A stretch of DNA of 64,000 nt from positions 2,861,547-2,925,546 of the forward strand of contig CP003940.1 in NCBI GenBank assembly GCA_000317655.1, given 5' to 3'. Positions within the stretch are counted from its first letter, which is position 1. Every line of letters starts with the position of its first letter. The DNA comes from Cyanobacterium stanieri PCC 7202 (lineage in GTDB: Bacteria > Cyanobacteriota > Cyanobacteriia > Cyanobacteriales > Cyanobacteriaceae). The notes below the pieces were generated by a model. It had not been told where the DNA came from. It saw only the letters and a program-made list of their open reading frames with translations, and did not search any database. This document shows positions 1 through 64,000 of the stretch, one piece after another. Made by a program: the position numbers and the translations under genes.

Positions 1-1837
1 CCGACTGCAACTCCTTCGCCTCATTATTCATCCGATTCAAAGCGCTAAATTCTTGGGCTTGTAATCGCAAAACCTGTAAGTTATTGGTAGTAATGACGAT
101 AATGGGTAAACCATTGACAGTTTTTTGAGGAAAAGTAGGGGGAATTTCCTCCTCCAACCAATAACCTAACCAACCATCCGCCGAATTATCTTCACATTCC
201 ACCCTATCCCAATCAAAAGAGGCATCGAGATAATGTCTTTCAAAATAACGTAAAGTGCCTGTTTGATAACTATGTCGTTGCGCAATGATAGGTTTAAGAG
301 GGCGTAATGGGGATAAAAGTTTGGCTAAACTAGACTGCTCTTGTTTTAAATAGGATTCTAATTCATAATCAATGTTATAGTCTGAACCTTCCCAGATTCT
401 CAACTCATCAATTTGTTTACGATGGGTAATTAACCCTTGTCTTAATAACTGTTCAATTTTTTCTTGCCAATAGTTAAATTTATCGTCATCCTCTCCATCA
501 CAAAGACTATGGGCGACTAAATCACGGGTTGCCCTAGTAATACCTGTAATACTAACTAAGTTTAGCAAACCGATCGCCTTTAACAACCGCAAACTATCCT
601 CATCGAGGTGTTTGGCATCATTGATTAAATCATAGATTTCTACCCACCGTTGGAAATTTACCACCCTTGTTAACCCCATACCCACGGAGGAGATAAAATA
701 ATCATAGATTTGATCAAGTTTGAGGGTAGGTAAGTCATCATCGTTAATAACCGTTTCCTCTAAAAACTTTTTGAAAGAAAAAGGCTCATCGGATGTGATA
801 AAAGTAAATAAGGTGCGATCGTTTTGGGCATATTTTACGCACAAAACTGGTAAAATTAAGGCACTAAGGGGATGAAGAGGATAAATATTTTTAATTAAAT
901 TATCTTCAATTTTTTCTAACTTTAAAATTGGCTCTAATGTTTGATTCCAATGACTACTATATTGGTCAATTTTTTTCTCAAAAACATCATCAAAATTTGG
1001 GGTAATAGCTTCAGCTATTAACCTAATCATCTGCCCTGTGGATTCAGTAAAAGCAATATCTTCAAATCTTCCTGTAATTTTTGACCATTCGTTACGTTGA
1101 ATAGTAGCCAACCTTTGTCCATATTCGGTAAAGGCTTGGTGTAAGATACCTAAAATATAAATTCTCTTACCTTCAACTGCTTCTAATTCTGCTAATTGTT
1201 GTAATAAATATAAATCCTCTGCCCCTTGATTATAAACGGCATATTCTAAGTTTTTACCTAGTTCATCAATAACTAAAATAATATCTTTTTTTGTTTGTAA
1301 AAGAATATCTTTAATAACACTAATTATGGCAGTATTTTGGACTATTTTACTATCCTTAATACGGCTTTCTAAGTCCTGTAAAGAAGCAATAAACTGCTTA
1401 GATAATTTACCACCAACATCCTTTAACCCATTAATTAACGCCCGAATAATAGTTAAACTAATCGCCTCTCGTTGACTAACGGCGATCGCCCTTACCATGC
1501 CATCATCAGGAATATTACTAAGAATAATATCATCATTTATATGGTTATTTACTATCTCTAAAGCCTTTCTTTTTACTTCACTTTTTTGATTAGCTAATAA
1601 AGAAATTAGAAAATGAACAAAAGCAGATTTACCAGTACCATAAACCCCCGTTAAAGTCCAACAATTATATTTATTTTCTCCACTTAGTCCCAACAAAACT
1701 CGCTTTAAAGTTTCCACAGATTTATCCGTTAAAACATAACCATCCAAAGCAGATAAATCATTAAAATCCCTTTCTAAATTGATAGAACGACCATAACGAC
1801 GTTGTAAAGTAAAATAAGAAGATAAATTCATAATCAT
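1..1837 (-). CDS. SspC-like defence ATPase (partial, runs off left edge)
   Basis: I translated this frame by hand; it is open from the start at about 1837 (ATG; a second ATG at 1831) to base 1, about 612 residues without a stop. Near residue 65 there is a Walker A motif (GVYGTGKSA). Near residue 190 a Walker B run (DIILVIDEL) is followed by GKNLEYA and LYLLQQLAELE. Further on are YPLHPLSALILP, YAQNDRTLFTF and AQRHSYQTGTLRYF. These are features I associate with large ATPases of phage-defence systems (Ssp and BREX-like). It lies downstream of a DUF4007 gene on the same strand, which suggests SspC of a phosphorothioation module; a BREX-type ATPase is the alternative. The C-terminus and any sspD/sspE lie outside the window. 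Confidence 0.7.
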   Translation of the reverse strand, partial: MIMNLSSYFTLQRRYGRSINLERDFNDLSALDGYVLTDKSVETLKRVLLGLSGENKYNCWTLTGVYGTGKSAFVHFLISLLANQKSEVKRKALEIVNNHINDDIILSNIPDDGMVRAIAVSQREAISLTIIRALINGLKDVGGKLSKQFIASLQDLESRIKDSKIVQNTAIISVIKDILLQTKKDIILVIDELGKNLEYAVYNQGAEDLYLLQQLAELEAVEGKRIYILGILHQAFTEYGQRLATIQRNEWSKITGRFEDIAFTESTGQMIRLIAEAITPNFDDVFEKKIDQYSSHWNQTLEPILKLEKIEDNLIKNIYPLHPLSALILPVLCVKYAQNDRTLFTFITSDEPFSFKKFLEETVINDDDLPTLKLDQIYDYFISSVGMGLTRVVNFQRWVEIYDLINDAKHLDEDSLRLLKAIGLLNLVSITGITRATRDLVAHSLCDGEDDDKFNYWQEKIEQLLRQGLITHRKQIDELRIWEGSDYNIDYELESYLKQEQSSLAKLLSPLRPLKPIIAQRHSYQTGTLRYFERHYLDASFDWDRVECEDNSADGWLGYWLEEEIPPTFPQKTVNGLPIIVITTNNLQVLRLQAQEFSALNRMNNEAKELQS

Positions 1838-1847
1838 CAGTATTCAA

Positions 1848-1873
1848 TAAGTAGGGTGGGCATTGCCCACCAA
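1848..1873. repeat. Dispersed GGTGGGC palindrome, copy 1
   Basis: A near-perfect palindrome (GGTGGGCATTGCCCACC at 1855-1871), preceded by AAGTAGG. The same unit in inverted orientation, with one base changed in the centre, occurs at 41910-41934. It lies in the 277-base spacer between the two defence-type genes. The rest of that spacer holds only a weak C5/G5 inverted repeat (2062-2091) and a heptamer-like run near 1985-2004. Confidence 0.75.
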
Positions 1874-2114
1874 AATAATTCTCAGTTAAATATTAAATTT
1901 AAAATTAATAATTGATTTTAGTTAAATTAAGCAGTTGAACTTATATTATTACTAGGTCATAGCAATTTTCGTTATGGTGAGGTATGGGGGAATAGGCAAT
2001 AGAAAATGTTATAAACACTGTACCTCATGGCTTTAATAAACGCTATATGATAACTCAAAGTCCCCCAGAATTGTGTGTGAGATTTAGGGGGCAAAACAAT
2101 ACTTTTGTTTAAAG

Positions 2115-3026
2115 TCAATTATTAAGAAAAAAATCATCAAGAATATTATCAGCCAAATCAAGAGGATTACCATTAAAAGATAACTGAATTAAACCAGCAG
2201 TATCCGCCAAAAAAAGATTATCATACTTACGAATCATGCTATCAATAGCACCAAGTAAAGCCTCCTCCGTCAACTTAAAAACTAAACCGGGGCTACCATA
2301 ATCATAAAGTAATCTGCTGATACTAATAGTTGTCTGATTATCACTTACCCAACTAGCATATTCCAAACAAGTAGCCAAAATAATTTCTGGAGATAAACTG
2401 GATTTATTGCCAAAACGAAAACGATAATTTTTGCTATGGAGAGGCTGATAAATTAACCCCAAATCAGCAAAAGGAGAATCAATGGAATCCTCCACAAAAC
2501 CATCATCACCAGTATCCACATACATTCTCAAAATACAAGTCACATCTTTGTTAAGGGAAGAATCAGCAATATTAGGCTTAATCTCATCCCGAAATTTCTT
2601 CAAGCCATTAAACAAGTCATCTCGACTAAATTCAGTTTCATTAAAAAGATTAAAAGTATAGTACCATGACGCACCATTACAGCTAGGTTTAAGAAAATGC
2701 CAATGTAATAACCACAAAGACGCAGGATTTTCCAAATATTTATCCCAGCCATTTTCCCCTAACAACCTTTTCCCAAATTCTGAGGGATTATCATCATTCT
2801 CCGTCACTTTAAAAGCATTACACCAATAACGGATACTCTTCACCATATTTTTACCTACTCCCAAACGAATGGGGGCATCATCCGCTAAAAAAATCTTATT
2901 ATCTGCATTAGCCGCGCTAAAACCTTTATTTAACCATCCCCATCGAGGGTGGAATGTCTCATGACGGGCAAAAACTGGATTTATAGAATTGTCTAACGGA
3001 TTCAATGGTAGATTCGTTTGAATCAT
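2115..3026 (-). CDS. DUF4007 protein, SspB-like
   Basis: 303 residues. The N-terminus (FARHETFHPRWGWLNKGF, then IRLGVGKNMVKSIRYWCNAF) is what I recognise as DUF4007. As I recall, DUF4007 is the domain of SspB, the DNA-nicking component of the single-strand phosphorothioation system SspABCD. It is followed on the same strand by a large ATPase, matching the sspB-sspC order; a 60-base gap separates it from the upstream TauE/SafE gene, so co-transcription is possible. No cysteine desulfurase (SspA) is visible; a housekeeping IscS elsewhere could serve. The family call is fairly sure, the nicking role is inferred from the family, and the system assignment depends on genes beyond the edge. Confidence 0.65.
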   Translation of the reverse strand: MIQTNLPLNPLDNSINPVFARHETFHPRWGWLNKGFSAANADNKIFLADDAPIRLGVGKNMVKSIRYWCNAFKVTENDDNPSEFGKRLLGENGWDKYLENPASLWLLHWHFLKPSCNGASWYYTFNLFNETEFSRDDLFNGLKKFRDEIKPNIADSSLNKDVTCILRMYVDTGDDGFVEDSIDSPFADLGLIYQPLHSKNYRFRFGNKSSLSPEIILATCLEYASWVSDNQTTISISRLLYDYGSPGLVFKLTEEALLGAIDSMIRKYDNLFLADTAGLIQLSFNGNPLDLADNILDDFFLNN

Positions 3027-3086
3027 TCGCTATTATTTGCTTAACTTTGTTGTGCAATACAATATTATGCTTTTTCATACCAAGAT

Positions 3087-3842
3087 TCAATTAAGCCACT
3101 GCCATAAGTTACGCACAGCCAAAAAGACTACTACCACCAAAAAAATTCTGCGCAACCATAGATTACTCATTTTCATGACTACCTTAGCGCCAATCATTGC
3201 CCCAAAGAACATGGTTACGCCCAAAATGATGCCTAATTGATAGTCTACTAATCCTTGACTCATAAAGATGAGGGTGGCAATGGTTGATGAAAAGATATTT
3301 AATACTTTACTCGTGGCGATCGCCTCTACAAATGTCATACTAAATAAACCAATAAAGGAAGCTGTGAGTGTCGTTACATAACCACCGCTGAAAAATCCTC
3401 CATAGACACCAAGGGCAAAAATGAGGGTATAACCAATTTTTATGGATGTAGGGCTTGGTTTTTCTTGGGTTTCTAGTCCTTTGTTTTTGTTGAGTACAGA
3501 AAAAACCGTCACGGCAATCATGAATATAGATATGAGTAAGGGCATAGTATCCGCAGGAATAATAATTACCAACAATGCTCCCAAAACTGAACCAATCAGG
3601 GTTAAAACCGACAGTAGAGGCAAATCTGGGCGTTTTAGCACGTCAGTTTTTAAAAAAGGAATAGTACCCCCGATACTCATAAATATTAAGGCAAACATAT
3701 TCGTTGCGATCGCCCTTGCTGGATCGATATTAAACTCTAACATCGCAGGTACCGTGATCAAAGAATTGCTTCCTGTCGCCACTCCAATGATGCTAGTAAA
3801 GAAAAAAATAGCAACTAAAAATATTAATTCTATGGGTGTCAT
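3087..3842 (-). CDS. TauE/SafE family membrane permease
   Basis: 251 residues, almost entirely hydrophobic, with about eight predicted membrane segments. The start (TPIELIFLVAIFFFTSIIGVATG) and the internal GALLVIIIP and GVYGGFFSGG segments are typical of TauE/SafE permeases, thought to move sulfite, sulfonates or other anions, often outward. It starts at ATG 3842 and lies 60 bases upstream of the DUF4007 gene on the same strand. Substrate cannot be read from sequence. A sulfur compound would fit both the putative phosphorothioation genes downstream and the divergent sulfate importer, but that is inference. Confidence 0.8.
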   Translation of the reverse strand: MTPIELIFLVAIFFFTSIIGVATGSNSLITVPAMLEFNIDPARAIATNMFALIFMSIGGTIPFLKTDVLKRPDLPLLSVLTLIGSVLGALLVIIIPADTMPLLISIFMIAVTVFSVLNKNKGLETQEKPSPTSIKIGYTLIFALGVYGGFFSGGYVTTLTASFIGLFSMTFVEAIATSKVLNIFSSTIATLIFMSQGLVDYQLGIILGVTMFFGAMIGAKVVMKMSNLWLRRIFLVVVVFLAVRNLWQWLN

Positions 3843-3878
3843 CTCATATTAAATCCTGTTTGAATAATATACTAATTA

Positions 3879-3910
3879 GGGCAGGGAACAGGGAACGGGG
3901 AACAGGCAAA
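3879..3910. repeat. Heptamer repeat (GGGAACA type)
   Basis: Several copies of a GGGAACA/GGGAACG unit in tandem in the spacer between the divergent TauE/SafE and DUF202 genes. Related runs occur at 7754-7783, 18503-18534, 44398-44430 and 47743-47810. They look like the short tandem heptamer repeats common in cyanobacterial spacers. Confidence 0.8.
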
Positions 3911-4063
3911 AGATAATAATTTTTTATTGTCAATGGTTACACGGTGCATAATAGTAAACTTTGCTAATCAGATTTGACATCACTACTTAAAACTTTAAAA
4001 ATGAAATTAAAATGTTTTCTATTTTAATTAACATATAGGATAAACCTATAGTATATCCAGAAA

Positions 4064-4453
4064 ATGAGCAAAAAAGCACCGTCTAAGTTTAACGCCTCTA
4101 GGATAAGAGATCACCTAGCCAATGAACGAACCTACTTAGCATGGATGCGTACAGCAGTAGGCTTAATGGGTTTTGGGGTAGTTATTCTACGTCTTCCGAA
4201 CTTTCAACCGCCTGAAGTTCCACGACTTGGCATTAGCTGGAAAATGGGGTTACTTTTTGCCTCCGTTGGTTTAATTACCGTCTTACTTTCCACCATCCAA
4301 TACTTTTCTGTACGCCGTGCTATTGATCAAGATACCTATGAACCTTCTGACAAAATTATTATTTTATTTAGCGGTGCCATTGCTCTCTTTGGTGGAGCAA
4401 TTATTTATATAGTGTTTAGCATATCTCAGAGAAATATTTTCTTTTTACAATAA
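4064..4453 (+). CDS. DUF202 (YidH family) small membrane protein
   Basis: 129 residues. The N-terminal RIRDHLANERTYLAWMRTA box is the DUF202 signature, followed by three hydrophobic segments (about residues 32-45, 56-76 and 98-120). This is the usual size and build of the YidH family, whose function is unknown; it is an inner-membrane protein. It starts at ATG 4064 and ends 78 bases before sbpA, but a separate promoter-like sequence lies between them, so it need not belong to the sulfate operon. Confidence 0.85.
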   Translation: MSKKAPSKFNASRIRDHLANERTYLAWMRTAVGLMGFGVVILRLPNFQPPEVPRLGISWKMGLLFASVGLITVLLSTIQYFSVRRAIDQDTYEPSDKIIILFSGAIALFGGAIIYIVFSISQRNIFFLQ

Positions 4454-4471
4454 AATATTTTTGAAAATGTA

Positions 4472-4500
4472 TTGAAAATTTATTTAAAGTTCATTATGAT
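4472..4500 (+). promoter_or_regulatory. Candidate sigma-70 promoter of the sulfate operon
   Basis: TTGAAA at 4472-4477 and TATGAT at 4495-4500 with a 17-base spacer, 31 bases before the sbpA start. Good match to the vegetative consensus. No operator for a sulfur regulator was identified. Confidence 0.5.
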
Positions 4501-4531
4501 AGTAGCTAACAAAATTTTTAAAACATGAGCG

Positions 4532-5590
4532 ATGAAACTACAGAGAAGATTATTCGGTAAATTTTTGCTAGGATTAACCATTAGCGGAGTAATCGCCAGT
4601 TGTGCCTCTCCCCCCACCACCACAGAAAACTCAGGAAGTGCCACAGGAGTTCAAAACCAAGAAGAAGTAACCCTAACCCTTGTCAGTTACGCTGTAACCC
4701 AATCTGCTTACGAAAAAATTGTTCCCCAATTCGTCGAATACTGGGAAGAAACCACAGGGCAACGGGTAACCATAGACCAAAGTTATGGCGGTTCAGGAAC
4801 TCAAACCAGAGCAGTCATAGACGGTTTAGAAGCTGATGTGGTAGCCCTTGCACTGGCTTCTGATCACTACGCCTTACAGGATGCAGGATTAATCGAACCG
4901 GGATGGGAAAATGCAGTATCAGGGCAAAATGGCATCATTACTCGTTCCGTGGTTGCCCTTGTGAGTAGGGAAGGAGGGGAACAAGTGGAATCATGGCAAG
5001 ATTTAGCAGATCCTGATATTACCGTAATCACAGCCAATCCCAAAACCTCCGGGGGCGCTCGTTGGAATTTCTTGGGGCTTTGGGGTAGCGTCACCAAAGC
5101 AGGGGGAAGCGTTGAAGAGGCAAAAGAATTCGTTGCTCAGGTTTATGGTAGTGTCACCACCCTTCCTCGAGATGCTAGGGAAGCCTCCGACGTTTTCTAT
5201 ACCAGAAACCAAGGGGATGTATTAATGAACTACGAAAATGAATTATTACTTGCCGAATCCCAAGGTAGAATTCAACCTTACGTTATTCCCACCGATTACA
5301 ACATCTCCATCGAGGGGCCTGTGGCAGTGGTAGATGGATATGTGGATAGACGAGGTACAAGGGAAGTGGCGGAGGCTTTTGTGGAATTTCTATACACCCC
5401 TGAAGCACAAAGGGCATTTGCCGAGGCAGGTTTTCGCCCTGTTAATGAGGAAGTTTTTGCGGAATTTAGCCAGCGCTTCCCTGTGGTAGAAAATCTTTTC
5501 ACCATCGAAGACTTTGGCGGTTGGAATCAAGCCCAACCCGAATTTTTCAGTGATGGGGCAATTTTCGATCAAGCTCTTTTGGGAAGATGA
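4532..5590 (+). CDS. sbpA: Periplasmic sulfate-binding lipoprotein
   Basis: 352 residues. A type II signal peptide ends in the lipobox VIASC, so Cys24 should be the lipidated residue. The mature part has the sulfate/thiosulfate-binding pattern SYAVTQSAYEKIVP, YGGSGTQTRAVIDGLEADVVALAL, NPKTSGGARWNFLGLWG and PVAVVDGYVDRRGT. It captures sulfate outside the inner membrane and hands it to CysTWA. It is the first gene of a five-gene plus-strand operon, as in other cyanobacteria (sbpA-cysT-cysW-cysA). A molybdate-binding protein would be shorter. Confident. Confidence 0.93.
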   Translation: MKLQRRLFGKFLLGLTISGVIASCASPPTTTENSGSATGVQNQEEVTLTLVSYAVTQSAYEKIVPQFVEYWEETTGQRVTIDQSYGGSGTQTRAVIDGLEADVVALALASDHYALQDAGLIEPGWENAVSGQNGIITRSVVALVSREGGEQVESWQDLADPDITVITANPKTSGGARWNFLGLWGSVTKAGGSVEEAKEFVAQVYGSVTTLPRDAREASDVFYTRNQGDVLMNYENELLLAESQGRIQPYVIPTDYNISIEGPVAVVDGYVDRRGTREVAEAFVEFLYTPEAQRAFAEAGFRPVNEEVFAEFSQRFPVVENLFTIEDFGGWNQAQPEFFSDGAIFDQALLGR

Positions 5591-5691
5591 GGCAATGGAC
5601 AATTGACAATTACGAAATTCTGACTCTACCAGTATCCCGAAAATTCCGTAGGAATAATTACCAATTTCATCACAGTTATGGAGATTTGACT

Positions 5692-6009
5692 ATGACAAAC
5701 CAGAATATTCAAGATAAAAAATCCATCAAAATTTCTATCCATATTCCCCCAAACCACCATGATAAACCAATCATTGTTGATCTGGCTTCCAAGCACAATT
5801 TAGAGGTAAATATCACCTCTGCCATGTTAGGGGAATATGCGGATAAAGATGGTTGGTTTAACCTTATCTTGTCAGGGGAAAAAACTGCCATTCAAGAGGC
5901 TTTAAATTATCTATCTGACTTAAATATAGAAGTTTGGAGTCAAACAGGAAACGGTCAACAAATAGTAAAAGATTCTTGGAGTTTGGGAGAGTGGGAAATC
6001 ACCCATTAA
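5692..6009 (+). CDS. NIL-domain small protein inside the sulfate operon
   Basis: 105 residues from ATG 5692. I prefer this start because GGAG lies about 8 bases upstream; an in-frame upstream ATG at 5587 lies in repeat-like sequence. The pattern KISIHIPPNHHDKPIIVDLASKHNL, later GWFNLILSGEKTAIQEALNYLSDLNIEVW, matches the NIL domain, a beta-alpha-beta ligand-binding fold found at the C-terminus of methionine-importer ATPases. It sits between sbpA and cysT; to my knowledge a small gene (ssr2439) occupies this position in Synechocystis. It could sense a sulfur metabolite or modulate the transporter. Function not known. Confidence 0.8.
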   Translation: MTNQNIQDKKSIKISIHIPPNHHDKPIIVDLASKHNLEVNITSAMLGEYADKDGWFNLILSGEKTAIQEALNYLSDLNIEVWSQTGNGQQIVKDSWSLGEWEITH

Positions 6010-6046
6010 ACATTTTCGATGGAAAACTATTCCCCTAAAAAAAATC

Positions 6047-6907
6047 ATGATTAGTTCTTTAAAACAACCACCATTCAATTATCAAGACACCATCAAAAAT
6101 ATTCTGCGCAAATTCTCCATCCCCTGGGCGGTGACGATCATCTTTCTTGCCGTAATTTTAATCATTCCCATGATGGCGTTAATATTCCAATCCGCTAGTT
6201 TAGGATGGGAAAACTTCTGGCAGGAGGCAACGGCGGAGGTGGCAGTGGCTTCCTATATTTTTACCTTTGGCACTGCCTTAGCCGCTTCTTTGATTAACGC
6301 TGTGATGGGAACTTTAACCGCTTGGGTGTTGGTGCGTTACGATTTTTGGGGCAAAAAAATTATTGATGCTACCATCGACATTCCTTTTGCATTACCTACC
6401 ACGGTGGCAGGTTTGGTATTAGCGACAGTTTATTCCGAGGATGGTTGGATTGGTCGTTTTTTTACTCCCTTTGGTATTCAGATTACTTTTTCACCTTTGG
6501 GGGTATTTGTGGCGATGTTATTTATCGCCTTGCCTTTTGTGGTCAGAACTTTACAGCCTGTATTACAGGAAATGGGATCGGAAATTGAAGAGGCTTCTTG
6601 GTCACTGGGTGCATCGGATTGGCAAACTTTTCGCCTAGTAATTTTACCTCCTCTGCTTCCTGCTATTTCGGCGGGGGTGGCTTTAGGTTTTTCTCGGGCT
6701 GTGGGTTCTTATGGAACTATTGTCATCATTGCTTCTAATATTCCGTTTCGGGATTTGATTCCCCCTGTATTGGTACTGCAAAAGTTGGAACAGTATGACT
6801 ATGTGGGGGCGACGGTAATTGGAGCGGTTTTGTTATTTATTTCTTTGGTTTTGTTGTTAATTATCAATCTGTTACAGCAGTGGGGCAAACGTTATGCAGA
6901 CAATTAA
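6047..6907 (+). CDS. cysT: Sulfate ABC transporter permease CysT
   Basis: 286 residues with about six membrane segments. The cytoplasmic EAA loop that contacts the ATPase is at about residues 182-205 (EEASWSLGASDWQTFRLVILP). With CysW it forms the membrane channel of the sulfate importer. The start ATG 6047 follows the NIL gene by 37 bases, and the end overlaps cysW by 14 bases, implying translational coupling. The order and the pairing with CysW favour sulfate over molybdate. Confidence 0.93.
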   Translation: MISSLKQPPFNYQDTIKNILRKFSIPWAVTIIFLAVILIIPMMALIFQSASLGWENFWQEATAEVAVASYIFTFGTALAASLINAVMGTLTAWVLVRYDFWGKKIIDATIDIPFALPTTVAGLVLATVYSEDGWIGRFFTPFGIQITFSPLGVFVAMLFIALPFVVRTLQPVLQEMGSEIEEASWSLGASDWQTFRLVILPPLLPAISAGVALGFSRAVGSYGTIVIIASNIPFRDLIPPVLVLQKLEQYDYVGATVIGAVLLFISLVLLLIINLLQQWGKRYADN

Positions 6908-7706
6908 AAGGTTAAATACGGGCAAAAATTGGTCAATTTTGATTGTATTTGTTTATTTGGGGCTAATTTTATTAATTCCTGCTGTTTCGGTGTTTTATGA
7001 GGCGTTTAAGGAGGGGATTCCCACTTTTTTACAGGCAATCCAACAACGGGAATTTATTCAGGCGGTATGGTTAACGGTGCTGTTGTCGGTGTTTAGTGTA
7101 CCTTTAAATACGGTGTTTGGCTTGTGTGCAGCGTGGGTAATTGCGAGGAATAATTTTCGGGGTAAGGCATTTTTGATGAGTATTATCGATTTGCCTTTTT
7201 CCATTTCGCCTGTGGTGGCTGGATTAATGATGGTGCTTTTGTATGGGCGTAATGGTTGGTTAAATTGGTTGGTGGAATATCTTGATGTGAGAATTGTTTT
7301 TGCTTTACCGGGGATGGTGTTGGCGACGATTTTTGTGACCATGCCTTTTGTGGCGAGGGAGGTAATTCCTGTATTAGAGGAGATTGGTAGTGAGCAAGAG
7401 GATGCGGCGAGAAGTCTGGGGGCGAATGATTTACAGATTTTTTGGCGGGTGACTCTTCCTAGTATTCGTTGGGGTTTGCTCTATGGGGTTTTGCTGACTA
7501 ATGCTAGGGCTATGGGGGAATATGGTGCGATCGCCGTTGTTTCTGGTAATGTCATCGGTAAGACAGCATCCCTACCGATTTTCGTGGAATTGGCATATAA
7601 AAATTATCAAAGTCAAGCGGCTTTTGCCGCCTCGGTGGTATTGGTTTTGTTGGCGGTTGTCACCCTTATTTGTAAGGAAATTCTGGAACGTTATACAAGG
7701 ATTTGA
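6894..7706 (+). CDS. cysW: Sulfate ABC transporter permease CysW
   Basis: 270 residues, six predicted membrane segments, with the EAA loop at about residues 169-190 (EDAARSLGANDLQIFWRVTLP). It is the second half of the permease heterodimer. It starts inside the end of cysT (14-base overlap). The C-terminal AMGEYGAIAVVSGN is typical of CysW. It is followed by a repeat-rich 112-base spacer before cysA, so the ATPase may be expressed at a different level. Confidence 0.93.
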   Translation: MQTIKRLNTGKNWSILIVFVYLGLILLIPAVSVFYEAFKEGIPTFLQAIQQREFIQAVWLTVLLSVFSVPLNTVFGLCAAWVIARNNFRGKAFLMSIIDLPFSISPVVAGLMMVLLYGRNGWLNWLVEYLDVRIVFALPGMVLATIFVTMPFVAREVIPVLEEIGSEQEDAARSLGANDLQIFWRVTLPSIRWGLLYGVLLTNARAMGEYGAIAVVSGNVIGKTASLPIFVELAYKNYQSQAAFAASVVLVLLAVVTLICKEILERYTRI

Positions 7707-7784
7707 TCCCCCCTAACCCCCCTTAATAAGGAGGGAACTAATAGATCAAAAACTGTTCCCTATTCCCCGTTCCCTATTCCCTAG
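7707..7784. repeat. Inverted repeat and heptamer repeats between cysW and cysA
   Basis: Immediately after the cysW stop is a C-rich inverted repeat (CCCCCCTTAATAAGGAGGG at 7717-7735), which could fold into a hairpin. GTTCCCTATTCCCC-type heptamers follow at 7754-7783. The hairpin could attenuate or stabilise the operon transcript between the permease and ATPase genes. Confidence 0.7.
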
Positions 7785-7818
7785 TTTCTAATTCACTTTT
7801 TCATAAAAATCTAAAAAA

Positions 7819-8826
7819 ATGAGTATTATTATCAATCAAGTAAACAAAAAATTCGGTGATTTCCAAGCTCTAAAAGATATTAATTTAGAGGTAAAACCTA
7901 ATACTTTAGTCGCGTTGCTTGGCCCATCTGGTTCAGGAAAATCAACTCTGTTGAGGGTCATTGCAGGGTTAGAAACCCCCGATAGTGGTCAAGTAATTAT
8001 CAATGGAAAAGATACCACCCATCTTGATATTCGTAAACGAAACATTGGTTTTGTATTCCAACATTATGCCCTTTTTAAACATCTCACCATCAAGGAAAAT
8101 ATCGCCTTTGGTTTAAAAATTCGTAAAACTCCCAAAAATCAAATAAAATATAAAGTAGCTGAACTGCTTGATTTGATTCAATTAGAGGGTTTGGGCGATC
8201 GCTACCCATCCCAATTATCAGGAGGACAAAGGCAAAGAGTCGCCCTAGCACGTGCGTTAGCAGTACAACCTCAACTATTGTTATTAGACGAACCTTTTGG
8301 GGCATTGGATGCTAAAGTAAGGAAGGATTTAAGGGCATGGTTACGGAGATTGCATGATGATGTCCATATTACCAGTGTATTTGTCACCCATGACCAAGAA
8401 GAAGCCATGGAAGTGGCAGATGAAATTGTGGTAATGAATCACGGCGTTATTGAGCAAATTGGCACCCCTGCAGAAATTTATGACAATCCCGCCTCACCTT
8501 TTGTGATGAAATTTATCGGTGAGGTAAATGTTTTACCTGGCCAAACACCTCTGTTTGTCAACGGTAATCACCATGAACATTCTTCTCATCCAGAGGTATT
8601 TGTGCGCCCCCATGAGGTGGATATTTTATTAACAGATGATAATGAAAGTACCAAAACCACCATTAAAAGAATCACTCATCTGGGCGCAGATATACAAGTA
8701 GAATTACTGTTAGAAAACGATTTGCCCATTATTGCCCACCTTAATAAACAACAATTTAACTCTTTAAATCTTAAAAAAGATCAAGTAGTTTTTGTCAAAC
8801 CCAATCGCATTAAAACCTTTGCTTAG
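7819..8826 (+). CDS. cysA: Sulfate ABC transporter ATP-binding protein
   Basis: 335 residues. Walker [10 protein letters not shown] at 35-43, Q-loop FVFQHYALF at 78-86, signature LSGGQRQR at 133-140, Walker B LLLLDEP at 153-159, and the switch His in [11 protein letters not shown]-terminal TOBE-like regulatory domain covers about 240-335. It powers sulfate (and thiosulfate) import through CysT/CysW at the inner membrane. It is the last gene of the operon; its end overlaps by 4 bases the end of the convergent glycosyltransferase gene. Confidence 0.93.
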
Positions 8827-11105
8827 GATGATAAAATTTGCTCTAAATTTGTTCTTAAATCATCTGGATTAATATAAATATCCTCAAAACGACTATCAGG
8901 ATAAAGAAAATTATCAAAACTTTTACTACCCATAATTTCCCCTAAAATATAATGATATTCTAAATCGATAATGTTACTAACTAACCAGTAGCAAGGATAT
9001 ACATAATTAGGGGAAAAAATTTCTATTACTTTAGTATTGGATTGACAAAAAACTAGATTACTTAAACCACTACCATGGGGAGAAATGACAATTTCTGCTT
9101 GATTTAATAATTCTGCTTGTTGCTTGACAGAAAATAATTCTAAGTTCAGAATATCAAAGTCATATTCTTCTAAAATACTGATAATTTCTTGCTCATTAAT
9201 TAATCTTCTATTACTAGATTTTTCTCGACTAATATAGATTCTTTTATGGGGTGTTTTTTTATCGAGATTATCACCTAATATTTTTGTGCGTAAATATTGA
9301 CAACTCCAAGGGGGCATCCAGGCGATCGCACTGGGAAAAGAAGGTACAATTAATTTATCTGCCTTAATGTGGGTAGGAAAAGAAAGAGGAAGTATCTTCG
9401 AGGAAGGAATGCCAAACATTTCTAAAGTTTCCCGTTGAAATGAACAACGATTATCCACCACCACATAATCCACCTCATCCCAAGTAATGGAAGCCTTTTC
9501 CAGTAAATGAATACAAGGAAGAATATCAAATAACCAATGAAAATAGATATTGTTTAACAATCCTCCCAAAACAACTACCTTACCTTCAAGACGAGTGACA
9601 GGGGGAAGCGAAGAAGTTGTCAACAAGGAATGATAACGAGGGTGTTTATCAGGATGATTAGGACTAAGGGCAGGAGATTCGGGAGAAATATCCCCTATCA
9701 TATAGTTATCATCGCTGATAATGGCACTACTGCCCTCGTCTTCCCGCAACCAAAACCGTCCATTATCTAAAATTGTCACGAAGCTAGGGGGTAAGGAGAA
9801 TTTGTGAGGAAAATAAAAACTAGGATGAATGTTATCATCAAAACTTTGGGGAGGTTTTAAGTTAAGTTGATTATCTCCATAAATTAACTGGTAATTTCTT
9901 TTTGTATCTGCCCATTGTTGGCTAGTTTCATAATATTTTTTAGCTTCATTTATGATTAAATTTTCAGGATGATTAACTTTTTTTGTTGGGCTATTGATTA
10001 AATGGTTAATCACATTTTTTATATATTCATTATCCGTATTACTTAGTTGATTAAGATATTCTTTTACTTTATCTTGATCATTTTGTTGATGGAGAATAAA
10101 GAATAAGTTATGGAGAATATTTTTAATTTCGTTTGTTGTTAATAGATTTTGGTTTAGTAAATTATTTTGTTTAAGAACTAACTCATTCAATGAAATTTGA
10201 TAGTAGATACTTGCTAAAGAGTATTTTTTTTGTGCAAATAATAAATTAGCAATAATAAGAGTAAATTCTGCTAAACTTTTGTTAAAAAATAAGTTATCAA
10301 TTAGACGATAATTTAAAATGATACTTTGATCATTACTCTCTTTACTCCAATTAAGTAAGTTATTAAATATGTCAGGGTTAATATTAACTAAAATTTGCCA
10401 ATATTCTTTTGCTTTTTTTATATTTCCTTGCAATAAATATATGTAACCTAATTCACCATAGATATTACAATTATTAGGATCAATATTTAAACATTGTTGA
10501 TAATAACCAATAGCTAAATCCAGTTGATCAGTAGCAGTATAACAAAAACCTAAATTATACAGTATTTTACTATCATTAGTATAAAAATCAAGAGCTTTTA
10601 AATAATAACTAATAGCTTGATTATATTCTCTAATATACTGATATTGTTCCGCAATATTTAAATATAGTTCTTTCCATTGATCATTGATAGATAAACCATT
10701 TTTCCACACCTCCATAGCATCATCAAAATTGCCAGAATATAGAAAACAATAGCCTAAACTAAGATAACATTGGAAATATTCGGCATTAAATTCTAATACC
10801 TGTTGATAAATCAAAGAAGCAGTATTAAATTGATTATTTTTAAAATATAAATCACCTAATTCTTGAAGATTAGTAGCCGCAATTATTAATTCTTCCTCAT
10901 CTGCACACAAAAAACAATCTAGCCAAAGAGAAATTGCCTTTTCTTCTTCATTAGCTAACATATAACTAACCCCAGCATAAGCCAAAAGTAGGGCATTAGA
11001 ATCATTCTCTGCCAACAAAGATTCTATGTAAATCTTTAATTGTTCGTAATTATTTTGATTACAAAAAGCCTTTATCTGCTCTTTAATTTCTGACCAATTA
11101 TCCAT
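8823..11105 (-). CDS. TPR-repeat protein with GT61 glycosyltransferase domain
   Basis: 760 residues from ATG 11105; an upstream in-frame TTG at 11126 is less likely. Residues about 15-260 are tetratricopeptide repeats ([27 protein letters not shown] type). The C-terminal half (about 500-760) has the GT61/DUF563 pattern: [36 protein letters not shown] and the conserved [13 protein letters not shown]. Such fusions are common in cyanobacteria and probably add sugars to exported polysaccharide or protein. No membrane segment is seen, so it is cytoplasmic. Acceptor and sugar are unknown. Convergent with cysA. Confidence 0.85.
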
Positions 11106-11157
11106 ACTATATTTAGGGGGTGTCAAAAAAGAGAATTACAAAAATAAATTGTAGTCT

Positions 11158-11181
11158 CTTCTCCTCGATTATAAGGAGAAG
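11158..11181 (-). terminator. Possible hairpin terminator after txlA
   Basis: Perfect 7-base inverted repeat (CTTCTCC at 11158-11164, GGAGAAG at 11175-11181) just downstream of the txlA stop. On the minus strand a T-rich stretch follows only after about 10 bases, so this is a weak terminator candidate. Confidence 0.4.
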
Positions 11182-11205
11182 AAAATTAAATATATAAATG
11201 ATTAA

Positions 11206-11763
11206 TTATCCATGGTCACGGGGATTATCTTGGTTTCCTTCTATGATGGGATTAGCATTTTTCAGCTGAGAAGTTATCCCCTGAGAGTTAGCATAAGGGA
11301 GAGGATTATTATCAATTAAAGCCGTTAAATTTTTTTCAAAAATTGATAAAGGTTGTTCGCCAATAGTAGATGCGATCGCACTTCCATCTTGACCAAGAAA
11401 AACAAAATGGGGAATACCATCCACCTGATAACGTAAAACTTCAGGAAGCCACTTCGTATTGTCCACATTAAGCATCACAAAATTAACATCATTGCCATAC
11501 TCCTGCTTCAAAGTCGCCATATCCCCTGCCATGGCTTGGCAACTGGTACACCAATTGGCATAAAATTCCATCAAAGTCGGCTTACCATTACTCACCGCCA
11601 CCTCCAAAGGAATAGCATTCTGTGCCTGTGCCTCCAAAGACTCCGAGTTAGCGCTAGTTTGTAACCCTAATACCAAAGTAACACTAAGGGCGATCGCCAC
11701 TAAAGCAATAACCAAATTTCGTAAACGATTAACACCAAAACCAGAAGAAGTATTTTCAGACAT
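11206..11763 (-). CDS. txlA: Membrane-anchored thioredoxin-like protein (TxlA/HCF164 type)
   Basis: 185 residues. One N-terminal membrane anchor (about 14-34) is followed by a thioredoxin fold with active site WCTSC at 71-75 and the cis-proline region VDGIPHFVF. This is the TxlA/HCF164 layout: a lumenal or periplasmic thiol reductant feeding cytochrome c/b6f assembly. The N-terminus is followed by a low-complexity linker, as usual. It is transcribed away from the NIL-ferredoxin gene, with 56 bases between the two starts. Confident about the family, moderate about the exact partner. Confidence 0.87.
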   Translation of the reverse strand: MSENTSSGFGVNRLRNLVIALVAIALSVTLVLGLQTSANSESLEAQAQNAIPLEVAVSNGKPTLMEFYANWCTSCQAMAGDMATLKQEYGNDVNFVMLNVDNTKWLPEVLRYQVDGIPHFVFLGQDGSAIASTIGEQPLSIFEKNLTALIDNNPLPYANSQGITSQLKNANPIIEGNQDNPRDHG

Positions 11764-11819
11764 AAATATAATTCCCTACACTATAGATAGTTGTTCCAAA
11801 ACCATTATCCCTCAAACTC

Positions 11820-12224
11820 ATGAAAAAACGAGTAACCCTCACCTTTCCCCGTACCATGGTACAAATTCCCATCACCTATCGCCTTGCCAAAGAATTTAAC
11901 ATTGCCGCCAACATCATCCGCGCCCAAGTTGCCCCCAACCAAGTCGGGAAATTAGTCGTAGAATTATTAGGAGATATAGATCAACTAGAAATAGCCATCG
12001 ATTGGATGAAATCCCAAGAAATCAAAGTTTCCTCCGCCACGGGAGAAATCATTATCGATGAAGATACCTGCGTCCATTGTGGGTTATGTACAGGGGTATG
12101 CCCCACCGAATCTCTCACCCTCAATCCCAGTAGTTATAAACTACAATTTCGTCAACAAACCTGCATCGTATGTGAGCAATGTATTCCCACCTGTCCAGTC
12201 CAGGCCATAACCACTAATTTATAA
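11820..12224 (+). CDS. NIL-domain / 2x[4Fe-4S] ferredoxin protein
   Basis: 134 residues. The N-terminal NIL domain (about 1-75: KRVTLTFPRTMVQIPITYRLAKEF) is followed by a bacterial-type ferredoxin with two CxxCxxCxxxCP clusters: Cys84, 87, 90, 94 and Cys115, 118, 121, 125. These should bind two [4Fe-4S] clusters. The fusion is widespread in cyanobacteria; it is thought to act in sulfur or methionine-related redox chemistry, but no reaction is established to my knowledge. Together with the NIL gene of the sulfate operon it supports a sulfur theme in this region. IS copy 1 lies 75 bases downstream. Confidence 0.88.
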   Translation: MKKRVTLTFPRTMVQIPITYRLAKEFNIAANIIRAQVAPNQVGKLVVELLGDIDQLEIAIDWMKSQEIKVSSATGEIIIDEDTCVHCGLCTGVCPTESLTLNPSSYKLQFRQQTCIVCEQCIPTCPVQAITTNL

Positions 12225-12515
12225 AGGTTTCAGGTTGCAGGTATTAAGGTGATGAGGATTATGGGGGATGGGGAGTATGGGAGATGATAATTTAATTATC
12301 TATCTGGCAGTGTCAAAAGAGGACTCTGGTTACATTTCTCAAGAAAAAAAAGCCCACAGAAATTAACGGGAGATGAATTTTGACCCACAACAGAAACCGA
12401 GGGACAGCGAGTCTTTATTTTTCGGTAACTTCTGGTAACTACTAACAATAATTTTTCTTTAGTTATTGAGATTGTGTTATACAATTAGGCAACAAACAAT
12501 GTTGACTAATAATCA

Positions 12516-13739
12516 GTGATTACCTTAACTTACCAGTTCAGGCTAAAACTAAATAGACAACAAACTCAAGAAGTTGAGCATGTTTTGACTGTCTGTAAGT
12601 CGGTTTACAATTACGCTTTAGCTGAAAGAAAGGCTTGGTATAACAGCCGTAAATCACTGGTTGATCGTTGTTCATTATTTGCTGAGTATATAATCCCCGC
12701 TAACACACCATATCCTAGTTATAACAACCAAGCAAAAAACTTAACCATTGCCAAGAAAACTAACCCAGACTTAAAATCTGTTAATGCTCAAGTATTACAA
12801 CAGACTCTGAAAACTTTAGACAAAGCTTTTTCTGATATGAAGTCTAAGGGTTATGGCTTTCCTAGATTTAAAAAGCACATGAAAAGTTTTGTTTTCCCTG
12901 CCATGCTGAAAAATTGTTTAGAGGAAGGCAAGGTTAAGTTACCACAATTAGGCTGGTTAAGAATTAAACAGTCAAGAGATTATCCCACTGGGTTTGAGCC
13001 TAAACAAGCTCGAATTGTGAAAAAAGCATCAGGTTATTATCTGATGATTGCTTTTCAATCTCAAGAATCTTGCTATGATGCACCTGTAGGAAAAACAAGT
13101 TTAGGAATTGATGCAGGGATAGAATCATTTATTGCTACAGATAGAGGAGAGTTAATCAAAGCCCCTAAGTTTTTGTTACAAGCACAGAGTCAGCTTAAAT
13201 TGCTACAAAGACGCTTAAAACATAAGATTAAAGGCTCTAATAATTGGTTAAAACTCCAAAACAAGATAGCAAAAATCCACGAAAAAGTAGCTAACACTCG
13301 CCGTGATTGGCATTTTAAGTTAGCTAATTACCTCTGTGATTTGACTGACAACATTTTTGTGGAGGATATAAATTTTGTTTCTTGGAGTAGAGGGATTGTG
13401 AGAAAGCAATCTTTAGACTCGGGTATAGGGCAGTTTATCAATGAAATATTGCCATATGTGTGCTGGAAACGAAGTAAGTTTTATCTGAAAGTTGACAAAA
13501 ATGGAACATCTCAGGAATGTAGTAACTGTGGTACTCACACGGGCAAAAAGCATTTGACTCAGAGAATACATAATTGCCAGTTTTGTGGTTATACCGCACC
13601 AAGAGATGTGGTTAGTGCAGAGGTAATTAGAAATAGAGGATTAATTGCGGTAGGGCATACCGTGAATCAAATTGCTTATAGAGACGTACTGACGGGGATT
13701 AGACAAGACAACTTGCTTAATCTAGTTAAGTGTCTGTGA
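12516..13739 (+). CDS. tnpB: TnpB RNA-guided nuclease, copy 1
   Basis: 407 residues from GTG 12516. An N-terminal helix-rich domain is followed by a split RuvC: Asp199 (LGIDAGIESF), Glu283 (IFVEDINF) and Asp364 (PRDVVSAEV). The zinc finger CSNCG...CQFCG has Cys335, 338, 354 and 357. All catalytic residues are present, so it should be active. TnpB proteins use an omega RNA made from the element's right end to cut DNA next to a motif matching the left-end insertion site. Only 49 bases follow the stop, so the guide RNA must overlap the tnpB 3' end. Confidence 0.93.
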   Translation: MITLTYQFRLKLNRQQTQEVEHVLTVCKSVYNYALAERKAWYNSRKSLVDRCSLFAEYIIPANTPYPSYNNQAKNLTIAKKTNPDLKSVNAQVLQQTLKTLDKAFSDMKSKGYGFPRFKKHMKSFVFPAMLKNCLEEGKVKLPQLGWLRIKQSRDYPTGFEPKQARIVKKASGYYLMIAFQSQESCYDAPVGKTSLGIDAGIESFIATDRGELIKAPKFLLQAQSQLKLLQRRLKHKIKGSNNWLKLQNKIAKIHEKVANTRRDWHFKLANYLCDLTDNIFVEDINFVSWSRGIVRKQSLDSGIGQFINEILPYVCWKRSKFYLKVDKNGTSQECSNCGTHTGKKHLTQRIHNCQFCGYTAPRDVVSAEVIRNRGLIAVGHTVNQIAYRDVLTGIRQDNLLNLVKCL

Positions 13740-13748
13740 AGTAAGAAT

Positions 13749-13788
13749 CCCCCGACATAATCTTTGATTTGTCGGTGGGAGTGTCAAT
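13749..13788 (+). ncRNA. Right-end hairpin, predicted 3' end of omega RNA (copy 1)
   Basis: Stem of CCCCCGACA (13749-13757) with TGTCGG-T-GGG (13770-13779, one bulged T), loop TAATCTTTGATT, then AGTGTCAAT to the element end. By analogy with characterised TnpB systems, the omega RNA scaffold should end here and the guide should be the flanking host sequence from 13789 (GCAATACTACC...). The 5' end of the RNA cannot be placed. Confidence 0.5.
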
Positions 13789-13879
13789 GCAATACTACCT
13801 AAAAAAGTACGGAAAACCTACATATATAAATATTCTGATCACCATAAAATAAAAATATAGCAACCTCTGTCAAAACACT

Positions 13880-14188
13880 ATGAAATTTAACCTCTCCTCC
13901 CTATATACTTGGTACACCAATGGCATCCGTAACCCCCAATACCGTCTCTGGGTAATTCTTGGCACATTAGTATATCTCATCAGCCCCATCGACATTTCCC
14001 CCGACATCATTCCCATTGCAGGACAAATTGATGATTTTGTTATTGTCTCCATCATGTTATCAGAAGTATCTCAACTACTCCTAGGGGCAATGAAAAACAA
14101 AAAACTAGACAAAGATAATATTGACAATGGAAATAGTGATAGTCAAGGAGAAACCGTAGAAGTAGAAGCCATCCCCCTCGACAAGTAA
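13880..14188 (+). CDS. DUF1232 (YkvA-type) small membrane protein
   Basis: 102 residues. The core YRLWVILGTLVYLISPIDISPDIIP is the DUF1232 signature, with the SPIDxxPDxIP motif. There is a hydrophobic segment at about 24-36 and a charged, Asn/Asp-rich tail. Function unknown. It lies downstream of IS copy 1 and converges with the DUF1824 gene (19-base gap). Confidence 0.85.
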   Translation: MKFNLSSLYTWYTNGIRNPQYRLWVILGTLVYLISPIDISPDIIPIAGQIDDFVIVSIMLSEVSQLLLGAMKNKKLDKDNIDNGNSDSQGETVEVEAIPLDK

Positions 14189-14207
14189 AAATAAGTTGGA
14201 TTAAAAA

Positions 14208-14612
14208 TCAATCAAACAAAGATAACGGTAAATGTCCGTAAGTTCCTAAAATAGAATCATTGACATCCGAGAAAATGGTTATTAATACCCCACGATATTC
14301 CCCAGAATAGTCAGAAACCGTGTGAGATAACTTTTCTCCATTGAACTTGATATAAATAGGCTCATCACCATCAACTTCATGACGACTAATATCTAAAACA
14401 TAATCAAAAGCCTTGAGATAATTTTGTAGGGCAGAAAAACCCTCATCATAACTTGATGCACAAATACCTACATTACAATAATCCGCCTCATGGATAACAG
14501 ACAAAAGAGATTTTTGTAACTCAATCTTTTCTGTCTCGGAGGCGGGAATTTTTGTTTTAATGCCACTGTATTCCTTTAAAACCCTTAAAGCCGAACTTAC
14601 TTCAGAACTCAT
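14208..14612 (-). CDS. DUF1824 family protein
   Basis: 134 residues, acidic and soluble, with no signal peptide or membrane segment. The pattern SALRVLKEYSGIKTKIP, then AFDYVLDISRHEVDGDEPIYIKFN and YRGVLITIFSD, matches the cyanobacterial family DUF1824, whose function I do not know. It is downstream of the PerR-type regulator on the same strand (70-base gap) and could be co-transcribed. Confidence 0.75.
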   Translation of the reverse strand: MSSEVSSALRVLKEYSGIKTKIPASETEKIELQKSLLSVIHEADYCNVGICASSYDEGFSALQNYLKAFDYVLDISRHEVDGDEPIYIKFNGEKLSHTVSDYSGEYRGVLITIFSDVNDSILGTYGHLPLSLFD

Positions 14613-14682
14613 TTAATTAATTTAGCTCAAAAAAATAAAAAACCACCTCAAACCTACCTCAAAAATACCTTCTAAACAAGTT

Positions 14683-15105
14683 TTACAAACAATCACAGGA
14701 ATTACATTCTCCCTGTACAATCACTTCATAGTGATCAACTTTCAGTTTTGGATTTAATTTATCCATAGAAAGATTAGAGAAAGTTTCCCACGGAATATCC
14801 TCAATTTTCCCGCATCGTTTACAAAGAAAATGATGGTGAGGAGAAACATTAGCATCATATCTACATACCCCCTCTTGCAACAATACCTCACGAATTAAAC
14901 CCACATCCCGAAGGGTTTGCAAAGAAAGATAGATTGTCGCCTGAGATAAAGTCGGGGCATCTTTATTTAAATCTGTCAAAATAGTTTCCGCCGTGGGATG
15001 ATCATTCCTACTCAACAAATTTGCATAGACGGCATAGCGTTGAGGTGTCACCCTCAAACCCTTTGCTTTTAATACCTTAATGATTTCATCTGCTTTTTTT
15101 TCCAT
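14683..15105 (-). CDS. perR: Fur-family regulator, PerR-type
   Basis: 140 residues. Winged helix (LRVTPQRYAVYANLL, ATIYLSLQTLRDVGL), His-rich metal site (PHHHFLC, His90-92), and two CxxC pairs (Cys95/98 and Cys134/137) for structural zinc. It is divergent from a type II peroxiredoxin gene, 230 bases between starts. This is the arrangement of perR (slr1738) and sll1621 in Synechocystis, where PerR represses the peroxiredoxin until oxidised by peroxide. The PerR name rests mainly on this synteny; a Fur or Zur role is not excluded by sequence. Zur is better matched by the gene at 62503. Confidence 0.72.
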   Translation of the reverse strand: MEKKADEIIKVLKAKGLRVTPQRYAVYANLLSRNDHPTAETILTDLNKDAPTLSQATIYLSLQTLRDVGLIREVLLQEGVCRYDANVSPHHHFLCKRCGKIEDIPWETFSNLSMDKLNPKLKVDHYEVIVQGECNSCDCL

Positions 15106-15211
15106 GACAAAGTGAAAATAATCTCAGTCCAATATTACAAAGCTCCAGTGTAATTAATAATCAATTTTCAATCATTAATCAACTAGCCTTAACTATACCT
15201 TAACAAAAATG

Positions 15212-15254
15212 AATAATTATTGTTGTTGACAAATTCCTAAATAAGAGTTATTCT
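15212..15254 (+). promoter_or_regulatory. Peroxiredoxin promoter with candidate PerR site
   Basis: TTGACA at 15226-15231 and TATTCT at 15249-15254, 17-base spacer: a strong sigma-70 promoter. It gives a leader of about 75 bases before the peroxiredoxin ATG, with AGAGG before the start. Just upstream is the perfect palindrome AATAATTATT (15212-15221), resembling the AT-rich core of Fur/PerR boxes and placed where it could control both divergent genes. Confidence 0.6.
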
Positions 15255-15335
15255 GAGATAGAAGCAAAAAAATTAGCTTCAAATTTTATTTTTAAAAACG
15301 TAAAGTTTTATTAACCATTATAGTAGAGGTAAAAC

Positions 15336-15908
15336 ATGGCTGTTATCGAAAAAGTACCTAGTGTAGTATTCAAAACCCGTGTACGTGATGAATCCGTAGA
15401 AGGGCCTAACCCTTACCGTTGGGAAGACAAAACCACTGAAGACATTTTCGCTGGTAAAAAAGTAGTTGTTTTCTCCTTACCCGGAGCATTTACCCCTACC
15501 TGTTCATCTAACCATCTTCCTCGCTACGAAGAGTTATATGATGAGTTCAAAGCGCAAGGTGTTGACGAAGTAATTTGTGTATCTGTAAACGATGCTTTCG
15601 TAATGTTCAAATGGGGTAGAGAAATCGGTGCTAAAAACGTATTCTTGTTACCCGATGGAAATGCTGAGTTCACCCGTAAAATGGGTATGTTAGTTGATAA
15701 AGCTAACCTCGGATTCGGTTTAAGATCTTGGCGTTATTCTATGCTTGTTGACGACTGTAAGATCGAGAAAATCTTTGTAGAACCTGGTTACGAAGATAAC
15801 TGTCCTACCGATCCTTTCGAGGTTTCTGATGCTGATACTATGTTAGCTTATCTCAAAGGAACTGCTCCTGCTGGGGTATGTGAGCCTGTTAAAGAATTTG
15901 TCGGTTAA
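15336..15908 (+). CDS. Type II peroxiredoxin (atypical Prx5 class)
   Basis: 190 residues. The peroxidatic site is [10 protein letters not shown] with Cys56; Cys81 is a further conserved-position cysteine. The WxxxKTTED and [11 protein letters not shown] regions are as in cyanobacterial type II peroxiredoxins. It reduces H2O2 and alkyl hydroperoxides in the cytoplasm using glutathione or thioredoxin. The C-terminal extension (about 165-190) has one more Cys. Codon use is biased to pyrimidine-ending codons, suggesting high expression. Own promoter and terminator; probably under the divergent PerR-type regulator. Confidence 0.93.
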
Positions 15909-15922
15909 TAAGTAACTCAAAG

Positions 15923-15953
15923 ATTCCCCTTTGTGGGGGAATTTTATTTTTTC
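15923..15953 (+). terminator. Rho-independent terminator of the peroxiredoxin gene
   Basis: Stem ATTCCCC (15923-15929) with GGGGAAT (15936-15942), six-base loop, followed by a T-rich tract. It lies 15 bases after the stop codon. Confidence 0.85.
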
Positions 15954-15991
15954 ATTTTGGGGGTGTTAATCAGCATCCTCTTTTTTTGTGT

Positions 15992-16795
15992 TTAAGAGTT
16001 GTGTTTAATTATCTCACGAACTAATTGGGTATGTAGTTCATGACTGGCTTTGTAAGCGAGATAATGGGCGGTGGGAATGGTGGCAAGGAGGCTCAAGTCA
16101 CCAATCAGGTCAAGGATTTTGTGGCGTACGGGTTCGTTACTGAATCTTAAAGGGGGGTTTACCCAGCCGTCATGGCTGCACACGAGGGCATTGCTGAGGT
16201 TTCCCCCTTTGATTAGTCCTTGACTTTGTAAATATTCTATTTGTTCGGCAAATCCAAATGTCCGGGCAGGGGCGATCGCACTTACGAAGGTTTCACGATC
16301 AGGATACCATGTAAACCATTGATTTTGGATGACTTGGTAGGGAAAATCGATACCATAGGAAAATGACATTTTCTCGGCAGGTAAAGCCGCCACAAAACCA
16401 TCATTTTTTCTTACCCAAATAGGTTCGCTAATGCTGTAGTTACTAGCACTAAAATTATTTTCTCCCGTATAAAGGCGATCGCACCATAATTGTGCAGAAC
16501 CATCCAACAAAGGCACCTCAGCACCATCAATTTCGATACGCACATCATCAACTCCACAGGCGCACAAACTAGATAACAAATGTTCCACCGTACGCACCTT
16601 TGCCTCTCCCACCGCCAACTCCGTTGATAACAAAGTAGTATCCACCGAGTCGATAGTGGCAGGAATAGAAGGCATATCGGGTAAATCTACCCTTACGAAA
16701 TATCTCCCCTTACCCTTTTCCTCGGGAAACAATTTTGCTGTACTCACCTTGCCCGAATGAAGCCCAACCCCAGTCAGTTGAAAAGATTTAAACAT
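15992..16795 (-). CDS. lpxC: UDP-3-O-acyl-N-acetylglucosamine deacetylase
   Basis: 267 residues. Second step, and first committed step, of lipid A synthesis. The zinc ligand His72 is in VEHLLSSL; the other ligands are in [15 protein letters not shown], and the catalytic His is in [16 protein letters not shown] at the N-terminus is typical. It is shorter than the E. coli enzyme (about 305) by missing C-terminal residues, as usual in cyanobacteria. In many cyanobacteria lpxC neighbours omp85; here omp85 is almost 30 kb away. Confidence 0.93.
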
Positions 16796-16886
16796 AAATA
16801 ATAATCACAAATAGATGGTTAATAATTAATAACAGAAAACCTACCAAAGAGAAGCAAAAAATTATCAATTCTCAATGGTTTTCACA

Positions 16887-16959
16887 AGCTACCTATGGGA
16901 CTCGAACCCACAACCTAATCATTACGAATGATTCGCTCTACCAATTGAGCCAAGGTAGC
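16887..16959 (-). tRNA. trnT-CGU: tRNA-Thr (anticodon CGU)
   Basis: Full cloverleaf on the minus strand. Acceptor GCTACCT/AGGTAGC, D stem GCTC/GAGC with AATTGGTA loop, anticodon arm AATCA-TTCGTAA-TGATT (anticodon CGT), and T arm GTGGG-TTCGAGT-CCCAT. The discriminator base is U and CCA is not encoded. Anticodon CGU reads ACG, threonine. Confidence 0.96.
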
Positions 16960-17044
16960 ACAAAAATTTACCGATCACAATTATAACAAAAACTCCTCCA
17001 ATAAACCATATTTCCCCAATCCTTTTCCGTTTACCACAACAGAT

Positions 17045-17290
17045 TTAACCTCCACTCACAGGGGGAATAAAAGCGATTTCGTCCCCCTGCTCAAGAATAT
17101 AATCAGGGGATACAAATTGTAGATTAACTGCAAAACGAGTAATTGATTGCCAGGGTTGCAATTCTGATTTTTCAGAAATCATTTTTTGAAGAATATCACC
17201 CACCCTTGTATTTTCTGGGATGTCTAAACTTAACTCAGATGTTTGATATATTTCTTGATAGATGGCGAACAACTTTACTTTTACTGTCAT
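17045..17290 (-). CDS. moaD: MoaD/ThiS-like sulfur carrier, molybdopterin synthase small subunit
   Basis: 81 residues from ATG 17290; an in-frame start at 17311 adds seven residues and looks less natural, because MTVKVKLFA is the usual MoaD start. Beta-grasp fold ending in PPVSGG: the C-terminal Gly-Gly is thiocarboxylated and donates sulfur to precursor Z in molybdopterin synthesis. The FAVNLQFVSPDYILEQGDEIAFIPP segment favours MoaD over ThiS. No moaE is adjacent. Confidence 0.85.
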   Translation of the reverse strand: MTVKVKLFAIYQEIYQTSELSLDIPENTRVGDILQKMISEKSELQPWQSITRFAVNLQFVSPDYILEQGDEIAFIPPVSGG

Positions 17291-17450
17291 TAAAATATAA
17301 GAAGAGGTCAAAAAAATAGATTAGCTTTTCACACCCCAATATTTTATCTTGATTTTGGATATGTCATAGCGTTAGGGTGAATAATTGATAATTTCCCACT
17401 CCCATGTAGGTTAAAATAAATTAAAAATAAGGATTAAATAGTTATCATCT

Positions 17451-17723
17451 ATGTTTACCATCGATTTATTAGTAAGATATATTCCGATGCCCATATCAGT
17501 GCAAAAGAAAGAAGAAGCTGAGGCTCAGGCTTTATATCAAGAGATTTTGACCAAAATTAAAAGCTCTACCCCCGAAATTATAGAGCTAACCTGTGATAAG
17601 CAAGAAGATAAAAAAATTGCCATTTTAAGTGACCAAATCACAGGGGTGATTATTTCTCAAAAAGATGGTGCCGCTACAGGGGCAAAAACCCCCGGCTTTT
17701 TTGCCGCCTTAGCAGACAAGTAA
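17451..17723 (+). CDS. UPF0367 family cyanobacterial protein
   Basis: 90 residues. The sequence (TIDLLVRYIPMPISVQKKE, then PEIIELTCDKQEDKKIAIL, then ISQKDGAA) matches the cyanobacterial family UPF0367 as I know it. Soluble, mixed alpha/beta, no motif of known function. It ends 37 bases before the ABC ATPase gene on the same strand, so the two may be co-transcribed. Confidence 0.8.
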   Translation: MFTIDLLVRYIPMPISVQKKEEAEAQALYQEILTKIKSSTPEIIELTCDKQEDKKIAILSDQITGVIISQKDGAATGAKTPGFFAALADK

Positions 17724-17760
17724 TAACGGTTAATAGTGTTAGGTTTCGTCGTCACTGTTT

Positions 17761-18474
17761 TTGATATTTATTTTGAAAAATCCTTCTTTAGGTATTAATA
17801 TTAAACAGCTTCATTTTGGCTGGAATTCTCAAACCCCCGTCTTAAATGGCTGTGATTTGGCCGTGCCAGAGGGGGAGTTTTGGATGTTGTTGGGAGATAA
17901 TGGTTGTGGAAAATCCACTTTACTGAGATTGATTGGTGGAATTTTATCCCCAGATCAAGGTACTATTGATATAAATAATCCTCTAGGGTTTGTTTTTCAA
18001 AATCCAGATCATCAGTTAGTAATGCCCACGGTAGCCGCAGATATTGCTTTTGGTTTGGTAGAGGAAAAGTTGACTTTACCAGAGGTAAAAGTCAGGGTAA
18101 AAGAGGCTTTAATGGCGGTTAATCTCCTTGATTTGGAAAGAAGACCTATTTATGCCCTGAGTGGAGGACAAAAACAACGGATTGCCATTGCAGGGGCGAT
18201 CGCCCGTCATTGTAAAGTATTATTATTAGATGAACCTACTGCATTATTAGATCCAGATACCCAGATAGAATTGGTTGCCCTAGTACAAAAAATAGTCAAA
18301 GAAAGGGGTATTACAGCCCTCTGGGTAACTCACCGTCTCGAAGAATTAGCCTACGCCGATGGTTATTTTTTGCTCGATAAGGGAAAAGTAATCAAAAAAG
18401 GAAAACCCCAGGACTTATTCCCCCAGTTGTTAAGGGAGACGAACATTAAAGATACAATGGAAAAATGGCGTTAG
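17761..18474 (+). CDS. ECF/CbiO-type ABC transporter ATP-binding protein
   Basis: About 237 residues. Walker A GDNGCGKST at 45-53, Q-loop GFVFQNPDHQLVMPTVAADIAFGL, signature LSGGQKQR near 139-146, and Walker B VLLLDEPTALLDPD. The QNPDxQ motif is typical of energy-coupling-factor (CbiO/EcfA) ATPases, which drive vitamin or metal import. There is no ATG near the 5' end; TTG 17761 is the best visible start, but GTG or an unusual codon nearby is possible. No membrane partner is adjacent, so the substrate is unknown. Confidence 0.85.
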   Translation: MIFILKNPSLGINIKQLHFGWNSQTPVLNGCDLAVPEGEFWMLLGDNGCGKSTLLRLIGGILSPDQGTIDINNPLGFVFQNPDHQLVMPTVAADIAFGLVEEKLTLPEVKVRVKEALMAVNLLDLERRPIYALSGGQKQRIAIAGAIARHCKVLLLDEPTALLDPDTQIELVALVQKIVKERGITALWVTHRLEELAYADGYFLLDKGKVIKKGKPQDLFPQLLRETNIKDTMEKWR

Positions 18475-18502
18475 TGATTTTAGATATGATTTATCATGGA
18501 GG

Positions 18503-18534
18503 TGGGCAATGGGGAATAGGCAATAGGCAATAGG
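18503..18534. repeat. Heptamer repeat (GGCAATA type)
   Basis: Tandem GGGCAAT/GGGAATA/GGCAATA units in the spacer between the ABC ATPase and the pentapeptide gene; same class as the other heptamer runs in the window. Confidence 0.8.
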
Positions 18535-18640
18535 TGATAATATTTTAAATACTAAGTTATTGGAATAATTTAACTATATTTCATCCCCTAATTAAGCAAT
18601 GCCGAAAAATAATCAGTTTAGCAAAAAATAAATTTTTTAT

Positions 18641-19117
18641 ATGTTATCTAAATTAATAAAATTAACCCTTTCTCTACTAATTGTATTTGTAACCCTAATC
18701 AATCCAGCCCAAGCCCTAGATTATACCAAAGCCCATTTAGTAGAATCAGATTTTTCAGGACAAGATTTGAGCGGTTCAACTTTTAATAAAACGAACTTAC
18801 GCAGTAGTGACTTTACCAATGCTAACCTATCTAACGTCAGTTTTTTTGGAGCCAATCTCGACTCTGCCAACCTAGAAGGGGCGAATCTAACCAATGCCGT
18901 TTTAGACTCTGCTAGGGTAACCAGGGCAAATCTCCATAATGCAGTCTTAGAAGGTGCCTTCGCTACCAATACCAAATTTGAAAAAGCCAACATCGAAGGT
19001 GCCGATTTTACTGATGTACTTTTGCGCCCTGATGTGGAAGAAATGTTATGCGAGGTGGCTTCGGGTATAAATCCCGTTACAGGAAGAAATACCCGTGACA
19101 CCCTTTATTGTCCTTAA
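18641..19117 (+). CDS. Secreted pentapeptide-repeat protein (probable thylakoid lumen)
   Basis: 158 residues. Signal peptide about 1-25 ending PAQA, then roughly 16 pentapeptide repeats of the A(D/N)LxX type (residues about 37-125), which form a right-handed quadrilateral beta helix. The C-terminal cap LLRPDVEEMLCEVASGINPVTGRNTRDTLYC contains two cysteines. It closely resembles plant lumenal pentapeptide proteins (TL17/TL20.3 type), so I infer export to the thylakoid lumen or periplasm. Molecular role unknown. Confidence 0.87.
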   Translation: MLSKLIKLTLSLLIVFVTLINPAQALDYTKAHLVESDFSGQDLSGSTFNKTNLRSSDFTNANLSNVSFFGANLDSANLEGANLTNAVLDSARVTRANLHNAVLEGAFATNTKFEKANIEGADFTDVLLRPDVEEMLCEVASGINPVTGRNTRDTLYCP

Positions 19118-19198
19118 GGTTATCAATTAGAAAACATTTATCCCCTGTTGTTGTCTTGGGTATCTCTCCTGCCTTGGCAGGGGAAGAGGGCTATATAA

Positions 19199-22100
19199 TT
19201 AAATTTTCTTATTAGAAATAAGAGAATAACTAGCAATTTCCCAAGGTTTAATCACATTATTATCATCAATCTTATTAAGATGATTTTCCAAAATATTAAC
19301 CTTGTTTTTGATTTTTAAATCTAAACTATTTTTTAAGTCAAAATTAACAACTTTATTCCCTGATTGATAACAACGTAAAATGATTTGATTATCATCATCA
19401 TAACTCCGTTTAAAGCTCATTAAAATTAAACCATCTGCACCTAGGTTAAAAAATTCTTGGCTTTCGGGTAAATAACTAAAACTCTCCTCCTCATTATCCA
19501 AAATTAACACTTGTAAAGGGACATTTAATTCATAGCTCCTATTAATTGTCTTTGCCTCCTGCCAACTATTTTGATGGGGATAAATACCGTAGGTAAATTC
19601 ATGTATCATCATATCGGAAGTAGAGTCAGGCCATTTTGGACTACGCAGTAAACTTAGGCGGATTTGGTTGGGCTTAAAATCATGACCATACTTACAATTG
19701 TTTAGTAAACTTACACCATATTTATCATTACTCAAATCAACCCAATGATGGGCGCAAATTTCCCATTTGGCTTTTTCTAAAGCCGTCTGAGGATTGGTAT
19801 TATATTCCATGACGGCGCAGGGAGTTTCATAATGGGCGATCGCACTTTCAAAATTGAGAGGAAAATTAACTTTTAATAGGGTATATTCTTCCTGCCAATC
19901 GACCTTGTTTTCTATATAAAGAATGGGACTATTACAGTGTAGGATATATTTTTGAGTAAAGGTGGATTTATTATATTTTTTGACGATTTTTATTACCTGT
20001 CTTAAAGTTCCTTTTTCTAGCCATTCAATACTAATTAGTTTAGTTTTTTCTAAGGGATACTTTTCATAATTAGGATCAATATTCCAAGCATCCCAGTATT
20101 GTCCCTTATCTTGGAATAGTTGTAACTCGTTGCCCTCTCCTCCCAAAATTTCTTGACCAATTTTATAATCATAAATACTGGTTAAGTTGCCCGTGTGAGG
20201 ATTAATTGTTGCTTGTATATATTCATTTTCTAAAATGAAGTTTATTTCTGCTGATATTTTTTGCTCGTCAGTTAATAATTGCTGATCTTTTTTTACTTCG
20301 GATTGGGGAGAATTATCGGGATATTCTTTTCCTTGTGTTGGAGTAAGAGTAAGCTGAGTATAACCCAATGGGGGAATATTCTCTACCCATACCAATAATT
20401 TATTATCTTCAGTAATTTGGGTTGGTAAAATATCGCCTTGAGAATCTCTGACTTGACAATTTTGATTATCAATATCTATTTTCACTATTTCCGAGCGTTG
20501 CCAGTTTAAGCTATTAAAAATAATTACTCTTTTTTCTTTTTTATTTCTATCTACTTTTTTCTTACTAATTTTAAGGGCGATCGCCTTTAGACTTTCCTTT
20601 AAAATAAACTCTCCCCGCTCAACGACCTCCTGCCAAATAACATTAGCATCATCAAAAACAGGATTAATAGAAGTTCCGGGAAGAATATCATGAAATTGAT
20701 TTAATAATATTTTTTTCCATAATTCATCAATTTCTACTTGATTATTGTTATTACCAGATATACTAATATTATATTTTTTATTTAATAAATAATTAATTGT
20801 ACTAAATAATTCAGCCTGAAAAAGTATTTTTTCACAATATCTATTAAAATATTTTTGATCTCCATGGGTAGTATAACAACCCCGATGCAACTCTAAATAA
20901 AGTTCCTCATTCCACACAGGAATATTATTACTTAAACCACTACTAATTATATCCAAATAATCCTCTGCCTCTGTAAAATTAACCCGAGGAAAAAATGGAG
21001 ATTCATCATAACGTGTCACTACATCCAACATATCACGGGTAGGCCCTCCCCCATGATCACCTACCCCCGGCAACCAAAAAATATCCCCTAACCCCGTTTC
21101 TTTTTCCCAGTCCACACTATAATCAGTCATCACCACAGGATTAGTATTCATCACCCCTGCAATATTGGGGGGAGACATGGCAGTAAAAATACCACTACCA
21201 TCAGGAGACTGCCACCAAAAACAACCATGGGGAAATTTATTCGTATCATTCCAGTGTAATTTACCCGTGACGAAATAGTCTATTTCTCCTAAACGAAGAA
21301 TTTGCGGTAATTGGGCAGGAAAACCAAAACTATCGGGCAACCATGCCACTCGATTATATCGATCAAATTTTTCTTTAAAATATTTTTGTCCATATAATAC
21401 TTGTCTAACAAGGGATTCTCCACTGATTAAATTAACTTCAGGCTCAACCCACATCCCTCCTAATATTTCCCAAGTATTATTTTTAACCTTAGCTTGAATT
21501 TGTTTAAAAAGAGGTTGATTGTTACTTTCTATCCATTGATAAAGATAAGCTGTGGTATGTCCAAAAGTTAATTTTGTAAAATCTTTCTGTAAATTTAAGA
21601 CTGAATTAAAAGTTCTTTGAGCGACGTTATAAGTTTCATCCATTGTCCATAACCATGCCATATCCAAATGGGCATGACCTAATAAATGGAAGTTTCTTTT
21701 TTTGATATATTTGGATAGAGGTAATAGTTTTTTGCGTAGGTCAATTAAAGATTGATTAAATAAGTTTTGATCATCTATGTTTTGCCAATTTATTTGATTA
21801 ATAGCATTTTCTAAATCTAGGTTATGCTCAGGATGAAATTCATCGATATATTTTCCTAAAACTGTCAACTCATTAGCCACAAAACTAGGATCGATTTTGT
21901 CATATTTACTTTCATAAAAACATCGAGAAGCCATTAAACCACCAATGTCATGACTAGGGCTAGTTAATTTTAAACTGATGATAAATTCTTGATTGGGTTG
22001 AGCATTATTGGTTATTAAAACTCTACTGGATGAATCGAATAAATCCCCTTCACAAACTAACTGATGATTAATATATATTTCAGCAGATTCTGCCCACCAA

Positions 22101-22360
22101 GTTAAGCCAATTCGTAATGATAAATTCTCGAGGGGATATTTATTTAAATTATGGGGAATAATAATTTTTTGAGCAAACCATCTTGTTTTATTACCTTTTT
22201 CCCACACTAAATATTGTTTCTCGTTGACTTTTCCTTGTTGCCAATTCTCCCCGATATTTAACGGGGGTTTTTCTAAATTTTGATCAATAAAAAACCAATT
22301 ATTTTGTATGTCTAATTCTGTTAAGGATTTTAGTCTATTGATGGTTTGCTCAATTGTCAT
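19199..22360 (-). CDS. Glycoside hydrolase family 38 alpha-mannosidase
   Basis: 1053 residues, the usual size of bacterial GH38 enzymes. Zinc site HAHLDMAWLW (His229, His231, Asp233), catalytic nucleophile Asp343 in WLPDSFGFP, FHDILPGTSINPVF further on, and a long C-terminal beta domain. N-terminal jelly-roll-like region about 30-150 (WWAESAEIYINHQLVCEGD). No signal peptide, so cytoplasmic. It removes alpha-mannose from glycans or internal glycosides. Stand-alone gene; no sugar transporter is next to it. Confidence 0.92.
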   Translation of the reverse strand: MTIEQTINRLKSLTELDIQNNWFFIDQNLEKPPLNIGENWQQGKVNEKQYLVWEKGNKTRWFAQKIIIPHNLNKYPLENLSLRIGLTWWAESAEIYINHQLVCEGDLFDSSSRVLITNNAQPNQEFIISLKLTSPSHDIGGLMASRCFYESKYDKIDPSFVANELTVLGKYIDEFHPEHNLDLENAINQINWQNIDDQNLFNQSLIDLRKKLLPLSKYIKKRNFHLLGHAHLDMAWLWTMDETYNVAQRTFNSVLNLQKDFTKLTFGHTTAYLYQWIESNNQPLFKQIQAKVKNNTWEILGGMWVEPEVNLISGESLVRQVLYGQKYFKEKFDRYNRVAWLPDSFGFPAQLPQILRLGEIDYFVTGKLHWNDTNKFPHGCFWWQSPDGSGIFTAMSPPNIAGVMNTNPVVMTDYSVDWEKETGLGDIFWLPGVGDHGGGPTRDMLDVVTRYDESPFFPRVNFTEAEDYLDIISSGLSNNIPVWNEELYLELHRGCYTTHGDQKYFNRYCEKILFQAELFSTINYLLNKKYNISISGNNNNQVEIDELWKKILLNQFHDILPGTSINPVFDDANVIWQEVVERGEFILKESLKAIALKISKKKVDRNKKEKRVIIFNSLNWQRSEIVKIDIDNQNCQVRDSQGDILPTQITEDNKLLVWVENIPPLGYTQLTLTPTQGKEYPDNSPQSEVKKDQQLLTDEQKISAEINFILENEYIQATINPHTGNLTSIYDYKIGQEILGGEGNELQLFQDKGQYWDAWNIDPNYEKYPLEKTKLISIEWLEKGTLRQVIKIVKKYNKSTFTQKYILHCNSPILYIENKVDWQEEYTLLKVNFPLNFESAIAHYETPCAVMEYNTNPQTALEKAKWEICAHHWVDLSNDKYGVSLLNNCKYGHDFKPNQIRLSLLRSPKWPDSTSDMMIHEFTYGIYPHQNSWQEAKTINRSYELNVPLQVLILDNEEESFSYLPESQEFFNLGADGLILMSFKRSYDDDNQIILRCYQSGNKVVNFDLKNSLDLKIKNKVNILENHLNKIDDNNVIKPWEIASYSLISNKKI

Positions 22361-22521
22361 AGGAAAAGTACATTTTATGATTATATAATCAAAGATTATA
22401 AGGGCGATCGCCCTTAATTTTTAGTCACAAAATTAATTTTTTTATCATAAACTGCTCAAAATAGATTAATTATGTAAAAGTAGAGATAGGGTAAATAAGT
22501 AATTTTACGCAGGGGGGCAAG

Positions 22522-23049
22522 ATGATGAGTAACCAAAAATTAGAAAACAAAAAAATATCCCTAGGCTTTCATAAAATAGTCGTCACTTTAGACTACCCAG
22601 AAACAAACATGGAAGTCTATCAACAAGCCTTAGACATTGCCGAAAAATATCGAGGGCAACTAACACTATGTCACTGCTTACATGAAAATCTATCCCATAA
22701 CGCAGACTTGTTAATGCCTTCGGTGGTTGGTAGCGGTATGTACGCCTCAGAAGTATGGGAAACAGAACAAGAAATTTTAGAAAATAATCGAAAAAAAATC
22801 ACTGAATGGCTAGAATCTTTACAAGCCCAAGCAGAAGAAAAACAAATAAGATGCGAATATGTTTGCCTCACGGGTAATATTGCCTCAGAAATTTGTGAAT
22901 TGGCAGAAGAATGGGATGCTGATTTAATAGTTACAGGGCGCCGTGGTTTAAAAGGCTTGGGAGAGGCTTTATTGGGTAGTGTCAGTAATTATATTGTCCA
23001 CCATGCCCCTTGTACGGTTTTAGTGATTCAACATGGCGATAAAAAATAA
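22522..23049 (+). CDS. Universal stress protein (UspA family)
   Basis: 175 residues. Start ATG 22522 (two ATGs in a row) behind a G-rich ribosome site. The ATP-binding pattern G-2x-G-9x-GS is seen in GRRGLKGLGEALLGSVSNYIV, and HKIVVTLDYPE forms the first strand. An acidic helix-rich insert (about 60-100) is typical of cyanobacterial USPs. Probably a cytoplasmic ATP-binding dimer that responds to stress. No partner gene is obvious. Confidence 0.9.
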   Translation: MMSNQKLENKKISLGFHKIVVTLDYPETNMEVYQQALDIAEKYRGQLTLCHCLHENLSHNADLLMPSVVGSGMYASEVWETEQEILENNRKKITEWLESLQAQAEEKQIRCEYVCLTGNIASEICELAEEWDADLIVTGRRGLKGLGEALLGSVSNYIVHHAPCTVLVIQHGDKK

Positions 23050-23064
23050 TCACCTCTAATGATT

Positions 23065-23646
23065 TCAACTATCACTCAAAAATCTGTCAACCCTTTCTAA
23101 AACTCTCCCATCACTAATCATCCATTTGTGATTTAAAACAGGGATACTTTCTTGGGGAATACCCGCCATCACCGAACTTTTGGCTGGAAAAATCATGAGG
23201 TCATAGGGTGTCCATAAAAAAAGAGATTTAATCCCTGATAAATTTTCTTTTAAATCTTTATTTAAGTCTAATAAAAATTCACTTTCCGGACGCATTTGTT
23301 TAATGCCCTCAAAGGGTAATAAATAAGCCGTGAGAGTGCCGTTATTTGGTGCTGAAATGCTGATATACTTATCCACCTTTTTATTTCCCTCCATCCTTTG
23401 TAAATAGTAACGGGTAACTAAACCTCCCATACTAAAACCGATTAAGTCTATTTTTTGCCCTATGCTAAAAGTATTATCAATATACTTTTTTACCTGCTCT
23501 GCCAATATTTTTAAATCCGCTGTTCCATAATTAGGAGTTAAATCAATACTGTGTATTTCATATCCTTTTGCTATTAAATAAGATGACATTTTATTAAAGA
23601 CAATACTTTTATCAACAAAACCGTGAATTAATAAAACAGGATTCAT
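23065..23646 (-). CDS. Lipase-like alpha/beta hydrolase
   Basis: 193 residues from ATG 23646; the frame is open to TTG 23682, which adds 12 residues. VLLIHGFVDKSIVFN gives the oxyanion region, the nucleophile elbow is GFSMG (Ser in LIGFSMGGLVTRYYLQ), and acid and His positions are later (SVMAGIPQES, LNHKWMISDGRVL). This matches PGAP1-like/triacylglycerol lipase-type hydrolases of cyanobacteria. Natural substrate unknown. Convergent with the universal stress gene (15-base gap). Confidence 0.82.
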   Translation of the reverse strand: MNPVLLIHGFVDKSIVFNKMSSYLIAKGYEIHSIDLTPNYGTADLKILAEQVKKYIDNTFSIGQKIDLIGFSMGGLVTRYYLQRMEGNKKVDKYISISAPNNGTLTAYLLPFEGIKQMRPESEFLLDLNKDLKENLSGIKSLFLWTPYDLMIFPAKSSVMAGIPQESIPVLNHKWMISDGRVLERVDRFLSDS

Positions 23647-23787
23647 AATAATGGAGGATTCAAAGCGACTTTTACTGAGCAACCATCGAAGTATGCCCTA
23701 CCTTTACGGTTGCACTTTTTCATCAAACCTTGATTAATAGTTGTTACAATTTATTACAGAAGCTATTATTTATAGAAAAAATATACT

Positions 23788-24543
23788 ATGCAATTAACAT
23801 GGTTTGATAGTAACTCTTGGTTAATCGAGATTGCTGATAAAAGAATTTTACTAGACCCTTGGTTAGTGGGAACGTTAACTTTTGGTAATTTAAACTGGTT
23901 ATTTGAGGGAAAAAAATGTAGTCCTCCACCAATCCCCGAAAATATTGACTTTATTTTACTTTCTCAAGGCTTAGAAGACCACGCGCATCCTGCCACCCTC
24001 AAGGAATTGGATCATAATATTGCGGTTGTAGCCTCTCCCAATGCCACAAAAGTATGTCAAGAGTTAGGTTATCAACATATAACCACCCTCAACCATGGTG
24101 AAAGTCACATCATCGATGGGAAAATTGAAATCAAGGCCGTGAAAGGTTCTCCTGTAGGCCCTACTTTGGTGGAAAATGGTTATATTATCAAGGATTTGAC
24201 TAATGGAGATTCTCTATATTATGAACCCCATGGCTTCCACTCTCAAAATTTGCAGACAGAGACGAATATAAAAGCCATTATTACCCCTCTCACCAATATT
24301 AAGATACCCCTGATTGGTCCTGTGATTAAGGGGCAAAAGAGCGCTTTGGAAGTGTGCAAATGGCTTAAGCCTGAATATATTTTACCTACGGCGGCGGGGG
24401 GCGATATTGAGTTTAAGGGATTTTTAATTAATTTATTGAAGGAGGAGGGAAGTCTGGACAGTTTTCGCTCGATGTTGAAAAATGAAAACTTATCCACTCA
24501 GGTGATTGAGCCTCAGCCCTATGAGGCAGTGACTTTAAGTTAG
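23788..24543 (+). CDS. Metallo-beta-lactamase-fold hydrolase (UlaG-like)
   Basis: 251 residues. LTWFDSNSWLIEIADKRILLDPWL is the first strand pair of the fold; the metal motif is degenerate (LLSQGLEDHAHPATL in place of SHxHxDH), with Asp/His retained, and later IITPLTN and LPTAAGGD. It belongs to the cyanobacterial and plant MBL-fold group related to UlaG. Catalytic activity is uncertain because the second His of HxHxDH is not obvious. Convergent with the pseudouridine synthase gene. Confidence 0.78.
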   Translation: MQLTWFDSNSWLIEIADKRILLDPWLVGTLTFGNLNWLFEGKKCSPPPIPENIDFILLSQGLEDHAHPATLKELDHNIAVVASPNATKVCQELGYQHITTLNHGESHIIDGKIEIKAVKGSPVGPTLVENGYIIKDLTNGDSLYYEPHGFHSQNLQTETNIKAIITPLTNIKIPLIGPVIKGQKSALEVCKWLKPEYILPTAAGGDIEFKGFLINLLKEEGSLDSFRSMLKNENLSTQVIEPQPYEAVTLS

Positions 24544-24560
24544 GCAAAAGATAGTAATTG

Positions 24561-25508
24561 TCAAAGCCTATTTCTGAGCACTTTAACTAATTTTTCCATT
24601 TCTGGAGGAATAGGGGCGATCGCACTTAATTCCTCTCCAGAGACGGGGTGAGTAAGGGTAAGCCGAAAGGCGTGTAAGGCTTGTCCTGTGAGATTTACCC
24701 CCACCGAATGACCAGATCCGTAGAGGGGATCACCAATGATAGGATGCCCCATCTGGGTGCTGTGTACCCTAATTTGATGAGTCCGCCCAGTTTCTAACCT
24801 AAAATGTAACCACGAATAATTACCTAACCTTTCCCTTACCTGCCAATGGGTAAGCGCCTTTTTTCCTCCTTTTTCCAAAGGTACCACCGCCATTTTTTTT
24901 CGCTGGGTAGGGTGACGACCAATAGGCAGATCAATTGTACCATTATCCTCAGAAAAGGAACCATAAACCACCGCTAAATATTCCCTTCGGGCAGTTTTTG
25001 CCCTAATTTGACCTTGTAAGTCATGTAACACAGGCTCAGTTTTTGCCACCACCATCGCCCCCGTGGTGTCCTTATCAAGGCGATGAACAATCCCAGGACG
25101 TTCTACCCCCCCGATGCCCTTTAAGTCAGGACAATGAGCCAACAAAGCATTAACCAAAGTACCTTTACTATGACCGGGGGCAGGATGTACTACAAAATTA
25201 GCAGGTTTATTGATAATGATTAAAAATTCATCCTCATAGAGAATATCAAGGGGGATTTCTTGGGCTTCAATATGGGAAGGTACTGCGGCGGGAATATGGA
25301 CATGGATTTTATCACCCTGTTTAAGGGTTTCCTTTTTTTGGGTACAAAGTCGATCATTTAGATACACCTGTCCATCTTCAATCAACTTTTGCACCCGAGA
25401 GCGAGACAAATCAGTCAAATTTTCTGCTAACCATAGATCAATCCTAATTTTGTTAGCATCCACCACAAAATCTCGAAACTGGCAATTTGTCTCCACCTCA
25501 TTGATCAC
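24561..25508 (-). CDS. RluD-type 23S rRNA pseudouridine synthase
   Basis: 315 residues from GTG 25508. N-terminal S4 RNA-binding domain (about 22-75: RIDLWLAENLTDLSRSRVQKLIEDGQVYLN), then the RluA/RluD catalytic domain with HRLDKDTTG and Asp145 as nucleophile. RTHQIRVHSTQMGHPIIGDPLYG is the second family motif. It isomerises uridines in 23S rRNA. The exact target sites are not decidable from the sequence; RluD is the closest type because of the S4 domain. Confidence 0.9.
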   Translation of the reverse strand: MINEVETNCQFRDFVVDANKIRIDLWLAENLTDLSRSRVQKLIEDGQVYLNDRLCTQKKETLKQGDKIHVHIPAAVPSHIEAQEIPLDILYEDEFLIIINKPANFVVHPAPGHSKGTLVNALLAHCPDLKGIGGVERPGIVHRLDKDTTGAMVVAKTEPVLHDLQGQIRAKTARREYLAVVYGSFSEDNGTIDLPIGRHPTQRKKMAVVPLEKGGKKALTHWQVRERLGNYSWLHFRLETGRTHQIRVHSTQMGHPIIGDPLYGSGHSVGVNLTGQALHAFRLTLTHPVSGEELSAIAPIPPEMEKLVKVLRNRL

Positions 25509-25576
25509 TAAAATATAACCTCCCGAAAATTAAGATCTTTTCATTATCAATTTTCCATTATTCATTATCAATTAAT

Positions 25577-26737
25577 TTAATACCTAAAATTAATCAACTC
25601 AGAAATTGCCTTCACCCTTTCCAAATGACTTGGGGAAGTTTGACGAGAATCAGTAATCAACCAATCAAGCGCTGCCTCCTTAACATCGATGGCAGTTCCT
25701 TTTTTGTCCACACAGTAACGCCCAAACACCAATTTATCCACCAAGCGAACTCCTGTACCCAAGCGAGAATACTCAAAAATGACACTATTGTCCACTGTTG
25801 CCCCTTCACATATCCAACAATTAGGACCAATCATGGCAGGACCAACAATTTTTGCCCCATCTTCAACGTGAGTCATGCCACCGATGTAAACAGGACCTGT
25901 AATATCCACTTTATCCCAATTGATGGACACATTCACCCCTGTATAAATACCCGGTTTTACCTCTTTGCCCGGAATCTGTACATTTTTAATTTTCCCTAAT
26001 AATACTGAGCGAATCGCCTCCCAATAATCTGGCACTTTACCAATATCTACCCATTCAAAATCCATGTTGATGGCATAGAAAGGCAGATTTAATTCTACCA
26101 GATGGGGAAATAAATCCCCCCCGATGTCATATTCTTGGTTGGGGGGAATATAGTCAATGACTTCAGGCTCGAAAATGTAAATACCTGTATTTATTTCTGT
26201 GCTAAGGGCTTCTTCCACCGATGGTTTTTCCTGAAAGGTCAAAATTTTGCCATCCTCATCGGTAACTACTACCCCGTAGCTGGAGACGGCTTCCCTAGGT
26301 ACTGATTTGGTGATTACCGTTGCGATCGCCCCTTTTTCCTTATGACGACGTACCACCTCAGTCAAATCAAGATCAATCAAAGCATCTCCACACAACACCA
26401 CAAAGGTTTCATCAAAAAAAGGATTAAACTCTTGGATTCGCTTAATACCCCCAGCCGAACCCAAAGCATCACCTCGTAACTCCCCATCTACAATACTTCC
26501 CTCAAAAGAATAACCAATCTGAACCCCAAAACGTTGTCCATCACGGAAATAACTCTCGATTTGTTCCGCCAAATGACTTACATTCACCATCACCTGATCA
26601 AAACCATGTTGTCTCAACAACTCCAGCAAAAACTCCATTACAGGCTTTTGTAAAATCGGAATCAAAGGTTTAGGGATAGTGTGAGTAATAGGACGAATAC
26701 GAGTTCCCTTTCCCGCCGCCAAAATCATTGCTTTCAT
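25577..26737 (-). CDS. NDP-sugar pyrophosphorylase (mannose-1-P guanylyltransferase type)
   Basis: 386 residues. N-terminal nucleotidyltransferase with MKAMILAAGKGTRIRP and KPLIPILQKPVMEF; LGSAGGIKR and FVVLCGDALIDLDL form the active site. A left-handed beta-helix follows (about 260-330, hexapeptide-like IGGMTHVEDGAKIVGPAMIG). This layout fits GDP-mannose or glucose-1-P pyrophosphorylases that supply polysaccharide precursors. Substrate not determined. It may form an operon with the pseudouridine synthase gene 68 bases downstream. Confidence 0.87.
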   Translation of the reverse strand: MKAMILAAGKGTRIRPITHTIPKPLIPILQKPVMEFLLELLRQHGFDQVMVNVSHLAEQIESYFRDGQRFGVQIGYSFEGSIVDGELRGDALGSAGGIKRIQEFNPFFDETFVVLCGDALIDLDLTEVVRRHKEKGAIATVITKSVPREAVSSYGVVVTDEDGKILTFQEKPSVEEALSTEINTGIYIFEPEVIDYIPPNQEYDIGGDLFPHLVELNLPFYAINMDFEWVDIGKVPDYWEAIRSVLLGKIKNVQIPGKEVKPGIYTGVNVSINWDKVDITGPVYIGGMTHVEDGAKIVGPAMIGPNCWICEGATVDNSVIFEYSRLGTGVRLVDKLVFGRYCVDKKGTAIDVKEAALDWLITDSRQTSPSHLERVKAISELINFRY

Positions 26738-27008
26738 AGGAAAATATCAATTAAAAACTAAAAAATTATAAAAATAGACAGGCTTCAGACTCAAATGTTA
26801 ACACCTTTTATAGAGGTTTCTGCCTCTAATGTCACATCTTGAAAAGAAATATACTTACATATATCCCTTTACGTAGTCAATATATCTAACAAATTATAAC
26901 CCGTTAACTTTTTATGAGAATAAAACCCTCGATTATCAAAAATTGAGATAAACTAAAGTTAAATTTCCTGATGAATAATCAAAATTAGCTCGAAAGAGAA
27001 CAGAGTGA

Positions 27009-28538
27009 ATGAGTGTTATTTATTGCCTGAATCCCCATTGTGAAAACCCCCAAAATGATACTAAAACAAGAAAATGTCGAAGTTGCGGCTCCAATTTAAT
27101 TCTCCACAAACGCTATGTAGCTATCAAAAAAATAGGCAAAGGGGGATTTGGCACCACTTATCTCGCCGTTGACATGGGCAATAAAAATAAATACTGTGTG
27201 GTCAAACAACTAGAACCTGCCACCACCAATCCCGAATCCTACAGCACCGCCCTAGACTTATTCAATCGGGAAGCCAAAACCATGGCAAAACTAGAACACT
27301 CTCAAATTCCCAAATTGATTGATTATTTTGAGGAAAAAGAACAATTTTATTTAATCCAAGACTTTATCCTTGGTCGAGATTTAGAAAGGGAAGTAAAAAA
27401 AGGCAAAATCTATCAAGAATCATCCGCCAAAAATTTCTTACGCAATATGCTCCCTGTACTGCAATATATTCACTCCCAAAAAGTGATCCATCGAGACATC
27501 AAACCGGGTAACATTCTTAGGGAGAAAGAAACCAAAAAATTATTTTTAATTGATTTTGGTGCCGTCAAAGAAGAAGTAAACACCAAATTAATGAATGCTA
27601 GTCCCCAAAGCGCTTTTACCAAAATATCGGTGGGAACCATGGGTTTTGCTCCCCCAGAGCAACTTGCCATGCGCCCTGTCTATTCTAGCGATATTTATGC
27701 CCTTGGAGCTACCTGTATCTTTCTACTCACAGGAAAGGCTCCCAAGGACCTTTGCGACGTGGAAACGGGGGAATTGGCTTGGGAAACCCATACCAATGTC
27801 ACCAACACCTTCGCCAAGGTTTTAAATAAAATGCTCGAAATCGATGTCAAAAAAAGATTTAATTCCGCCGATGAAGTATTACAAGCGCTCGATTTAGTAC
27901 CTTATGAGCAGGAATTGGCAGAAAGTATGTTTTTTACCACCAATACCAAGGAAAAATCACAAAATGAAGATACAGACGGTAACGACTCTAGCTCAAATCT
28001 CACCACCCACAACCTAGCCGATGCCATTCGTAAAAGAAGAGAAAAACAAAATCAACCCCAAACCCAAAAAACTCCCACCCCAGCCCATCTCAACGCCCAA
28101 AAATTACAAATAAATTCTCCAGAGATGATTGTGCAAGAATACCGCCGAGGAAACCGCAACTTTAGTCAGCAAACCCTCAATGGTTTTGACTTAGAAGGTT
28201 TAAAATTACCCGGCTCCAGTTTTTCCCAGAGTAAACTGATTGGCGTAAATTTCCAAAAAGCGAATCTATATCGTACTAACTTGGTGGGAGCAAATCTAGC
28301 CCAAGCCAATTTGCGTGAGGCAGTTTTAAAAAGGGCTGAACTCTATAAAGCAAATTTAAAAAATGCCGATTTACAAGGCGCTGATTTACAAAAGGCCAAT
28401 CTCCAAGAGGCAAGTTTAAAAGATGCCAATCTTTGTGGTGCTAATCTGAGCGAGGCAAAAATTGACGATGAACAATTACGTCTTGCCAAAACCAATTGGA
28501 GAACCATATTACCCAATGGTAAAAGAAAGTGGTGGTAA
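27009..28538 (+). CDS. SpkB-like Ser/Thr kinase with zinc-ribbon and pentapeptide repeats, first copy
   Basis: 509 residues. N-terminal cysteine motif (Cys6, Cys11, Cys23, Cys26: a zinc-ribbon or redox motif), then a Hanks kinase: glycine loop IGKGGFGTTY (42-51), Lys66 in VVKQL, catalytic HRDIKPGN (161-168) and DFG (182-184). A linker (about 310-375) rich in Asn/Gln/Pro leads to about 14 pentapeptide repeats (390-485). Layout and Cys motif are those of SpkB (slr1697) of Synechocystis, linked to oxidative stress and motility. A close paralogue follows 56 bases downstream. Confidence 0.9.
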   Translation: MSVIYCLNPHCENPQNDTKTRKCRSCGSNLILHKRYVAIKKIGKGGFGTTYLAVDMGNKNKYCVVKQLEPATTNPESYSTALDLFNREAKTMAKLEHSQIPKLIDYFEEKEQFYLIQDFILGRDLEREVKKGKIYQESSAKNFLRNMLPVLQYIHSQKVIHRDIKPGNILREKETKKLFLIDFGAVKEEVNTKLMNASPQSAFTKISVGTMGFAPPEQLAMRPVYSSDIYALGATCIFLLTGKAPKDLCDVETGELAWETHTNVTNTFAKVLNKMLEIDVKKRFNSADEVLQALDLVPYEQELAESMFFTTNTKEKSQNEDTDGNDSSSNLTTHNLADAIRKRREKQNQPQTQKTPTPAHLNAQKLQINSPEMIVQEYRRGNRNFSQQTLNGFDLEGLKLPGSSFSQSKLIGVNFQKANLYRTNLVGANLAQANLREAVLKRAELYKANLKNADLQGADLQKANLQEASLKDANLCGANLSEAKIDDEQLRLAKTNWRTILPNGKRKWW

Positions 28539-28594
28539 TACACTTGTTGATCCTATTTTGATTAAAACCAATTTCCGTTAATGAAACAAAGCAG

Positions 28595-30121
28595 ATGATT
28601 ATTAGTTATTGCGTTAACCCAGAATGTTCTAATCCCAAGAATCACCCTAAATTAAAAAAGTGCTACACTTGCGGTTCGAGGCTAATCCTTAATAAACGTT
28701 ATCGAGTCATTAAAAGACTTGGCAAAGGGGGATTTGGGTCAACTTTTGTGGGAGTTGATTTATTTGAACAGGATAATCCTCTTTGTGTTGTCAAACAATT
28801 ACGCCCCATCATAGATAATCCTGAAGCCTTTAATATGGCATTAAGTTTATTTAAGAGGGAGGCTAAAACCATGGCAAAAATTGCTCACCCTCAGATACCT
28901 AAGTTACTTAATCATTTTGTGGATGATGAAAAATTTTATTTGATTCAAGAGTTAATTAATGGTGATAATCTCCAGAAGGAAGTAAGAGAGAAAGGGGTAT
29001 ATGGAGAGTTGGGGGTAAAAAGATTTTTGGAAGAGATTACCCCAGTTTTACAATATCTACATTCTCAAAAGGTTATTCATCGAGACATTAAACCTGCTAA
29101 TATTTTGCGTCGTAAAAAAGACGGTAAACTGATTTTAATCGACTTTGGGGCGGTAAAGGATCAGGTAAATACCCAATTAGCTCAAACTTATGGGCAAACT
29201 GCCCTAACTAAATTTGCGGTGGGTACCATGGGTTATGCACCCCCCGAACAAATGGCAATGCGTCCGATATTTGCTAGTGATATTTACGCCCTCGGGGCTA
29301 CTTGTTTATATTTGCTGACGGGGAAATCACCGAAAAAGTTTGACCGAGATGTGGAAACGGGGGATATTATTTGGGAGAGTGAGGTTAATATTAGCCCTAG
29401 TTTTAAGAAGGTACTCAGTAAAATGCTGATACCTAGTACAAAGGAGCGTTTTAAAACGGCGGATGAGTTGTTAAAGGCTTTGGATATTGCTCCTTTCGAG
29501 GAGGGGTTGAGTCAAAGTGTAATTTCTGCAAAATCCTTTGAAAATGGCGGTAATTTGTCTTTGGATGATGTTTCTACGGCGGATTTGTCTGTGACTCAGG
29601 GGGTAGATAATACCATGTCTCCTACTCAGCAGTTGAGACAGGCTATTCAGAAGAGGAAAAAGAAGATTAAGACTATTAATATTAAATGGGATGATGAGAG
29701 TTTTCGAGCCGCTTATAATGGTGGAAAAAAAGATTTTAGTGAGCAGGAGTTGAATAATATCAATTTGACTGGGGTTCGGTTAAATAAGTTTATTTTTCGT
29801 TATTCTCAGTTGGAGGGGGCTATTTTTATTGAGAGTAATTTGTCTCAGAGTAATTTTTATAGCTCTAATTTACAGGGTGCTAATTTTACTAATGCCAATC
29901 TGGCACAGGCTTATTTTGCTAAAAGTGAGTTAGGGGATGCCGATTTTCGGGGGGCTAATCTACAGGGGGCTGATTTTACCAATGCCAATGTGCGGGATGC
30001 TAATTTTTGTGGCGCTAATTTAAAGAATGTCAAGATTACCCAAAATCAGTTGAAGGAAGCAAAGATTAATTGGACAACTATATTGCCTGATGGGGGGCGC
30101 CGTTGGTGGAAGTTGTTTTAG
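28595..30121 (+). CDS. SpkB-like Ser/Thr kinase with zinc-ribbon and pentapeptide repeats, second copy
   Basis: 508 residues, the same architecture as its upstream neighbour: Cys motif (6, 11, 23, 26), GKGGFGSTF loop, Lys67, HRDIKPAN, DFG, linker, pentapeptides. The two differ clearly in sequence (roughly half to two thirds identical by eye), so this is an old tandem duplication. Base use differs as well: this copy prefers GGG/GAG-type codons, notably in the 3' half. All catalytic residues are kept. Its end overlaps by 4 bases the end of the convergent DUF3685 gene. Confidence 0.9.
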   Translation: MIISYCVNPECSNPKNHPKLKKCYTCGSRLILNKRYRVIKRLGKGGFGSTFVGVDLFEQDNPLCVVKQLRPIIDNPEAFNMALSLFKREAKTMAKIAHPQIPKLLNHFVDDEKFYLIQELINGDNLQKEVREKGVYGELGVKRFLEEITPVLQYLHSQKVIHRDIKPANILRRKKDGKLILIDFGAVKDQVNTQLAQTYGQTALTKFAVGTMGYAPPEQMAMRPIFASDIYALGATCLYLLTGKSPKKFDRDVETGDIIWESEVNISPSFKKVLSKMLIPSTKERFKTADELLKALDIAPFEEGLSQSVISAKSFENGGNLSLDDVSTADLSVTQGVDNTMSPTQQLRQAIQKRKKKIKTINIKWDDESFRAAYNGGKKDFSEQELNNINLTGVRLNKFIFRYSQLEGAIFIESNLSQSNFYSSNLQGANFTNANLAQAYFAKSELGDADFRGANLQGADFTNANVRDANFCGANLKNVKITQNQLKEAKINWTTILPDGGRRWWKLF

Positions 30122-31776
30122 TTTTTTATTTTTTTGCCAATGCCTTGGAGGATTCCTTTACCGATTAAGCCAATGCCTCTACCAAGGATTTCGGTGAGGA
30201 TGAACACGACGGCTTGTCCTAGGATGTCGGCTAGGGCTTTTACTCCTCGGGTAATGCTATCGACAAATTCAATCATAATGGTGATCAACCAAGGAATACC
30301 TGTCAGGGCATTTAATTCTTGGTGGCGGGGATGACTAATTTTACTGTTGATAATGCCTTGATAACCGAGGATGAAAATTTGATATTCGTCTTCAAAGATG
30401 TTGCGGGGGGTTTGCCAATATTTTTCTCTTCTATATCTCCATCCTAGGTTGTTGCGAAACATGGCTATTTTTCGGGATGATTTCCATTCGTTTTTGAATA
30501 GGTTATGTTTGATGGGTTGGGATTCTGATAGTTCATTGAGAATGAATTGGATAGTGCTAGAGGCGATCGCAATGAGGAGATTTTCTGTCAAAATTTCTTC
30601 TATTTCCATGGCGGATTTACTTTGATAGGAATAAATTTGATGATCAATCAAAAGATCTTTTTCTAATACCAAATAAGATAATAATTGTTCAAATAAAACA
30701 ATATTCATCAACTGCTTTTCTACTAATATTTGTCCTTGTCTAAATACAATTTCTTTAAAATTGATTAAACTTTCCGCACTATCTAAAGCAACATAACGTC
30801 CCAAATATTTCGTGGTTACATTTTGCCATAGTTCCCTGATGATAGATAAACTTCTAGCTTCTAATTCGGCTTGATTTAAGTTAAGTTTTTTGAGTTCTGA
30901 AATTAGCTGTTTAAACTCCTGAAATATTAATAATAAAAGTTCTTTTTTTTTAGAGTCTTTTAATATATCTAACTCTAAAACAATCTCCGTAGTATTATTT
31001 AAAGAACCTTGAATTTTTTTAGTAATTAAATCTTCATTATCCAATTCATTCTTGGGAGCTAAAATCATATTAGGATTTACTTGGTTTGGAGGTAATTTTG
31101 CCACCGAATCCTCATCCTCTTGATTCTCCTCCTCCTCTATGGCACCATTCACAAAACCATTAGGACTAGGAATAAATTGACGTACAATCCATTTAACAAC
31201 CCTTAACTCCCTTCGCCGCCCTTGCCAAAACAAAATATCAAGGGCAGACAAATTACTCCCTTTTAAATGATTATTAACTTCTCTGATGCTACGCTCAATT
31301 TCTCTTAAACCTAGTTCACATTGACGATAAAGCCATCCACCGATTAATTTACGATTTTTATTTTTAATATTGACATAATAGGTTTTACCCTTAGCACAGA
31401 GTTTAATTCCCTTGATCAATTCGGGAATAGATATATTACGAGGACAACAACCTTTAACATTACTAATATTTTTTATATTCTCATCACTTCCCCATGGAGT
31501 AATCACAAGAATCGGTAAATCAGGATATTCCACCGTCAATTTACGACTCAAGCTCATTAGACGATTAATTTTATTGGGTTCTACCGCTAAATCTAATGAT
31601 ATTAATAGTAAATCTGCTGAATATTCTTTTAACAAACCAAGGGTATCGGCGATCGCACCTTGAGCCAAAATCCGAATATTAGAACGACTTTGTTCTTGAA
31701 TCAGAGCAATTAAACCGAGACGAAAAATAGGATCATCATCTATTAACAAGATATTAACATTAGCATCATTTTTCAT
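30118..31776 (-). CDS. Receiver-like / DUF3685 protein
   Basis: 552 residues. An N-terminal receiver-like domain (about 1-120: NILLIDDDPIFRLGLIALI) is followed by a charged, helix-rich region and a C-terminal DUF3685-type domain ending in hydrophobic segments (about 500-548: TRGVKALADILGQAVVFILTEILGRGIGLIGKG). In the receiver, the expected phospho-acceptor Asp appears as Ser (ADLLLISLDL) and the usual Lys as Arg (GCCPRN), so it is probably a pseudo-receiver. It follows the Fur-type gene by 2 bases, likely one operon. Function unknown. Confidence 0.75.
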   Translation of the reverse strand: MKNDANVNILLIDDDPIFRLGLIALIQEQSRSNIRILAQGAIADTLGLLKEYSADLLLISLDLAVEPNKINRLMSLSRKLTVEYPDLPILVITPWGSDENIKNISNVKGCCPRNISIPELIKGIKLCAKGKTYYVNIKNKNRKLIGGWLYRQCELGLREIERSIREVNNHLKGSNLSALDILFWQGRRRELRVVKWIVRQFIPSPNGFVNGAIEEEENQEDEDSVAKLPPNQVNPNMILAPKNELDNEDLITKKIQGSLNNTTEIVLELDILKDSKKKELLLLIFQEFKQLISELKKLNLNQAELEARSLSIIRELWQNVTTKYLGRYVALDSAESLINFKEIVFRQGQILVEKQLMNIVLFEQLLSYLVLEKDLLIDHQIYSYQSKSAMEIEEILTENLLIAIASSTIQFILNELSESQPIKHNLFKNEWKSSRKIAMFRNNLGWRYRREKYWQTPRNIFEDEYQIFILGYQGIINSKISHPRHQELNALTGIPWLITIMIEFVDSITRGVKALADILGQAVVFILTEILGRGIGLIGKGILQGIGKKIKN

Positions 31777-31778
31777 GA

Positions 31779-32219
31779 TTAGTTTTGATTACGATAGCCA
31801 AAAAAATCCACACGATAATTTACAACCCTTACCCCAGTCTGTTGCTCTATTTGTTCAATCAATTCTGGCGGTAACTCTACCTTCACATTGATAATTTTAT
31901 TTGTATCAATGATGTTGACATGACTATGTCCATCTGTAACATTACCGTATAGACGACCCTCATGTCTATCAATACATTCAATGATGCCATGATGGGAAAG
32001 AGCCTCCAAATTTTGATAAACAGAAGTAGGAGCAATATTTTTGCCTTGTTGGCTCAGAAGATCATACACCTGTTTAGCCGATAAATGATCCTTGTGTGAC
32101 CATAACAACTCTAAAATAAATCTTCTTTGGCGGGATACTCTCATGCCCAACTCTTGACAACGATTCAGGGCATCTTTTAGAGAATGGATTGTTTTTTTGG
32201 TTGCCCCTTCTAGCTGCAT
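31779..32219 (-). CDS. Fur-family regulator lacking CxxC motifs
   Basis: 146 residues. Winged helix (MRVSRQRRFILELLWSHKDHLSAKQVYDLL, TSVYQNLEALSHHGI) and a metal-site segment GHSHVNIIDTN, but no CxxC pair anywhere, so the structural zinc site of typical Fur proteins is missing. It differs from the PerR-type gene (14683) and Zur (62503) in this window. It may correspond to the FurC-type cyanobacterial group, from memory. Co-transcribed with the DUF3685 gene (2-base gap). Confidence 0.8.
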   Translation of the reverse strand: MQLEGATKKTIHSLKDALNRCQELGMRVSRQRRFILELLWSHKDHLSAKQVYDLLSQQGKNIAPTSVYQNLEALSHHGIIECIDRHEGRLYGNVTDGHSHVNIIDTNKIINVKVELPPELIEQIEQQTGVRVVNYRVDFFGYRNQN

Positions 32220-32427
32220 CTTGTCTGATTTTCCTTTTTCAATAAAATAAATACATTTCTACTTTAACCGAGTTTTCACTGTTCCTACATTTTTTCTTTT
32301 TGATCACAGCCCCATAATTTGAAACTATTATCCATTAATTTTTTGTAACAATTTATACTTTTTTCCAAAAGATCAAGTTAAAATGAAATTATCGAATAAT
32401 GTGTATTAAAACTCTGGGCATAAAATT

Positions 32428-32595
32428 ATGATGAATATAACCCGTAAAAATAAAATGAAAGCAGATGCAGGAAAGGCTTATAGAGACAGCCTTAGAAAAA
32501 ATTTAGAGCATCGTTTAGAAGTTGCTAGAAGTCAAGGAGATCAAAAATTAGTTCAACAATTAGAACAAGAAGCTGCTTATTTACATCTAAAGTAA
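32428..32595 (+). CDS. Small conserved-looking protein of 55 residues
   Basis: MMNITRKNKMKADAGKAYRD starts a 55-residue, strongly charged, probably helical protein that continues LRKNLEHRLEVARSQGDQKLV and ends EQEAAYLHLK. Two ATGs occur in a row at 32428. I do not recognise the family, but composition and an uninterrupted frame support a real gene. IS copy 2 begins 5 bases after the stop, and a strong terminator lies just beyond the element, so before the insertion gene and terminator were about 30 bases apart. Confidence 0.65.
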   Translation: MMNITRKNKMKADAGKAYRDSLRKNLEHRLEVARSQGDQKLVQQLEQEAAYLHLK

Positions 32596-32817
32596 TTTGT
32601 CTATCTGGCAGTGTCAAAAGAGGACTCCCGTTACATTTATCAAGAAAAAAAAGCCCACAGAAATTAACGGGAGATGAATTTTGACCCACAACAGAAACCG
32701 AGCGACAGCGAGTCTTTATTTTTCGGTAACTTCTGGTAACTACTAACAATAATTTTTCTTTAGTTATTGAGATTGTGTTATACAATTAGGGCAACAAACA
32801 ATGTTGACTAATAACCA

Positions 32818-34041
32818 GTGATTACCTTAACTTACCAGTTCAGGCTAAAACTAAATAGACAACAAACTAAAGAAGTTGAGCATGTTTTGACTGTCTGTAA
32901 GTCGGTTTACAATTACGCTTTAGCTGAAAGAAAGGCTTGGTATAATAGCCGTAAATCATTGGTGGATCGTTGTTCATTATTTGCTGAGTATATAGTCCCT
33001 GCCGATACTCCTTATCCTACTTATAACAATCAAGCAAAAAACTTAACCATTGCCAAGAAAACTAACCCAGATTTAAAATCTGTTAATGCTCAAGTATTAC
33101 AACAAACTCTAAAAACTTTAGACAAAGCTTTTTCTGATATGAAGTCTAAGGGTTATGGCTTTCCTAGATTTAAAAAGCACATGAAAAGTTTTGTTTTCCC
33201 CGCAATGCTGAAAAATTGTTTAGCTGAAGGTAGGATTAAGTTACCACAATTAGGCTGGTTAAGAATTAAACAATCTAGGGATTATCCCACTGGGTTTGAG
33301 CCTAAACAAGCTCGAATTGTGAAAAAAGCATCAGGGTATTATTTGATGATTGCTTTTCAATCTAAAGAATCTTGCTATGATGCACCTGTGGGAAAAGTTA
33401 GTTTAGGTTTAGATGCAGGGATAGAATCATTTATTGCTACGGATAGAGGAGAGTTAATCAAAGCCCCTAAGTTTTTGTTACAAGTACACAGTAAGCTGAA
33501 ATTGCTACAAAGACGCTTAAAACATAAGATTAAAGGCTCTAATAATTGGTTAAAACTTCAAAAGAAAATAGCTAAAATTCATGAAAAAGTAGCTAACACT
33601 CGCCGTGATTGGCATTTTAAGTTAGCTAATTACCTCTGTAATTTAACCGATAACATTTTTGTGGAGGATATAAATTTTGTTTCTTGGAGTAGAGGGATTG
33701 TGAGAAAGCAATCTTTAGACTCAGGAATAGGGCAGTTTATTAATGAAATATTGCCATATGTGTGCTGGAAACGAAGTAAGTTTTATCTAAAGGTTGACAA
33801 AAATGGAACATCTCAAGAATGTAGTAACTGTGGTACTCACACGGGCAAAAAGCATTTGACTCAGAGAGTACATAGTTGCCAGTATTGCAGTTATACCGCA
33901 CCAAGAGATGTGGTTAGTGCAGAGGTAATTAGAAATAGAGGATTAATTGCGGTAGGACATACCGTGAATCAAATTGCTTATAGAGACGTACTGACGGGAA
34001 TTGGTCAAGGTGACTTGCTTAATCTAGTTAAGTGTCTGTGA
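32818..34041 (+). CDS. tnpB: TnpB RNA-guided nuclease, copy 2
   Basis: 407 residues from GTG 32818. The RuvC triad is intact at Asp199 (LGLDAGIESF), Glu283 and Asp364, and the zinc-finger cysteines are kept (CSNCG and CQYCS). Differences from copy 1 are scattered and mostly conservative (for example Ile to Leu at the RuvC start, Gly to Ser in the second knuckle), as expected from two functional copies drifting apart. See the copy 1 entry for the mechanism. Confidence 0.93.
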   Translation: MITLTYQFRLKLNRQQTKEVEHVLTVCKSVYNYALAERKAWYNSRKSLVDRCSLFAEYIVPADTPYPTYNNQAKNLTIAKKTNPDLKSVNAQVLQQTLKTLDKAFSDMKSKGYGFPRFKKHMKSFVFPAMLKNCLAEGRIKLPQLGWLRIKQSRDYPTGFEPKQARIVKKASGYYLMIAFQSKESCYDAPVGKVSLGLDAGIESFIATDRGELIKAPKFLLQVHSKLKLLQRRLKHKIKGSNNWLKLQKKIAKIHEKVANTRRDWHFKLANYLCNLTDNIFVEDINFVSWSRGIVRKQSLDSGIGQFINEILPYVCWKRSKFYLKVDKNGTSQECSNCGTHTGKKHLTQRVHSCQYCSYTAPRDVVSAEVIRNRGLIAVGHTVNQIAYRDVLTGIGQGDLLNLVKCL

Positions 34042-34050
34042 AGTAAGAAT

Positions 34051-34090
34051 CCCCCGACATAATCTTTGATTTATCGGTGGGAGTGTCAAT
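34051..34090 (+). ncRNA. Right-end hairpin, predicted 3' end of omega RNA (copy 2)
   Basis: Same hairpin as copy 1, but one stem base is changed (TATCGG in place of TGTCGG), which breaks one C-G pair. The loop core AATCTTTGATT and the terminal GTGTCAAT are kept. The expected guide would be the host flank from 34091 (CCATTCTTAAAAATC...). Confidence 0.45.
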
Positions 34091-34118
34091 CCATTCTTAA
34101 AAATCAATAGTCGTTGCC

Positions 34119-34150
34119 ACCTATCTAATTTTAGATAGGTTTTTTATTTT
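34119..34150 (+). terminator. Rho-independent terminator displaced by IS copy 2
   Basis: Perfect 9-base stem ACCTATCTA (34119-34127) / TAGATAGGT (34132-34140), 4-base loop, then a long T tract. It probably belonged to the 55-residue gene. The rest of the 457-base spacer 34091-34547 is AT-rich; apart from this terminator and the promoter at 34483-34511 I see nothing in it. Confidence 0.85.
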
Positions 34151-34482
34151 TTTCCTAGTAAAAAACATTAATACTTACGTATTTTCCCATCAAAAAATAA
34201 AAGTAATTTTTATTCTGACGAGAAAGATAATAGCGTTTAATAGATGGAAAATGAATAAAATAGAACCATTATTGATTAAATATTCAAAATTAATTATTAT
34301 CAAATTGCCTAAAAATAGATTTCTGATAGAGCCATCAAATATTCTTATGCTGTACCCTAATAATCAAGTTTAAATTATTCAAACCTTTACCAAGACAAGA
34401 TTTTTACTCAAAAAGCCAGATAATAAAACAAGAGCAAATAATAATTTTTGAGAGTAGTTAAAGATTACTATTAGAAAAAAAT

Positions 34483-34511
34483 TTGATTTATTTTGGATAG
34501 ATAGATATATT
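34483..34511 (+). promoter_or_regulatory. Candidate promoter of the mechanosensitive-channel gene
   Basis: TTGATT at 34483-34488, 17-base spacer, TATATT at 34506-34511, 36 bases before the ATG at 34548. Plausible sigma-70 promoter in an AT-rich region, so some risk of chance match. Confidence 0.4.
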
Positions 34512-34547
34512 TAAAATGTATCTGTATAACCGTGAAAAAATAAGAAC

Positions 34548-36182
34548 ATGAGACTAATGATGGATTCTCCACTAGACTTAAATGCTCTTAGTTTGTTTGC
34601 TCAAGTGTCTGAAGTACAAGAGGCTTTGCCTATACCTGACGACGTAGTAAGCGCTCTTTTAAGTTTAGGAAAGGCGATTTTAATTTTAATTATTGGTTTA
34701 ATTTTTGCCAATATTTTTAAAGGTTTTGTGAGAAAATCTCTCCATAAAACTGATATGGATAATCGCTTGGCAGCTTTTGTAATGGGAGAAAATGCAGAAG
34801 ATGCCAAAAAAATTCAAACAGAAAAGTGGATCTCAGAAATAGTAGGTTGGATTATCATCCTATTTGTGGTGGTTGCTTTTCTTAATGCCCTAGAATTAGA
34901 TTTGGTTTCCGAACCACTAAATGCTCTTTTAAATGAGGTAATGAGCTTTTTACCCAATTTAGGAGGGGCTGCAATTATTCTTGCGGTTGCTTGGCTATTA
35001 GCAACGGTAGTTAAGTTAATTGTCATCAAGGCGTTATCCCAGTTTAATTTTGATGAAAAGTTAAATCAACAGGTGCAAGAAGATGAAGAGACAATGGAGG
35101 AATCTGCTGGGGATGAAATCGCCATCGGTGATACCATTGGCAATACTCTTTTTTGGTTTATAATTCTTTTATTCCTTCCTTCTATTCTGGGAATATTGGG
35201 TTTAGATGGAACCCTTAGACCTTTGGAGGAGTTGGTTAATGACATTTTGGGAGTGGTACCCAATGTTTTTGCGGCTTTAATTATCGCTTTTATCGGTTGG
35301 ATTATTGCCCAAGTTGTTAAGAAAGTGGTCACTAATTTATTACAAGCGAGTGGTGCCAATGCCATTGGTGCAAAATTTGGTATGTCCACCACCAACAAAA
35401 AACAATCCTTATCCTATGTGATTGGCTCCGTGGTATATGTCTTAATCTTAATTCCTATTGCCATTACTGCCCTCGATGCCTTGCAGATTCAGGCTATTTC
35501 TGTACCTGCCATCGCAATGTTGGATCAAGTTTTGGACATATTACCTAAACTATTTGCCGCTATTGTAATATTAGGATTTGCCTATTTTGGGGCGCAATAT
35601 TTAGCGGAATTGTTGGTTAATCTTTTGACCAATATTGGCTTTAATAATGTTTTTGTATGGCTAGGTATTACCGAAAGTGTGCCTGTGGTAGAAGACACTG
35701 GAGAAGTAGAAAATACCTCTGATACCAAAACCCCTGCCCAAATTGTGGGTATTATCCTTGTCATTGCCATTATGTTAGTGGCAACCATTACAGCCGTAGA
35801 TATTTTACAAATTGAAGCCCTCAAGGAAGTAGTAGCTTTTATCTCCCTCTTGGCAGGGCAGGTATTAATTGGGGTGATTATTTTCGGTGTTGGTCTATAT
35901 TTTGCCAACTTAGTATTTAGATTAATTGTTAATTCTGGTACCCAACAAGCCCAATTTTTGGCACAGGTTGCTCGCATTGCCATCATTGTTTTAGTAGCCG
36001 CCATGGCTTTAGAGAGAATTGGTATTGCACCTAATATCGTCAATCTTGCCTTTGGTTTGCTCACTGGGGGTATTGCCGTTGCGATCGCCCTTGCCTTTGG
36101 TTTAGGGGGTAGAGAAGCCGCAGGCAACGCTTTACAGCGTTGGTTAGACTCCTTTACCAACGGAGGTGGAAGCGACTCTTAA
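34548..36182 (+). CDS. Mechanosensitive-channel-like multi-helix membrane protein
   Basis: 544 residues with about a dozen hydrophobic segments arranged as repeated units of a helix pair (LNALLNEVMSFLPNLGGAAIILAVAWLLA, then LEELVNDILGVVPNVFAALIIAFIGWIIA, then LDQVLDILPKLFAAIVILGFAYFGAQ). This is the conserved TM-helix repeat of CmpX/MscS-related proteins. The C-terminus FGLLTGGIAVAIALAFGLGGREAAGNALQRW is MscS-like. It likely sits in the inner membrane as a tension-related channel or scaffold. ATG 34560 is an alternative start. Confidence 0.83.
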   Translation: MRLMMDSPLDLNALSLFAQVSEVQEALPIPDDVVSALLSLGKAILILIIGLIFANIFKGFVRKSLHKTDMDNRLAAFVMGENAEDAKKIQTEKWISEIVGWIIILFVVVAFLNALELDLVSEPLNALLNEVMSFLPNLGGAAIILAVAWLLATVVKLIVIKALSQFNFDEKLNQQVQEDEETMEESAGDEIAIGDTIGNTLFWFIILLFLPSILGILGLDGTLRPLEELVNDILGVVPNVFAALIIAFIGWIIAQVVKKVVTNLLQASGANAIGAKFGMSTTNKKQSLSYVIGSVVYVLILIPIAITALDALQIQAISVPAIAMLDQVLDILPKLFAAIVILGFAYFGAQYLAELLVNLLTNIGFNNVFVWLGITESVPVVEDTGEVENTSDTKTPAQIVGIILVIAIMLVATITAVDILQIEALKEVVAFISLLAGQVLIGVIIFGVGLYFANLVFRLIVNSGTQQAQFLAQVARIAIIVLVAAMALERIGIAPNIVNLAFGLLTGGIAVAIALAFGLGGREAAGNALQRWLDSFTNGGGSDS

Positions 36183-36186
36183 ACTA

Positions 36187-37416
36187 TTAATTACTACTTA
36201 CCGTGGGGCGAGGTTGATACCATTTAAAATGTTGGTAAGCCTCACGGGATATTTCTTGAATCATAGTTCGGGCAGTATAATCATTGTGGGGGCGTTGTAC
36301 CAAAACCGCCCCTACATAACGTTTACCCGTAGGTATATCAATAATTCCCCCATCTCCCAAAACCTTACCAATATCTCCCGTTTTGTGATAAATTGTCGCC
36401 CCCGGTTCAATACCTTGGGGTAACAAAGTTCGGGTAATAGTTCTTTGCATGATACCCAAAAGCCGATCCCTTGATCTACTTTCTACCAAATCACCATTAC
36501 TCACCTTCATTAAAGTAATAGCTAAATCTCTGGCACTGATGGTATTAGTCCCCTCCAAATCAGGCAGATAATTATTAATTACCGTGGATTCCAAACCCCA
36601 TTCTCGAAAACGTTGATTAAGGGCTTCGGCTCCCCCCATACGCTCAATTAACATATTAGTGGCAGTATTATCACTACGAATAATCATCTCCTCAGCCACT
36701 TTTAGGGCGGTGTATTGAGTGCCGAGGGGTTGATATTGCATAGTTCCTGCCTCGGTTGCCCTATTTTCTTCCGTCATGGTTAACATCTCATCGAGTAAAA
36801 TGTTACCCTCATCCACATCTTGAAAAAAAGCCACCAAAATAGGTGTTTTGATGGTACTGGCCGCAGGGAAAGCCTCAATACCATTCATATTAACAAAAGC
36901 ACCATTATCTAAATCCACAAAAAAAGCACTAGGTTGAAGATGGGGGTATTTCTCAAACAAAGCAGTCATTTTTTCCCGTAAAGGCATCAACTCTTGACTA
37001 AAACCTAGGGAATTACTAGGGGGATTTTCTTCTACCGTTGCCGAAATGGTTTCTGCACCAATATTTTCGGTTTCTGAGTTTTCTAGGGCAACCGATGACT
37101 CGTTATCTAGCTCTGAATTGTCGAGAAAAGGTAAATTAACCTTGGGAAATAGGGGTTGAGTCAAATCCACATTTGCCAAAACACTGCCGACAATGGTAGC
37201 TAAACCAATGCCGACAATACTAAGGCGAAATGTATAGTTAATAATTCTGTTAACTATATTTTCAGGGGGTTTTGGTTTGGGGGGGGTATATGTCATACTT
37301 CTGCGGGGAGGACTAACCACGGAAATGGAGTTATTGGTGATGCCTTTTCTGATTTTTTTTGATGATGGATTTTTGCGTTGATATTGGTTAGCCCTACTTG
37401 ATTGATATTTACCCAC
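36187..37416 (-). CDS. Membrane-anchored class A beta-lactamase-fold serine hydrolase
   Basis: 409 residues. Pro/Lys/Ser-rich cytoplasmic head, one membrane anchor (about 62-82), a linker, and a beta-lactamase-fold domain (about 145-400) with SxxK at Ser187-Lys190, SDN at 248-250 and KTG at 345-347. The omega loop between SDN and KTG is short (LPDLEGTNTISARDLA) and lacks the ExxLN of true class A enzymes. So it may be a peptidoglycan-related or other hydrolase and not a drug-inactivating enzyme. Such proteins are widespread in cyanobacteria. Convergent with the channel gene (4-base gap). Confidence 0.82.
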   Translation of the reverse strand: MGKYQSSRANQYQRKNPSSKKIRKGITNNSISVVSPPRRSMTYTPPKPKPPENIVNRIINYTFRLSIVGIGLATIVGSVLANVDLTQPLFPKVNLPFLDNSELDNESSVALENSETENIGAETISATVEENPPSNSLGFSQELMPLREKMTALFEKYPHLQPSAFFVDLDNGAFVNMNGIEAFPAASTIKTPILVAFFQDVDEGNILLDEMLTMTEENRATEAGTMQYQPLGTQYTALKVAEEMIIRSDNTATNMLIERMGGAEALNQRFREWGLESTVINNYLPDLEGTNTISARDLAITLMKVSNGDLVESRSRDRLLGIMQRTITRTLLPQGIEPGATIYHKTGDIGKVLGDGGIIDIPTGKRYVGAVLVQRPHNDYTARTMIQEISREAYQHFKWYQPRPTVSSN

Positions 37417-37506
37417 TTTTCTCCCTCATTTCACTATTATTTTATGTGTCATTTTAGCGATGATTTTCAAAAAACGCATTCCCTTTTTTCAATTTTTTAA
37501 AATAGT

Positions 37507-38226
37507 TTAATTGAGGGCTAATTCTCCCACGGCATCACTATCAGCAAACCAAATTAATTCTCCTTGGGGTTGAATCATTTTACTCGGATATTCATGGGGA
37601 TTACTATCTTCGCTAAATACCTCTTTGAGGGCGTTTTGTTTATTACTGCCTGACACCAGAAAAATGACGCAGTGGGCGGCATTTATAAGAGGGGCGCTAA
37701 AGGTAAGGCGCAAACTTTCTCCCCTATTACCAACGGTAACGAGATTTTCGGTATTTTCTAGGGCTTGGGTATGGGGAAAAAGGGAAGCAGTGTGTCCATC
37801 ATCTCCCATACCAAGCAGGATGATGTCGAAGGAGGGAAAGTCTTGGGCAGAGTTGAAAAATTGCCTAATTTCTTCCTCGTGTTTGAGGGCATCATCTTGG
37901 GGATTTTCGGCGCTAGTAGGCATGGGGTGGATATTTTCGGCGGGTATATCAACTTTATCTAACCATGCCTCTTTTGCCATTTTTTGATTACTGTCAGCAT
38001 GGGTAGGTGGTACATAACGTTCGTCTCCCCAAAATACATGGATTTTTTCCCATGATAAATCACTAAGGGCGATCGCCTCATAAATAGGTTTTGGAGTGCT
38101 ACCTCCTGCTAAGGCAATGGTACAAATACCCTTTTGGTTAATAGTATTTTGGATTTTGTCAATGATAAATTCTTGAGCGGCAGCTATTAAAGCACTTTTG
38201 CTCGGGTAAACTTTTACTTCGGTCAT
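37507..38226 (-). CDS. pgl: 6-phosphogluconolactonase
   Basis: 239 residues, DevB/NagB-like fold: ALAGGSTPKPIYEAI, WEKIHVFWGDERYVPPTHADSN and GMGDDGHTASLFP are the family motifs. It hydrolyses 6-phosphogluconolactone in the oxidative pentose phosphate pathway, which feeds dark NADPH production. Stand-alone gene; zwf and gnd are not in the window. Start ATG 38226. Confidence 0.94.
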   Translation of the reverse strand: MTEVKVYPSKSALIAAAQEFIIDKIQNTINQKGICTIALAGGSTPKPIYEAIALSDLSWEKIHVFWGDERYVPPTHADSNQKMAKEAWLDKVDIPAENIHPMPTSAENPQDDALKHEEEIRQFFNSAQDFPSFDIILLGMGDDGHTASLFPHTQALENTENLVTVGNRGESLRLTFSAPLINAAHCVIFLVSGSNKQNALKEVFSEDSNPHEYPSKMIQPQGELIWFADSDAVGELALN

Positions 38227-38346
38227 AATAATATTGGTAACTTCAAATCCTAGGTTAGTTTATTTCATCAGGTTATTCACAACTAATCGGCTTGATTTTG
38301 CCATAATAATTATTTATCGCTGATTTCGCACATTTATAAAAACTGA

Positions 38347-38886
38347 ATGATTCTCAAAACCCAAATAATCCAACCCATCCTAGTCATTTTTATATCCATT
38401 CTTATCTCCTGCCTACTACTAATGTGGCGTATTCCTGGTATGGAATTAGTAGGAGTCACCCCCAATTGGTTATTAATTTGGTTGGTGGTGTGGAGTGTCA
38501 AAAGAAACCTCTGGCAAAGTATGGTGGCAGCGGTTTCCCTCGGTTTAATTTGGGATAGCATCAGTGGAGATTTTCCCACCCATGTCTTAGGATTAGCAGT
38601 GATTGCCCTTCTCACCAGTAATGTTTATGAGGGAGAATATATCAAAGAGGATGTCATTTCCATTGTGGTTATCGTCTTTGGCATGGCAATTATCAGCGAT
38701 ACCATCACCGCCCTACAATATAGTTTTCAAACCACTATCCCCTTAATTGACATTTGGCTCAAATATCAACAAACATCCCTCGCCTCGGCGATTATCACCA
38801 GTTTATGGACACCATTACTATACTATCCCTTTAATCATTTTATGAACCCCTCCAAAAAACCTAAATCCCGTCGTCGCTTTAAGTAA
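38347..38886 (+). CDS. mreD: Rod shape-determining protein MreD
   Basis: 179 residues with five or six hydrophobic segments and a basic tail (PSKKPKSRRRFK). The pattern VTPNWLLIWLVVWSVKRNLWQSMVAAVSLGLIWDSISG is MreD-like. It is an inner-membrane component of the elongasome with MreB and MreC, but neither is adjacent; separation is unusual enough to lower confidence. Start ATG 38347. Convergent with natD. Confidence 0.72.
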   Translation: MILKTQIIQPILVIFISILISCLLLMWRIPGMELVGVTPNWLLIWLVVWSVKRNLWQSMVAAVSLGLIWDSISGDFPTHVLGLAVIALLTSNVYEGEYIKEDVISIVVIVFGMAIISDTITALQYSFQTTIPLIDIWLKYQQTSLASAIITSLWTPLLYYPFNHFMNPSKKPKSRRRFK

Positions 38887-38960
38887 TTCACATTGGGATA
38901 AAAATCTTTTACCATTGCCCATTCCCTGCCAACCCCAGAAAATTTTATCCCGAACTCAGG

Positions 38961-39812
38961 TTACTTAAAGATACCTTGAGGACGGAATAATAACACCACA
39001 ATCATCACCACCAAAGCCACCCCTAGCTTATATTCTGGTCCTACCAAAGGCACACTCATCTCTTGGGCGATACCAATTACCAAACCCCCTGCGATCGCAC
39101 CATAGGGATTACCAATGCCCCCCAAAATCACCGCCGCAAACATAGGCAAAATCAAAAACCACCCCATATTAGGACGTACCACCGTAATTAAACCATATAA
39201 ACCACCCCCAAAAGCCGTTAATACCGCCGTCAAAACCCAAGTAAATAGAATTACCTGCTCCACATTAATTCCCGAAACCCTCGCTAAATCAATGTTGTCA
39301 GCCACTGCCCTCATACCTTTTCCAATCTTGGTATTTTGCAAAATAAAATGTAACGCTATGATGGCAAGGACAGTTAAAATAATTACCAAAATGCGATAGT
39401 AAGCTACCCTTACCCCACCAATGTTAAGCGCCTCCACCAAAGGCAAAGCATAGTTTTTATTACTTCCTCCCCAGATAAACAAAATACCATTACGCAAAAA
39501 TAACGCCAAACCAATGGATATAATAATTAAGCTGGTACTACTTGCCCTCTGATTACGCATCGGTTTCCACAACAGTTGTTCACTAAGTAACATCAACCCC
39601 GTAATGGCAACCACCGCCACCGCCATAGACAGCCAAATATTTACCCCATTAGTATTTACCAACCAAGTAACATAAGCCCCTGCCGTTAAAAAATCCCCGT
39701 GGGCGAAGTTAGATAACTTTAAAATGCCCATGGTGAGGGTTAAACCTACCGCCGCCAAAGCAATGATGCTCCCCACCGTTAAACCATTAAAAAGATTTTG
39801 TATCGTTTCCAT
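38961..39812 (-). CDS. natD: Branched-chain/neutral amino acid ABC permease (LivH/NatD)
   Basis: 283 residues, about eight membrane segments. LTLTMGILKLSNFAHGDFLTAGAY and AVILGGIGNPYGAIAGGLVIGIAQE are LivH motifs. It forms the channel of the N-I neutral amino acid importer with NatC, energised by NatA and NatE. In cyanobacteria nat genes are scattered; here natE lies 3.8 kb away on the same strand. The specific name rests on the cyanobacterial context. Confidence 0.88.
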   Translation of the reverse strand: METIQNLFNGLTVGSIIALAAVGLTLTMGILKLSNFAHGDFLTAGAYVTWLVNTNGVNIWLSMAVAVVAITGLMLLSEQLLWKPMRNQRASSTSLIIISIGLALFLRNGILFIWGGSNKNYALPLVEALNIGGVRVAYYRILVIILTVLAIIALHFILQNTKIGKGMRAVADNIDLARVSGINVEQVILFTWVLTAVLTAFGGGLYGLITVVRPNMGWFLILPMFAAVILGGIGNPYGAIAGGLVIGIAQEMSVPLVGPEYKLGVALVVMIVVLLFRPQGIFK

Positions 39813-39913
39813 TTGTTAATTAAATATAAAAAATTTATTAAAATTTATTGCATTTTGTTTCAGGTTTAAATCTTAACAGTAGAATAGACAAAAAACGACC
39901 CACTTTGACAATG

Positions 39914-39936
39914 ACACACTATAATGGTCAGTGTGT
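39914..39936 (+). promoter_or_regulatory. Inverted repeat around a TATAAT box upstream of infC
   Basis: ACACACT (39914-39920) and AGTGTGT (39930-39936) form a perfect 7-base inverted repeat with a 9-base gap. TATAAT (39920-39925) overlaps its left arm. TTGACA at 39905-39910 is too close (9 bases) to act as its -35 box. The repeat could be an operator covering a promoter, or a leader hairpin. Confidence 0.4.
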
Positions 39937-40019
39937 TTAACAAAATATATTGTTTCATTAGTAAACCCTTAGTAAGTATAAAAGTTCTGTTCGCATATTG
40001 GAGAAATTAATCAAAGCCT

Positions 40020-40553
40020 GTGACCTATAGCAATAAAAAAAATCAAAGAGATTTACCAAAAATTAACGACAATATTCGCTTTCCTCAAGTGCGTGTCATT
40101 GACACCGATGGGGAACAATTGGGCATCCTCGATACTAGAGATGCCAATCGCATTGCGGATGAAAAAGAGTTGGACTTAGTGTTGGTTAGTGAAACCTCTG
40201 ATCCCCCTGTCTGCCGAATTATGGATTATGGTAAATACAAATTTGAGCAAGAGAAAAAGGCAAGGGCGATCAAGAAAAAACAACATACTGCCGATCTCAA
40301 AGAAGTAAAAATGCGCTACAAAATTGATGAGCATGATTATCAGGTGCGCGTCAATCAGGCAAAACGTTTCCTCAAGTCAGGGGATAAGGTGAAAGCAACT
40401 ATCAACTTTAGGGGTAGAGAGGCCCAGCACGTTCATCTTGGACAGGAATTGTTGGAACGTATGGCACAAGATTTGGCTGAAATGGCTGAAATTCAACAAA
40501 AGCCCAAGAAGGAAGGTCGTAATATGATTATGCTTCTTTCTCCGAAAAAATAA
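40020..40553 (+). CDS. infC: Translation initiation factor IF-3
   Basis: 177 residues from GTG 40020; an in-frame stop lies just upstream, so no earlier start is possible. [27 protein letters not shown] and [21 protein letters not shown] are IF-3 N-domain motifs; the C-domain has [17 protein letters not shown] and [10 protein letters not shown]. It binds the 30S subunit and proofreads initiation. The start is GTG, and GGAG is about 17 bases away, so initiation may be weak. IF-3 genes often have rare starts that allow autoregulation. No rpmI/rplT follow. Confidence 0.95.
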
Positions 40554-40654
40554 CTTTTAAATATTAGAAATATAGGGCGGGTTGATAAATCATAAGATTG
40601 AGGTCAACTGCCCATTTTTATTATCAATTATCCATTTTAAATTATCAATTACCT

Positions 40655-41896
40655 ATGACTGATTGGCAAGAAATAGAGGGGGGAATCACAGCCCCTAAAG
40701 GCTTTAAAGCAGTGGGTATCACCGCAGGTCTAAAACCTTCTAAAGCCCCTGATTTGGCTCTTATATGGTCGGAAACAGAGGCGATCGCCTCGGGGGTGTT
40801 TACCACATCTCAGGTAAGGGCTGCCTGTGTAGATTATTGTCGCCAAAACTTACAAAAGAAAGCCAGTGCTAGGGCTATTTTATGTAATGCAGGACAGGCA
40901 AACGCCGCCACAGGGGAACAGGGATGGCAAGATGCGCTTACTTGCGCCCAAGTTTTAGGAGAAAAGTTAAATATCTCCCCTGACTCTATTCTTCTCGCCT
41001 CTACGGGGGTAATCGGACAAAGAATTAAAATGGATGCCATGATTGGCGCCATTCCCCAATTAGTGGATCAACTCTCCGAAGATGGGGGTGCATCTGCCGC
41101 CCAAGCCATCATTACCACCGATTTAGTCACCAAGTCCATCGCCCTAGAAACCACCATCGATGGTCGTCCCGTGCGTATAGGTGGCATTGCCAAGGGTTCG
41201 GGGATGATTCACCCCAACATGGCAACTATGCTCAGTTTCGTTACCTGTGATGCCGCTGTGTCCACCCAATTATGGCAACAGATGCTCAAACGGGCGGCGG
41301 ATAAAAGTTTTAATCAAATCACCGTAGATGGTGACACCAGCACCAATGACAGTTTAATTGCCCTTGCCAATGGGCAGTCTCGAACCCCTGCCATCACCAC
41401 CATGGACAAAAATGGGCAGAAACTCGAGGCGATGTTAACCGCTGTTTGTCAACACCTCGCCAAAGCCATTGCCCGTGATGGTGAGGGGGCTACTTGTTTA
41501 ATTGAAGTACAAGTTCAAGGGGCGATCGATGATTCCTCTGCCAACAAAATTGCCAAAACCATCGTTGGTTCATCCCTCGTCAAATCCGCCATTTTCGGTA
41601 GAGATCCCAACTGGGGCAGAATTGCCGCTGCTGCAGGTAGGGCAGGGGTACAGTTTAATCAAGATGATTTAATGATCAAACTAGGGGATTTCTTGTTAAT
41701 GGAAAGAGGACAACCTCTCGATTTTGATCGTCAGGCGGCTAGTAATTATCTCAAACAGGCATCCCAAGGGGCATATTTGAAAGAAGATACCGTTTTAATT
41801 TCCGTATCCGTGGGCAGTGGTTCAGGTAGTGGCATCGCTTGGGGATGTGACCTCAGCTATGACTATGTCAAAATTAACGCTGAATACACCACTTAG
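40655..41896 (+). CDS. argJ: Bifunctional ornithine acetyltransferase / N-acetylglutamate synthase
   Basis: 413 residues from ATG 40655; the frame is open to 40598, but that part is repeat-like sequence. It self-cleaves at KGSGMIHPNMA-Thr191 (the Thr becomes the nucleophile of the beta subunit). DPNWGRIAAAAGRAG and VSVGSGSGSGIAWGCDLSYDYVKINA are typical of the C-terminus. It recycles the acetyl group in arginine synthesis. Start, cleavage motif and C-terminus are complete. Confidence 0.95.
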   Translation: MTDWQEIEGGITAPKGFKAVGITAGLKPSKAPDLALIWSETEAIASGVFTTSQVRAACVDYCRQNLQKKASARAILCNAGQANAATGEQGWQDALTCAQVLGEKLNISPDSILLASTGVIGQRIKMDAMIGAIPQLVDQLSEDGGASAAQAIITTDLVTKSIALETTIDGRPVRIGGIAKGSGMIHPNMATMLSFVTCDAAVSTQLWQQMLKRAADKSFNQITVDGDTSTNDSLIALANGQSRTPAITTMDKNGQKLEAMLTAVCQHLAKAIARDGEGATCLIEVQVQGAIDDSSANKIAKTIVGSSLVKSAIFGRDPNWGRIAAAAGRAGVQFNQDDLMIKLGDFLLMERGQPLDFDRQAASNYLKQASQGAYLKEDTVLISVSVGSGSGSGIAWGCDLSYDYVKINAEYTT

Positions 41897-41909
41897 CCGT
41901 TATTTGATA

Positions 41910-41934
41910 TTGGTGGGCGATGCCCACCCTACTT
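41910..41934. repeat. Dispersed GGTGGGC palindrome, copy 2
   Basis: GGTGGGCGATGCCCACC (41912-41928) followed by CTACTTC: the inverted copy of the unit at 1848-1873, with one base changed in the centre. It immediately precedes the first Rpn-type gene, and its central ATG is in frame with that gene. Confidence 0.75.
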
Positions 41935-41940
41935 CAGATC

Positions 41941-42756
41941 GTGAAAACAGATAAATTATTCTACCGTATCTTTTTAAATCAACCTTCTCTGATCTCGGAA
42001 TTACTGCCAGAAATTCCCCCAGACTGTGAATTTGACTATAGCGCCCCTGTGGTGAAGGAGAAAGAATTACGTTTGGATGGATTGTTAACTCCTATGGATA
42101 ACGATGATTTACCATTGGTTTTTCTGGAGGCACAAATGCAAAAAGATAGTGATTTTTATAGTCGCTATTTTGGGGGAATATTTATCTATCTTCACCAGTA
42201 TAAAGTAAGCCGACATTGGCGAGGATTATTAATTTTAAATCATCGTAATCAAGATTTAGGTAGTGAAATTCCTTACCAAGATTTACTAAATAATCGAGTC
42301 CAAAGACTATTTTTATCGGACCTATTAAACCAAGAAAATATTACGGGTAATTTAGCATTATTAAAACTAATTGTAACCCCTAAAAAACAAGCAGTATCAG
42401 AAGCCAATAAAATCTTAGAAAATGCCAAAACTCAAGCAGAATTTAACCAAAAATTAGATTTAGTGGAGGCTATACTGGTAAATAAGTTCCCCCAGTTGAC
42501 TATTGAGGAGATACAAAAAATGATTAATCTCAGAGAAGCAGACATCACCCAAACTCGTTTTTATCAACAAGTTTTAGAAATTGGTGAAACTAAGATGGTT
42601 ATTCGCCTGTTAAATAAGCGTTTTGGTAATTTATCTACAACGTTGGAGGCTAAGGTGCGATCGCTCCCTATTAATCAATTAGAATCATTGGGAGAGGCTT
42701 TATTAGACTTTCAGGATATTAACGATTTGGAAAACTGGTTGAAAAATAATGATTAG
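41941..42756 (+). CDS. Rpn/DUF2887 family PD-(D/E)XK nuclease-like protein, tandem copy 1
   Basis: 271 residues from GTG 41941, chosen because the tandem copy starts at the same codon; an in-frame ATG at 41920 lies inside the palindromic repeat. N-terminal nuclease-like core: KTDKLFYRIFLNQP, ELRLDGLLTP and LVFLEAQMQKDSDFYSRYFGGIF give the D...ExQ pattern. C-terminal DUF4351-like segment (VIRLLNKRFGNLSTTLEAKVRSLPINQLESLGEALLDF). Rpn proteins are recombination-promoting nucleases or toxin-like and are common in cyanobacteria. The linker GETK is shorter than in copy 2. Confidence 0.85.
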   Translation: MKTDKLFYRIFLNQPSLISELLPEIPPDCEFDYSAPVVKEKELRLDGLLTPMDNDDLPLVFLEAQMQKDSDFYSRYFGGIFIYLHQYKVSRHWRGLLILNHRNQDLGSEIPYQDLLNNRVQRLFLSDLLNQENITGNLALLKLIVTPKKQAVSEANKILENAKTQAEFNQKLDLVEAILVNKFPQLTIEEIQKMINLREADITQTRFYQQVLEIGETKMVIRLLNKRFGNLSTTLEAKVRSLPINQLESLGEALLDFQDINDLENWLKNND

Positions 42757-42767
42757 ATCTTAACTTT

Positions 42768-43598
42768 GTGAAAACCGATAAATTATTCTACCGTATCTTT
42801 TTAAATCAACCTTCTCTGATCTCGGAATTACTGCCAGAAATTCCCCCAGACTGTGAATTTGACTATAGCGCCCCTGTGGTGAAGGAAAAAGAATTACGTT
42901 TGGATGGATTGTTAACTCCTATGGATAACGATGATTTACCATTGGTTTTTCTGGAGGCACAAATGCAAAAAGATAGTGATTTTTATAGTCGCTATTTTGG
43001 GGGAATATTTATCTATCTTCACCAGTATAAAGTAAGCCGACATTGGCGAGGATTATTAATTTTAAATCATCGTAATCAAGATTTAGGTAGTGAAATTCCT
43101 TACCAAGATTTACTAAATAATCGAGTCCAAAGACTATTTTTATCGGATCTATTAAACCAAGAAAATATTACGGGCAATTTAGCATTATTAAAACTAATTG
43201 TAACCCCTAAAAAACAAGCAGTATCAGAAGCCAATAAAATCTTAGAAAATGCCAAAACTCAAGCAGAATTTAACCAAAAATTAGATTTAGTGGAGGCTAT
43301 ACTGGTAAATAAGTTCCCCCAGTTGACTATTGAGGAGATACAAAAAATGATTAATCTCAGAGAAGCAGACATCACCCAAACTCGTTTCTATCAACAAGTT
43401 TTAGAAATTGGACGCAATGAAGGCGAATCAAATATGGTTATCCGTCAGCTAAATCGGCGTTTTGGTAATTTATCTACAACGTTGGAGGCTAAAGTGCGAT
43501 CGCTCCCTATTAATCAACTAGAATCATTGGGAGAGGCTTTATTAGACTTTCAAGATATTACTGATTTGGAAAACTGGTTCATGAACCATGAAAATTAA
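42768..43598 (+). CDS. Rpn/DUF2887 family PD-(D/E)XK nuclease-like protein, tandem copy 2
   Basis: 276 residues from GTG 42768, 11 bases after copy 1. DNA is nearly identical to copy 1 over the first 620 bases, with only a few silent changes, then diverges in the linker (GRNEGESN versus GETK) and the last residues (NWFMNHEN versus NWLKNND). The D...ExQ nuclease pattern is kept. The tandem arrangement with near-identity points to very recent duplication or gene conversion. Function as for copy 1. Confidence 0.85.
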   Translation: MKTDKLFYRIFLNQPSLISELLPEIPPDCEFDYSAPVVKEKELRLDGLLTPMDNDDLPLVFLEAQMQKDSDFYSRYFGGIFIYLHQYKVSRHWRGLLILNHRNQDLGSEIPYQDLLNNRVQRLFLSDLLNQENITGNLALLKLIVTPKKQAVSEANKILENAKTQAEFNQKLDLVEAILVNKFPQLTIEEIQKMINLREADITQTRFYQQVLEIGRNEGESNMVIRQLNRRFGNLSTTLEAKVRSLPINQLESLGEALLDFQDITDLENWFMNHEN

Positions 43599-43633
43599 CT
43601 AATTCTTGAACATTTAAGATAGAGAAAATAAAA

Positions 43634-44353
43634 TTACTCATGACGAGTGCCAAGATATAACTCACCCACCAGAGGATTATCTAATAAATCAGAACCTTTA
43701 CCCTCGATCGCATCTTTACCACTTTCTAAGACGTACCCCCTATCCGCCATCATTAAGGCTTTTTTGGCATTTTGTTCCACTAAAACGATCGCCTTTCCCG
43801 TGGCATTAATAGCCTTAATTTGTTCAAAAACATCATTAACCAAAATGGGAGAAAGTGCCGCCGAAGGTTCATCCAACAACAGCAAATCAGGATCCAACAT
43901 CAACGCCTTACCCATGGCCAACATTTGCCTTTCTCCTCCCGACAAAGTTCCCGCCTTTTGCCTGAAACGTTCCTTTAACTTAGGAAACATGGTATAAACC
44001 ATCTCTTTTTGCTTTTTACAAGAACCAGAAAGGGTATAGGCTCCCATCTCCAGATTTTCCTCCACCGTTAAGGTGGCGAAAACATTAGCCCTTTGGGGAA
44101 CATAACACATCCCCAACTTAACAATTTCATTGGACTTTAGCCCTGCAATATTACGATCCTTGAAAATAATTTCCCCCTGATTAGGAGTCAACAACCCAAA
44201 AATCGTTTTAGCAAGAGTGGATTTTCCCGCACCATTCGGGCCAATTACAGTGATTAACTCTCCCGGTTGGATACAAAAATTAATCCCCTGTAATATATTT
44301 AAGTCCTTGATATATCCTGCATAAACATCTTTTACTTCTAGTAAATTAGTCAT
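43634..44353 (-). CDS. natE: Branched-chain/neutral amino acid ABC ATPase (LivF/NatE)
   Basis: 239 residues. Walker A GPNGAGKST, signature LSGGERQM, Walker B LLLLDEPSAALSP, and LVEQNAKKALMMADRGYVLESG typical of LivF. It powers the amino acid importer together with NatA; natD is 3.8 kb downstream. The Rpn tandem and argJ/infC lie between them on the other strand. The STRR repeat at 44398 lies upstream of its start. Confidence 0.9.
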   Translation of the reverse strand: MTNLLEVKDVYAGYIKDLNILQGINFCIQPGELITVIGPNGAGKSTLAKTIFGLLTPNQGEIIFKDRNIAGLKSNEIVKLGMCYVPQRANVFATLTVEENLEMGAYTLSGSCKKQKEMVYTMFPKLKERFRQKAGTLSGGERQMLAMGKALMLDPDLLLLDEPSAALSPILVNDVFEQIKAINATGKAIVLVEQNAKKALMMADRGYVLESGKDAIEGKGSDLLDNPLVGELYLGTRHE

Positions 44354-44397
44354 GAATTATAAATAGAAATAGGGGTTAACAAAAAGGCTTTGGTTAG

Positions 44398-44430
44398 GAC
44401 AGGGAACGGGGAATAGGCAACAGGGAATGG
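44398..44430. repeat. Heptamer repeat (GGGAACG/GGCAACA type)
   Basis: A run of GGGAACG, GGGAATA, GGCAACA and GGGAATG units in the 185-base spacer between natE and omp85. Same class as the other heptamer runs. Confidence 0.8.
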
Positions 44431-44538
44431 TTTTCGTGTCCATTACCTATCTATCGTTAAGATTTCTATGTTTCTACCTCTGATTTATTCAGTGTCTCCC
44501 CAAACTAGCAAGACAAAAGTAATGTAATTGTCAATTGT

Positions 44539-46917
44539 TTAGAATCGCTCACCAATACCAAAGTGAATACGGTTGTCTCCCTCATCATTAATACCATAAT
44601 CGATACGGATAGGACCGACGGGAGATTGGATTCTGACCCCTAAGCCATAACCAAAGCCCGTACCATTCAAACCTCGAACCTCCGCAGGTCTACCGGGTAC
44701 TGATGAACCAGAACCAAGATCTGTACCAAAATCAAGGAATAAAGCACCGCCCACGATGGAGAAAATGGGAAAACGATATTCAGCCGTAGCTTGGAGGAAG
44801 GTGCGACCATTACCCAAATCTCCTTCGCCGTAACCTCTGACAGAGTTACTGCCCCCTAAAACAAAAGCTTCGTAGGGGGGTAAGTCTCCGAGGATAGTTC
44901 CTGCCTGAACGTTGAAAGCGAGGGCTTGAGGGCCTTCGGCAAAATCAAAATCAAGGAAGTTAACAGGCATGTAGTAACTGTAACTAGCACGAATACGGTT
45001 AAAGAAAATATTACCTGAACCCAGAGGAACACTTTGTTCTGTACCGAGGAGGAGGAAACTACCTTCTGTGGGTTGTAAACGGCTGTTACGACGATCGCGC
45101 GTAGCATTAAGACGAAGGAGGAAAAGATCATCCTGACCAGATTCGCTAATAGATAGTAATTCATTGCCAAATTCGGCGGAAGAACGAGGACTCAAATCCC
45201 CTTCAGTGTTTTTAATTTCTACCCTTTGATATTGGAACCCTGCACTCAATAGCCAATCAGGACGGGTGAAAGGATCCTCGGCAATGGGGCGAGAGAATGT
45301 AACCCCTGTACCTGTACGTACTACCCGAGGACGAGTTTCCCCAACTTCGGTTCTAATGCTTTCGGTTTCGGTACCGTCAAAAACAAGAGAGATAGAACGA
45401 CGACGGAAAATATTGGCAGTGTAGGAGGTGCGATCGGGGGTAGTGGCAATCCAGGGATCCCGTAAACTGAGGTCAAATAATAACTCCCTTTCCCCTAACT
45501 GAAATTCTGCCGCTAAGTTTTGGTTATTACCCCCCAAGTTTTGTTCTTGGTAGCTGAGGGTACCAAAAAAGCCACTACTAGAACTAATACCCGCCCCTGC
45601 GGCGATAGATCCAGTGTTACCTTGTACTACCTCAATATTCATAATCACCTTGGAAGGATCTTCGGCTTCACTAAAAGAGAGGCGTACATCTTGGAAAATA
45701 CCCAAACCGAAAACCCTTTGTAAGTCTCTTTGGGCAGTATTACGGTTAAAAATATCACCCGGCTTTAACTGTACTTCCCTAGTGATGATAAATTCACGGG
45801 TTCTACCGTCAACCTCATCGTTATCTTCATTAAAATATCTAACTCGAACATCTTCAATTTCTCCCTCCGCAATCACCAAAGTGACTACACCATCGGGGGT
45901 AACTTGAGGAGAACTAACCACCTGAGCTAAATCAAAACCATTGTCACTGTACCAAGTATTAATCGCAGAAATACCCTCCTGTAAGTCTCGGAGATTAATA
46001 ATATCTCCATACTGATCTCCAAAGGCTTGATCTACTACTTCAGGGGGAACTTGAGCCTCGGGACGAGTACCCGAAACAGTTTCTAATTCCACCCTTTGTA
46101 AGACGGGGTTAGGGGTTACGGTATAGGTAATTCTGACACCTAGAGGTGTATCACTAGGCACAACATTGGCATTGCTAAAAAAGCCCGTGGCAAAAATGGC
46201 GTTGATGTCTTCTTGCAATTGGCTTCTGGTGGTGGTGCGTCCGGGGGAGGTTCTAATGACGTTATAAACTAAATCTTCTAATTCCCCTTCTACTCCTTCA
46301 ACCAATACCTCCGCCACTAATACCCGAGCTTCTTCTTGGTTTCCTTGTTGATTGTTTTGAGCGATGAGGGTTTCTTGGGAAGAAACTGATTCGGGGGTGG
46401 CTTCAATTTCTAAATTGGGGGAAGAGACTTGAGAGGAGGCGATTTCGAGGTTGGGAGATGTGGCTTCTAGGTTAGGGGATAATGTTTCTTCTTGATGATT
46501 TTGGGCTATTTGTTGTTCTGAAGGGGAATTATCAACGGTAAAGTCTTCTAACTCTGGGAGTTGATCAACTTCAATGGTTTGATTGCTAAATTCATTTTCT
46601 GAATGGGAAATGGAACTAAGGGAAATATCAGAGTTGGTGGTGACTGAAAGATTTTCTTCTATTTCTATCTCTGCACTAGCCTTGAGGGGTTGGTTGACGA
46701 GTAAGGCTGTTATACAAAGAAGGGCAGAAAGAATGGGAAACTTGGTTACTAAGTTCATCATGGAGGTTTTGGGCTTGGAGCCATGATGAGAGTTTTTATT
46801 AGTAACTTTTAAGATTTGATTCATTTTTTCTGCTTTTTGGGCGATGTTCTTTTTTTGCACTAGAGAAGAATTAGAAGTTAAGTTTTTTTTGCTCATTTGA
46901 TTGTTGCTCACAGCCAC
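44539..46917 (-). CDS. Omp85/BamA-family outer membrane assembly protein
   Basis: About 792 residues. A GTG start at 46917 or ATG at 46896. Long basic N-terminus, hydrophobic segment (about 58-75: FPILSALLCITALLVNQPL) ending in ASA, a low-complexity linker rich in Ser/Glu/Asn, then three POTRA domains (about 200-450) and a beta-barrel ending in phenylalanine (HFGIGERF). It inserts beta-barrel proteins in the outer membrane; the cyanobacterial form is the relative of chloroplast Toc75. It sits beside purC, as slr1227/slr1226 do in Synechocystis. Confidence 0.93.
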   Translation of the reverse strand: MAVSNNQMSKKNLTSNSSLVQKKNIAQKAEKMNQILKVTNKNSHHGSKPKTSMMNLVTKFPILSALLCITALLVNQPLKASAEIEIEENLSVTTNSDISLSSISHSENEFSNQTIEVDQLPELEDFTVDNSPSEQQIAQNHQEETLSPNLEATSPNLEIASSQVSSPNLEIEATPESVSSQETLIAQNNQQGNQEEARVLVAEVLVEGVEGELEDLVYNVIRTSPGRTTTRSQLQEDINAIFATGFFSNANVVPSDTPLGVRITYTVTPNPVLQRVELETVSGTRPEAQVPPEVVDQAFGDQYGDIINLRDLQEGISAINTWYSDNGFDLAQVVSSPQVTPDGVVTLVIAEGEIEDVRVRYFNEDNDEVDGRTREFIITREVQLKPGDIFNRNTAQRDLQRVFGLGIFQDVRLSFSEAEDPSKVIMNIEVVQGNTGSIAAGAGISSSSGFFGTLSYQEQNLGGNNQNLAAEFQLGERELLFDLSLRDPWIATTPDRTSYTANIFRRRSISLVFDGTETESIRTEVGETRPRVVRTGTGVTFSRPIAEDPFTRPDWLLSAGFQYQRVEIKNTEGDLSPRSSAEFGNELLSISESGQDDLFLLRLNATRDRRNSRLQPTEGSFLLLGTEQSVPLGSGNIFFNRIRASYSYYMPVNFLDFDFAEGPQALAFNVQAGTILGDLPPYEAFVLGGSNSVRGYGEGDLGNGRTFLQATAEYRFPIFSIVGGALFLDFGTDLGSGSSVPGRPAEVRGLNGTGFGYGLGVRIQSPVGPIRIDYGINDEGDNRIHFGIGERF

Positions 46918-46959
46918 ACACCAGTTTTTTTAGTAATAAAAATAATTGTCTTTAATATA

Positions 46960-47703
46960 CTAGCTATTTTCTAGTTTTTCAATTTGATTTAAGACCCTAG
47001 TTTGGACTTTTTGATAGGCGGATTCCACCTCTCCTAAGTCTTTTCTAAATCGATCTTTATCCATGACTCGTTTTTCCTTGTCTTGTTCCTGAGTATCCCA
47101 GAGGCGACAAGTATCAGGGCTTATTTCATCGGCTAGTAAAATATTACTTTGATGATCTAAGCCAAATTCGAGTTTAAAGTCTACTAGGGTGATTTGACAA
47201 CTTTGGAAAAATTCTATTAGGTGTTGATTGATGGTTTTGGCTAGGTTTTGGAGTTGGGTAATTTGTTCTGGGGTGGCGATATTTAATAGTGCTAATCTAT
47301 CGGGGGTAAGGAGGGGATCCTGTAGGGCATCGTCTTTGAGATAAAATTCTACTAGGGGTTGGGGTAATATTTGACCTTCGGGGAGTCCTGTTTCTCTGCA
47401 TAAACTACCTGCGGCGATGTTTCTTATGACTACTTCGAGGGGGATTATTTTTACTGCTTTGACGAGCATTTCTCGCTCGGATACTTTTTCGATAAAGTGG
47501 GTGGGGATGCCTTTTTTTTCGAGGTATGTTAACAAAGCAGAGGCGATCGCACAGTTGACTTTTCCTTTATCGGTAATAGTACCTTTTTTTTGGGCATTAA
47601 AGGCGGTAGCGGAATCTTTGTAATAGGTTAGGTAAACCTGTTCATCATCGGTAGGATATATAATTTTTGCTTTGCCTTCGTACAGTTTTTCTTTGGTTGT
47701 CAT
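46960..47703 (-). CDS. purC: Phosphoribosylaminoimidazole-succinocarboxamide synthase
   Basis: 247 residues. KLYEGKAKIIYPTDD, LEVVIRNIAAGSLCRETGL, and DFKLEFGLDHQSNILLADEISPDTCRLWD are SAICAR synthetase motifs. It joins aspartate to CAIR in purine synthesis. It lies 42 bases upstream of omp85 on the same strand, so co-transcription is possible. Start ATG 47703. Confidence 0.96.
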   Translation of the reverse strand: MTTKEKLYEGKAKIIYPTDDEQVYLTYYKDSATAFNAQKKGTITDKGKVNCAIASALLTYLEKKGIPTHFIEKVSEREMLVKAVKIIPLEVVIRNIAAGSLCRETGLPEGQILPQPLVEFYLKDDALQDPLLTPDRLALLNIATPEQITQLQNLAKTINQHLIEFFQSCQITLVDFKLEFGLDHQSNILLADEISPDTCRLWDTQEQDKEKRVMDKDRFRKDLGEVESAYQKVQTRVLNQIEKLENS

Positions 47704-47733
47704 GATACTTAATTGATAGTTGATAATTGATAA

Positions 47734-49065
47734 TTAATTATTTTGCCCATTGCCCATTGCCCATTGCCCATTGCCCATTGCCTCTTGCCTTTTGCCTATT
47801 GCCCATTCCCTTATTTTTATTTTTCCCCTAATTTCTTTATTCAACCAATAGGTATTACTAGATAAGGATTTTAAACTTTGGGGGGTGACTTGCCAAGGTT
47901 GTTGGGATGCAAATAAGATTAACTCTGCTTTTTCTCCTGTTTGTAAACTAATGGGCTGTTGATTGAGACACCGTAAAGGATTCACGCTAAGGGCTTCCCA
48001 GAGTTTAAGGGCGCTCAGGATTCGGGTATTTACCAAATTATCCCACAACAAAGGCAAAATTAACTCATAACCGATCGCCCCAGGGGGTGACTCTGAAAAA
48101 GCGACGGTATTTTCTTCGTAGGTGTAGGGGGTATGGTCAACGGCGATCGCATCTATAACCCCATTTTTTATGCCCTCAACGAGGGCTAGACGGTCATTTT
48201 CTGCCCCTAAAGGGGGGTTTAACTTCAAATTGGGGTCGTAACTTTCTACCGCCTCGCTATTGAGTAAAAGGTGATGCCAATTCACACTGGCGGTGATGGG
48301 TAAACCTTCCTCCTTGGCTTGGGCGATTAATTTTACCCCCCTTTCGGTGGAAACCCTCATTACATGAACCTTGGTTCTAGTCAGGGCTACTAATTCAATG
48401 ATAGAGGCGATCGCAATGGTTTCACTAATAGCAGGACAACCCACCAAACCAAGACGAACAGAAGTACTATTTTCCCTCACCACTCCTGCCCCTCGCAACT
48501 GCAGATTACTAGGAGAAAGAGCCACGGGCAAATCAAAAGGGTGGGCATATTCCAGCATTCGCCGTAATAATAAAAGATTGTCACAGGGTTTATTATCCGT
48601 AAAACCGACAACCCCTGCATCTGCCAAAGAAGCTAATTCGGCGATGACATCCCCCTTCAAACCATTAGTTAAAGCACCCCAGAGATAAAAATGAGCAGGT
48701 AAATTCCTACCCCGACTCTCAATCAAAGCACAAGTGGCAGGATTATCAATCACAGGATTAGTATTAGGTAAAATCGCCCCCCTACTAAAACCCCCTGCCC
48801 TCATGGCTTCACTCAGACTCACAAGGGTTTCCCTATCCTCATATCCCGGCTCACCGCTACTGCTATATATATCCGCCAGTGCAGGGGCAAGGATTAAACT
48901 TTCTCCCTCAACAACTTCCGCCGAAGGGTCATCATAATCGAGATTTTGACCGATTTGATCAATCTTGCCATCTATCAATAATACATCAGTAATATCATCC
49001 ACCGCACGCACAGGATCTAAGATTCTCACCTGTCGATAAATTTGAGAATTAGGTTTCACCGTCAT
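47734..49065 (-). CDS. Dihydroorotase-like protein lacking metal ligands (PyrC' type)
   Basis: 443 residues from ATG 49065; an upstream GTG at 49071 is possible. Amidohydrolase fold of the dihydroorotase family, but the zinc site is gone: the DxHxHxREPG motif reads DIYSSSGEPG, the HCED region reads SPSN, and the His of the HxST motif is Arg (VHVMRVST). AVDHTPY is kept. So it is probably inactive, like the PyrC' partner of aspartate carbamoyltransferase. The last 25 residues are encoded by heptamer repeats (repeated MGNGQ-type units) and are likely an addition. Confidence 0.8.
   Translation of the reverse strand: MTVKPNSQIYRQVRILDPVRAVDDITDVLLIDGKIDQIGQNLDYDDPSAEVVEGESLILAPALADIYSSSGEPGYEDRETLVSLSEAMRAGGFSRGAILPNTNPVIDNPATCALIESRGRNLPAHFYLWGALTNGLKGDVIAELASLADAGVVGFTDNKPCDNLLLLRRMLEYAHPFDLPVALSPSNLQLRGAGVVRENSTSVRLGLVGCPAISETIAIASIIELVALTRTKVHVMRVSTERGVKLIAQAKEEGLPITASVNWHHLLLNSEAVESYDPNLKLNPPLGAENDRLALVEGIKNGVIDAIAVDHTPYTYEENTVAFSESPPGAIGYELILPLLWDNLVNTRILSALKLWEALSVNPLRCLNQQPISLQTGEKAELILFASQQPWQVTPQSLKSLSSNTYWLNKEIRGKIKIREWAIGKRQEAMGNGQWAMGNGQNN
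47743..47810. repeat. Heptamer repeat inside the 3' end of a coding region
   Basis: At least seven near-perfect TTGCCCA/TTGCCTA-type heptamers in tandem. They lie inside the reading frame of the dihydroorotase-like gene and encode its C-terminal MGNGQ-like tail. Heptamers shift frame with each unit, so the number of units decides which tail is read. Confidence 0.9.
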
Positions 49066-49263
49066 TAACACTTTTACTTATGAGGGAGCAGAAAATCTTT
49101 TTTCTCTTCCTTGTCCGACTTACCATTTTACGCTCAAATCTCCTTCTGTCCAAGATTAATTTTTGTAACTTTTTTAGCAAAATGTAGCAATTTATACAGA
49201 AATAATGCTTAAATAGGATCAATTAAGAAAAACATTTAAATTTATTGACTAGGAGAAAGGAAT

Positions 49264-49464
49264 ATGAATACTGAAAACCAAGCCCGTAGCCTCATGATGC
49301 GTCACCATCATGCCATCAAAAACCGTCAACAATCCATGTTAGGAAGAGTCGCTTCGGAAATCGGCATGGATATTGATCCCACCGAACATTGTCAAGGCAC
49401 CCAAGGCAAACCTAATTCTAGTTTCCGTGTTACGTATGATCGCAGTCGTGCTTCTTTAAGCTAG
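49264..49464 (+). CDS. Small conserved-looking protein of 66 residues
   Basis: 66 residues behind an ideal ribosome site (AGGAGAAAGGAATATG). Basic N-terminus with MMRHHHAIKNRQQSML, a central EIGMDIDPTEHCQG, and a C-terminus GKPNSSFRVTYDRSRASLS. I do not recognise a named family, but a strong start signal and a free-standing frame support it as a real gene. One Cys and several His could bind metal. Neighbours give no hint of function. Confidence 0.65.
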   Translation: MNTENQARSLMMRHHHAIKNRQQSMLGRVASEIGMDIDPTEHCQGTQGKPNSSFRVTYDRSRASLS

Positions 49465-49712
49465 GGAATCAATTAACAATTGACAATTGACAATAAATAA
49501 TTATTATCTCTTGCATGAGTGCCTGTTTTCTATCTTAAATGTTATACTGGTTTCCAGCAGTAATGTGCGTAAGGTATTCGGGGGAGTGACTTCCCTAGCT
49601 TCTTTCGTCGGAACAAATATCGCCCAAGAAAATGTAATGGTGACGCGTTTGGTAAGTTAAAGCATTGATAGGAAAGTCAAAAAAACTAAAAAATAAGAAT
49701 TTAGATCCTTCG

Positions 49713-49858
49713 GCGGTAGGGCATACCGTAGAAGTAAAAGTAAAATGCTTGTGGATTCGGTCTGACGGGGGCATCATTAGTGATAATGATGCTTAGTTAA
49801 GAGGAGTAGAAGCAAGAATCGCTCGTTACAATCTTTGATTTAACGGGTGAGTGTCAAT
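49713..49858 (+). mobile_element. Relic of a third tnpB element (right end)
   Basis: GCGGTAGGGCATACCGT at 49713 matches the tnpB 3' coding region of the two complete copies, and the sequence ends in a hairpin (CTCGTTA...TAACGGGTGAG, loop AATCTTTGATT) and AGTGTCAAT, at the same distance as in the copies. The frame reads AVGHTVEVKVKCLWIRSD before breaking down, so it is a different, decayed element. The remainder of the spacer 49465-49712 has CAATTGACAAT repeats, and a short open stretch (about 49513-49658) with no start that I cannot identify. Confidence 0.75.
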
Positions 49859-50278
49859 ACAAAAAGCGTTTTCTTTTTCTTGGATGATTTTGGCTAAACT
49901 GGGGCGCCCTGAAAGTTGTAAGCGGTATTTTGCCCAGATGCCATAAACTTGATCGGCAAACCAACCGATAACGGGAATTTTGGTGATGGCATATATCCAA
50001 CCCATGCCCAAGGTTTCATAGACTCGGCGAAATACTTCCACGTTTTTGATGACAGTGCCATCGGCGAGAATGGCGTGAATTCTACCCATGGCGGTGGCGT
50101 AGTCAATGCCTTGATTTTCTGAGGGCAGGTAGTGGGGGGAAGCAATATCCACAAAGGCAACTTTTCCCCTACCGTTGTCTTTTTTTTTGAGAAAATTTAC
50201 TTCTTTGACGCAGAAAGGACATTCTCCATCGTAGAGGAGTTTTATTTCGTAGGAAGGATTAGGATTATTATTTGACAT
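49826..50278 (-). CDS. DCC-family (DUF393) thiol-disulfide oxidoreductase
   Basis: 150 residues. YDGECPFCVKEVNFLKKKD carries the family's CPFC motif near the N-terminus; GWIYAITKIPVIGWFADQVYGIWAKYR is a characteristic later region. Likely redox or disulfide exchange; substrate unknown. The final residues (CIDTHPLNQRL) and the stop are encoded by the relic IS right end, so the natural C-terminus was replaced by the insertion. Confidence 0.85.
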   Translation of the reverse strand: MSNNNPNPSYEIKLLYDGECPFCVKEVNFLKKKDNGRGKVAFVDIASPHYLPSENQGIDYATAMGRIHAILADGTVIKNVEVFRRVYETLGMGWIYAITKIPVIGWFADQVYGIWAKYRLQLSGRPSLAKIIQEKENAFCIDTHPLNQRL

Positions 50279-50348
50279 GATTAAAGAAAGTTATTAAGAT
50301 TTGTAAATCCACTGTAAAATCATAGTAACTAAAAAAATCGGGTTATCA

Positions 50349-51041
50349 ATGCAAACATTCGGCCCTCGTCAAACTATTCAATTTAAGCCTCAGCCTTTGA
50401 AGGTGATTGCCATTGGTGATAGTTTAATTTATGGTTATGGTGACAAGGAAGGAGGTGGATGGGTTGAGCGTTTAAAGCGTCGTTGGATGTATGGTGAGCG
50501 GGAACATGTATTATATAATTTAGGTATTAGGGGCGATCGCACCTCCCAAGTCAAAGAAAGATTAGCCTTAGAATATAAATACCGTGGCGAACTACGAAAC
50601 CGCTACCCTGACAGAATTATCATCTCCGTAGGGGTTAACGACTCCCCCCGATTAGGGCGTAAAGCAGGAAGAAACCTCACCGATTATGATCAATTTTGCC
50701 AAGACATCGAAGAATTATTAAACCAAGCCCAACAACTATGTCCCGTATTTTTTGTGGGAATGATACCCGTAGATGAGGATAAAATGCCCTTTTTAGATTG
50801 TTTTTATTATAACCGCAGAGATCAATATCGCTACAAAGAAGCCACAAAACAAGCCTGTGCAGAGCGAAATATTCCTTACTTAGATACCTTCGATTTATGG
50901 ACAAGTAGAGGAGAAAACTGGATCAAAAATCATCTCTGCGAAGATGGATTACACCCCAACGTACAAGGTTATCAATCCCTCTATGATGACATTACCCAGT
51001 GGCAACCATTACAATTAATGGTAGAGAAGTATCCCAGCTAA
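50349..51041 (+). CDS. SGNH/GDSL-type esterase
   Basis: 230 residues. Block I AIGDSLIYGYG (nucleophile Ser), block II with GIRGDRTSQ, block III SVGVNDS (Asn), and block V DGLHPNVQGYQ (Asp/His). Full SGNH set, so probably an active esterase or lipase, cytoplasmic (no signal peptide). Substrate unknown. Start ATG 50349. Confidence 0.87.
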   Translation: MQTFGPRQTIQFKPQPLKVIAIGDSLIYGYGDKEGGGWVERLKRRWMYGEREHVLYNLGIRGDRTSQVKERLALEYKYRGELRNRYPDRIIISVGVNDSPRLGRKAGRNLTDYDQFCQDIEELLNQAQQLCPVFFVGMIPVDEDKMPFLDCFYYNRRDQYRYKEATKQACAERNIPYLDTFDLWTSRGENWIKNHLCEDGLHPNVQGYQSLYDDITQWQPLQLMVEKYPS

Positions 51042-51155
51042 AATTTCAGCCTACCTTCAGAAAAATATTCCATAAAATAAAGGTAACTATGATAGTATCT
51101 GAGATAAATTCATAACAAAAATATTAAAAAAAATCTGGTGTTGAGGAGTAACAAA

Positions 51156-52232
51156 ATGAAATATCAAAGACTAGAAAATATTCCTAGCCCTCGCCAACAT
51201 AATAATCCTTTAAAAGTTGGTGTGATTGGGGTAGGCAATATGGGGCAACATCATACCCGTGTCTTAAGTCTCCTCAAGGATGTGGAATTAGTCGGTATTG
51301 CTGATGTTAATGTGGAGCGTGGTTTAGACATTGCTAGTAAATATCGCGCCAGATTTTTTGATAATTACCTCGAAATGTTACCCCATGTCGATGCCGTCTG
51401 TATTGCCGCCCCGACAAAATTACATCACCAAGTGGGCTTAGATTGTTTTAAAGCAGGGGTTCATGTTTTGATGGAAAAACCCATCGCCGCTAGTATCGAA
51501 GAAGCAGAATCCCTCGTTAATGCCGCTGCTGAAGCTAATTGTATCCTGCAAGTAGGACATATAGAACGCTTTAACCCCGCCTTTCAGGAATTAAGTAAAA
51601 TCCTCAAAACAGAAAATCTCCTCGCCCTTGAGGCACACCGCATGAGTCCATATTCTGATAGGGCAAATGATGTGTCGGTGGTATTGGATTTAATGATTCA
51701 TGATTTAGATTTATTTCTCGAGTTAGCAGGGGCGCCTGTTACCAAATTAAGTGCCACGGGTAGCCGTGCGGCGGAATCTCAATATTTAGATTATGTTACC
51801 GCCACCCTCAATTTTGCGAATGGTATCGTCGCCACCGTTACCGCCAGTAAAGTTACCCATCGCAAAATACGCCGTATCACTGCCCATTGTCGTAATAGTC
51901 TTACGGAGGCGGATTTTCTTAATAATGAAATTCTCATCCACCGTCAAACTACGGCTAATTACACCACGGATTACGGGCAGATTCTTTACCGTCAGGATGG
52001 TTTGATTGAAAAAGTTTATACCAGCAATATTGAGCCTCTCCATGCGGAATTAGAACATTTTGCCAGTTGTGTAAGGGGTGGTAATCAGCCTTCTGTGGGC
52101 GGTGAACAAGCCCTGAAAGCCTTACGTTTAGCGAGTTATATTGAACAGTTAGCCCTTGATGGTAAGGTATGGCAAGATTTTTCTGTTAATTTAGAGGAAA
52201 TTAATGGGGAGGTAGCGATAAGTCCTCAATAA
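51156..52232 (+). CDS. Gfo/Idh/MocA-family oxidoreductase
   Basis: 358 residues from ATG 51156, chosen because GAGGAG lies 8 bases upstream. Rossmann motif VGVIGVGNMGQHHTRVL, then EKPIAASIEEAESLV with the conserved Glu-Lys-Pro, and DLMIHDLDLFLELAG in the C-domain. It uses NAD(P)(H) to oxidise or reduce a sugar or related substrate. Many are in polysaccharide pathways, but no such neighbours are close. Substrate not decidable. Confidence 0.88.
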   Translation: MKYQRLENIPSPRQHNNPLKVGVIGVGNMGQHHTRVLSLLKDVELVGIADVNVERGLDIASKYRARFFDNYLEMLPHVDAVCIAAPTKLHHQVGLDCFKAGVHVLMEKPIAASIEEAESLVNAAAEANCILQVGHIERFNPAFQELSKILKTENLLALEAHRMSPYSDRANDVSVVLDLMIHDLDLFLELAGAPVTKLSATGSRAAESQYLDYVTATLNFANGIVATVTASKVTHRKIRRITAHCRNSLTEADFLNNEILIHRQTTANYTTDYGQILYRQDGLIEKVYTSNIEPLHAELEHFASCVRGGNQPSVGGEQALKALRLASYIEQLALDGKVWQDFSVNLEEINGEVAISPQ

Positions 52233-52298
52233 CATATAAATTTTGATTGTCAATTGTTATGATGGTCAGGGTATTTATTTCCCCATTATCATGAGACT

Positions 52299-53750
52299 AT
52301 GAAGAAGTATCGCTGGTTAATTGTCACTGTTGCTATCGTTTCTATTGTATGCCAATTTGTTTTTTCAACTCCTGCAATCAGTGCCAATGATGCCTACTGT
52401 CGATTTGATCAAAGTCAGGTTAACACAAAAACTCAATTGAGAGATCGGGCTTTTGCGAGTAATAACAGTCAAAGCAGACGGGAATATCAAGAAATTGTCC
52501 AAAGACACGCCCAAATGTTGCGGGATTGTCGGAGTCGAAATTGGCTAAAGGAACAGGCGATTTGGTTGCGGATTTACCCCTGTGATGTGGTTGATGGCTC
52601 TGTGGAGCGAGTTTTGGATCAAATTGTCAATTTGGGTTATAACACTGTATATTTGGAGGTTTTCTTTGATGGTAGGGTGTTGTTACCAAAAAATGCTAAT
52701 AATACAATTTGGTCGAGTGTAATCGATCAACCGGGTTATGAAAATCGAGATTTATATGCCGAGACTCTACAAAAAGGGCGAGAACGAGGATTGAAGATGT
52801 ATGCTTGGTTATTTGCTCTTAATTATGGTTATTCTTATAGTTTGAGGGGCGATCGCCAAGATGTGTTAGCCTTAAATGGTAAGGGGGAAAATAGTGTTTA
52901 CTATGTGGATGATCAATCTCAAACCTTTGTAGATCCTTATAACTCCGTGGCTAGGGATGATTATCGACGTTTATTACAGGCGGTATTGCAAAGAAGACCT
53001 GATGGGGTTTTATTTGATTATATCCGTTATCCTCGGGGTAGTGGCCCTTATTCTGTGGCTTCTAAGGTCAAAGATTTATGGATTTATGGTAGGGCTTCCC
53101 GTCAAGCACTTTTGGCTAGGGCGCAAAATAATCAAGGTAGATGGTTATTGGAAAGATATATTGATCAAGGTTCTATTAATGCCAATGATGTCAACCAAAT
53201 GCGACAACTTTTCCCCAATGAATCCATGCCCCTTTGGCAGGGAAGAAGCCCCAATGCGGCTAATAATTTGTCGGCTTTACAACTGGATTTATGGTACTTT
53301 ACCGTTGCCCATGCCGCCCAAGGAGTTATCGATTTTCTCAACATTGCGGTTAATCAGGTAAGGCAAATGGGAATCCCCGCAGGGGCAGTATTTTTCCCAG
53401 AAGGTAATCAACCTGTGGGAGAAATTGGTTTCGATTCACGGGTACAGCCTTGGGATAACTTTCCCTCTGATATTGAGTTTCATCCTATGTCCTATGCTTT
53501 GTGTGGCAATGCTAGTTGTATCGCTCGTCAAGTTCAAAGTGTCATTGATAATACTACTAATGTAAATAATGTTAAGCCTGTATTGGCTGGATTGTGGGGC
53601 AGAAGTGAGGGGCAACGTCCTTCTTTGGAAATTCAAATGGAGGGTATTCGTCAGGCAAATAGGGGTATTACTTCTATCAGTCATTTCGCCTATTCTTGGA
53701 TTGAGCCACAACACGCCCGAGAGCGTCGTAATAGTTGTTCTTTTAATTAA
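52299..53750 (+). CDS. Family 10 glycosylhydrolase-like protein (GHL10/DUF187)
   Basis: 483 residues. Signal peptide about 1-29 (ends PAISA). AIWLRIYPCDVVDGSVERVLDQIVNLGYNTVYLEVFFDG starts the TIM-barrel domain; later DGVLFDYIRYPRG, FHPMSYALCGN and ISHFAYSWIEP. This matches GHL10 proteins, secreted glycosidase-like enzymes suspected in cell-wall or sheath polysaccharide breakdown. The Asp of GVLFDYIRYP is a likely catalytic residue. Ends 8 bases before cbiB. Confidence 0.85.
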   Translation: MKKYRWLIVTVAIVSIVCQFVFSTPAISANDAYCRFDQSQVNTKTQLRDRAFASNNSQSRREYQEIVQRHAQMLRDCRSRNWLKEQAIWLRIYPCDVVDGSVERVLDQIVNLGYNTVYLEVFFDGRVLLPKNANNTIWSSVIDQPGYENRDLYAETLQKGRERGLKMYAWLFALNYGYSYSLRGDRQDVLALNGKGENSVYYVDDQSQTFVDPYNSVARDDYRRLLQAVLQRRPDGVLFDYIRYPRGSGPYSVASKVKDLWIYGRASRQALLARAQNNQGRWLLERYIDQGSINANDVNQMRQLFPNESMPLWQGRSPNAANNLSALQLDLWYFTVAHAAQGVIDFLNIAVNQVRQMGIPAGAVFFPEGNQPVGEIGFDSRVQPWDNFPSDIEFHPMSYALCGNASCIARQVQSVIDNTTNVNNVKPVLAGLWGRSEGQRPSLEIQMEGIRQANRGITSISHFAYSWIEPQHARERRNSCSFN

Positions 53751-53758
53751 TTAAAATT

Positions 53759-54727
53759 GTGACTATTGTTATACTAGGGGCTTTTTTAGATTATTTAATT
53801 GGAGATCCTTGGGGATGGCTTCATCCTGTGCAGGTCATGGGATGGGGCATCTCTTTTTTACAAAAAACTATTCTTAAATACTTTGAGGGTAAATTAATTA
53901 GAAAGGTTTTAGGAATTTTTGTAGGTTGTTTTATTATTTTAGGAAGTGGCTTTATTAGTTGGATAATTATCTTTTTTTGTAATCAAATTAATTTTTATTT
54001 AAGTTTGATTGTTCAAGGGGTAATGTTGGCTAGTTGTTTCGCTGGAAAAAGTTTAATCAGGGCAGGAAAGGATGTTTTACAACCCCTCACAGAAGAAAAT
54101 TTGCTGGTTGCTCGTCAAAAATTAAGTCTTTATGTGGGTAGGGATACGGAAAATTTATCAGAAAAAGAAGTCTATCGAGCAATATTAGAAACCATTGCCG
54201 AAAATACTACTGATGGGGTTACTGCCCCTTTGTTTTATGCCCTTTTAGGCGTATTTATCCCTGTAATTGGATGTGTTCCCATGGCGATCGCCTATAAAGC
54301 CAGTAGCACCTTAGACTCGATGATAGGATACAAAAAAGAGCCTTATATTGACATCGGTTGGTTTAGTGCCAAAGTAGAAGATATTTTAACTTGGTTTCCC
54401 TGCCGTTTGACGGTATTAACCTTAGCAATGATGAGTGGAAAGCCGTTTTATCATCTTCAACAATGTCGTCAGGATGCAAAAAAAGATCCTAGCCCCAATT
54501 CTGGTTGGAGTGAGGCAATCTACGCCAGTATTTTAGAGGTACAATTAGGGGGAAAAAATACCTACCAAGGAGAAATCAAATTTAAACCTTTGTTGGGAAA
54601 ACCAATAAAATCAATTAGTATTGATATTATTGAAAAAAGTTTTTGGTTGACTCGTGCTTGTTTTTTATGGTGGTTAGGCATAGCCACATGGATATTTTAT
54701 TTTCCGCTACTAGCTAACTATTGGTAA
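53759..54727 (+). CDS. cbiB: Adenosylcobinamide-phosphate synthase
   Basis: 322 residues from GTG 53759. Membrane protein with about five hydrophobic segments; DYLIGDPWGWLHPVQVMG, AENTTDGVTAPLFYALLG and KASSTLDSMIGYKKEPYIDIGW are CbiB/CobD motifs. It attaches aminopropanol phosphate to the corrin ring in (pseudo)cobalamin synthesis. No cobalamin riboswitch is seen upstream. Ends 5 bases before the next gene's ATG. Confidence 0.93.
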   Translation: MTIVILGAFLDYLIGDPWGWLHPVQVMGWGISFLQKTILKYFEGKLIRKVLGIFVGCFIILGSGFISWIIIFFCNQINFYLSLIVQGVMLASCFAGKSLIRAGKDVLQPLTEENLLVARQKLSLYVGRDTENLSEKEVYRAILETIAENTTDGVTAPLFYALLGVFIPVIGCVPMAIAYKASSTLDSMIGYKKEPYIDIGWFSAKVEDILTWFPCRLTVLTLAMMSGKPFYHLQQCRQDAKKDPSPNSGWSEAIYASILEVQLGGKNTYQGEIKFKPLLGKPIKSISIDIIEKSFWLTRACFLWWLGIATWIFYFPLLANYW

Positions 54728-54732
54728 TTTCT

Positions 54733-56250
54733 ATGAAAAAATATCTTCCTTTTCTTATTCTAGGACTAAGTGCGATCGCCTTTCCCCTATTATTATACGT
54801 ATTATCAGGAATGAGGGGTTTTATCGCAGGTATATTGCTAGTAATCGGCGGCGCCTATTTATATAGATACCCCAACACCAGTTTATATCTATTACTAATT
54901 TACATCTGTTTTGGAGGCACCATAACCTATCTTATCCCCGGTACCTATATTACCGATGGCGCATTCATCCGCTTCACTCCCCAATATGCCATTCTGCAAA
55001 TTATCATCGATGTATTTTATATACCCCCCCTAATTGCGATCGTTTTGGCTTACAAAAAACAAGATTATCAACAAGCTTACCAAAAATATAAACCAATCTT
55101 TGGAGCAATAATCGCCTTTATTTTCGTTACCTTAATACACTTCTTATTTATCAATATACCCAATCATTTCCAAGCAGAACAAGGCAACCAAATATTAGTC
55201 GGTATTATTGGGCTAAAAACATGGTTAGGATATATTCCCTTAATTCTTTGTGGATATTATCTAAGCAAAACAAAAAAACATCTGACTACAATTATTAAAC
55301 TACAAATAATTTTGATTGTTATTTGTTGTGTCCTTACCTTATTCCAATACTATGCCCTAACGGCAGGACTTTGTATTGGTAGTGTGGGCTTACCAGAACC
55401 CACTTTTCACCGTACCAGTTTACAGGCAAGGTGTTTAATTGGAGGTTCACTACTATATTACCCTGATTGGAACTTAATTCGTCTACCCGGAACATTTGTG
55501 GCTCCTTGGCAGTGGGGATGGTTTTTAATTTCTAGTATCTTTTTTGGCGTTATGGGTACTTTGATTCCCGCAGAAAAATATTGGCATTATCTCAGTTGGT
55601 TTGCCATCTTTTTATTAGTAATTGTTAGTATTATTTCAGGACAAAGAATAGCATTATTATTAGTACCTTTATTTTTAATAATTTTACTATTGGTTACTGA
55701 AAATAACTTCAAAAAAATAGGTATAAAACTAGGTATTACAATCCTATTAATCATCATAGGTTTTAATCTTAATTTTGTCCAAAGTGCTATTAACAACTTT
55801 GTTGGACGTTGGAATTATTCAGACCCTATCACCTTTTTTATCAATACTTTTTCGAGGGAATTAAATCAACTCAATATTTTTGGTAATGGTGTAGGAGTAA
55901 CCCTAAGTGCAGCGAGAAGATTTGGCTCCATTAGCCTAATTGAAATTTTCCCAGCCCAAATAATTCATGAAATGGGAATATTAGGAATAATTACCTTTTA
56001 CATTCTTGCCACAATTATAGTTATCCAAGGCTATAAAAGCTATCAAAAAATAGAAGATAAATCCATCAAAAAAATAGGTCTATGTCTATGGATTTTTATA
56101 CTATTTATCAGTTACAACCCCTACTATTATCCCCTAGTGGTGGATCCTGTCAACATTTATTATTGGTTCAGTTTTGGTATATTACTTCGATTACCAAGTA
56201 TGGAAAAAAACCAAGAATCAGCTATGATTATAGATGAAGATCCTAGTTGA
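54733..56250 (+). CDS. O-antigen ligase/polymerase-like membrane protein
   Basis: 505 residues from ATG 54733; an in-frame TTG at 54721 is possible. About 12 hydrophobic segments, with a large loop in the middle (about 210-240) and a C-terminal charged tail. Topology and motifs (RLPGTFVAPWQWGWFLIS; FGNGVGVTLSAARRFG) fit the Wzy/WaaL-type polymerase and ligase group. Probably acts in export or joining of polysaccharide at the inner membrane. Substrate unknown. Its 3' end overlaps the next start. Confidence 0.72.
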   Translation: MKKYLPFLILGLSAIAFPLLLYVLSGMRGFIAGILLVIGGAYLYRYPNTSLYLLLIYICFGGTITYLIPGTYITDGAFIRFTPQYAILQIIIDVFYIPPLIAIVLAYKKQDYQQAYQKYKPIFGAIIAFIFVTLIHFLFINIPNHFQAEQGNQILVGIIGLKTWLGYIPLILCGYYLSKTKKHLTTIIKLQIILIVICCVLTLFQYYALTAGLCIGSVGLPEPTFHRTSLQARCLIGGSLLYYPDWNLIRLPGTFVAPWQWGWFLISSIFFGVMGTLIPAEKYWHYLSWFAIFLLVIVSIISGQRIALLLVPLFLIILLLVTENNFKKIGIKLGITILLIIIGFNLNFVQSAINNFVGRWNYSDPITFFINTFSRELNQLNIFGNGVGVTLSAARRFGSISLIEIFPAQIIHEMGILGIITFYILATIIVIQGYKSYQKIEDKSIKKIGLCLWIFILFISYNPYYYPLVVDPVNIYYWFSFGILLRLPSMEKNQESAMIIDEDPS

Positions 56251-57202
56251 TATTGTGAGGTGGAAAATCGTGGATGGTGGTAATAACGACAAGATTGTAG
56301 GTTACTTCATTGAAGAAGCAAAAGAGCATTTAGAAACCATTGAAAAAGGGATTTTGGACTTGTCTTCTGTCATTGAAGATGAGGAGAGTGTTAATGAATT
56401 ATTTAGGGCGGCACACTCTATTAAAGGAGGGGCTGCTATGCTCGGTTTTACCAGTATTCAAACTACTGCCCACCGTCTTGAGGATGCTTTTAAGATCATC
56501 AGGGACAAAACCATTGAACCTGATCAAACATTAGAAAGTCTTTTCCTAAAAGCCTACGATATTCTACAGGATTTATTAGAACGTTTACAAGGGCCTTTTG
56601 GTTTAAAAGAAGAGGAGGGAGAGGGAATCCTTCAGGCGGCAGAGCCTCATTTTGTCGAGTTACAAAATTATTTATCCCAATTGGTAGATGGAGATATTCC
56701 CCAAGCACCAAAAGTTACCTCTGAGTCGGTAAGGACTTCTACTCCTTCATTAATTGCAGTGCCAGAGGATGATATTGTCGCCGAAGTCCGACAATTGTTG
56801 CAAAGAATGTTGGTGATTTTTAAACAAGAATCAACCCCCGATAATCGACAACAGTTAGAGGGTATCTGCGATAAGTTAGTTCAATTGGCGCCAGAGGAAA
56901 ATGGCTGGAATGCTTTGCTCAAGTGTGCAAAAAAAGCCATCAATAATCCTAAGCATTCTTATCGTTTACTCGCCCCTGTAATTATTAAGGAAATCAAACT
57001 GGCGGGGGATTGTTTGGAGGTTGGCAAAGGTTCGGAAATCGCTCCTTCTCAAGGTTTGGAGCAGTTGGCACAGGCAAAAATGCCCCAAGTTTTGCTAACT
57101 TTAGATCCTGAAATGGCTGCGGATACTCTTTCTCAGGTATTTAATCAGGAACAAATTTCTCGTTTGGTAAATATATTACAAACTGCTTCTGCGGGAAGCT
57201 AG
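56234..57202 (+). CDS. HPt-domain protein (split CheA/PilL-N type)
   Basis: 322 residues if started at ATG 56234, overlapping the preceding gene by 17 bases. GTG 56270 (310 residues), after GAGGTG, gives an N-terminus (MDGGNNDKIVGYFIEEAKEHLE) more like related proteins. Phosphotransfer His in LFRAAHSIKGGAAMLG. The rest is a helix-rich region with no kinase domain. It could relay phosphate from a CheA-like kinase; the right-edge gene with two receivers, 6 kb away, is a possible partner of PilL-C type. Confidence 0.82.
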   Translation: MKILVDIVRWKIVDGGNNDKIVGYFIEEAKEHLETIEKGILDLSSVIEDEESVNELFRAAHSIKGGAAMLGFTSIQTTAHRLEDAFKIIRDKTIEPDQTLESLFLKAYDILQDLLERLQGPFGLKEEEGEGILQAAEPHFVELQNYLSQLVDGDIPQAPKVTSESVRTSTPSLIAVPEDDIVAEVRQLLQRMLVIFKQESTPDNRQQLEGICDKLVQLAPEENGWNALLKCAKKAINNPKHSYRLLAPVIIKEIKLAGDCLEVGKGSEIAPSQGLEQLAQAKMPQVLLTLDPEMAADTLSQVFNQEQISRLVNILQTASAGS

Positions 57203-57219
57203 TAGTTTTTTACATAATT

Positions 57220-57498
57220 ATGGTACCAATTATTACCCATTTTTTGGAAGATTATTATATGTATCTCAAGCCTCTTTATTTTTTAGGGGCTTGGTTACTG
57301 TTGTTTATCATGGTAAGAGGCATTTTTCGAGGTGTTAGGGATACGGTGAAACGTGGTCGAGAAATGCACGAAATTCCCTGCACCCATTGCCAGTATTTTA
57401 CCAATGATTATCGCTTGAAGTGTACTATTCAACCCAATATTGCCAATACTGAGTCAGCGAGGGATTGTCCTGATTTTATCCTCAAGGAAAACTGGTAG
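57220..57498 (+). CDS. Small membrane-anchored cysteine-motif protein
   Basis: 92 residues from ATG 57220, or 79 from ATG 57259. One membrane segment (YFLGAWLLLFIMVRGIF) followed by a conserved-looking Cys cluster: CTHCQYFTNDYRLKC plus ARDCPDF (four Cys). I do not recognise a named family. Four cysteines suggest a metal or iron-sulfur site on the cytoplasmic side. It lies between the HPt gene and devB, same strand, 17 bases after the HPt stop. Confidence 0.75.
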   Translation: MVPIITHFLEDYYMYLKPLYFLGAWLLLFIMVRGIFRGVRDTVKRGREMHEIPCTHCQYFTNDYRLKCTIQPNIANTESARDCPDFILKENW

Positions 57499-57542
57499 AA
57501 TCGATATATGTTTTAATCACTTAAGGATAGCCTACAAAAGTA

Positions 57543-58841
57543 ATGAGCGATCGCACCTCAGTATTCGCCGATAGTGGAAAAAGATGGATCATCATTTCTG
57601 CCACCCTAGGAATAATCACCCTTATCGGTAGCACCATATATGTGATTCAAAGAACCAACTCTCCAGGTCAATCAGAATCTCCACCTCCTAGCGTCGCCAC
57701 CATTGAGGCAGTAAGTGCTTTGGGGCGAATCGAACCCCAAGGGGAAGTTTTGAGGGTTGCCGCCTCACCTACCATGGCAGGAGCGAAAGTCAGAAGTCTG
57801 TTGGTATCTCAGGGGGATTTCGTAAGCCAAGGGGAAATCATCGCCACCACCACCGACTATGACACCAAACAGGCAGAATTAGAAAGGGCAAGAAGAGATT
57901 TAGAAGTTGCCCAAGCCAACCTTGACATAGTTAGGGCAGGGGCAAAGGAAGGGGAAATTAATGCCCAAAGGGCTACTATCGAAAGATTACAAGCTCAAAT
58001 TGCCACCCAAAGAGAAGTGGATAATGCCAGACTTAGTCGTTTAAGGGCGCAAATTACTTCTGAAAGAATTGAAAGACAGGCCACGGTGGATAGATTAAAA
58101 GCGGAGTTAGAAAATGCTGAAAATGAATTGCGACGTTATCGAGATTTGGTTGCAGATGGGGTCGTCTCTCAATCGGAGTTTGAGAGTAGGGAGTTGACTT
58201 TTAGGACTGCCCAAAGACGCTATCAAGAATCTGAGGCTACCTATCAAAAAACCGTTAATACCCTCAATGCAGAGATTGCCGAAGTGGAAGCCTTGGCAGG
58301 GCAAAATATCCGCACCCTCACAAAACAGATAAATGAGGCACAGGCAAGATTGGCAGAGATAGCTGAGGTGAGGGGGGTTGATGTGGCTGCTTCTGAGGCG
58401 GAGGTGCGTCGGGCCATGGCGACGGTTAACCAAGCCGAAATAGAGTTTGAGCTAACCCAAATAAAAGCCCCTATCAATGGTCAAATTATTGAAATCAAAG
58501 CCCATGAGGGGGAAAATATTGATAATGCGGAAGGGGTGGTAGAATTGGCAAATACTGACCAAATGTTGGTGGTAGCAGAGGTTTATGAGAGTGATATTGC
58601 TAGAGTACAGTTGGGGCAAGAGAGTATTATTGAAAGCGAAAATAACACTTTTACTGATAGTATAAGGGGGAATGTCATCCAAATTAGTAGCAAAATTGGC
58701 AAAAAAGATGTCTTGGAAACGGATCCCGCCGCCAGTGTCGATGCGCGGGTTGTGGAGGTGAAAATAGCTATTAATCCCGAGTACAATGATGTTGTTAATA
58801 GTCTGATTTATTCACAAGTATTAGTACAAATTTTATTATGA
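57543..58841 (+). CDS. devB: ABC exporter membrane fusion protein (DevB type)
   Basis: 432 residues. One N-terminal membrane segment (about 16-34), a biotinyl/lipoyl-like half (GAKVRSLLVSQGDFVSQGEIIA), a long coiled coil (about 110-260, Arg/Glu/Ala-rich), then the second half-motif (IKAPINGQIIEIKAHEGENI). This is the HlyD/DevB adaptor that links DevCA to a TolC channel. In filamentous relatives DevBCA exports heterocyst glycolipids; here, in a probably unicellular cell, the cargo is unknown. It overlaps devC by 4 bases. Confidence 0.9.
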   Translation: MSDRTSVFADSGKRWIIISATLGIITLIGSTIYVIQRTNSPGQSESPPPSVATIEAVSALGRIEPQGEVLRVAASPTMAGAKVRSLLVSQGDFVSQGEIIATTTDYDTKQAELERARRDLEVAQANLDIVRAGAKEGEINAQRATIERLQAQIATQREVDNARLSRLRAQITSERIERQATVDRLKAELENAENELRRYRDLVADGVVSQSEFESRELTFRTAQRRYQESEATYQKTVNTLNAEIAEVEALAGQNIRTLTKQINEAQARLAEIAEVRGVDVAASEAEVRRAMATVNQAEIEFELTQIKAPINGQIIEIKAHEGENIDNAEGVVELANTDQMLVVAEVYESDIARVQLGQESIIESENNTFTDSIRGNVIQISSKIGKKDVLETDPAASVDARVVEVKIAINPEYNDVVNSLIYSQVLVQILL

Positions 58842-59989
58842 AAATACCTCTAGCTTGGTTACAGTTAAGCAGAGAAAAAATTAGATTATTAATTGCGATC
58901 GCAGGTATTAGTTTTGCAGATCTTTTGATGTTTATGCAATTAGGATTTAAGGGGGCTTTATTGCAAAGTGCGATAACTGTCCATGAACAAGTAGAGGGAG
59001 ATATTTTTTTATTAAGTCCTCAATCTGATGCCCTTATTTCCATGAAAAGTTTTTCTTCCCGTCGTCTCCAACAAAGTCTAGGAGTGGAGGGGGTCGAGTC
59101 TATTAACTACATAAATATTGGTTTTGGAATTTGGAAAAATCCTGAAACTTTATCTACTCGGCAAATTATGGTCATTGGTTTTAATCCAAAAGATCAACTT
59201 TTTAAGTTACCTGAAGTTCAAGAAAATTTAGACCAACTGAGATTATCTGATGTAGTATTGTTTGATGATCGATCTCGTCCAGAATTTGGTCCTATTCCTG
59301 AGTGGTTTAATAGTGGAAAAAATGTCAGGGCTGAAATAAATGAAAGGGAAGTTTCGGTGAGGGGATTATTTTCTATTGGTTCTAGTTTTGGTGCTGATGG
59401 TAATTTGATTACCAGTGATTTAAATTTTTTAAGAATTTTTCCTGATCGAGACAGAAATTTGATTGATATGGGTATTATTCGCCTTGAGGAAGGGGCAAAT
59501 TATCAGGCGGTGATTAATACTTTGAAACAAAAGTTTGATCGGGGTGATGTGGTGGTGTTATCCCGTGAGGAGTTTGTTGCCTATGAAAGGGAGTATTGGG
59601 AAAATAGTACCGCCATCGGTTTTATCTTTAACCTTGGTGCGGGTATGGGCTTAATTGTGGGGGTGGTGATTGTTTATCAAATTTTATATACTGATGTGGC
59701 TGACCATCTTCCTGAATATGCTACCCTCAAGGCAATGGGTTATACGAATAATTACTTGTTACGTCTTGTTTTTCAACAGGCTTTTATTCTTGCTTGTGTG
59801 GGTTTTATACCGGGCATTGGGGTTTCTACCCTTCTTTATAATGCGGCGGCGGGGGCCACGGGTTTGCCTATTTATATGACTGTTTCCCTTGCTACTCAAG
59901 TATATATTCTTACATTGGGTATGTGTTTTGTTTCAGGGGCGATCGCTGTTAACAAGTTAAAATCAGCGGATCCTGCTGATATATTTTAG
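58838..59989 (+). CDS. devC: ABC exporter permease (DevC type)
   Basis: 383 residues, MacB/FtsX-like layout: one N-terminal membrane segment, a periplasmic domain (about 40-260), and three C-terminal segments (GAGMGLIVGVVIVYQIL and onward). LPEYATLKAMGYTNNYLLRLVFQQA is the coupling region for the ATPase. It starts inside the devB stop (4-base overlap), so the two are translationally coupled. Confidence 0.9.
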   Translation: MKIPLAWLQLSREKIRLLIAIAGISFADLLMFMQLGFKGALLQSAITVHEQVEGDIFLLSPQSDALISMKSFSSRRLQQSLGVEGVESINYINIGFGIWKNPETLSTRQIMVIGFNPKDQLFKLPEVQENLDQLRLSDVVLFDDRSRPEFGPIPEWFNSGKNVRAEINEREVSVRGLFSIGSSFGADGNLITSDLNFLRIFPDRDRNLIDMGIIRLEEGANYQAVINTLKQKFDRGDVVVLSREEFVAYEREYWENSTAIGFIFNLGAGMGLIVGVVIVYQILYTDVADHLPEYATLKAMGYTNNYLLRLVFQQAFILACVGFIPGIGVSTLLYNAAAGATGLPIYMTVSLATQVYILTLGMCFVSGAIAVNKLKSADPADIF

Positions 59990-60039
59990 TTATTAAACCA
60001 CACAATAAAAGAAGATTTGTCTATACTAAAAATAAAAAG

Positions 60040-60765
60040 ATGTTAACTTCTAAACAAGTACTAGATACCGATAATTCTTCAGAAGATAATAAGGTTGTTG
60101 ATATTAAAAATTTAGATTTTTATTTCACCAATAATAACCTCACGAAACAAATTCTTTTTGACATTAATTTAACCCTCACAAAAGGGGAAGTGGTTATCAT
60201 GAAAGGCCCTTCAGGCTCAGGAAAAACTACCCTTCTCACCTTGATGGGTGCTTTGCGTAGTGCTACCCACGGTAGTTTAAAAGTGTTTGGAAATCAGTTG
60301 GTAAATGCTGATAATAATTTGTTAATTCAAACCAGAAGAAACATTGGTTATATCTTTCAAGCCCATAACTTATTAAAATCCCTGACTGCTCGGCAAAATG
60401 TACAAATGTCTATGGATTTACACCCCCAATTTTCCCCTGAAGAAGGGAAACAAAAATCCATCGAAATGTTAAAGGCTGTAGGTTTAGGCTCTCATATTGA
60501 CTACTATCCCGAAAATTTATCGGGAGGACAAAAACAAAGGGTTGCCATTGCTAGGGCATTGGTATCGCACCCGAAAATGGTATTAGCCGATGAACCCACT
60601 GCCGCCCTTGACAGTAAATCAGGTCGTGATGTGGTGGAAATCATGCAAAAACTGGCAAAAGAACAGGGTTGCACTATATTAATAGTAACCCATGACGATC
60701 GCATCTTAGACGTAGCCGAAAGAATTATCGAACTAGAAGACGGGGTATTGAGTGTAAATGATTAG
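60040..60765 (+). CDS. devA: ABC exporter ATPase (DevA type)
   Basis: 241 residues. Walker A GPSGSGKTT, Q-loop GYIFQAHNLLKSLTA, signature LSGGQKQR, Walker B MVLADEPTAALD. MacB/LolD-type export ATPase. It completes the devBCA operon (50 bases after devC). No tolC/hgdD gene is nearby. Its end overlaps by 4 bases the end of the convergent small membrane protein gene. Confidence 0.92.
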   Translation: MLTSKQVLDTDNSSEDNKVVDIKNLDFYFTNNNLTKQILFDINLTLTKGEVVIMKGPSGSGKTTLLTLMGALRSATHGSLKVFGNQLVNADNNLLIQTRRNIGYIFQAHNLLKSLTARQNVQMSMDLHPQFSPEEGKQKSIEMLKAVGLGSHIDYYPENLSGGQKQRVAIARALVSHPKMVLADEPTAALDSKSGRDVVEIMQKLAKEQGCTILIVTHDDRILDVAERIIELEDGVLSVND

Positions 60766-61127
60766 TGTCTGCCCTTAATACCTTTGTGGGAAAGAAAATC
60801 AGAGGAATTACGACGCAAAAACCATGAAGAGAGAGGATGATGTATTAAGGTTTGATAGCGATAAAAATTAAGAGCTTCAAATAAAAATCCGACAATGGCA
60901 CAGGTTGCACCAATAATCAGCATACCCATACTACCAGAACCATCACCGAAAACCGTTAAAAAGTTCCAGGTATGCTCATATCCTGCTTCCCCCAAAAAAC
61001 CTAGGGCAGGAACATACGCCATTAAATAAAAAGACACTAAGATTAACACACATATTATAATGGGTGTTGCAAAACTAACCAAACTGGTCAGTAATAACGA
61101 AAAAAGAAAAGATAACCACATATTCAT
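60762..61127 (-). CDS. Small cyanobacterial membrane protein of unknown function
   Basis: 121 residues from ATG 61127, behind GGAG at 9 bases. Two or three membrane segments (about 6-38 and 65-85: MGMLIIGATCAIVGFLFEALNFYRY) and a basic tail. I recognise no named family; composition and signals support a real gene. Convergent with devA. Confidence 0.7.
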   Translation of the reverse strand: MNMWLSFLFSLLLTSLVSFATPIIICVLILVSFYLMAYVPALGFLGEAGYEHTWNFLTVFGDGSGSMGMLIIGATCAIVGFLFEALNFYRYQTLIHHPLSSWFLRRNSSDFLSHKGIKGRH

Positions 61128-61375
61128 AATCTATTACTCCCGATGGAGTCCGTGAATGGTTAATTGATACTTTACAATAATAAAATTGTTTCAGCTTTTA
61201 ATTACTATTTTTAGGTTACGCCCTCTGCTATAAAATTTCACTAAATTGACAAGATTCTTAAAATAAGATTAAATATCTTGACATATAGCATTTTATAGTG
61301 TAAAGAATTATAAATTTGTTTAACAAAACGCACAAGAAACACATTAACAATTAATAAATCGATAAAACAATTATT

Positions 61376-62242
61376 ATGGGGAACTCTCGGAGGAAAGAAA
61401 CCGCAACATTATTAGTATCTTGCCCAGATCAACAAGGCTTGGTGGCGAAAATAGCCAACTTTATTTATTCTAACGGTGGCAACATCATTCACGCCGATCA
61501 TCACACCGATTCCGAAGCAGGTTTGTTTCTTTCTCGCATCGAGTGGCAGTTAGACGGATTTAATTTACCCAAACATCTTATTAATGATGCTTTCGGTGCG
61601 ATCGCCCTTCCCCTCAAAGCCCAATGGCAACTACACTTTTCCGAAAATATCCCTCGCCTTGCCATCTGGGTAAGTAAACAAGACCATTGCCTCTATGACC
61701 TATTATGGCGCATCAGAGCCAAAGAACTAAAAGCTGAAGTAGCATTAATCATCAGCAACCATCCAGATTTAGCCCCCGTTGCCCAACATTTTGGCATCGA
61801 ATACCATCATATCCCCATCACCAAAGAAAACAAATCAGATCAAGAAGCCAAAGAAATCGCAATACTAAAAAAAGCCAATATCGACCTAGTCATATTAGCC
61901 AAATATATGCAAGTATTAAGCCCCCAATTCATCGAGCAAATTCCCAATATCATCAACATTCATCACTCCTTCTTACCCGCCTTTGTCGGAGCAAGACCTT
62001 ATCATCAAGCCTACTCTCGGGGAGTAAAAATTATTGGAGCAACAGGTCATTACGTCACCCAAGACTTAGACGCAGGCCCGATTATCGAGCAAGATGTAGT
62101 CAGAATCAGTCATCGTGACACCGTCGCCGACCTAATCAGGAAAGGAAAAGATCTCGAAAAAATTGTCCTCTCCCGTGCCGTCAGACTACATCTCCAGCAA
62201 AGGGTACTCGTGTACGGTAACAAAACAGTGGTTTTTGGTTAA
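61376..62242 (+). CDS. purU: Formyltetrahydrofolate deformylase
   Basis: 288 residues. N-terminal ACT domain (LLVSCPDQQGLVAKIANFIYSNGGNIIHADHHTD), then a formyl-transferase-type catalytic domain with INIHHSFLPAFVGARPYHQAY and GATGHYVTQDLDAGPIIEQD (catalytic Asn, His, Asp). It releases formate from 10-formyl-THF to balance one-carbon units. Start ATG 61376. The 248 bases upstream are AT-rich with no clear promoter. Convergent with the metallothionein gene (4-base gap). Confidence 0.95.
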   Translation: MGNSRRKETATLLVSCPDQQGLVAKIANFIYSNGGNIIHADHHTDSEAGLFLSRIEWQLDGFNLPKHLINDAFGAIALPLKAQWQLHFSENIPRLAIWVSKQDHCLYDLLWRIRAKELKAEVALIISNHPDLAPVAQHFGIEYHHIPITKENKSDQEAKEIAILKKANIDLVILAKYMQVLSPQFIEQIPNIINIHHSFLPAFVGARPYHQAYSRGVKIIGATGHYVTQDLDAGPIIEQDVVRISHRDTVADLIRKGKDLEKIVLSRAVRLHLQQRVLVYGNKTVVFG

Positions 62243-62246
62243 AAAC

Positions 62247-62414
62247 CTATTTATCACATCCACAACCAGTATGCCCACAGCCGCTACCATTAGGATGTCC
62301 GTCAGCACAGGCTTGACAGCAATAATAATGATCATTCTTTTGGATTGCATCGCTTAGATTCACAATACAAAGACAAGAAGGACAAGCACACTTCATTTGA
62401 GTAACAGTAGTCAT
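62247..62414 (-). CDS. Bacterial metallothionein (SmtA/BmtA family)
   Basis: 55 residues, translated by hand. KCACPSCLC (Cys9, 11, 14, 16), YYCCQACADGH (Cys32, 33, 36; His40) and GCGHTGCGC (Cys46, 51, 53; His48): ten Cys and two His, the pattern of the zinc-binding SmtA of Synechococcus. It should bind several Zn(II) or Cd(II) ions in the cytoplasm. Ribosome site AGGAG at about 9 bases. It lies 88 bases downstream of zur on the same strand but has its own promoter and operator. Confidence 0.92.
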   Translation of the reverse strand: MTTVTQMKCACPSCLCIVNLSDAIQKNDHYYCCQACADGHPNGSGCGHTGCGCDK

Positions 62415-62446
62415 AACTTTTCTCCTATTATTTATCCAATGTTTTT

Positions 62447-62475
62447 ATTATAATATATGAACAGTAATTCAGGTA
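62447..62475 (-). promoter_or_regulatory. Metallothionein promoter with SmtB-like operator
   Basis: TATAAT on the minus strand at 62452-62447, 33 bases before the metallothionein start. Just upstream, TGAACAGTAATTCA (62458-62471) is an imperfect palindrome nearly equal to the TGAACAGTTATTCA half-site I remember from the smt operator of Synechococcus. It occupies the -10/-35 spacer, ideal for zinc-relieved repression. No clear -35 box. Confidence 0.6.
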
Positions 62476-62502
62476 TTAAACAATAAAAAATTAACAATTA
62501 TT

Positions 62503-62898
62503 TTATTTTTTCCCCGATTCCTGCTGACAGCGATCGCACAGTCCAAAAAATTCCAAAGTATGATAATAAACCGTAAAATTTTGGGACTCACACCATTGAT
62601 GTAACTGCTGATCAATAGGACAATCATTTAAAGGAATGGACTCCCCACAAGAAACACAATTAAGGTGATGAGGATGATGTTCATGCTTAATAACACTATA
62701 CAAAGACTCCCCCGTGGGAGAAACCCGTTCTTGAATCAAACCCTCTTGGTGCAAAGCCTTCAGAGTGCGATAAACCGTCGCCAACCCCGTACTAGAACCC
62801 TGTTGACGTAAACTAAAATGTATTTCCTGAGCGCTAATCTCCGTATTAATCTTTTCCAATAAAGCCAAAATAAGTTTTTGATTTTTAGTAGTCCGCAT
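62503..62898 (-). CDS. zur: Zinc uptake regulator (Zur, FurB type)
   Basis: 131 residues. Winged helix (NQKLILALLEKINTEISAQEIHFSL; GLATVYRTLKALHQEGL), His-rich site (HEHHPHHL), and CxxC pairs in LNCVSCGESIPLNDCP and FFGLCDRCQ. The ISAQEIH...GLATVYR and YHTLEFFGLC segments are typical of cyanobacterial Zur/FurB. It represses zinc-import genes when zinc is ample. It is transcribed towards the metallothionein gene. A weak ATCATGAT palindrome lies upstream (near 62917). Confidence 0.88.
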   Translation of the reverse strand: MRTTKNQKLILALLEKINTEISAQEIHFSLRQQGSSTGLATVYRTLKALHQEGLIQERVSPTGESLYSVIKHEHHPHHLNCVSCGESIPLNDCPIDQQLHQWCESQNFTVYYHTLEFFGLCDRCQQESGKK

Positions 62899-63018
62899 TA
62901 TTTTGTAATAAAAACCGTAATCATGATAAATATACTGATTCTGGGCTTATTTTACCCTAAAAAGCCAAGCTATTTAAGACAGAATAAACCCAAACATCTT
63001 TTTTTGTAAGTGATAGCC

Positions 63019-64000
63019 CTAAGACTTAGCACTAGAAGAAGTTAAAAATATCTCCCCATTAATCATCCGTTTTGCCACATCCAATAACTCATCCTCAATA
63101 TAAGGCTTAGTAAAATAAGCCCTAGCTCCCAAATCAGCCGCAATGCTACGATGCTTTTCCGCCCCCCGAGAAGTTACCATTGCCACAGGTAACTGACACA
63201 AAACATCATCCTGCTGCATCCTTGCCAACAACTCCAAACCATTCATACGGGGCATCTCAATATCGCACAAGACAATATCACAGGGTAATCCCTCCGCCAA
63301 TTTTTCCCAAGCATCCTGTCCATCCCTAGCCACTTCTACCTCATAACCCGCCTTCTTAAAAGACAGAGATAACATTTCCCGTACCACCACCGAATCATCA
63401 ATAATTAAGACCATCGGAGCCGAGTTAGTTCTTCGTTTCGCACCGCCAAAAGTAGATTTATGCTCATCAGCTTGAATATCAGTAATCTTAGCCGTAGATA
63501 CTCTTGTACTACCTTCCAACAAGACCTCTCCATTCATCATCCTTTGAGCCGAATCAATTAATTCTTTATCCACACAAGGCTTGATCAAATAAGCACAAGC
63601 CCCCAATTCTGCTGCAATTTTTTGATGACGTTGAGAACCCCGAGAAGATAAAATCGCCATAGGAATGTGAGCGAATTCTGACTCTTCCTGTAGATGTTGT
63701 AACAACTCCAAACCGTTCATACGGGGCATTTCAATATCACAGAAAATCAAATTACAAGGTAAGCCCGAGCGCAACTTCTGCCATGCCTCTTGTCCATCCC
63801 TTGCCTGTTCCACTCGATAACCCTCCTTAGAAAAAGTCATCGATAACATTTCCCGCACCGTAATAGAATCATCCACAATCAACACAAGAGGAGCAACATT
63901 CACCTGAGACTCAAACATAGTATTCCGTTGAATGGGAACACTAGGAAACATCTGAGACTTAATTTGATTACTCAAACTACCCTCAGCAATTTGGATCAAC
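63019..64000 (-). CDS. Protein with two response-regulator receiver domains (partial; likely CheA/PilL-C C-terminus)
   Basis: The frame is open to the right edge; only the last 326 residues are seen. Two receiver domains: the first with PLVLIVDDSITVREMLSM and phospho-Asp in LIFCDIEMPRMNGLELL, the second with PMVLIIDDSVVVREMLSL and IVLCDIEMPRMNGLELL. Both keep the acidic pair, the acceptor Asp and the Lys (LIKPC, FTKPY). The linker region before the first looks like the end of a CheW-type domain. I infer the tail of a chemotaxis/pilus hybrid histidine kinase (PilL-C or PixL type). The kinase core is outside. Confidence 0.8.
   Translation of the reverse strand, partial: LIQIAEGSLSNQIKSQMFPSVPIQRNTMFESQVNVAPLVLIVDDSITVREMLSMTFSKEGYRVEQARDGQEAWQKLRSGLPCNLIFCDIEMPRMNGLELLQHLQEESEFAHIPMAILSSRGSQRHQKIAAELGACAYLIKPCVDKELIDSAQRMMNGEVLLEGSTRVSTAKITDIQADEHKSTFGGAKRRTNSAPMVLIIDDSVVVREMLSLSFKKAGYEVEVARDGQDAWEKLAEGLPCDIVLCDIEMPRMNGLELLARMQQDDVLCQLPVAMVTSRGAEKHRSIAADLGARAYFTKPYIEDELLDVAKRMINGEIFLTSSSAKS

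Follow-up and report, generated by a model that had tools for sequence, protein, structure and literature searches.

A BREX-like cassette as the probable restriction half of an Ssp phosphorothioation locus in Cyanobacterium stanieri PCC 7202

Introduction

What could serve as the restriction half of an Ssp system at a locus where neither known partner is found? According to excerpts of Wang et al. (PMC8092258), 2,211 of 2,678 sspBCD loci are without sspE or sspFGH, and the authors ask about other partners. The question arises at the left edge of the window, the stretch of 64,000 nucleotides of Cyanobacterium stanieri PCC 7202 analyzed here. A preliminary description had placed the start of a single-strand phosphorothioation (ssp) system at this edge, reading a DUF4007 gene as sspB and a large ATPase gene as sspC, and had tied a TauE/SafE permease gene to it.

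Results

The features of the left edge are collected in Table 1. The DUF4007 and ATPase genes proved to be minus-strand ORFs, and profile searches agreed with both identities. The 303-aa protein matched the PADLOC SspB models and the solved SspB structure 6juf/6lb9. The ATPase, 1167 aa when read through in the whole genome, matched the SspC models with an E value of 0 (1462 bits) and carries the Walker A (GVYGTGKS) and Walker B (VIDEL) motifs noticed earlier; a sequence comparison with solved structures returned no useful relative. Judged from the E values, the family assignments at this edge are beyond chance. The distance between the permease gene and sspB and the sulfate importer as divergent neighbor were also as described.

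Table 1. Features at the left edge of the window
Feature	Positions	Strand	Evidence or remark
sspC, N-terminal 612 of 1167 aa	1..1837	-	Open frame of 612 aa, beginning at 1837 and continuing past the left edge
sspB (DUF4007), 303-aa ORF	2115..3026	-	PF13182, E 7.8e-101; SspB model, 2.6e-119; PDB 6juf, 2.5e-55
60-base gap, TauE to sspB	3027..3086	.	Contains the left junction of the island
TauE/SafE permease, 251-aa ORF	3087..3842	-	PF01925, E 1.2e-39; host gene, outside the system
Sulfate importer (SbpA, CysT, CysW, CysA)	4532-8826	divergent	ORF reading, no family scan

From sspB through sspA the island measures 18.6 kb, and from sspC onward it continues beyond the left edge of the window. There, on the same strand, lie the remainder of sspC, an HNH gene, sspD and lastly a gene for an SspA/DndA-type cysteine desulfurase, with a five-gene cassette between sspD and sspA; a VapBC-like pair also appears in the gene list, after brxL and before sspA. 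The SspABCD writer set is complete, all four matches having E values of 1e-114 or better, and SspB, SspC and SspD, by which an Ssp system is recognized, occur in one locus. SspD (268 aa) matched the SspD model at 8.7e-115, whereas its match to the BrxP model (7.8e-14) was confined to positions 130-336 of 779 (207 positions); its best solved-structure match was an entry called PptA (21fy, 2.3e-6). The desulfurase matched the SspA model at 1.5e-129, the DndA model scored the same (2.8e-130), and the SspA label is given by type and place. With sspD and a desulfurase gene on the left, the proposed ssp locus was supported, and its SspA-D-type genes are predicted to write phosphorothioate marks into the host DNA. 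A DndC-type gene is also encoded in this genome, so the sulfur mark could have another writer.

The preliminary description had suggested looking to the left for sspE as well as sspD. Only sspD was found: genome-wide, the SspE model PDLC02789 gave no full-length match and two partial ones (about 118 of 749 positions). SspFGH was absent among the ten island proteins scanned, and within these searches the locus has neither known restriction partner. BREX genes on the left had been named as grounds for abandoning the ssp assignment. BREX-type genes are there (pglZ, brxL and one for an ATPase with a BrxC fold), but they lie inside the ssp island and do not replace the ssp genes.

The cassette runs in the order second DUF4007 gene, gene for a 144-aa protein, gene for a 1566-aa ATPase, pglZ and brxL. 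It contains both PglZ and BrxL, as expected of type I BREX and, next to a PAPS reductase, of type 4 BREX, PglZ scoring under Pfam's cut-off. When compared by sequence with solved structures, PglZ reached the PorX-type entry 8ted (2e-5), the second DUF4007 protein gave nothing useful, and the second ATPase had no relative, its best match being a designed helical protein (E 0.0067); these comparisons cover the families that VIA-align lists. The second ATPase also matched no PADLOC or NCBIfam model by sequence. The closest solved fold to its predicted model was BREX BrxC, so that it is called BrxC by fold only, and it is remotely similar to SspC (hhalign E 1.3e-5, probability 80.5). The 144-aa protein is AAA-like, lacks Walker motifs and is likely BrxB-like; the BrxA and BrxB labels are weak, being given by position and weak fold similarity only. 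No PglX methyltransferase was found in the island, and genome-wide the PglX model PDLC02528 had a single match, of 117 positions with an E value of 5.5e-4, located at G000:C1:152928-153275. The ten scanned proteins gave no Pfam match to DUF6079 and include no HerA/FtsK, GNAT or TGT.

The permease had been proposed to provide the ssp system with a sulfur compound or to vent one, and its gene does lie 60 bp upstream of sspB in the same orientation. In two congeners (G388 and G056), the TauE gene adjoins a CRP-family gene, the two ORFs lying about 130 and 115 bp apart and no island separating them, which indicates that the island in the window genome lies between two host neighbors. Homology to these empty sites stops within about 5 bases past the TauE stop codon. 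TauE is also a neighbor of the sulfate-importer gene sbpA in G388, G056 and G387, and a close TauE occurs in 14 of 15 genomes of the family, only 6 of the 14 with sspD. Conservation of the permease gene next to DUF4007 was not borne out: of the 41 SspB loci scanned, only that of the window has TauE next to SspB. At least 1 kb of upstream sequence is available at 37 of these loci, and the 41 are not all independent, since at least L017 and L074 look like one genome region. In view of the empty sites and its absence from the other 40 loci, the permease can hardly be part of the ssp system.

The genes at the two ends of the island recur in relatives with other genes between them. The block sspB-sspC-HNH-sspD is common to the window genome and four relatives (68-89% DNA identity), as is the desulfurase gene (79-88% identity to that of the window genome). 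The same four have 0% coverage of the second DUF4007 gene (DUF4007-B), the 144-aa gene, the second ATPase gene and pglZ. In the slot between sspD and the desulfurase gene, where the window genome holds the cassette, they carry genes for DndB-like protein and BrxL, for a helicase and GHKL, or for SspFGH, which in G119 has the same genes on either side. In a fifth relative, G388, these writer genes and sspA are spread across two contigs and accompanied by SspE, a DndB-like protein and BrxL. A canonical type 4 BREX was considered for G056 and G187, where BrxL follows sspD, and was rejected as the intervening gene is DndB-like, not PglZ. PF14072 passes Pfam's cut-off in the DndB-like protein of G056 (5.5e-9) and misses it in that of L099; the DndB-like proteins of G187, G145 and G388 are homologues of the former.

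The cassette was found at 38 further named cyanobacterial loci, 27 with all five genes and 12 beside ssp genes. At 29 of the 32 loci having both the second ATPase gene and pglZ, no ORF of at least 110 aa, and hence no methyltransferase gene, stands between the two. In a tree of the cassette with 39 rows, the 13 ssp-linked rows (window's included) are scattered over deep branches; the whole labelling takes 6 changes, against a mean of 16.2 for shuffled labels, and none of 200 shuffles was as low. At the remaining 26 of the 38 loci, the flanking sequence retrieved contains no ssp gene. Of these, 8 have dndD as a neighbor (together with dndC and a DndB-domain gene in 7 cases), 3 have a gene for a DpdE-type helicase, 8 were labelled partnerless, and 7 were cut short. 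No modification gene was recognized at 7 of the 8 partnerless loci; at the eighth, L006, a gene for an N6-adenine methyltransferase follows brxL at a distance of 2.7 kb. PglZ is shortened to 216-219 aa at 3 of the 8. The DpdE-type locus L034 encodes a 919-aa N6_Mtase protein, and from these two cases, seen in a scan of part of the neighbors, methylation may serve some cassettes. SspE occurs together with the cassette at four loci (L017, confirmed by family search, L027, L032 and L033), so the cassette is not simply a replacement for SspE.

The three loci with DpdE are from Calothrix and form one clade (L034 was assigned by family search, the others by similarity). These neighbors suggested 7-deazaguanine as a third mark, DpdE being the sole Dpd gene considered.

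A DndC match, in one case partial, is present in all 15 genomes in which no ssp or dnd gene was seen beside the cassette (8 labelled partnerless, 4 cut short and 3 beside DpdE). L030 and L041, cut short beside a desulfurase gene, had no DndC match, and L039, also cut short, fell outside this comparison. Among 386 sampled genomes, the second ATPase was matched at an E value of 0 in 7, all of which also have an SspC or DndC match; a further 10 genomes with weak matches (E values between 4e-10 and 3e-4) were not counted, at least 8 of these matches falling within SspC frames. Within the same order, DndC is present anyway in 93 of 105 genomes (membership read from a kinship-sorted list), and the genome-wide link between cassette and sulfur writer was therefore given no weight.

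Discussion

We read this locus as an Ssp system with an interchangeable payload, here a BREX core that is likely its restriction half, and put the probability of this reading at roughly two in three. It draws on the observed gene content and order, the family matches, the conservation of the cassette, the exchanged payloads and the empty site, together with the BrxC fold of the second ATPase's predicted model. SspA would hand sulfur to SspD, SspB would nick the DNA, and SspC would drive the modification, which would be placed at a short motif. Scanning of the DNA would fall to the BrxC-like ring together with the second DUF4007 protein, with the BrxB-like protein linking PglZ to BrxC. PglZ, which acts as a nuclease in type I BREX, and BrxL would stop phage DNA at sites lacking the mark, and on host DNA the sulfur mark would restrain their attack. 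Excerpts of PMC8092258 describe SspFGH as harming cells without the mark.

The island resembles the known SspABCD systems in its SspA-D matches, with SspFGH in the same slot in G119 and SspE in G388. It differs in that its restriction genes are a BREX core, in having no SspFGH in the island and no full-length match to the SspE model in the genome, and in the HNH gene between sspC and sspD. Type I BREX has the order brxA-brxB-brxC-pglX-pglZ-brxL, which the cassette follows minus the methyltransferase; an Ssp writer stands in place of pglX, and BrxA and BrxB correspond by position and weak fold similarity only. The BREX-related capture systems, listed in excerpts of PMC12839542 with PglZ, DUF6079, STAND, DUF4007, HerA, GNAT and TGT, likewise unite PglZ, DUF4007, a BrxC-like ATPase and a BrxB-like protein, but the island has BrxL and is without Pfam DUF6079 and, in the ten proteins, without HerA/FtsK, GNAT or TGT.

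A further comparison is with type 4 BREX (brxPCZL), for which excerpts of PMC12839542 list a PAPS reductase, DUF4007, SspC/BrxC, PglZ, BrxL and a cysteine desulfurase, all parts with counterparts here. The island might be an ordinary type 4 system with split genes, its second ATPase and second DUF4007 protein being dispensable extras. We regard this as unlikely: the PAPS reductase is short, unfused and fits the SspD model, whereas BrxP is long, often fused to DUF4007, and its model covers only part of the protein. One SspC/BrxC ATPase serves both halves of type 4 as described in those excerpts, whereas the island has an ATPase and a DUF4007 protein for each half; the second ATPase's model has a BrxC fold of its own, and its gene stands directly before pglZ at 29 of the 32 loci having both.

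The lack of recognized modification genes at seven loci would also suit two independent systems in one defence island, namely a writer of the ssp type (an orphan, or having its own functions) and a solitary BREX-like cassette needing no mark, as would the 26 of 38 cassette loci without ssp in the fetched flank (7 of them cut short) and the downstream methyltransferase gene at L006. What makes this improbable is the lack of a possible methyltransferase ORF between the second ATPase gene and pglZ at 29 of 32 loci, the spread of ssp-linked loci over deep branches of the cassette tree, and the position of the cassette in the slot where four relatives hold SspFGH or other payloads. The mark might instead switch the cassette on, the BREX core reading marked host DNA as a licence and attacking invaders through a mark-stimulated activity. 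SspE, described as mark-stimulated in excerpts of PMC8092258, stands beside the cassette at four loci, yet SspFGH, the same-slot payload of G119, is toxic without the mark according to the same excerpts, and methylation defines self versus non-self in type I BREX according to excerpts of PMC13326643; we hold a switch of this kind to be quite unlikely.

A search that was not exhaustive, in sources seen partly as excerpts, found no published account of SspBCD paired with a separate BrxC-PglZ-BrxL cassette, and an earlier description is possible. On the reading of an exchangeable payload, the island is a concrete candidate for a further restriction partner of the kind asked about by Wang et al., and six related genomes, in which one set of writer genes is combined with differing payloads, form a natural experiment. 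We give even odds to a broader proposal, that cyanobacteria have a class of sulfur-based immunity with fixed Ssp writer ends (sspB-sspC-HNH-sspD at one, sspA at the other) and an exchangeable payload, one such payload being a complete BREX core (BrxA/B/C-like, PglZ and BrxL) that has lost its methyltransferase and reads phosphorothioate in place of methylation. If true, BREX restriction would be separable from methylation and could be governed by a sulfur mark in the DNA backbone, with one ring ATPase for the reading half and another for the writing half. The mark-sensing subunit would then be testable through payload swaps, and part of the sspBCD loci lacking a known partner would be accounted for.

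Gene content of the island

The genome (G000) is a single contig of 3,163,381 bases in which the window spans G000:C1:2861547-2925546, and adding 2861546 to a window coordinate gives the genome coordinate used in the table. The preliminary description had proposed an ssp locus with more ssp genes to the left, and PADLOC indeed placed the remainder of sspC, sspD and a desulfurase gene there. SspB and BrxL were confirmed by solved structures (6juf, 2.5e-55, and 8emc, 4.3e-60), and the 144-aa protein and 1566-aa ATPase had no match in PADLOC, Pfam or NCBIfam.

Genes of the island and its borders, with SspC of altered layout in relatives
Feature	Genome position	Other coordinates	Strand	Evidence
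TauE/SafE gene	2864633-2865388	window 3087-3842	minus	
sspB	2863661-2864572	window 2115-3026	minus	PADLOC SspB 2.6e-119
sspC, 1167 aa	2859880-2863383	window 1837 to past left edge	minus	PADLOC SspC E 0
HNH gene, 374 aa	2858668-2859792	L003:12668-13792	minus	PF13395 (HNH_4), 1.2e-9
sspD, 268 aa	2857722-2858528		minus	PADLOC SspD 8.7e-115
Second DUF4007 gene, 282 aa	2856818-2857666		minus	above Pfam cut-off, 2.3e-15
144-aa gene	2856397-2856831		minus	
1566-aa ATPase (second ATPase)	2851603-2856303		minus	
pglZ, 739 aa	2849371-2851590		minus	PADLOC PglZ 6.6e-18
brxL, 487 aa	2847921-2849384		minus	PADLOC BrxL 2e-130
VapBC-like pair (81-aa ORF, 131-aa PIN protein)	2847108-2847735	L003:1108-1735	plus	
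Cysteine desulfurase, 378 aa	2845951-2847087		minus	PADLOC SspA 1.5e-129, DndA 2.8e-130
CRP-family gene	2845091-2845879		minus	reading of ORF
SspC, altered ORF layout		L137:4236-7741, L089:10088-13688, L075:8782-12658, L078:8450-12215, L077:8181-12170		

Among sequences within set length ranges, at least 90% conservation was observed for DG, T408, DHG and H593 of PglZ (17 sequences, 700-760 aa), the PP-loop SGGKDS, C170/C173 and C263/C266 of SspD (30 sequences), C332 of the desulfurase (23 sequences) and Walker A and B of BrxL (31 sequences), positions that are generally taken to be catalytic in these families. The HNH_4 protein, a candidate Ssp accessory, occurred in 14 of 75 loci scanned, counting its own. 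Each of these 14 carries ssp genes, and the protein is often encoded between sspC and sspD. A DndC-type gene is also present in the window genome (G000:C1:2404997-2406274), as in 94 of 386 cyanobacterial genomes sampled (this one included) and in 93 of 105 in its order, so a sulfur mark in this strain could have two writers.

Borders of the island and the permease

The suggestion that the TauE/SafE permease is part of the system did not hold, as TauE adjoins the CRP gene without the island in the congeners G388 and G056 (~130 and ~115 bp, ORF to ORF) and the junction lies past the TauE stop. In the window genome the island sits between these two genes; homology to the empty site stops no more than ~5 bases past the TauE stop and restarts just ahead of the desulfurase stop codon, by 2 bases in the comparison with G056 and by 21 in that with G388, so the desulfurase is an island gene and TauE lies outside. 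No ssp gene was found in 20 kb around TauE and CRP in G056, whose ssp island is on another contig. The G388 site is not perfectly empty: beyond its CRP gene, away from TauE, there is an sspB-sspC piece (L137, G388:C2:146001-166000) whose DNA is 93-95% identical to that of the window, so islands may have inserted repeatedly around TauE and CRP. TauE-type genes were present in 15/15 family genomes, with close matches in 14. TauE adjoins SbpA in G388, G056 and the genome G387, and not in the short flanks fetched from other genera, so within this genus it belongs to the surroundings of the sulfate locus.

Exchange of the payload between conserved flanks

The island was compared at the DNA level with those of four same-family genomes retaining both island ends (G187, G056, G145 and G119). 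Identity was 68 to 89% for sspB, sspC, HNH and sspD, 79 to 88% for the desulfurase and, in three of the four, 82 to 83% for the VapBC-like pair. The second DUF4007 gene, 144-aa gene, second ATPase and pglZ had zero coverage in all four, and brxL was 72% identical in two. The payload was a DndB-like protein and BrxL in G187, the same plus a helicase and GHKL ATPase in G056 (brxL interrupted), DndB-like, helicase and GHKL in G145, and SspF (2.6e-231), SspG (1.8e-191) and SspH (E 0) in G119. Relatives with the same ends hold SspFGH or other payloads there, so the BREX core fills a position that an established restriction partner takes elsewhere. A fifth genome, G388, has these genes divided between two contigs, with sspB-sspC next to the CRP gene on the first and HNH-sspD-SspE-DndB-like-BrxL-desulfurase on the second; sspD was present in 6/15 family genomes, the window genome counted.

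A DndB-like protein of ~786 aa followed by BrxL is a further payload after sspBCD (L089:16734-19094, L077:919-3282, L169:10053-12410), and the helicase (PbeA-like, 3.6e-28) with GHKL ATPase (MzaB-like, 3.9e-20) is another. The VapBC-like pair adjoins the desulfurase in G119, G187 and G145 irrespective of payload (78-96% identical). SspC matches break near residue 740-780 in relatives, with two ORFs (~800-870 and 350-450 aa) in G388, G056, G145 and G119 and 1329 aa in G187; a variable linker, an insertion or a split protein may account for this.

The BREX core in other cyanobacteria

A scan of GTDB genomes identified the second ATPase at 38 distinct named loci, all cyanobacterial. Among the protein relatives listed for this ATPase, the best is from Geminocystis sp. 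CENA526 (89%). By phmmer, all five cassette genes were present in 27; of the other 11, six were cut off by contig ends (L013, L016, L020, L021, L039, L041), and in the remaining five, where the sequence runs on further, at least one gene was absent (L011, L015, L028, L031, L040). The ATPase-pglZ interval had no ORF of at least 110 aa in 29 of the 32 loci with both genes.

With representatives called by family search, others by similarity to these, and part of the neighbours scanned, ssp genes flanked 12/38 loci (SspE too in four), eight were labelled without a partner and seven were cut short. Elsewhere the same BREX core adjoins dnd genes, with dndD in eight loci (L019, L022, L025, L026, L028, L031, L036, L038; dndC and a DndB-domain gene also in seven), or a DpdE-type helicase in three, all Calothrix (L034, L035, L037). 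The desulfurase occurred in 11 loci, nine with ssp genes and two cut short. N6-adenine methyltransferase-type genes lie near the cassettes of L006, labelled without a partner (2.7 kb beyond brxL, 21082-23109, plus strand, PF02384 1.3e-32), and L034 (919-aa N6_Mtase protein, 53-2812, minus strand, PF02384 2.1e-8); neither recurred in the other 37 loci (phmmer, E 1e-10), and either might serve its cassette.

In a quick, midpoint-rooted cassette tree with several long branches (39 rows including the window's; L006 as without partner), the full set of partner labels required 6 changes, whereas shuffled labels took 16.2 on average and 0/200 shuffles were as low. Because ssp-linked rows are spread across deep branches and the dnd-linked and DpdE-linked rows each form one clade, we read the ssp link as old and the partner changes as later.

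Proposed mechanism and relation to known systems

The writer half would proceed from SspA to SspD to SspB/SspC, the order reviewed in PMC12707154. In the restriction half, the BrxB-type, PglZ and BrxC-fold proteins would form a core complex with PglZ as nuclease; a BrxB-PglZ core complex with BrxC and nuclease activity of PglZ have been described (PMC13326643, PMC12205998). The mark would restrain this core, since SspFGH is harmful to cells without the mark (PMC8092258) and, in G119, lies between the genes that flank the core here.

Type 4 BREX, named brxPCZL in PMC11931770, is described in PMC12839542 as combining a sulfur writer, PglZ, BrxL and a single SspC-type ATPase. In contrast, the window genome's island carries a full SspABCD set next to a separate BREX core, which includes a BrxC-fold ATPase and a DUF4007 protein of its own. 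No published description of SspABCD with a separate BREX core was found in the literature searched, which covered type 4 BREX in part. As far as we have seen, both this combination and the swap of the BREX core for SspFGH and other payloads between common flanks are new.
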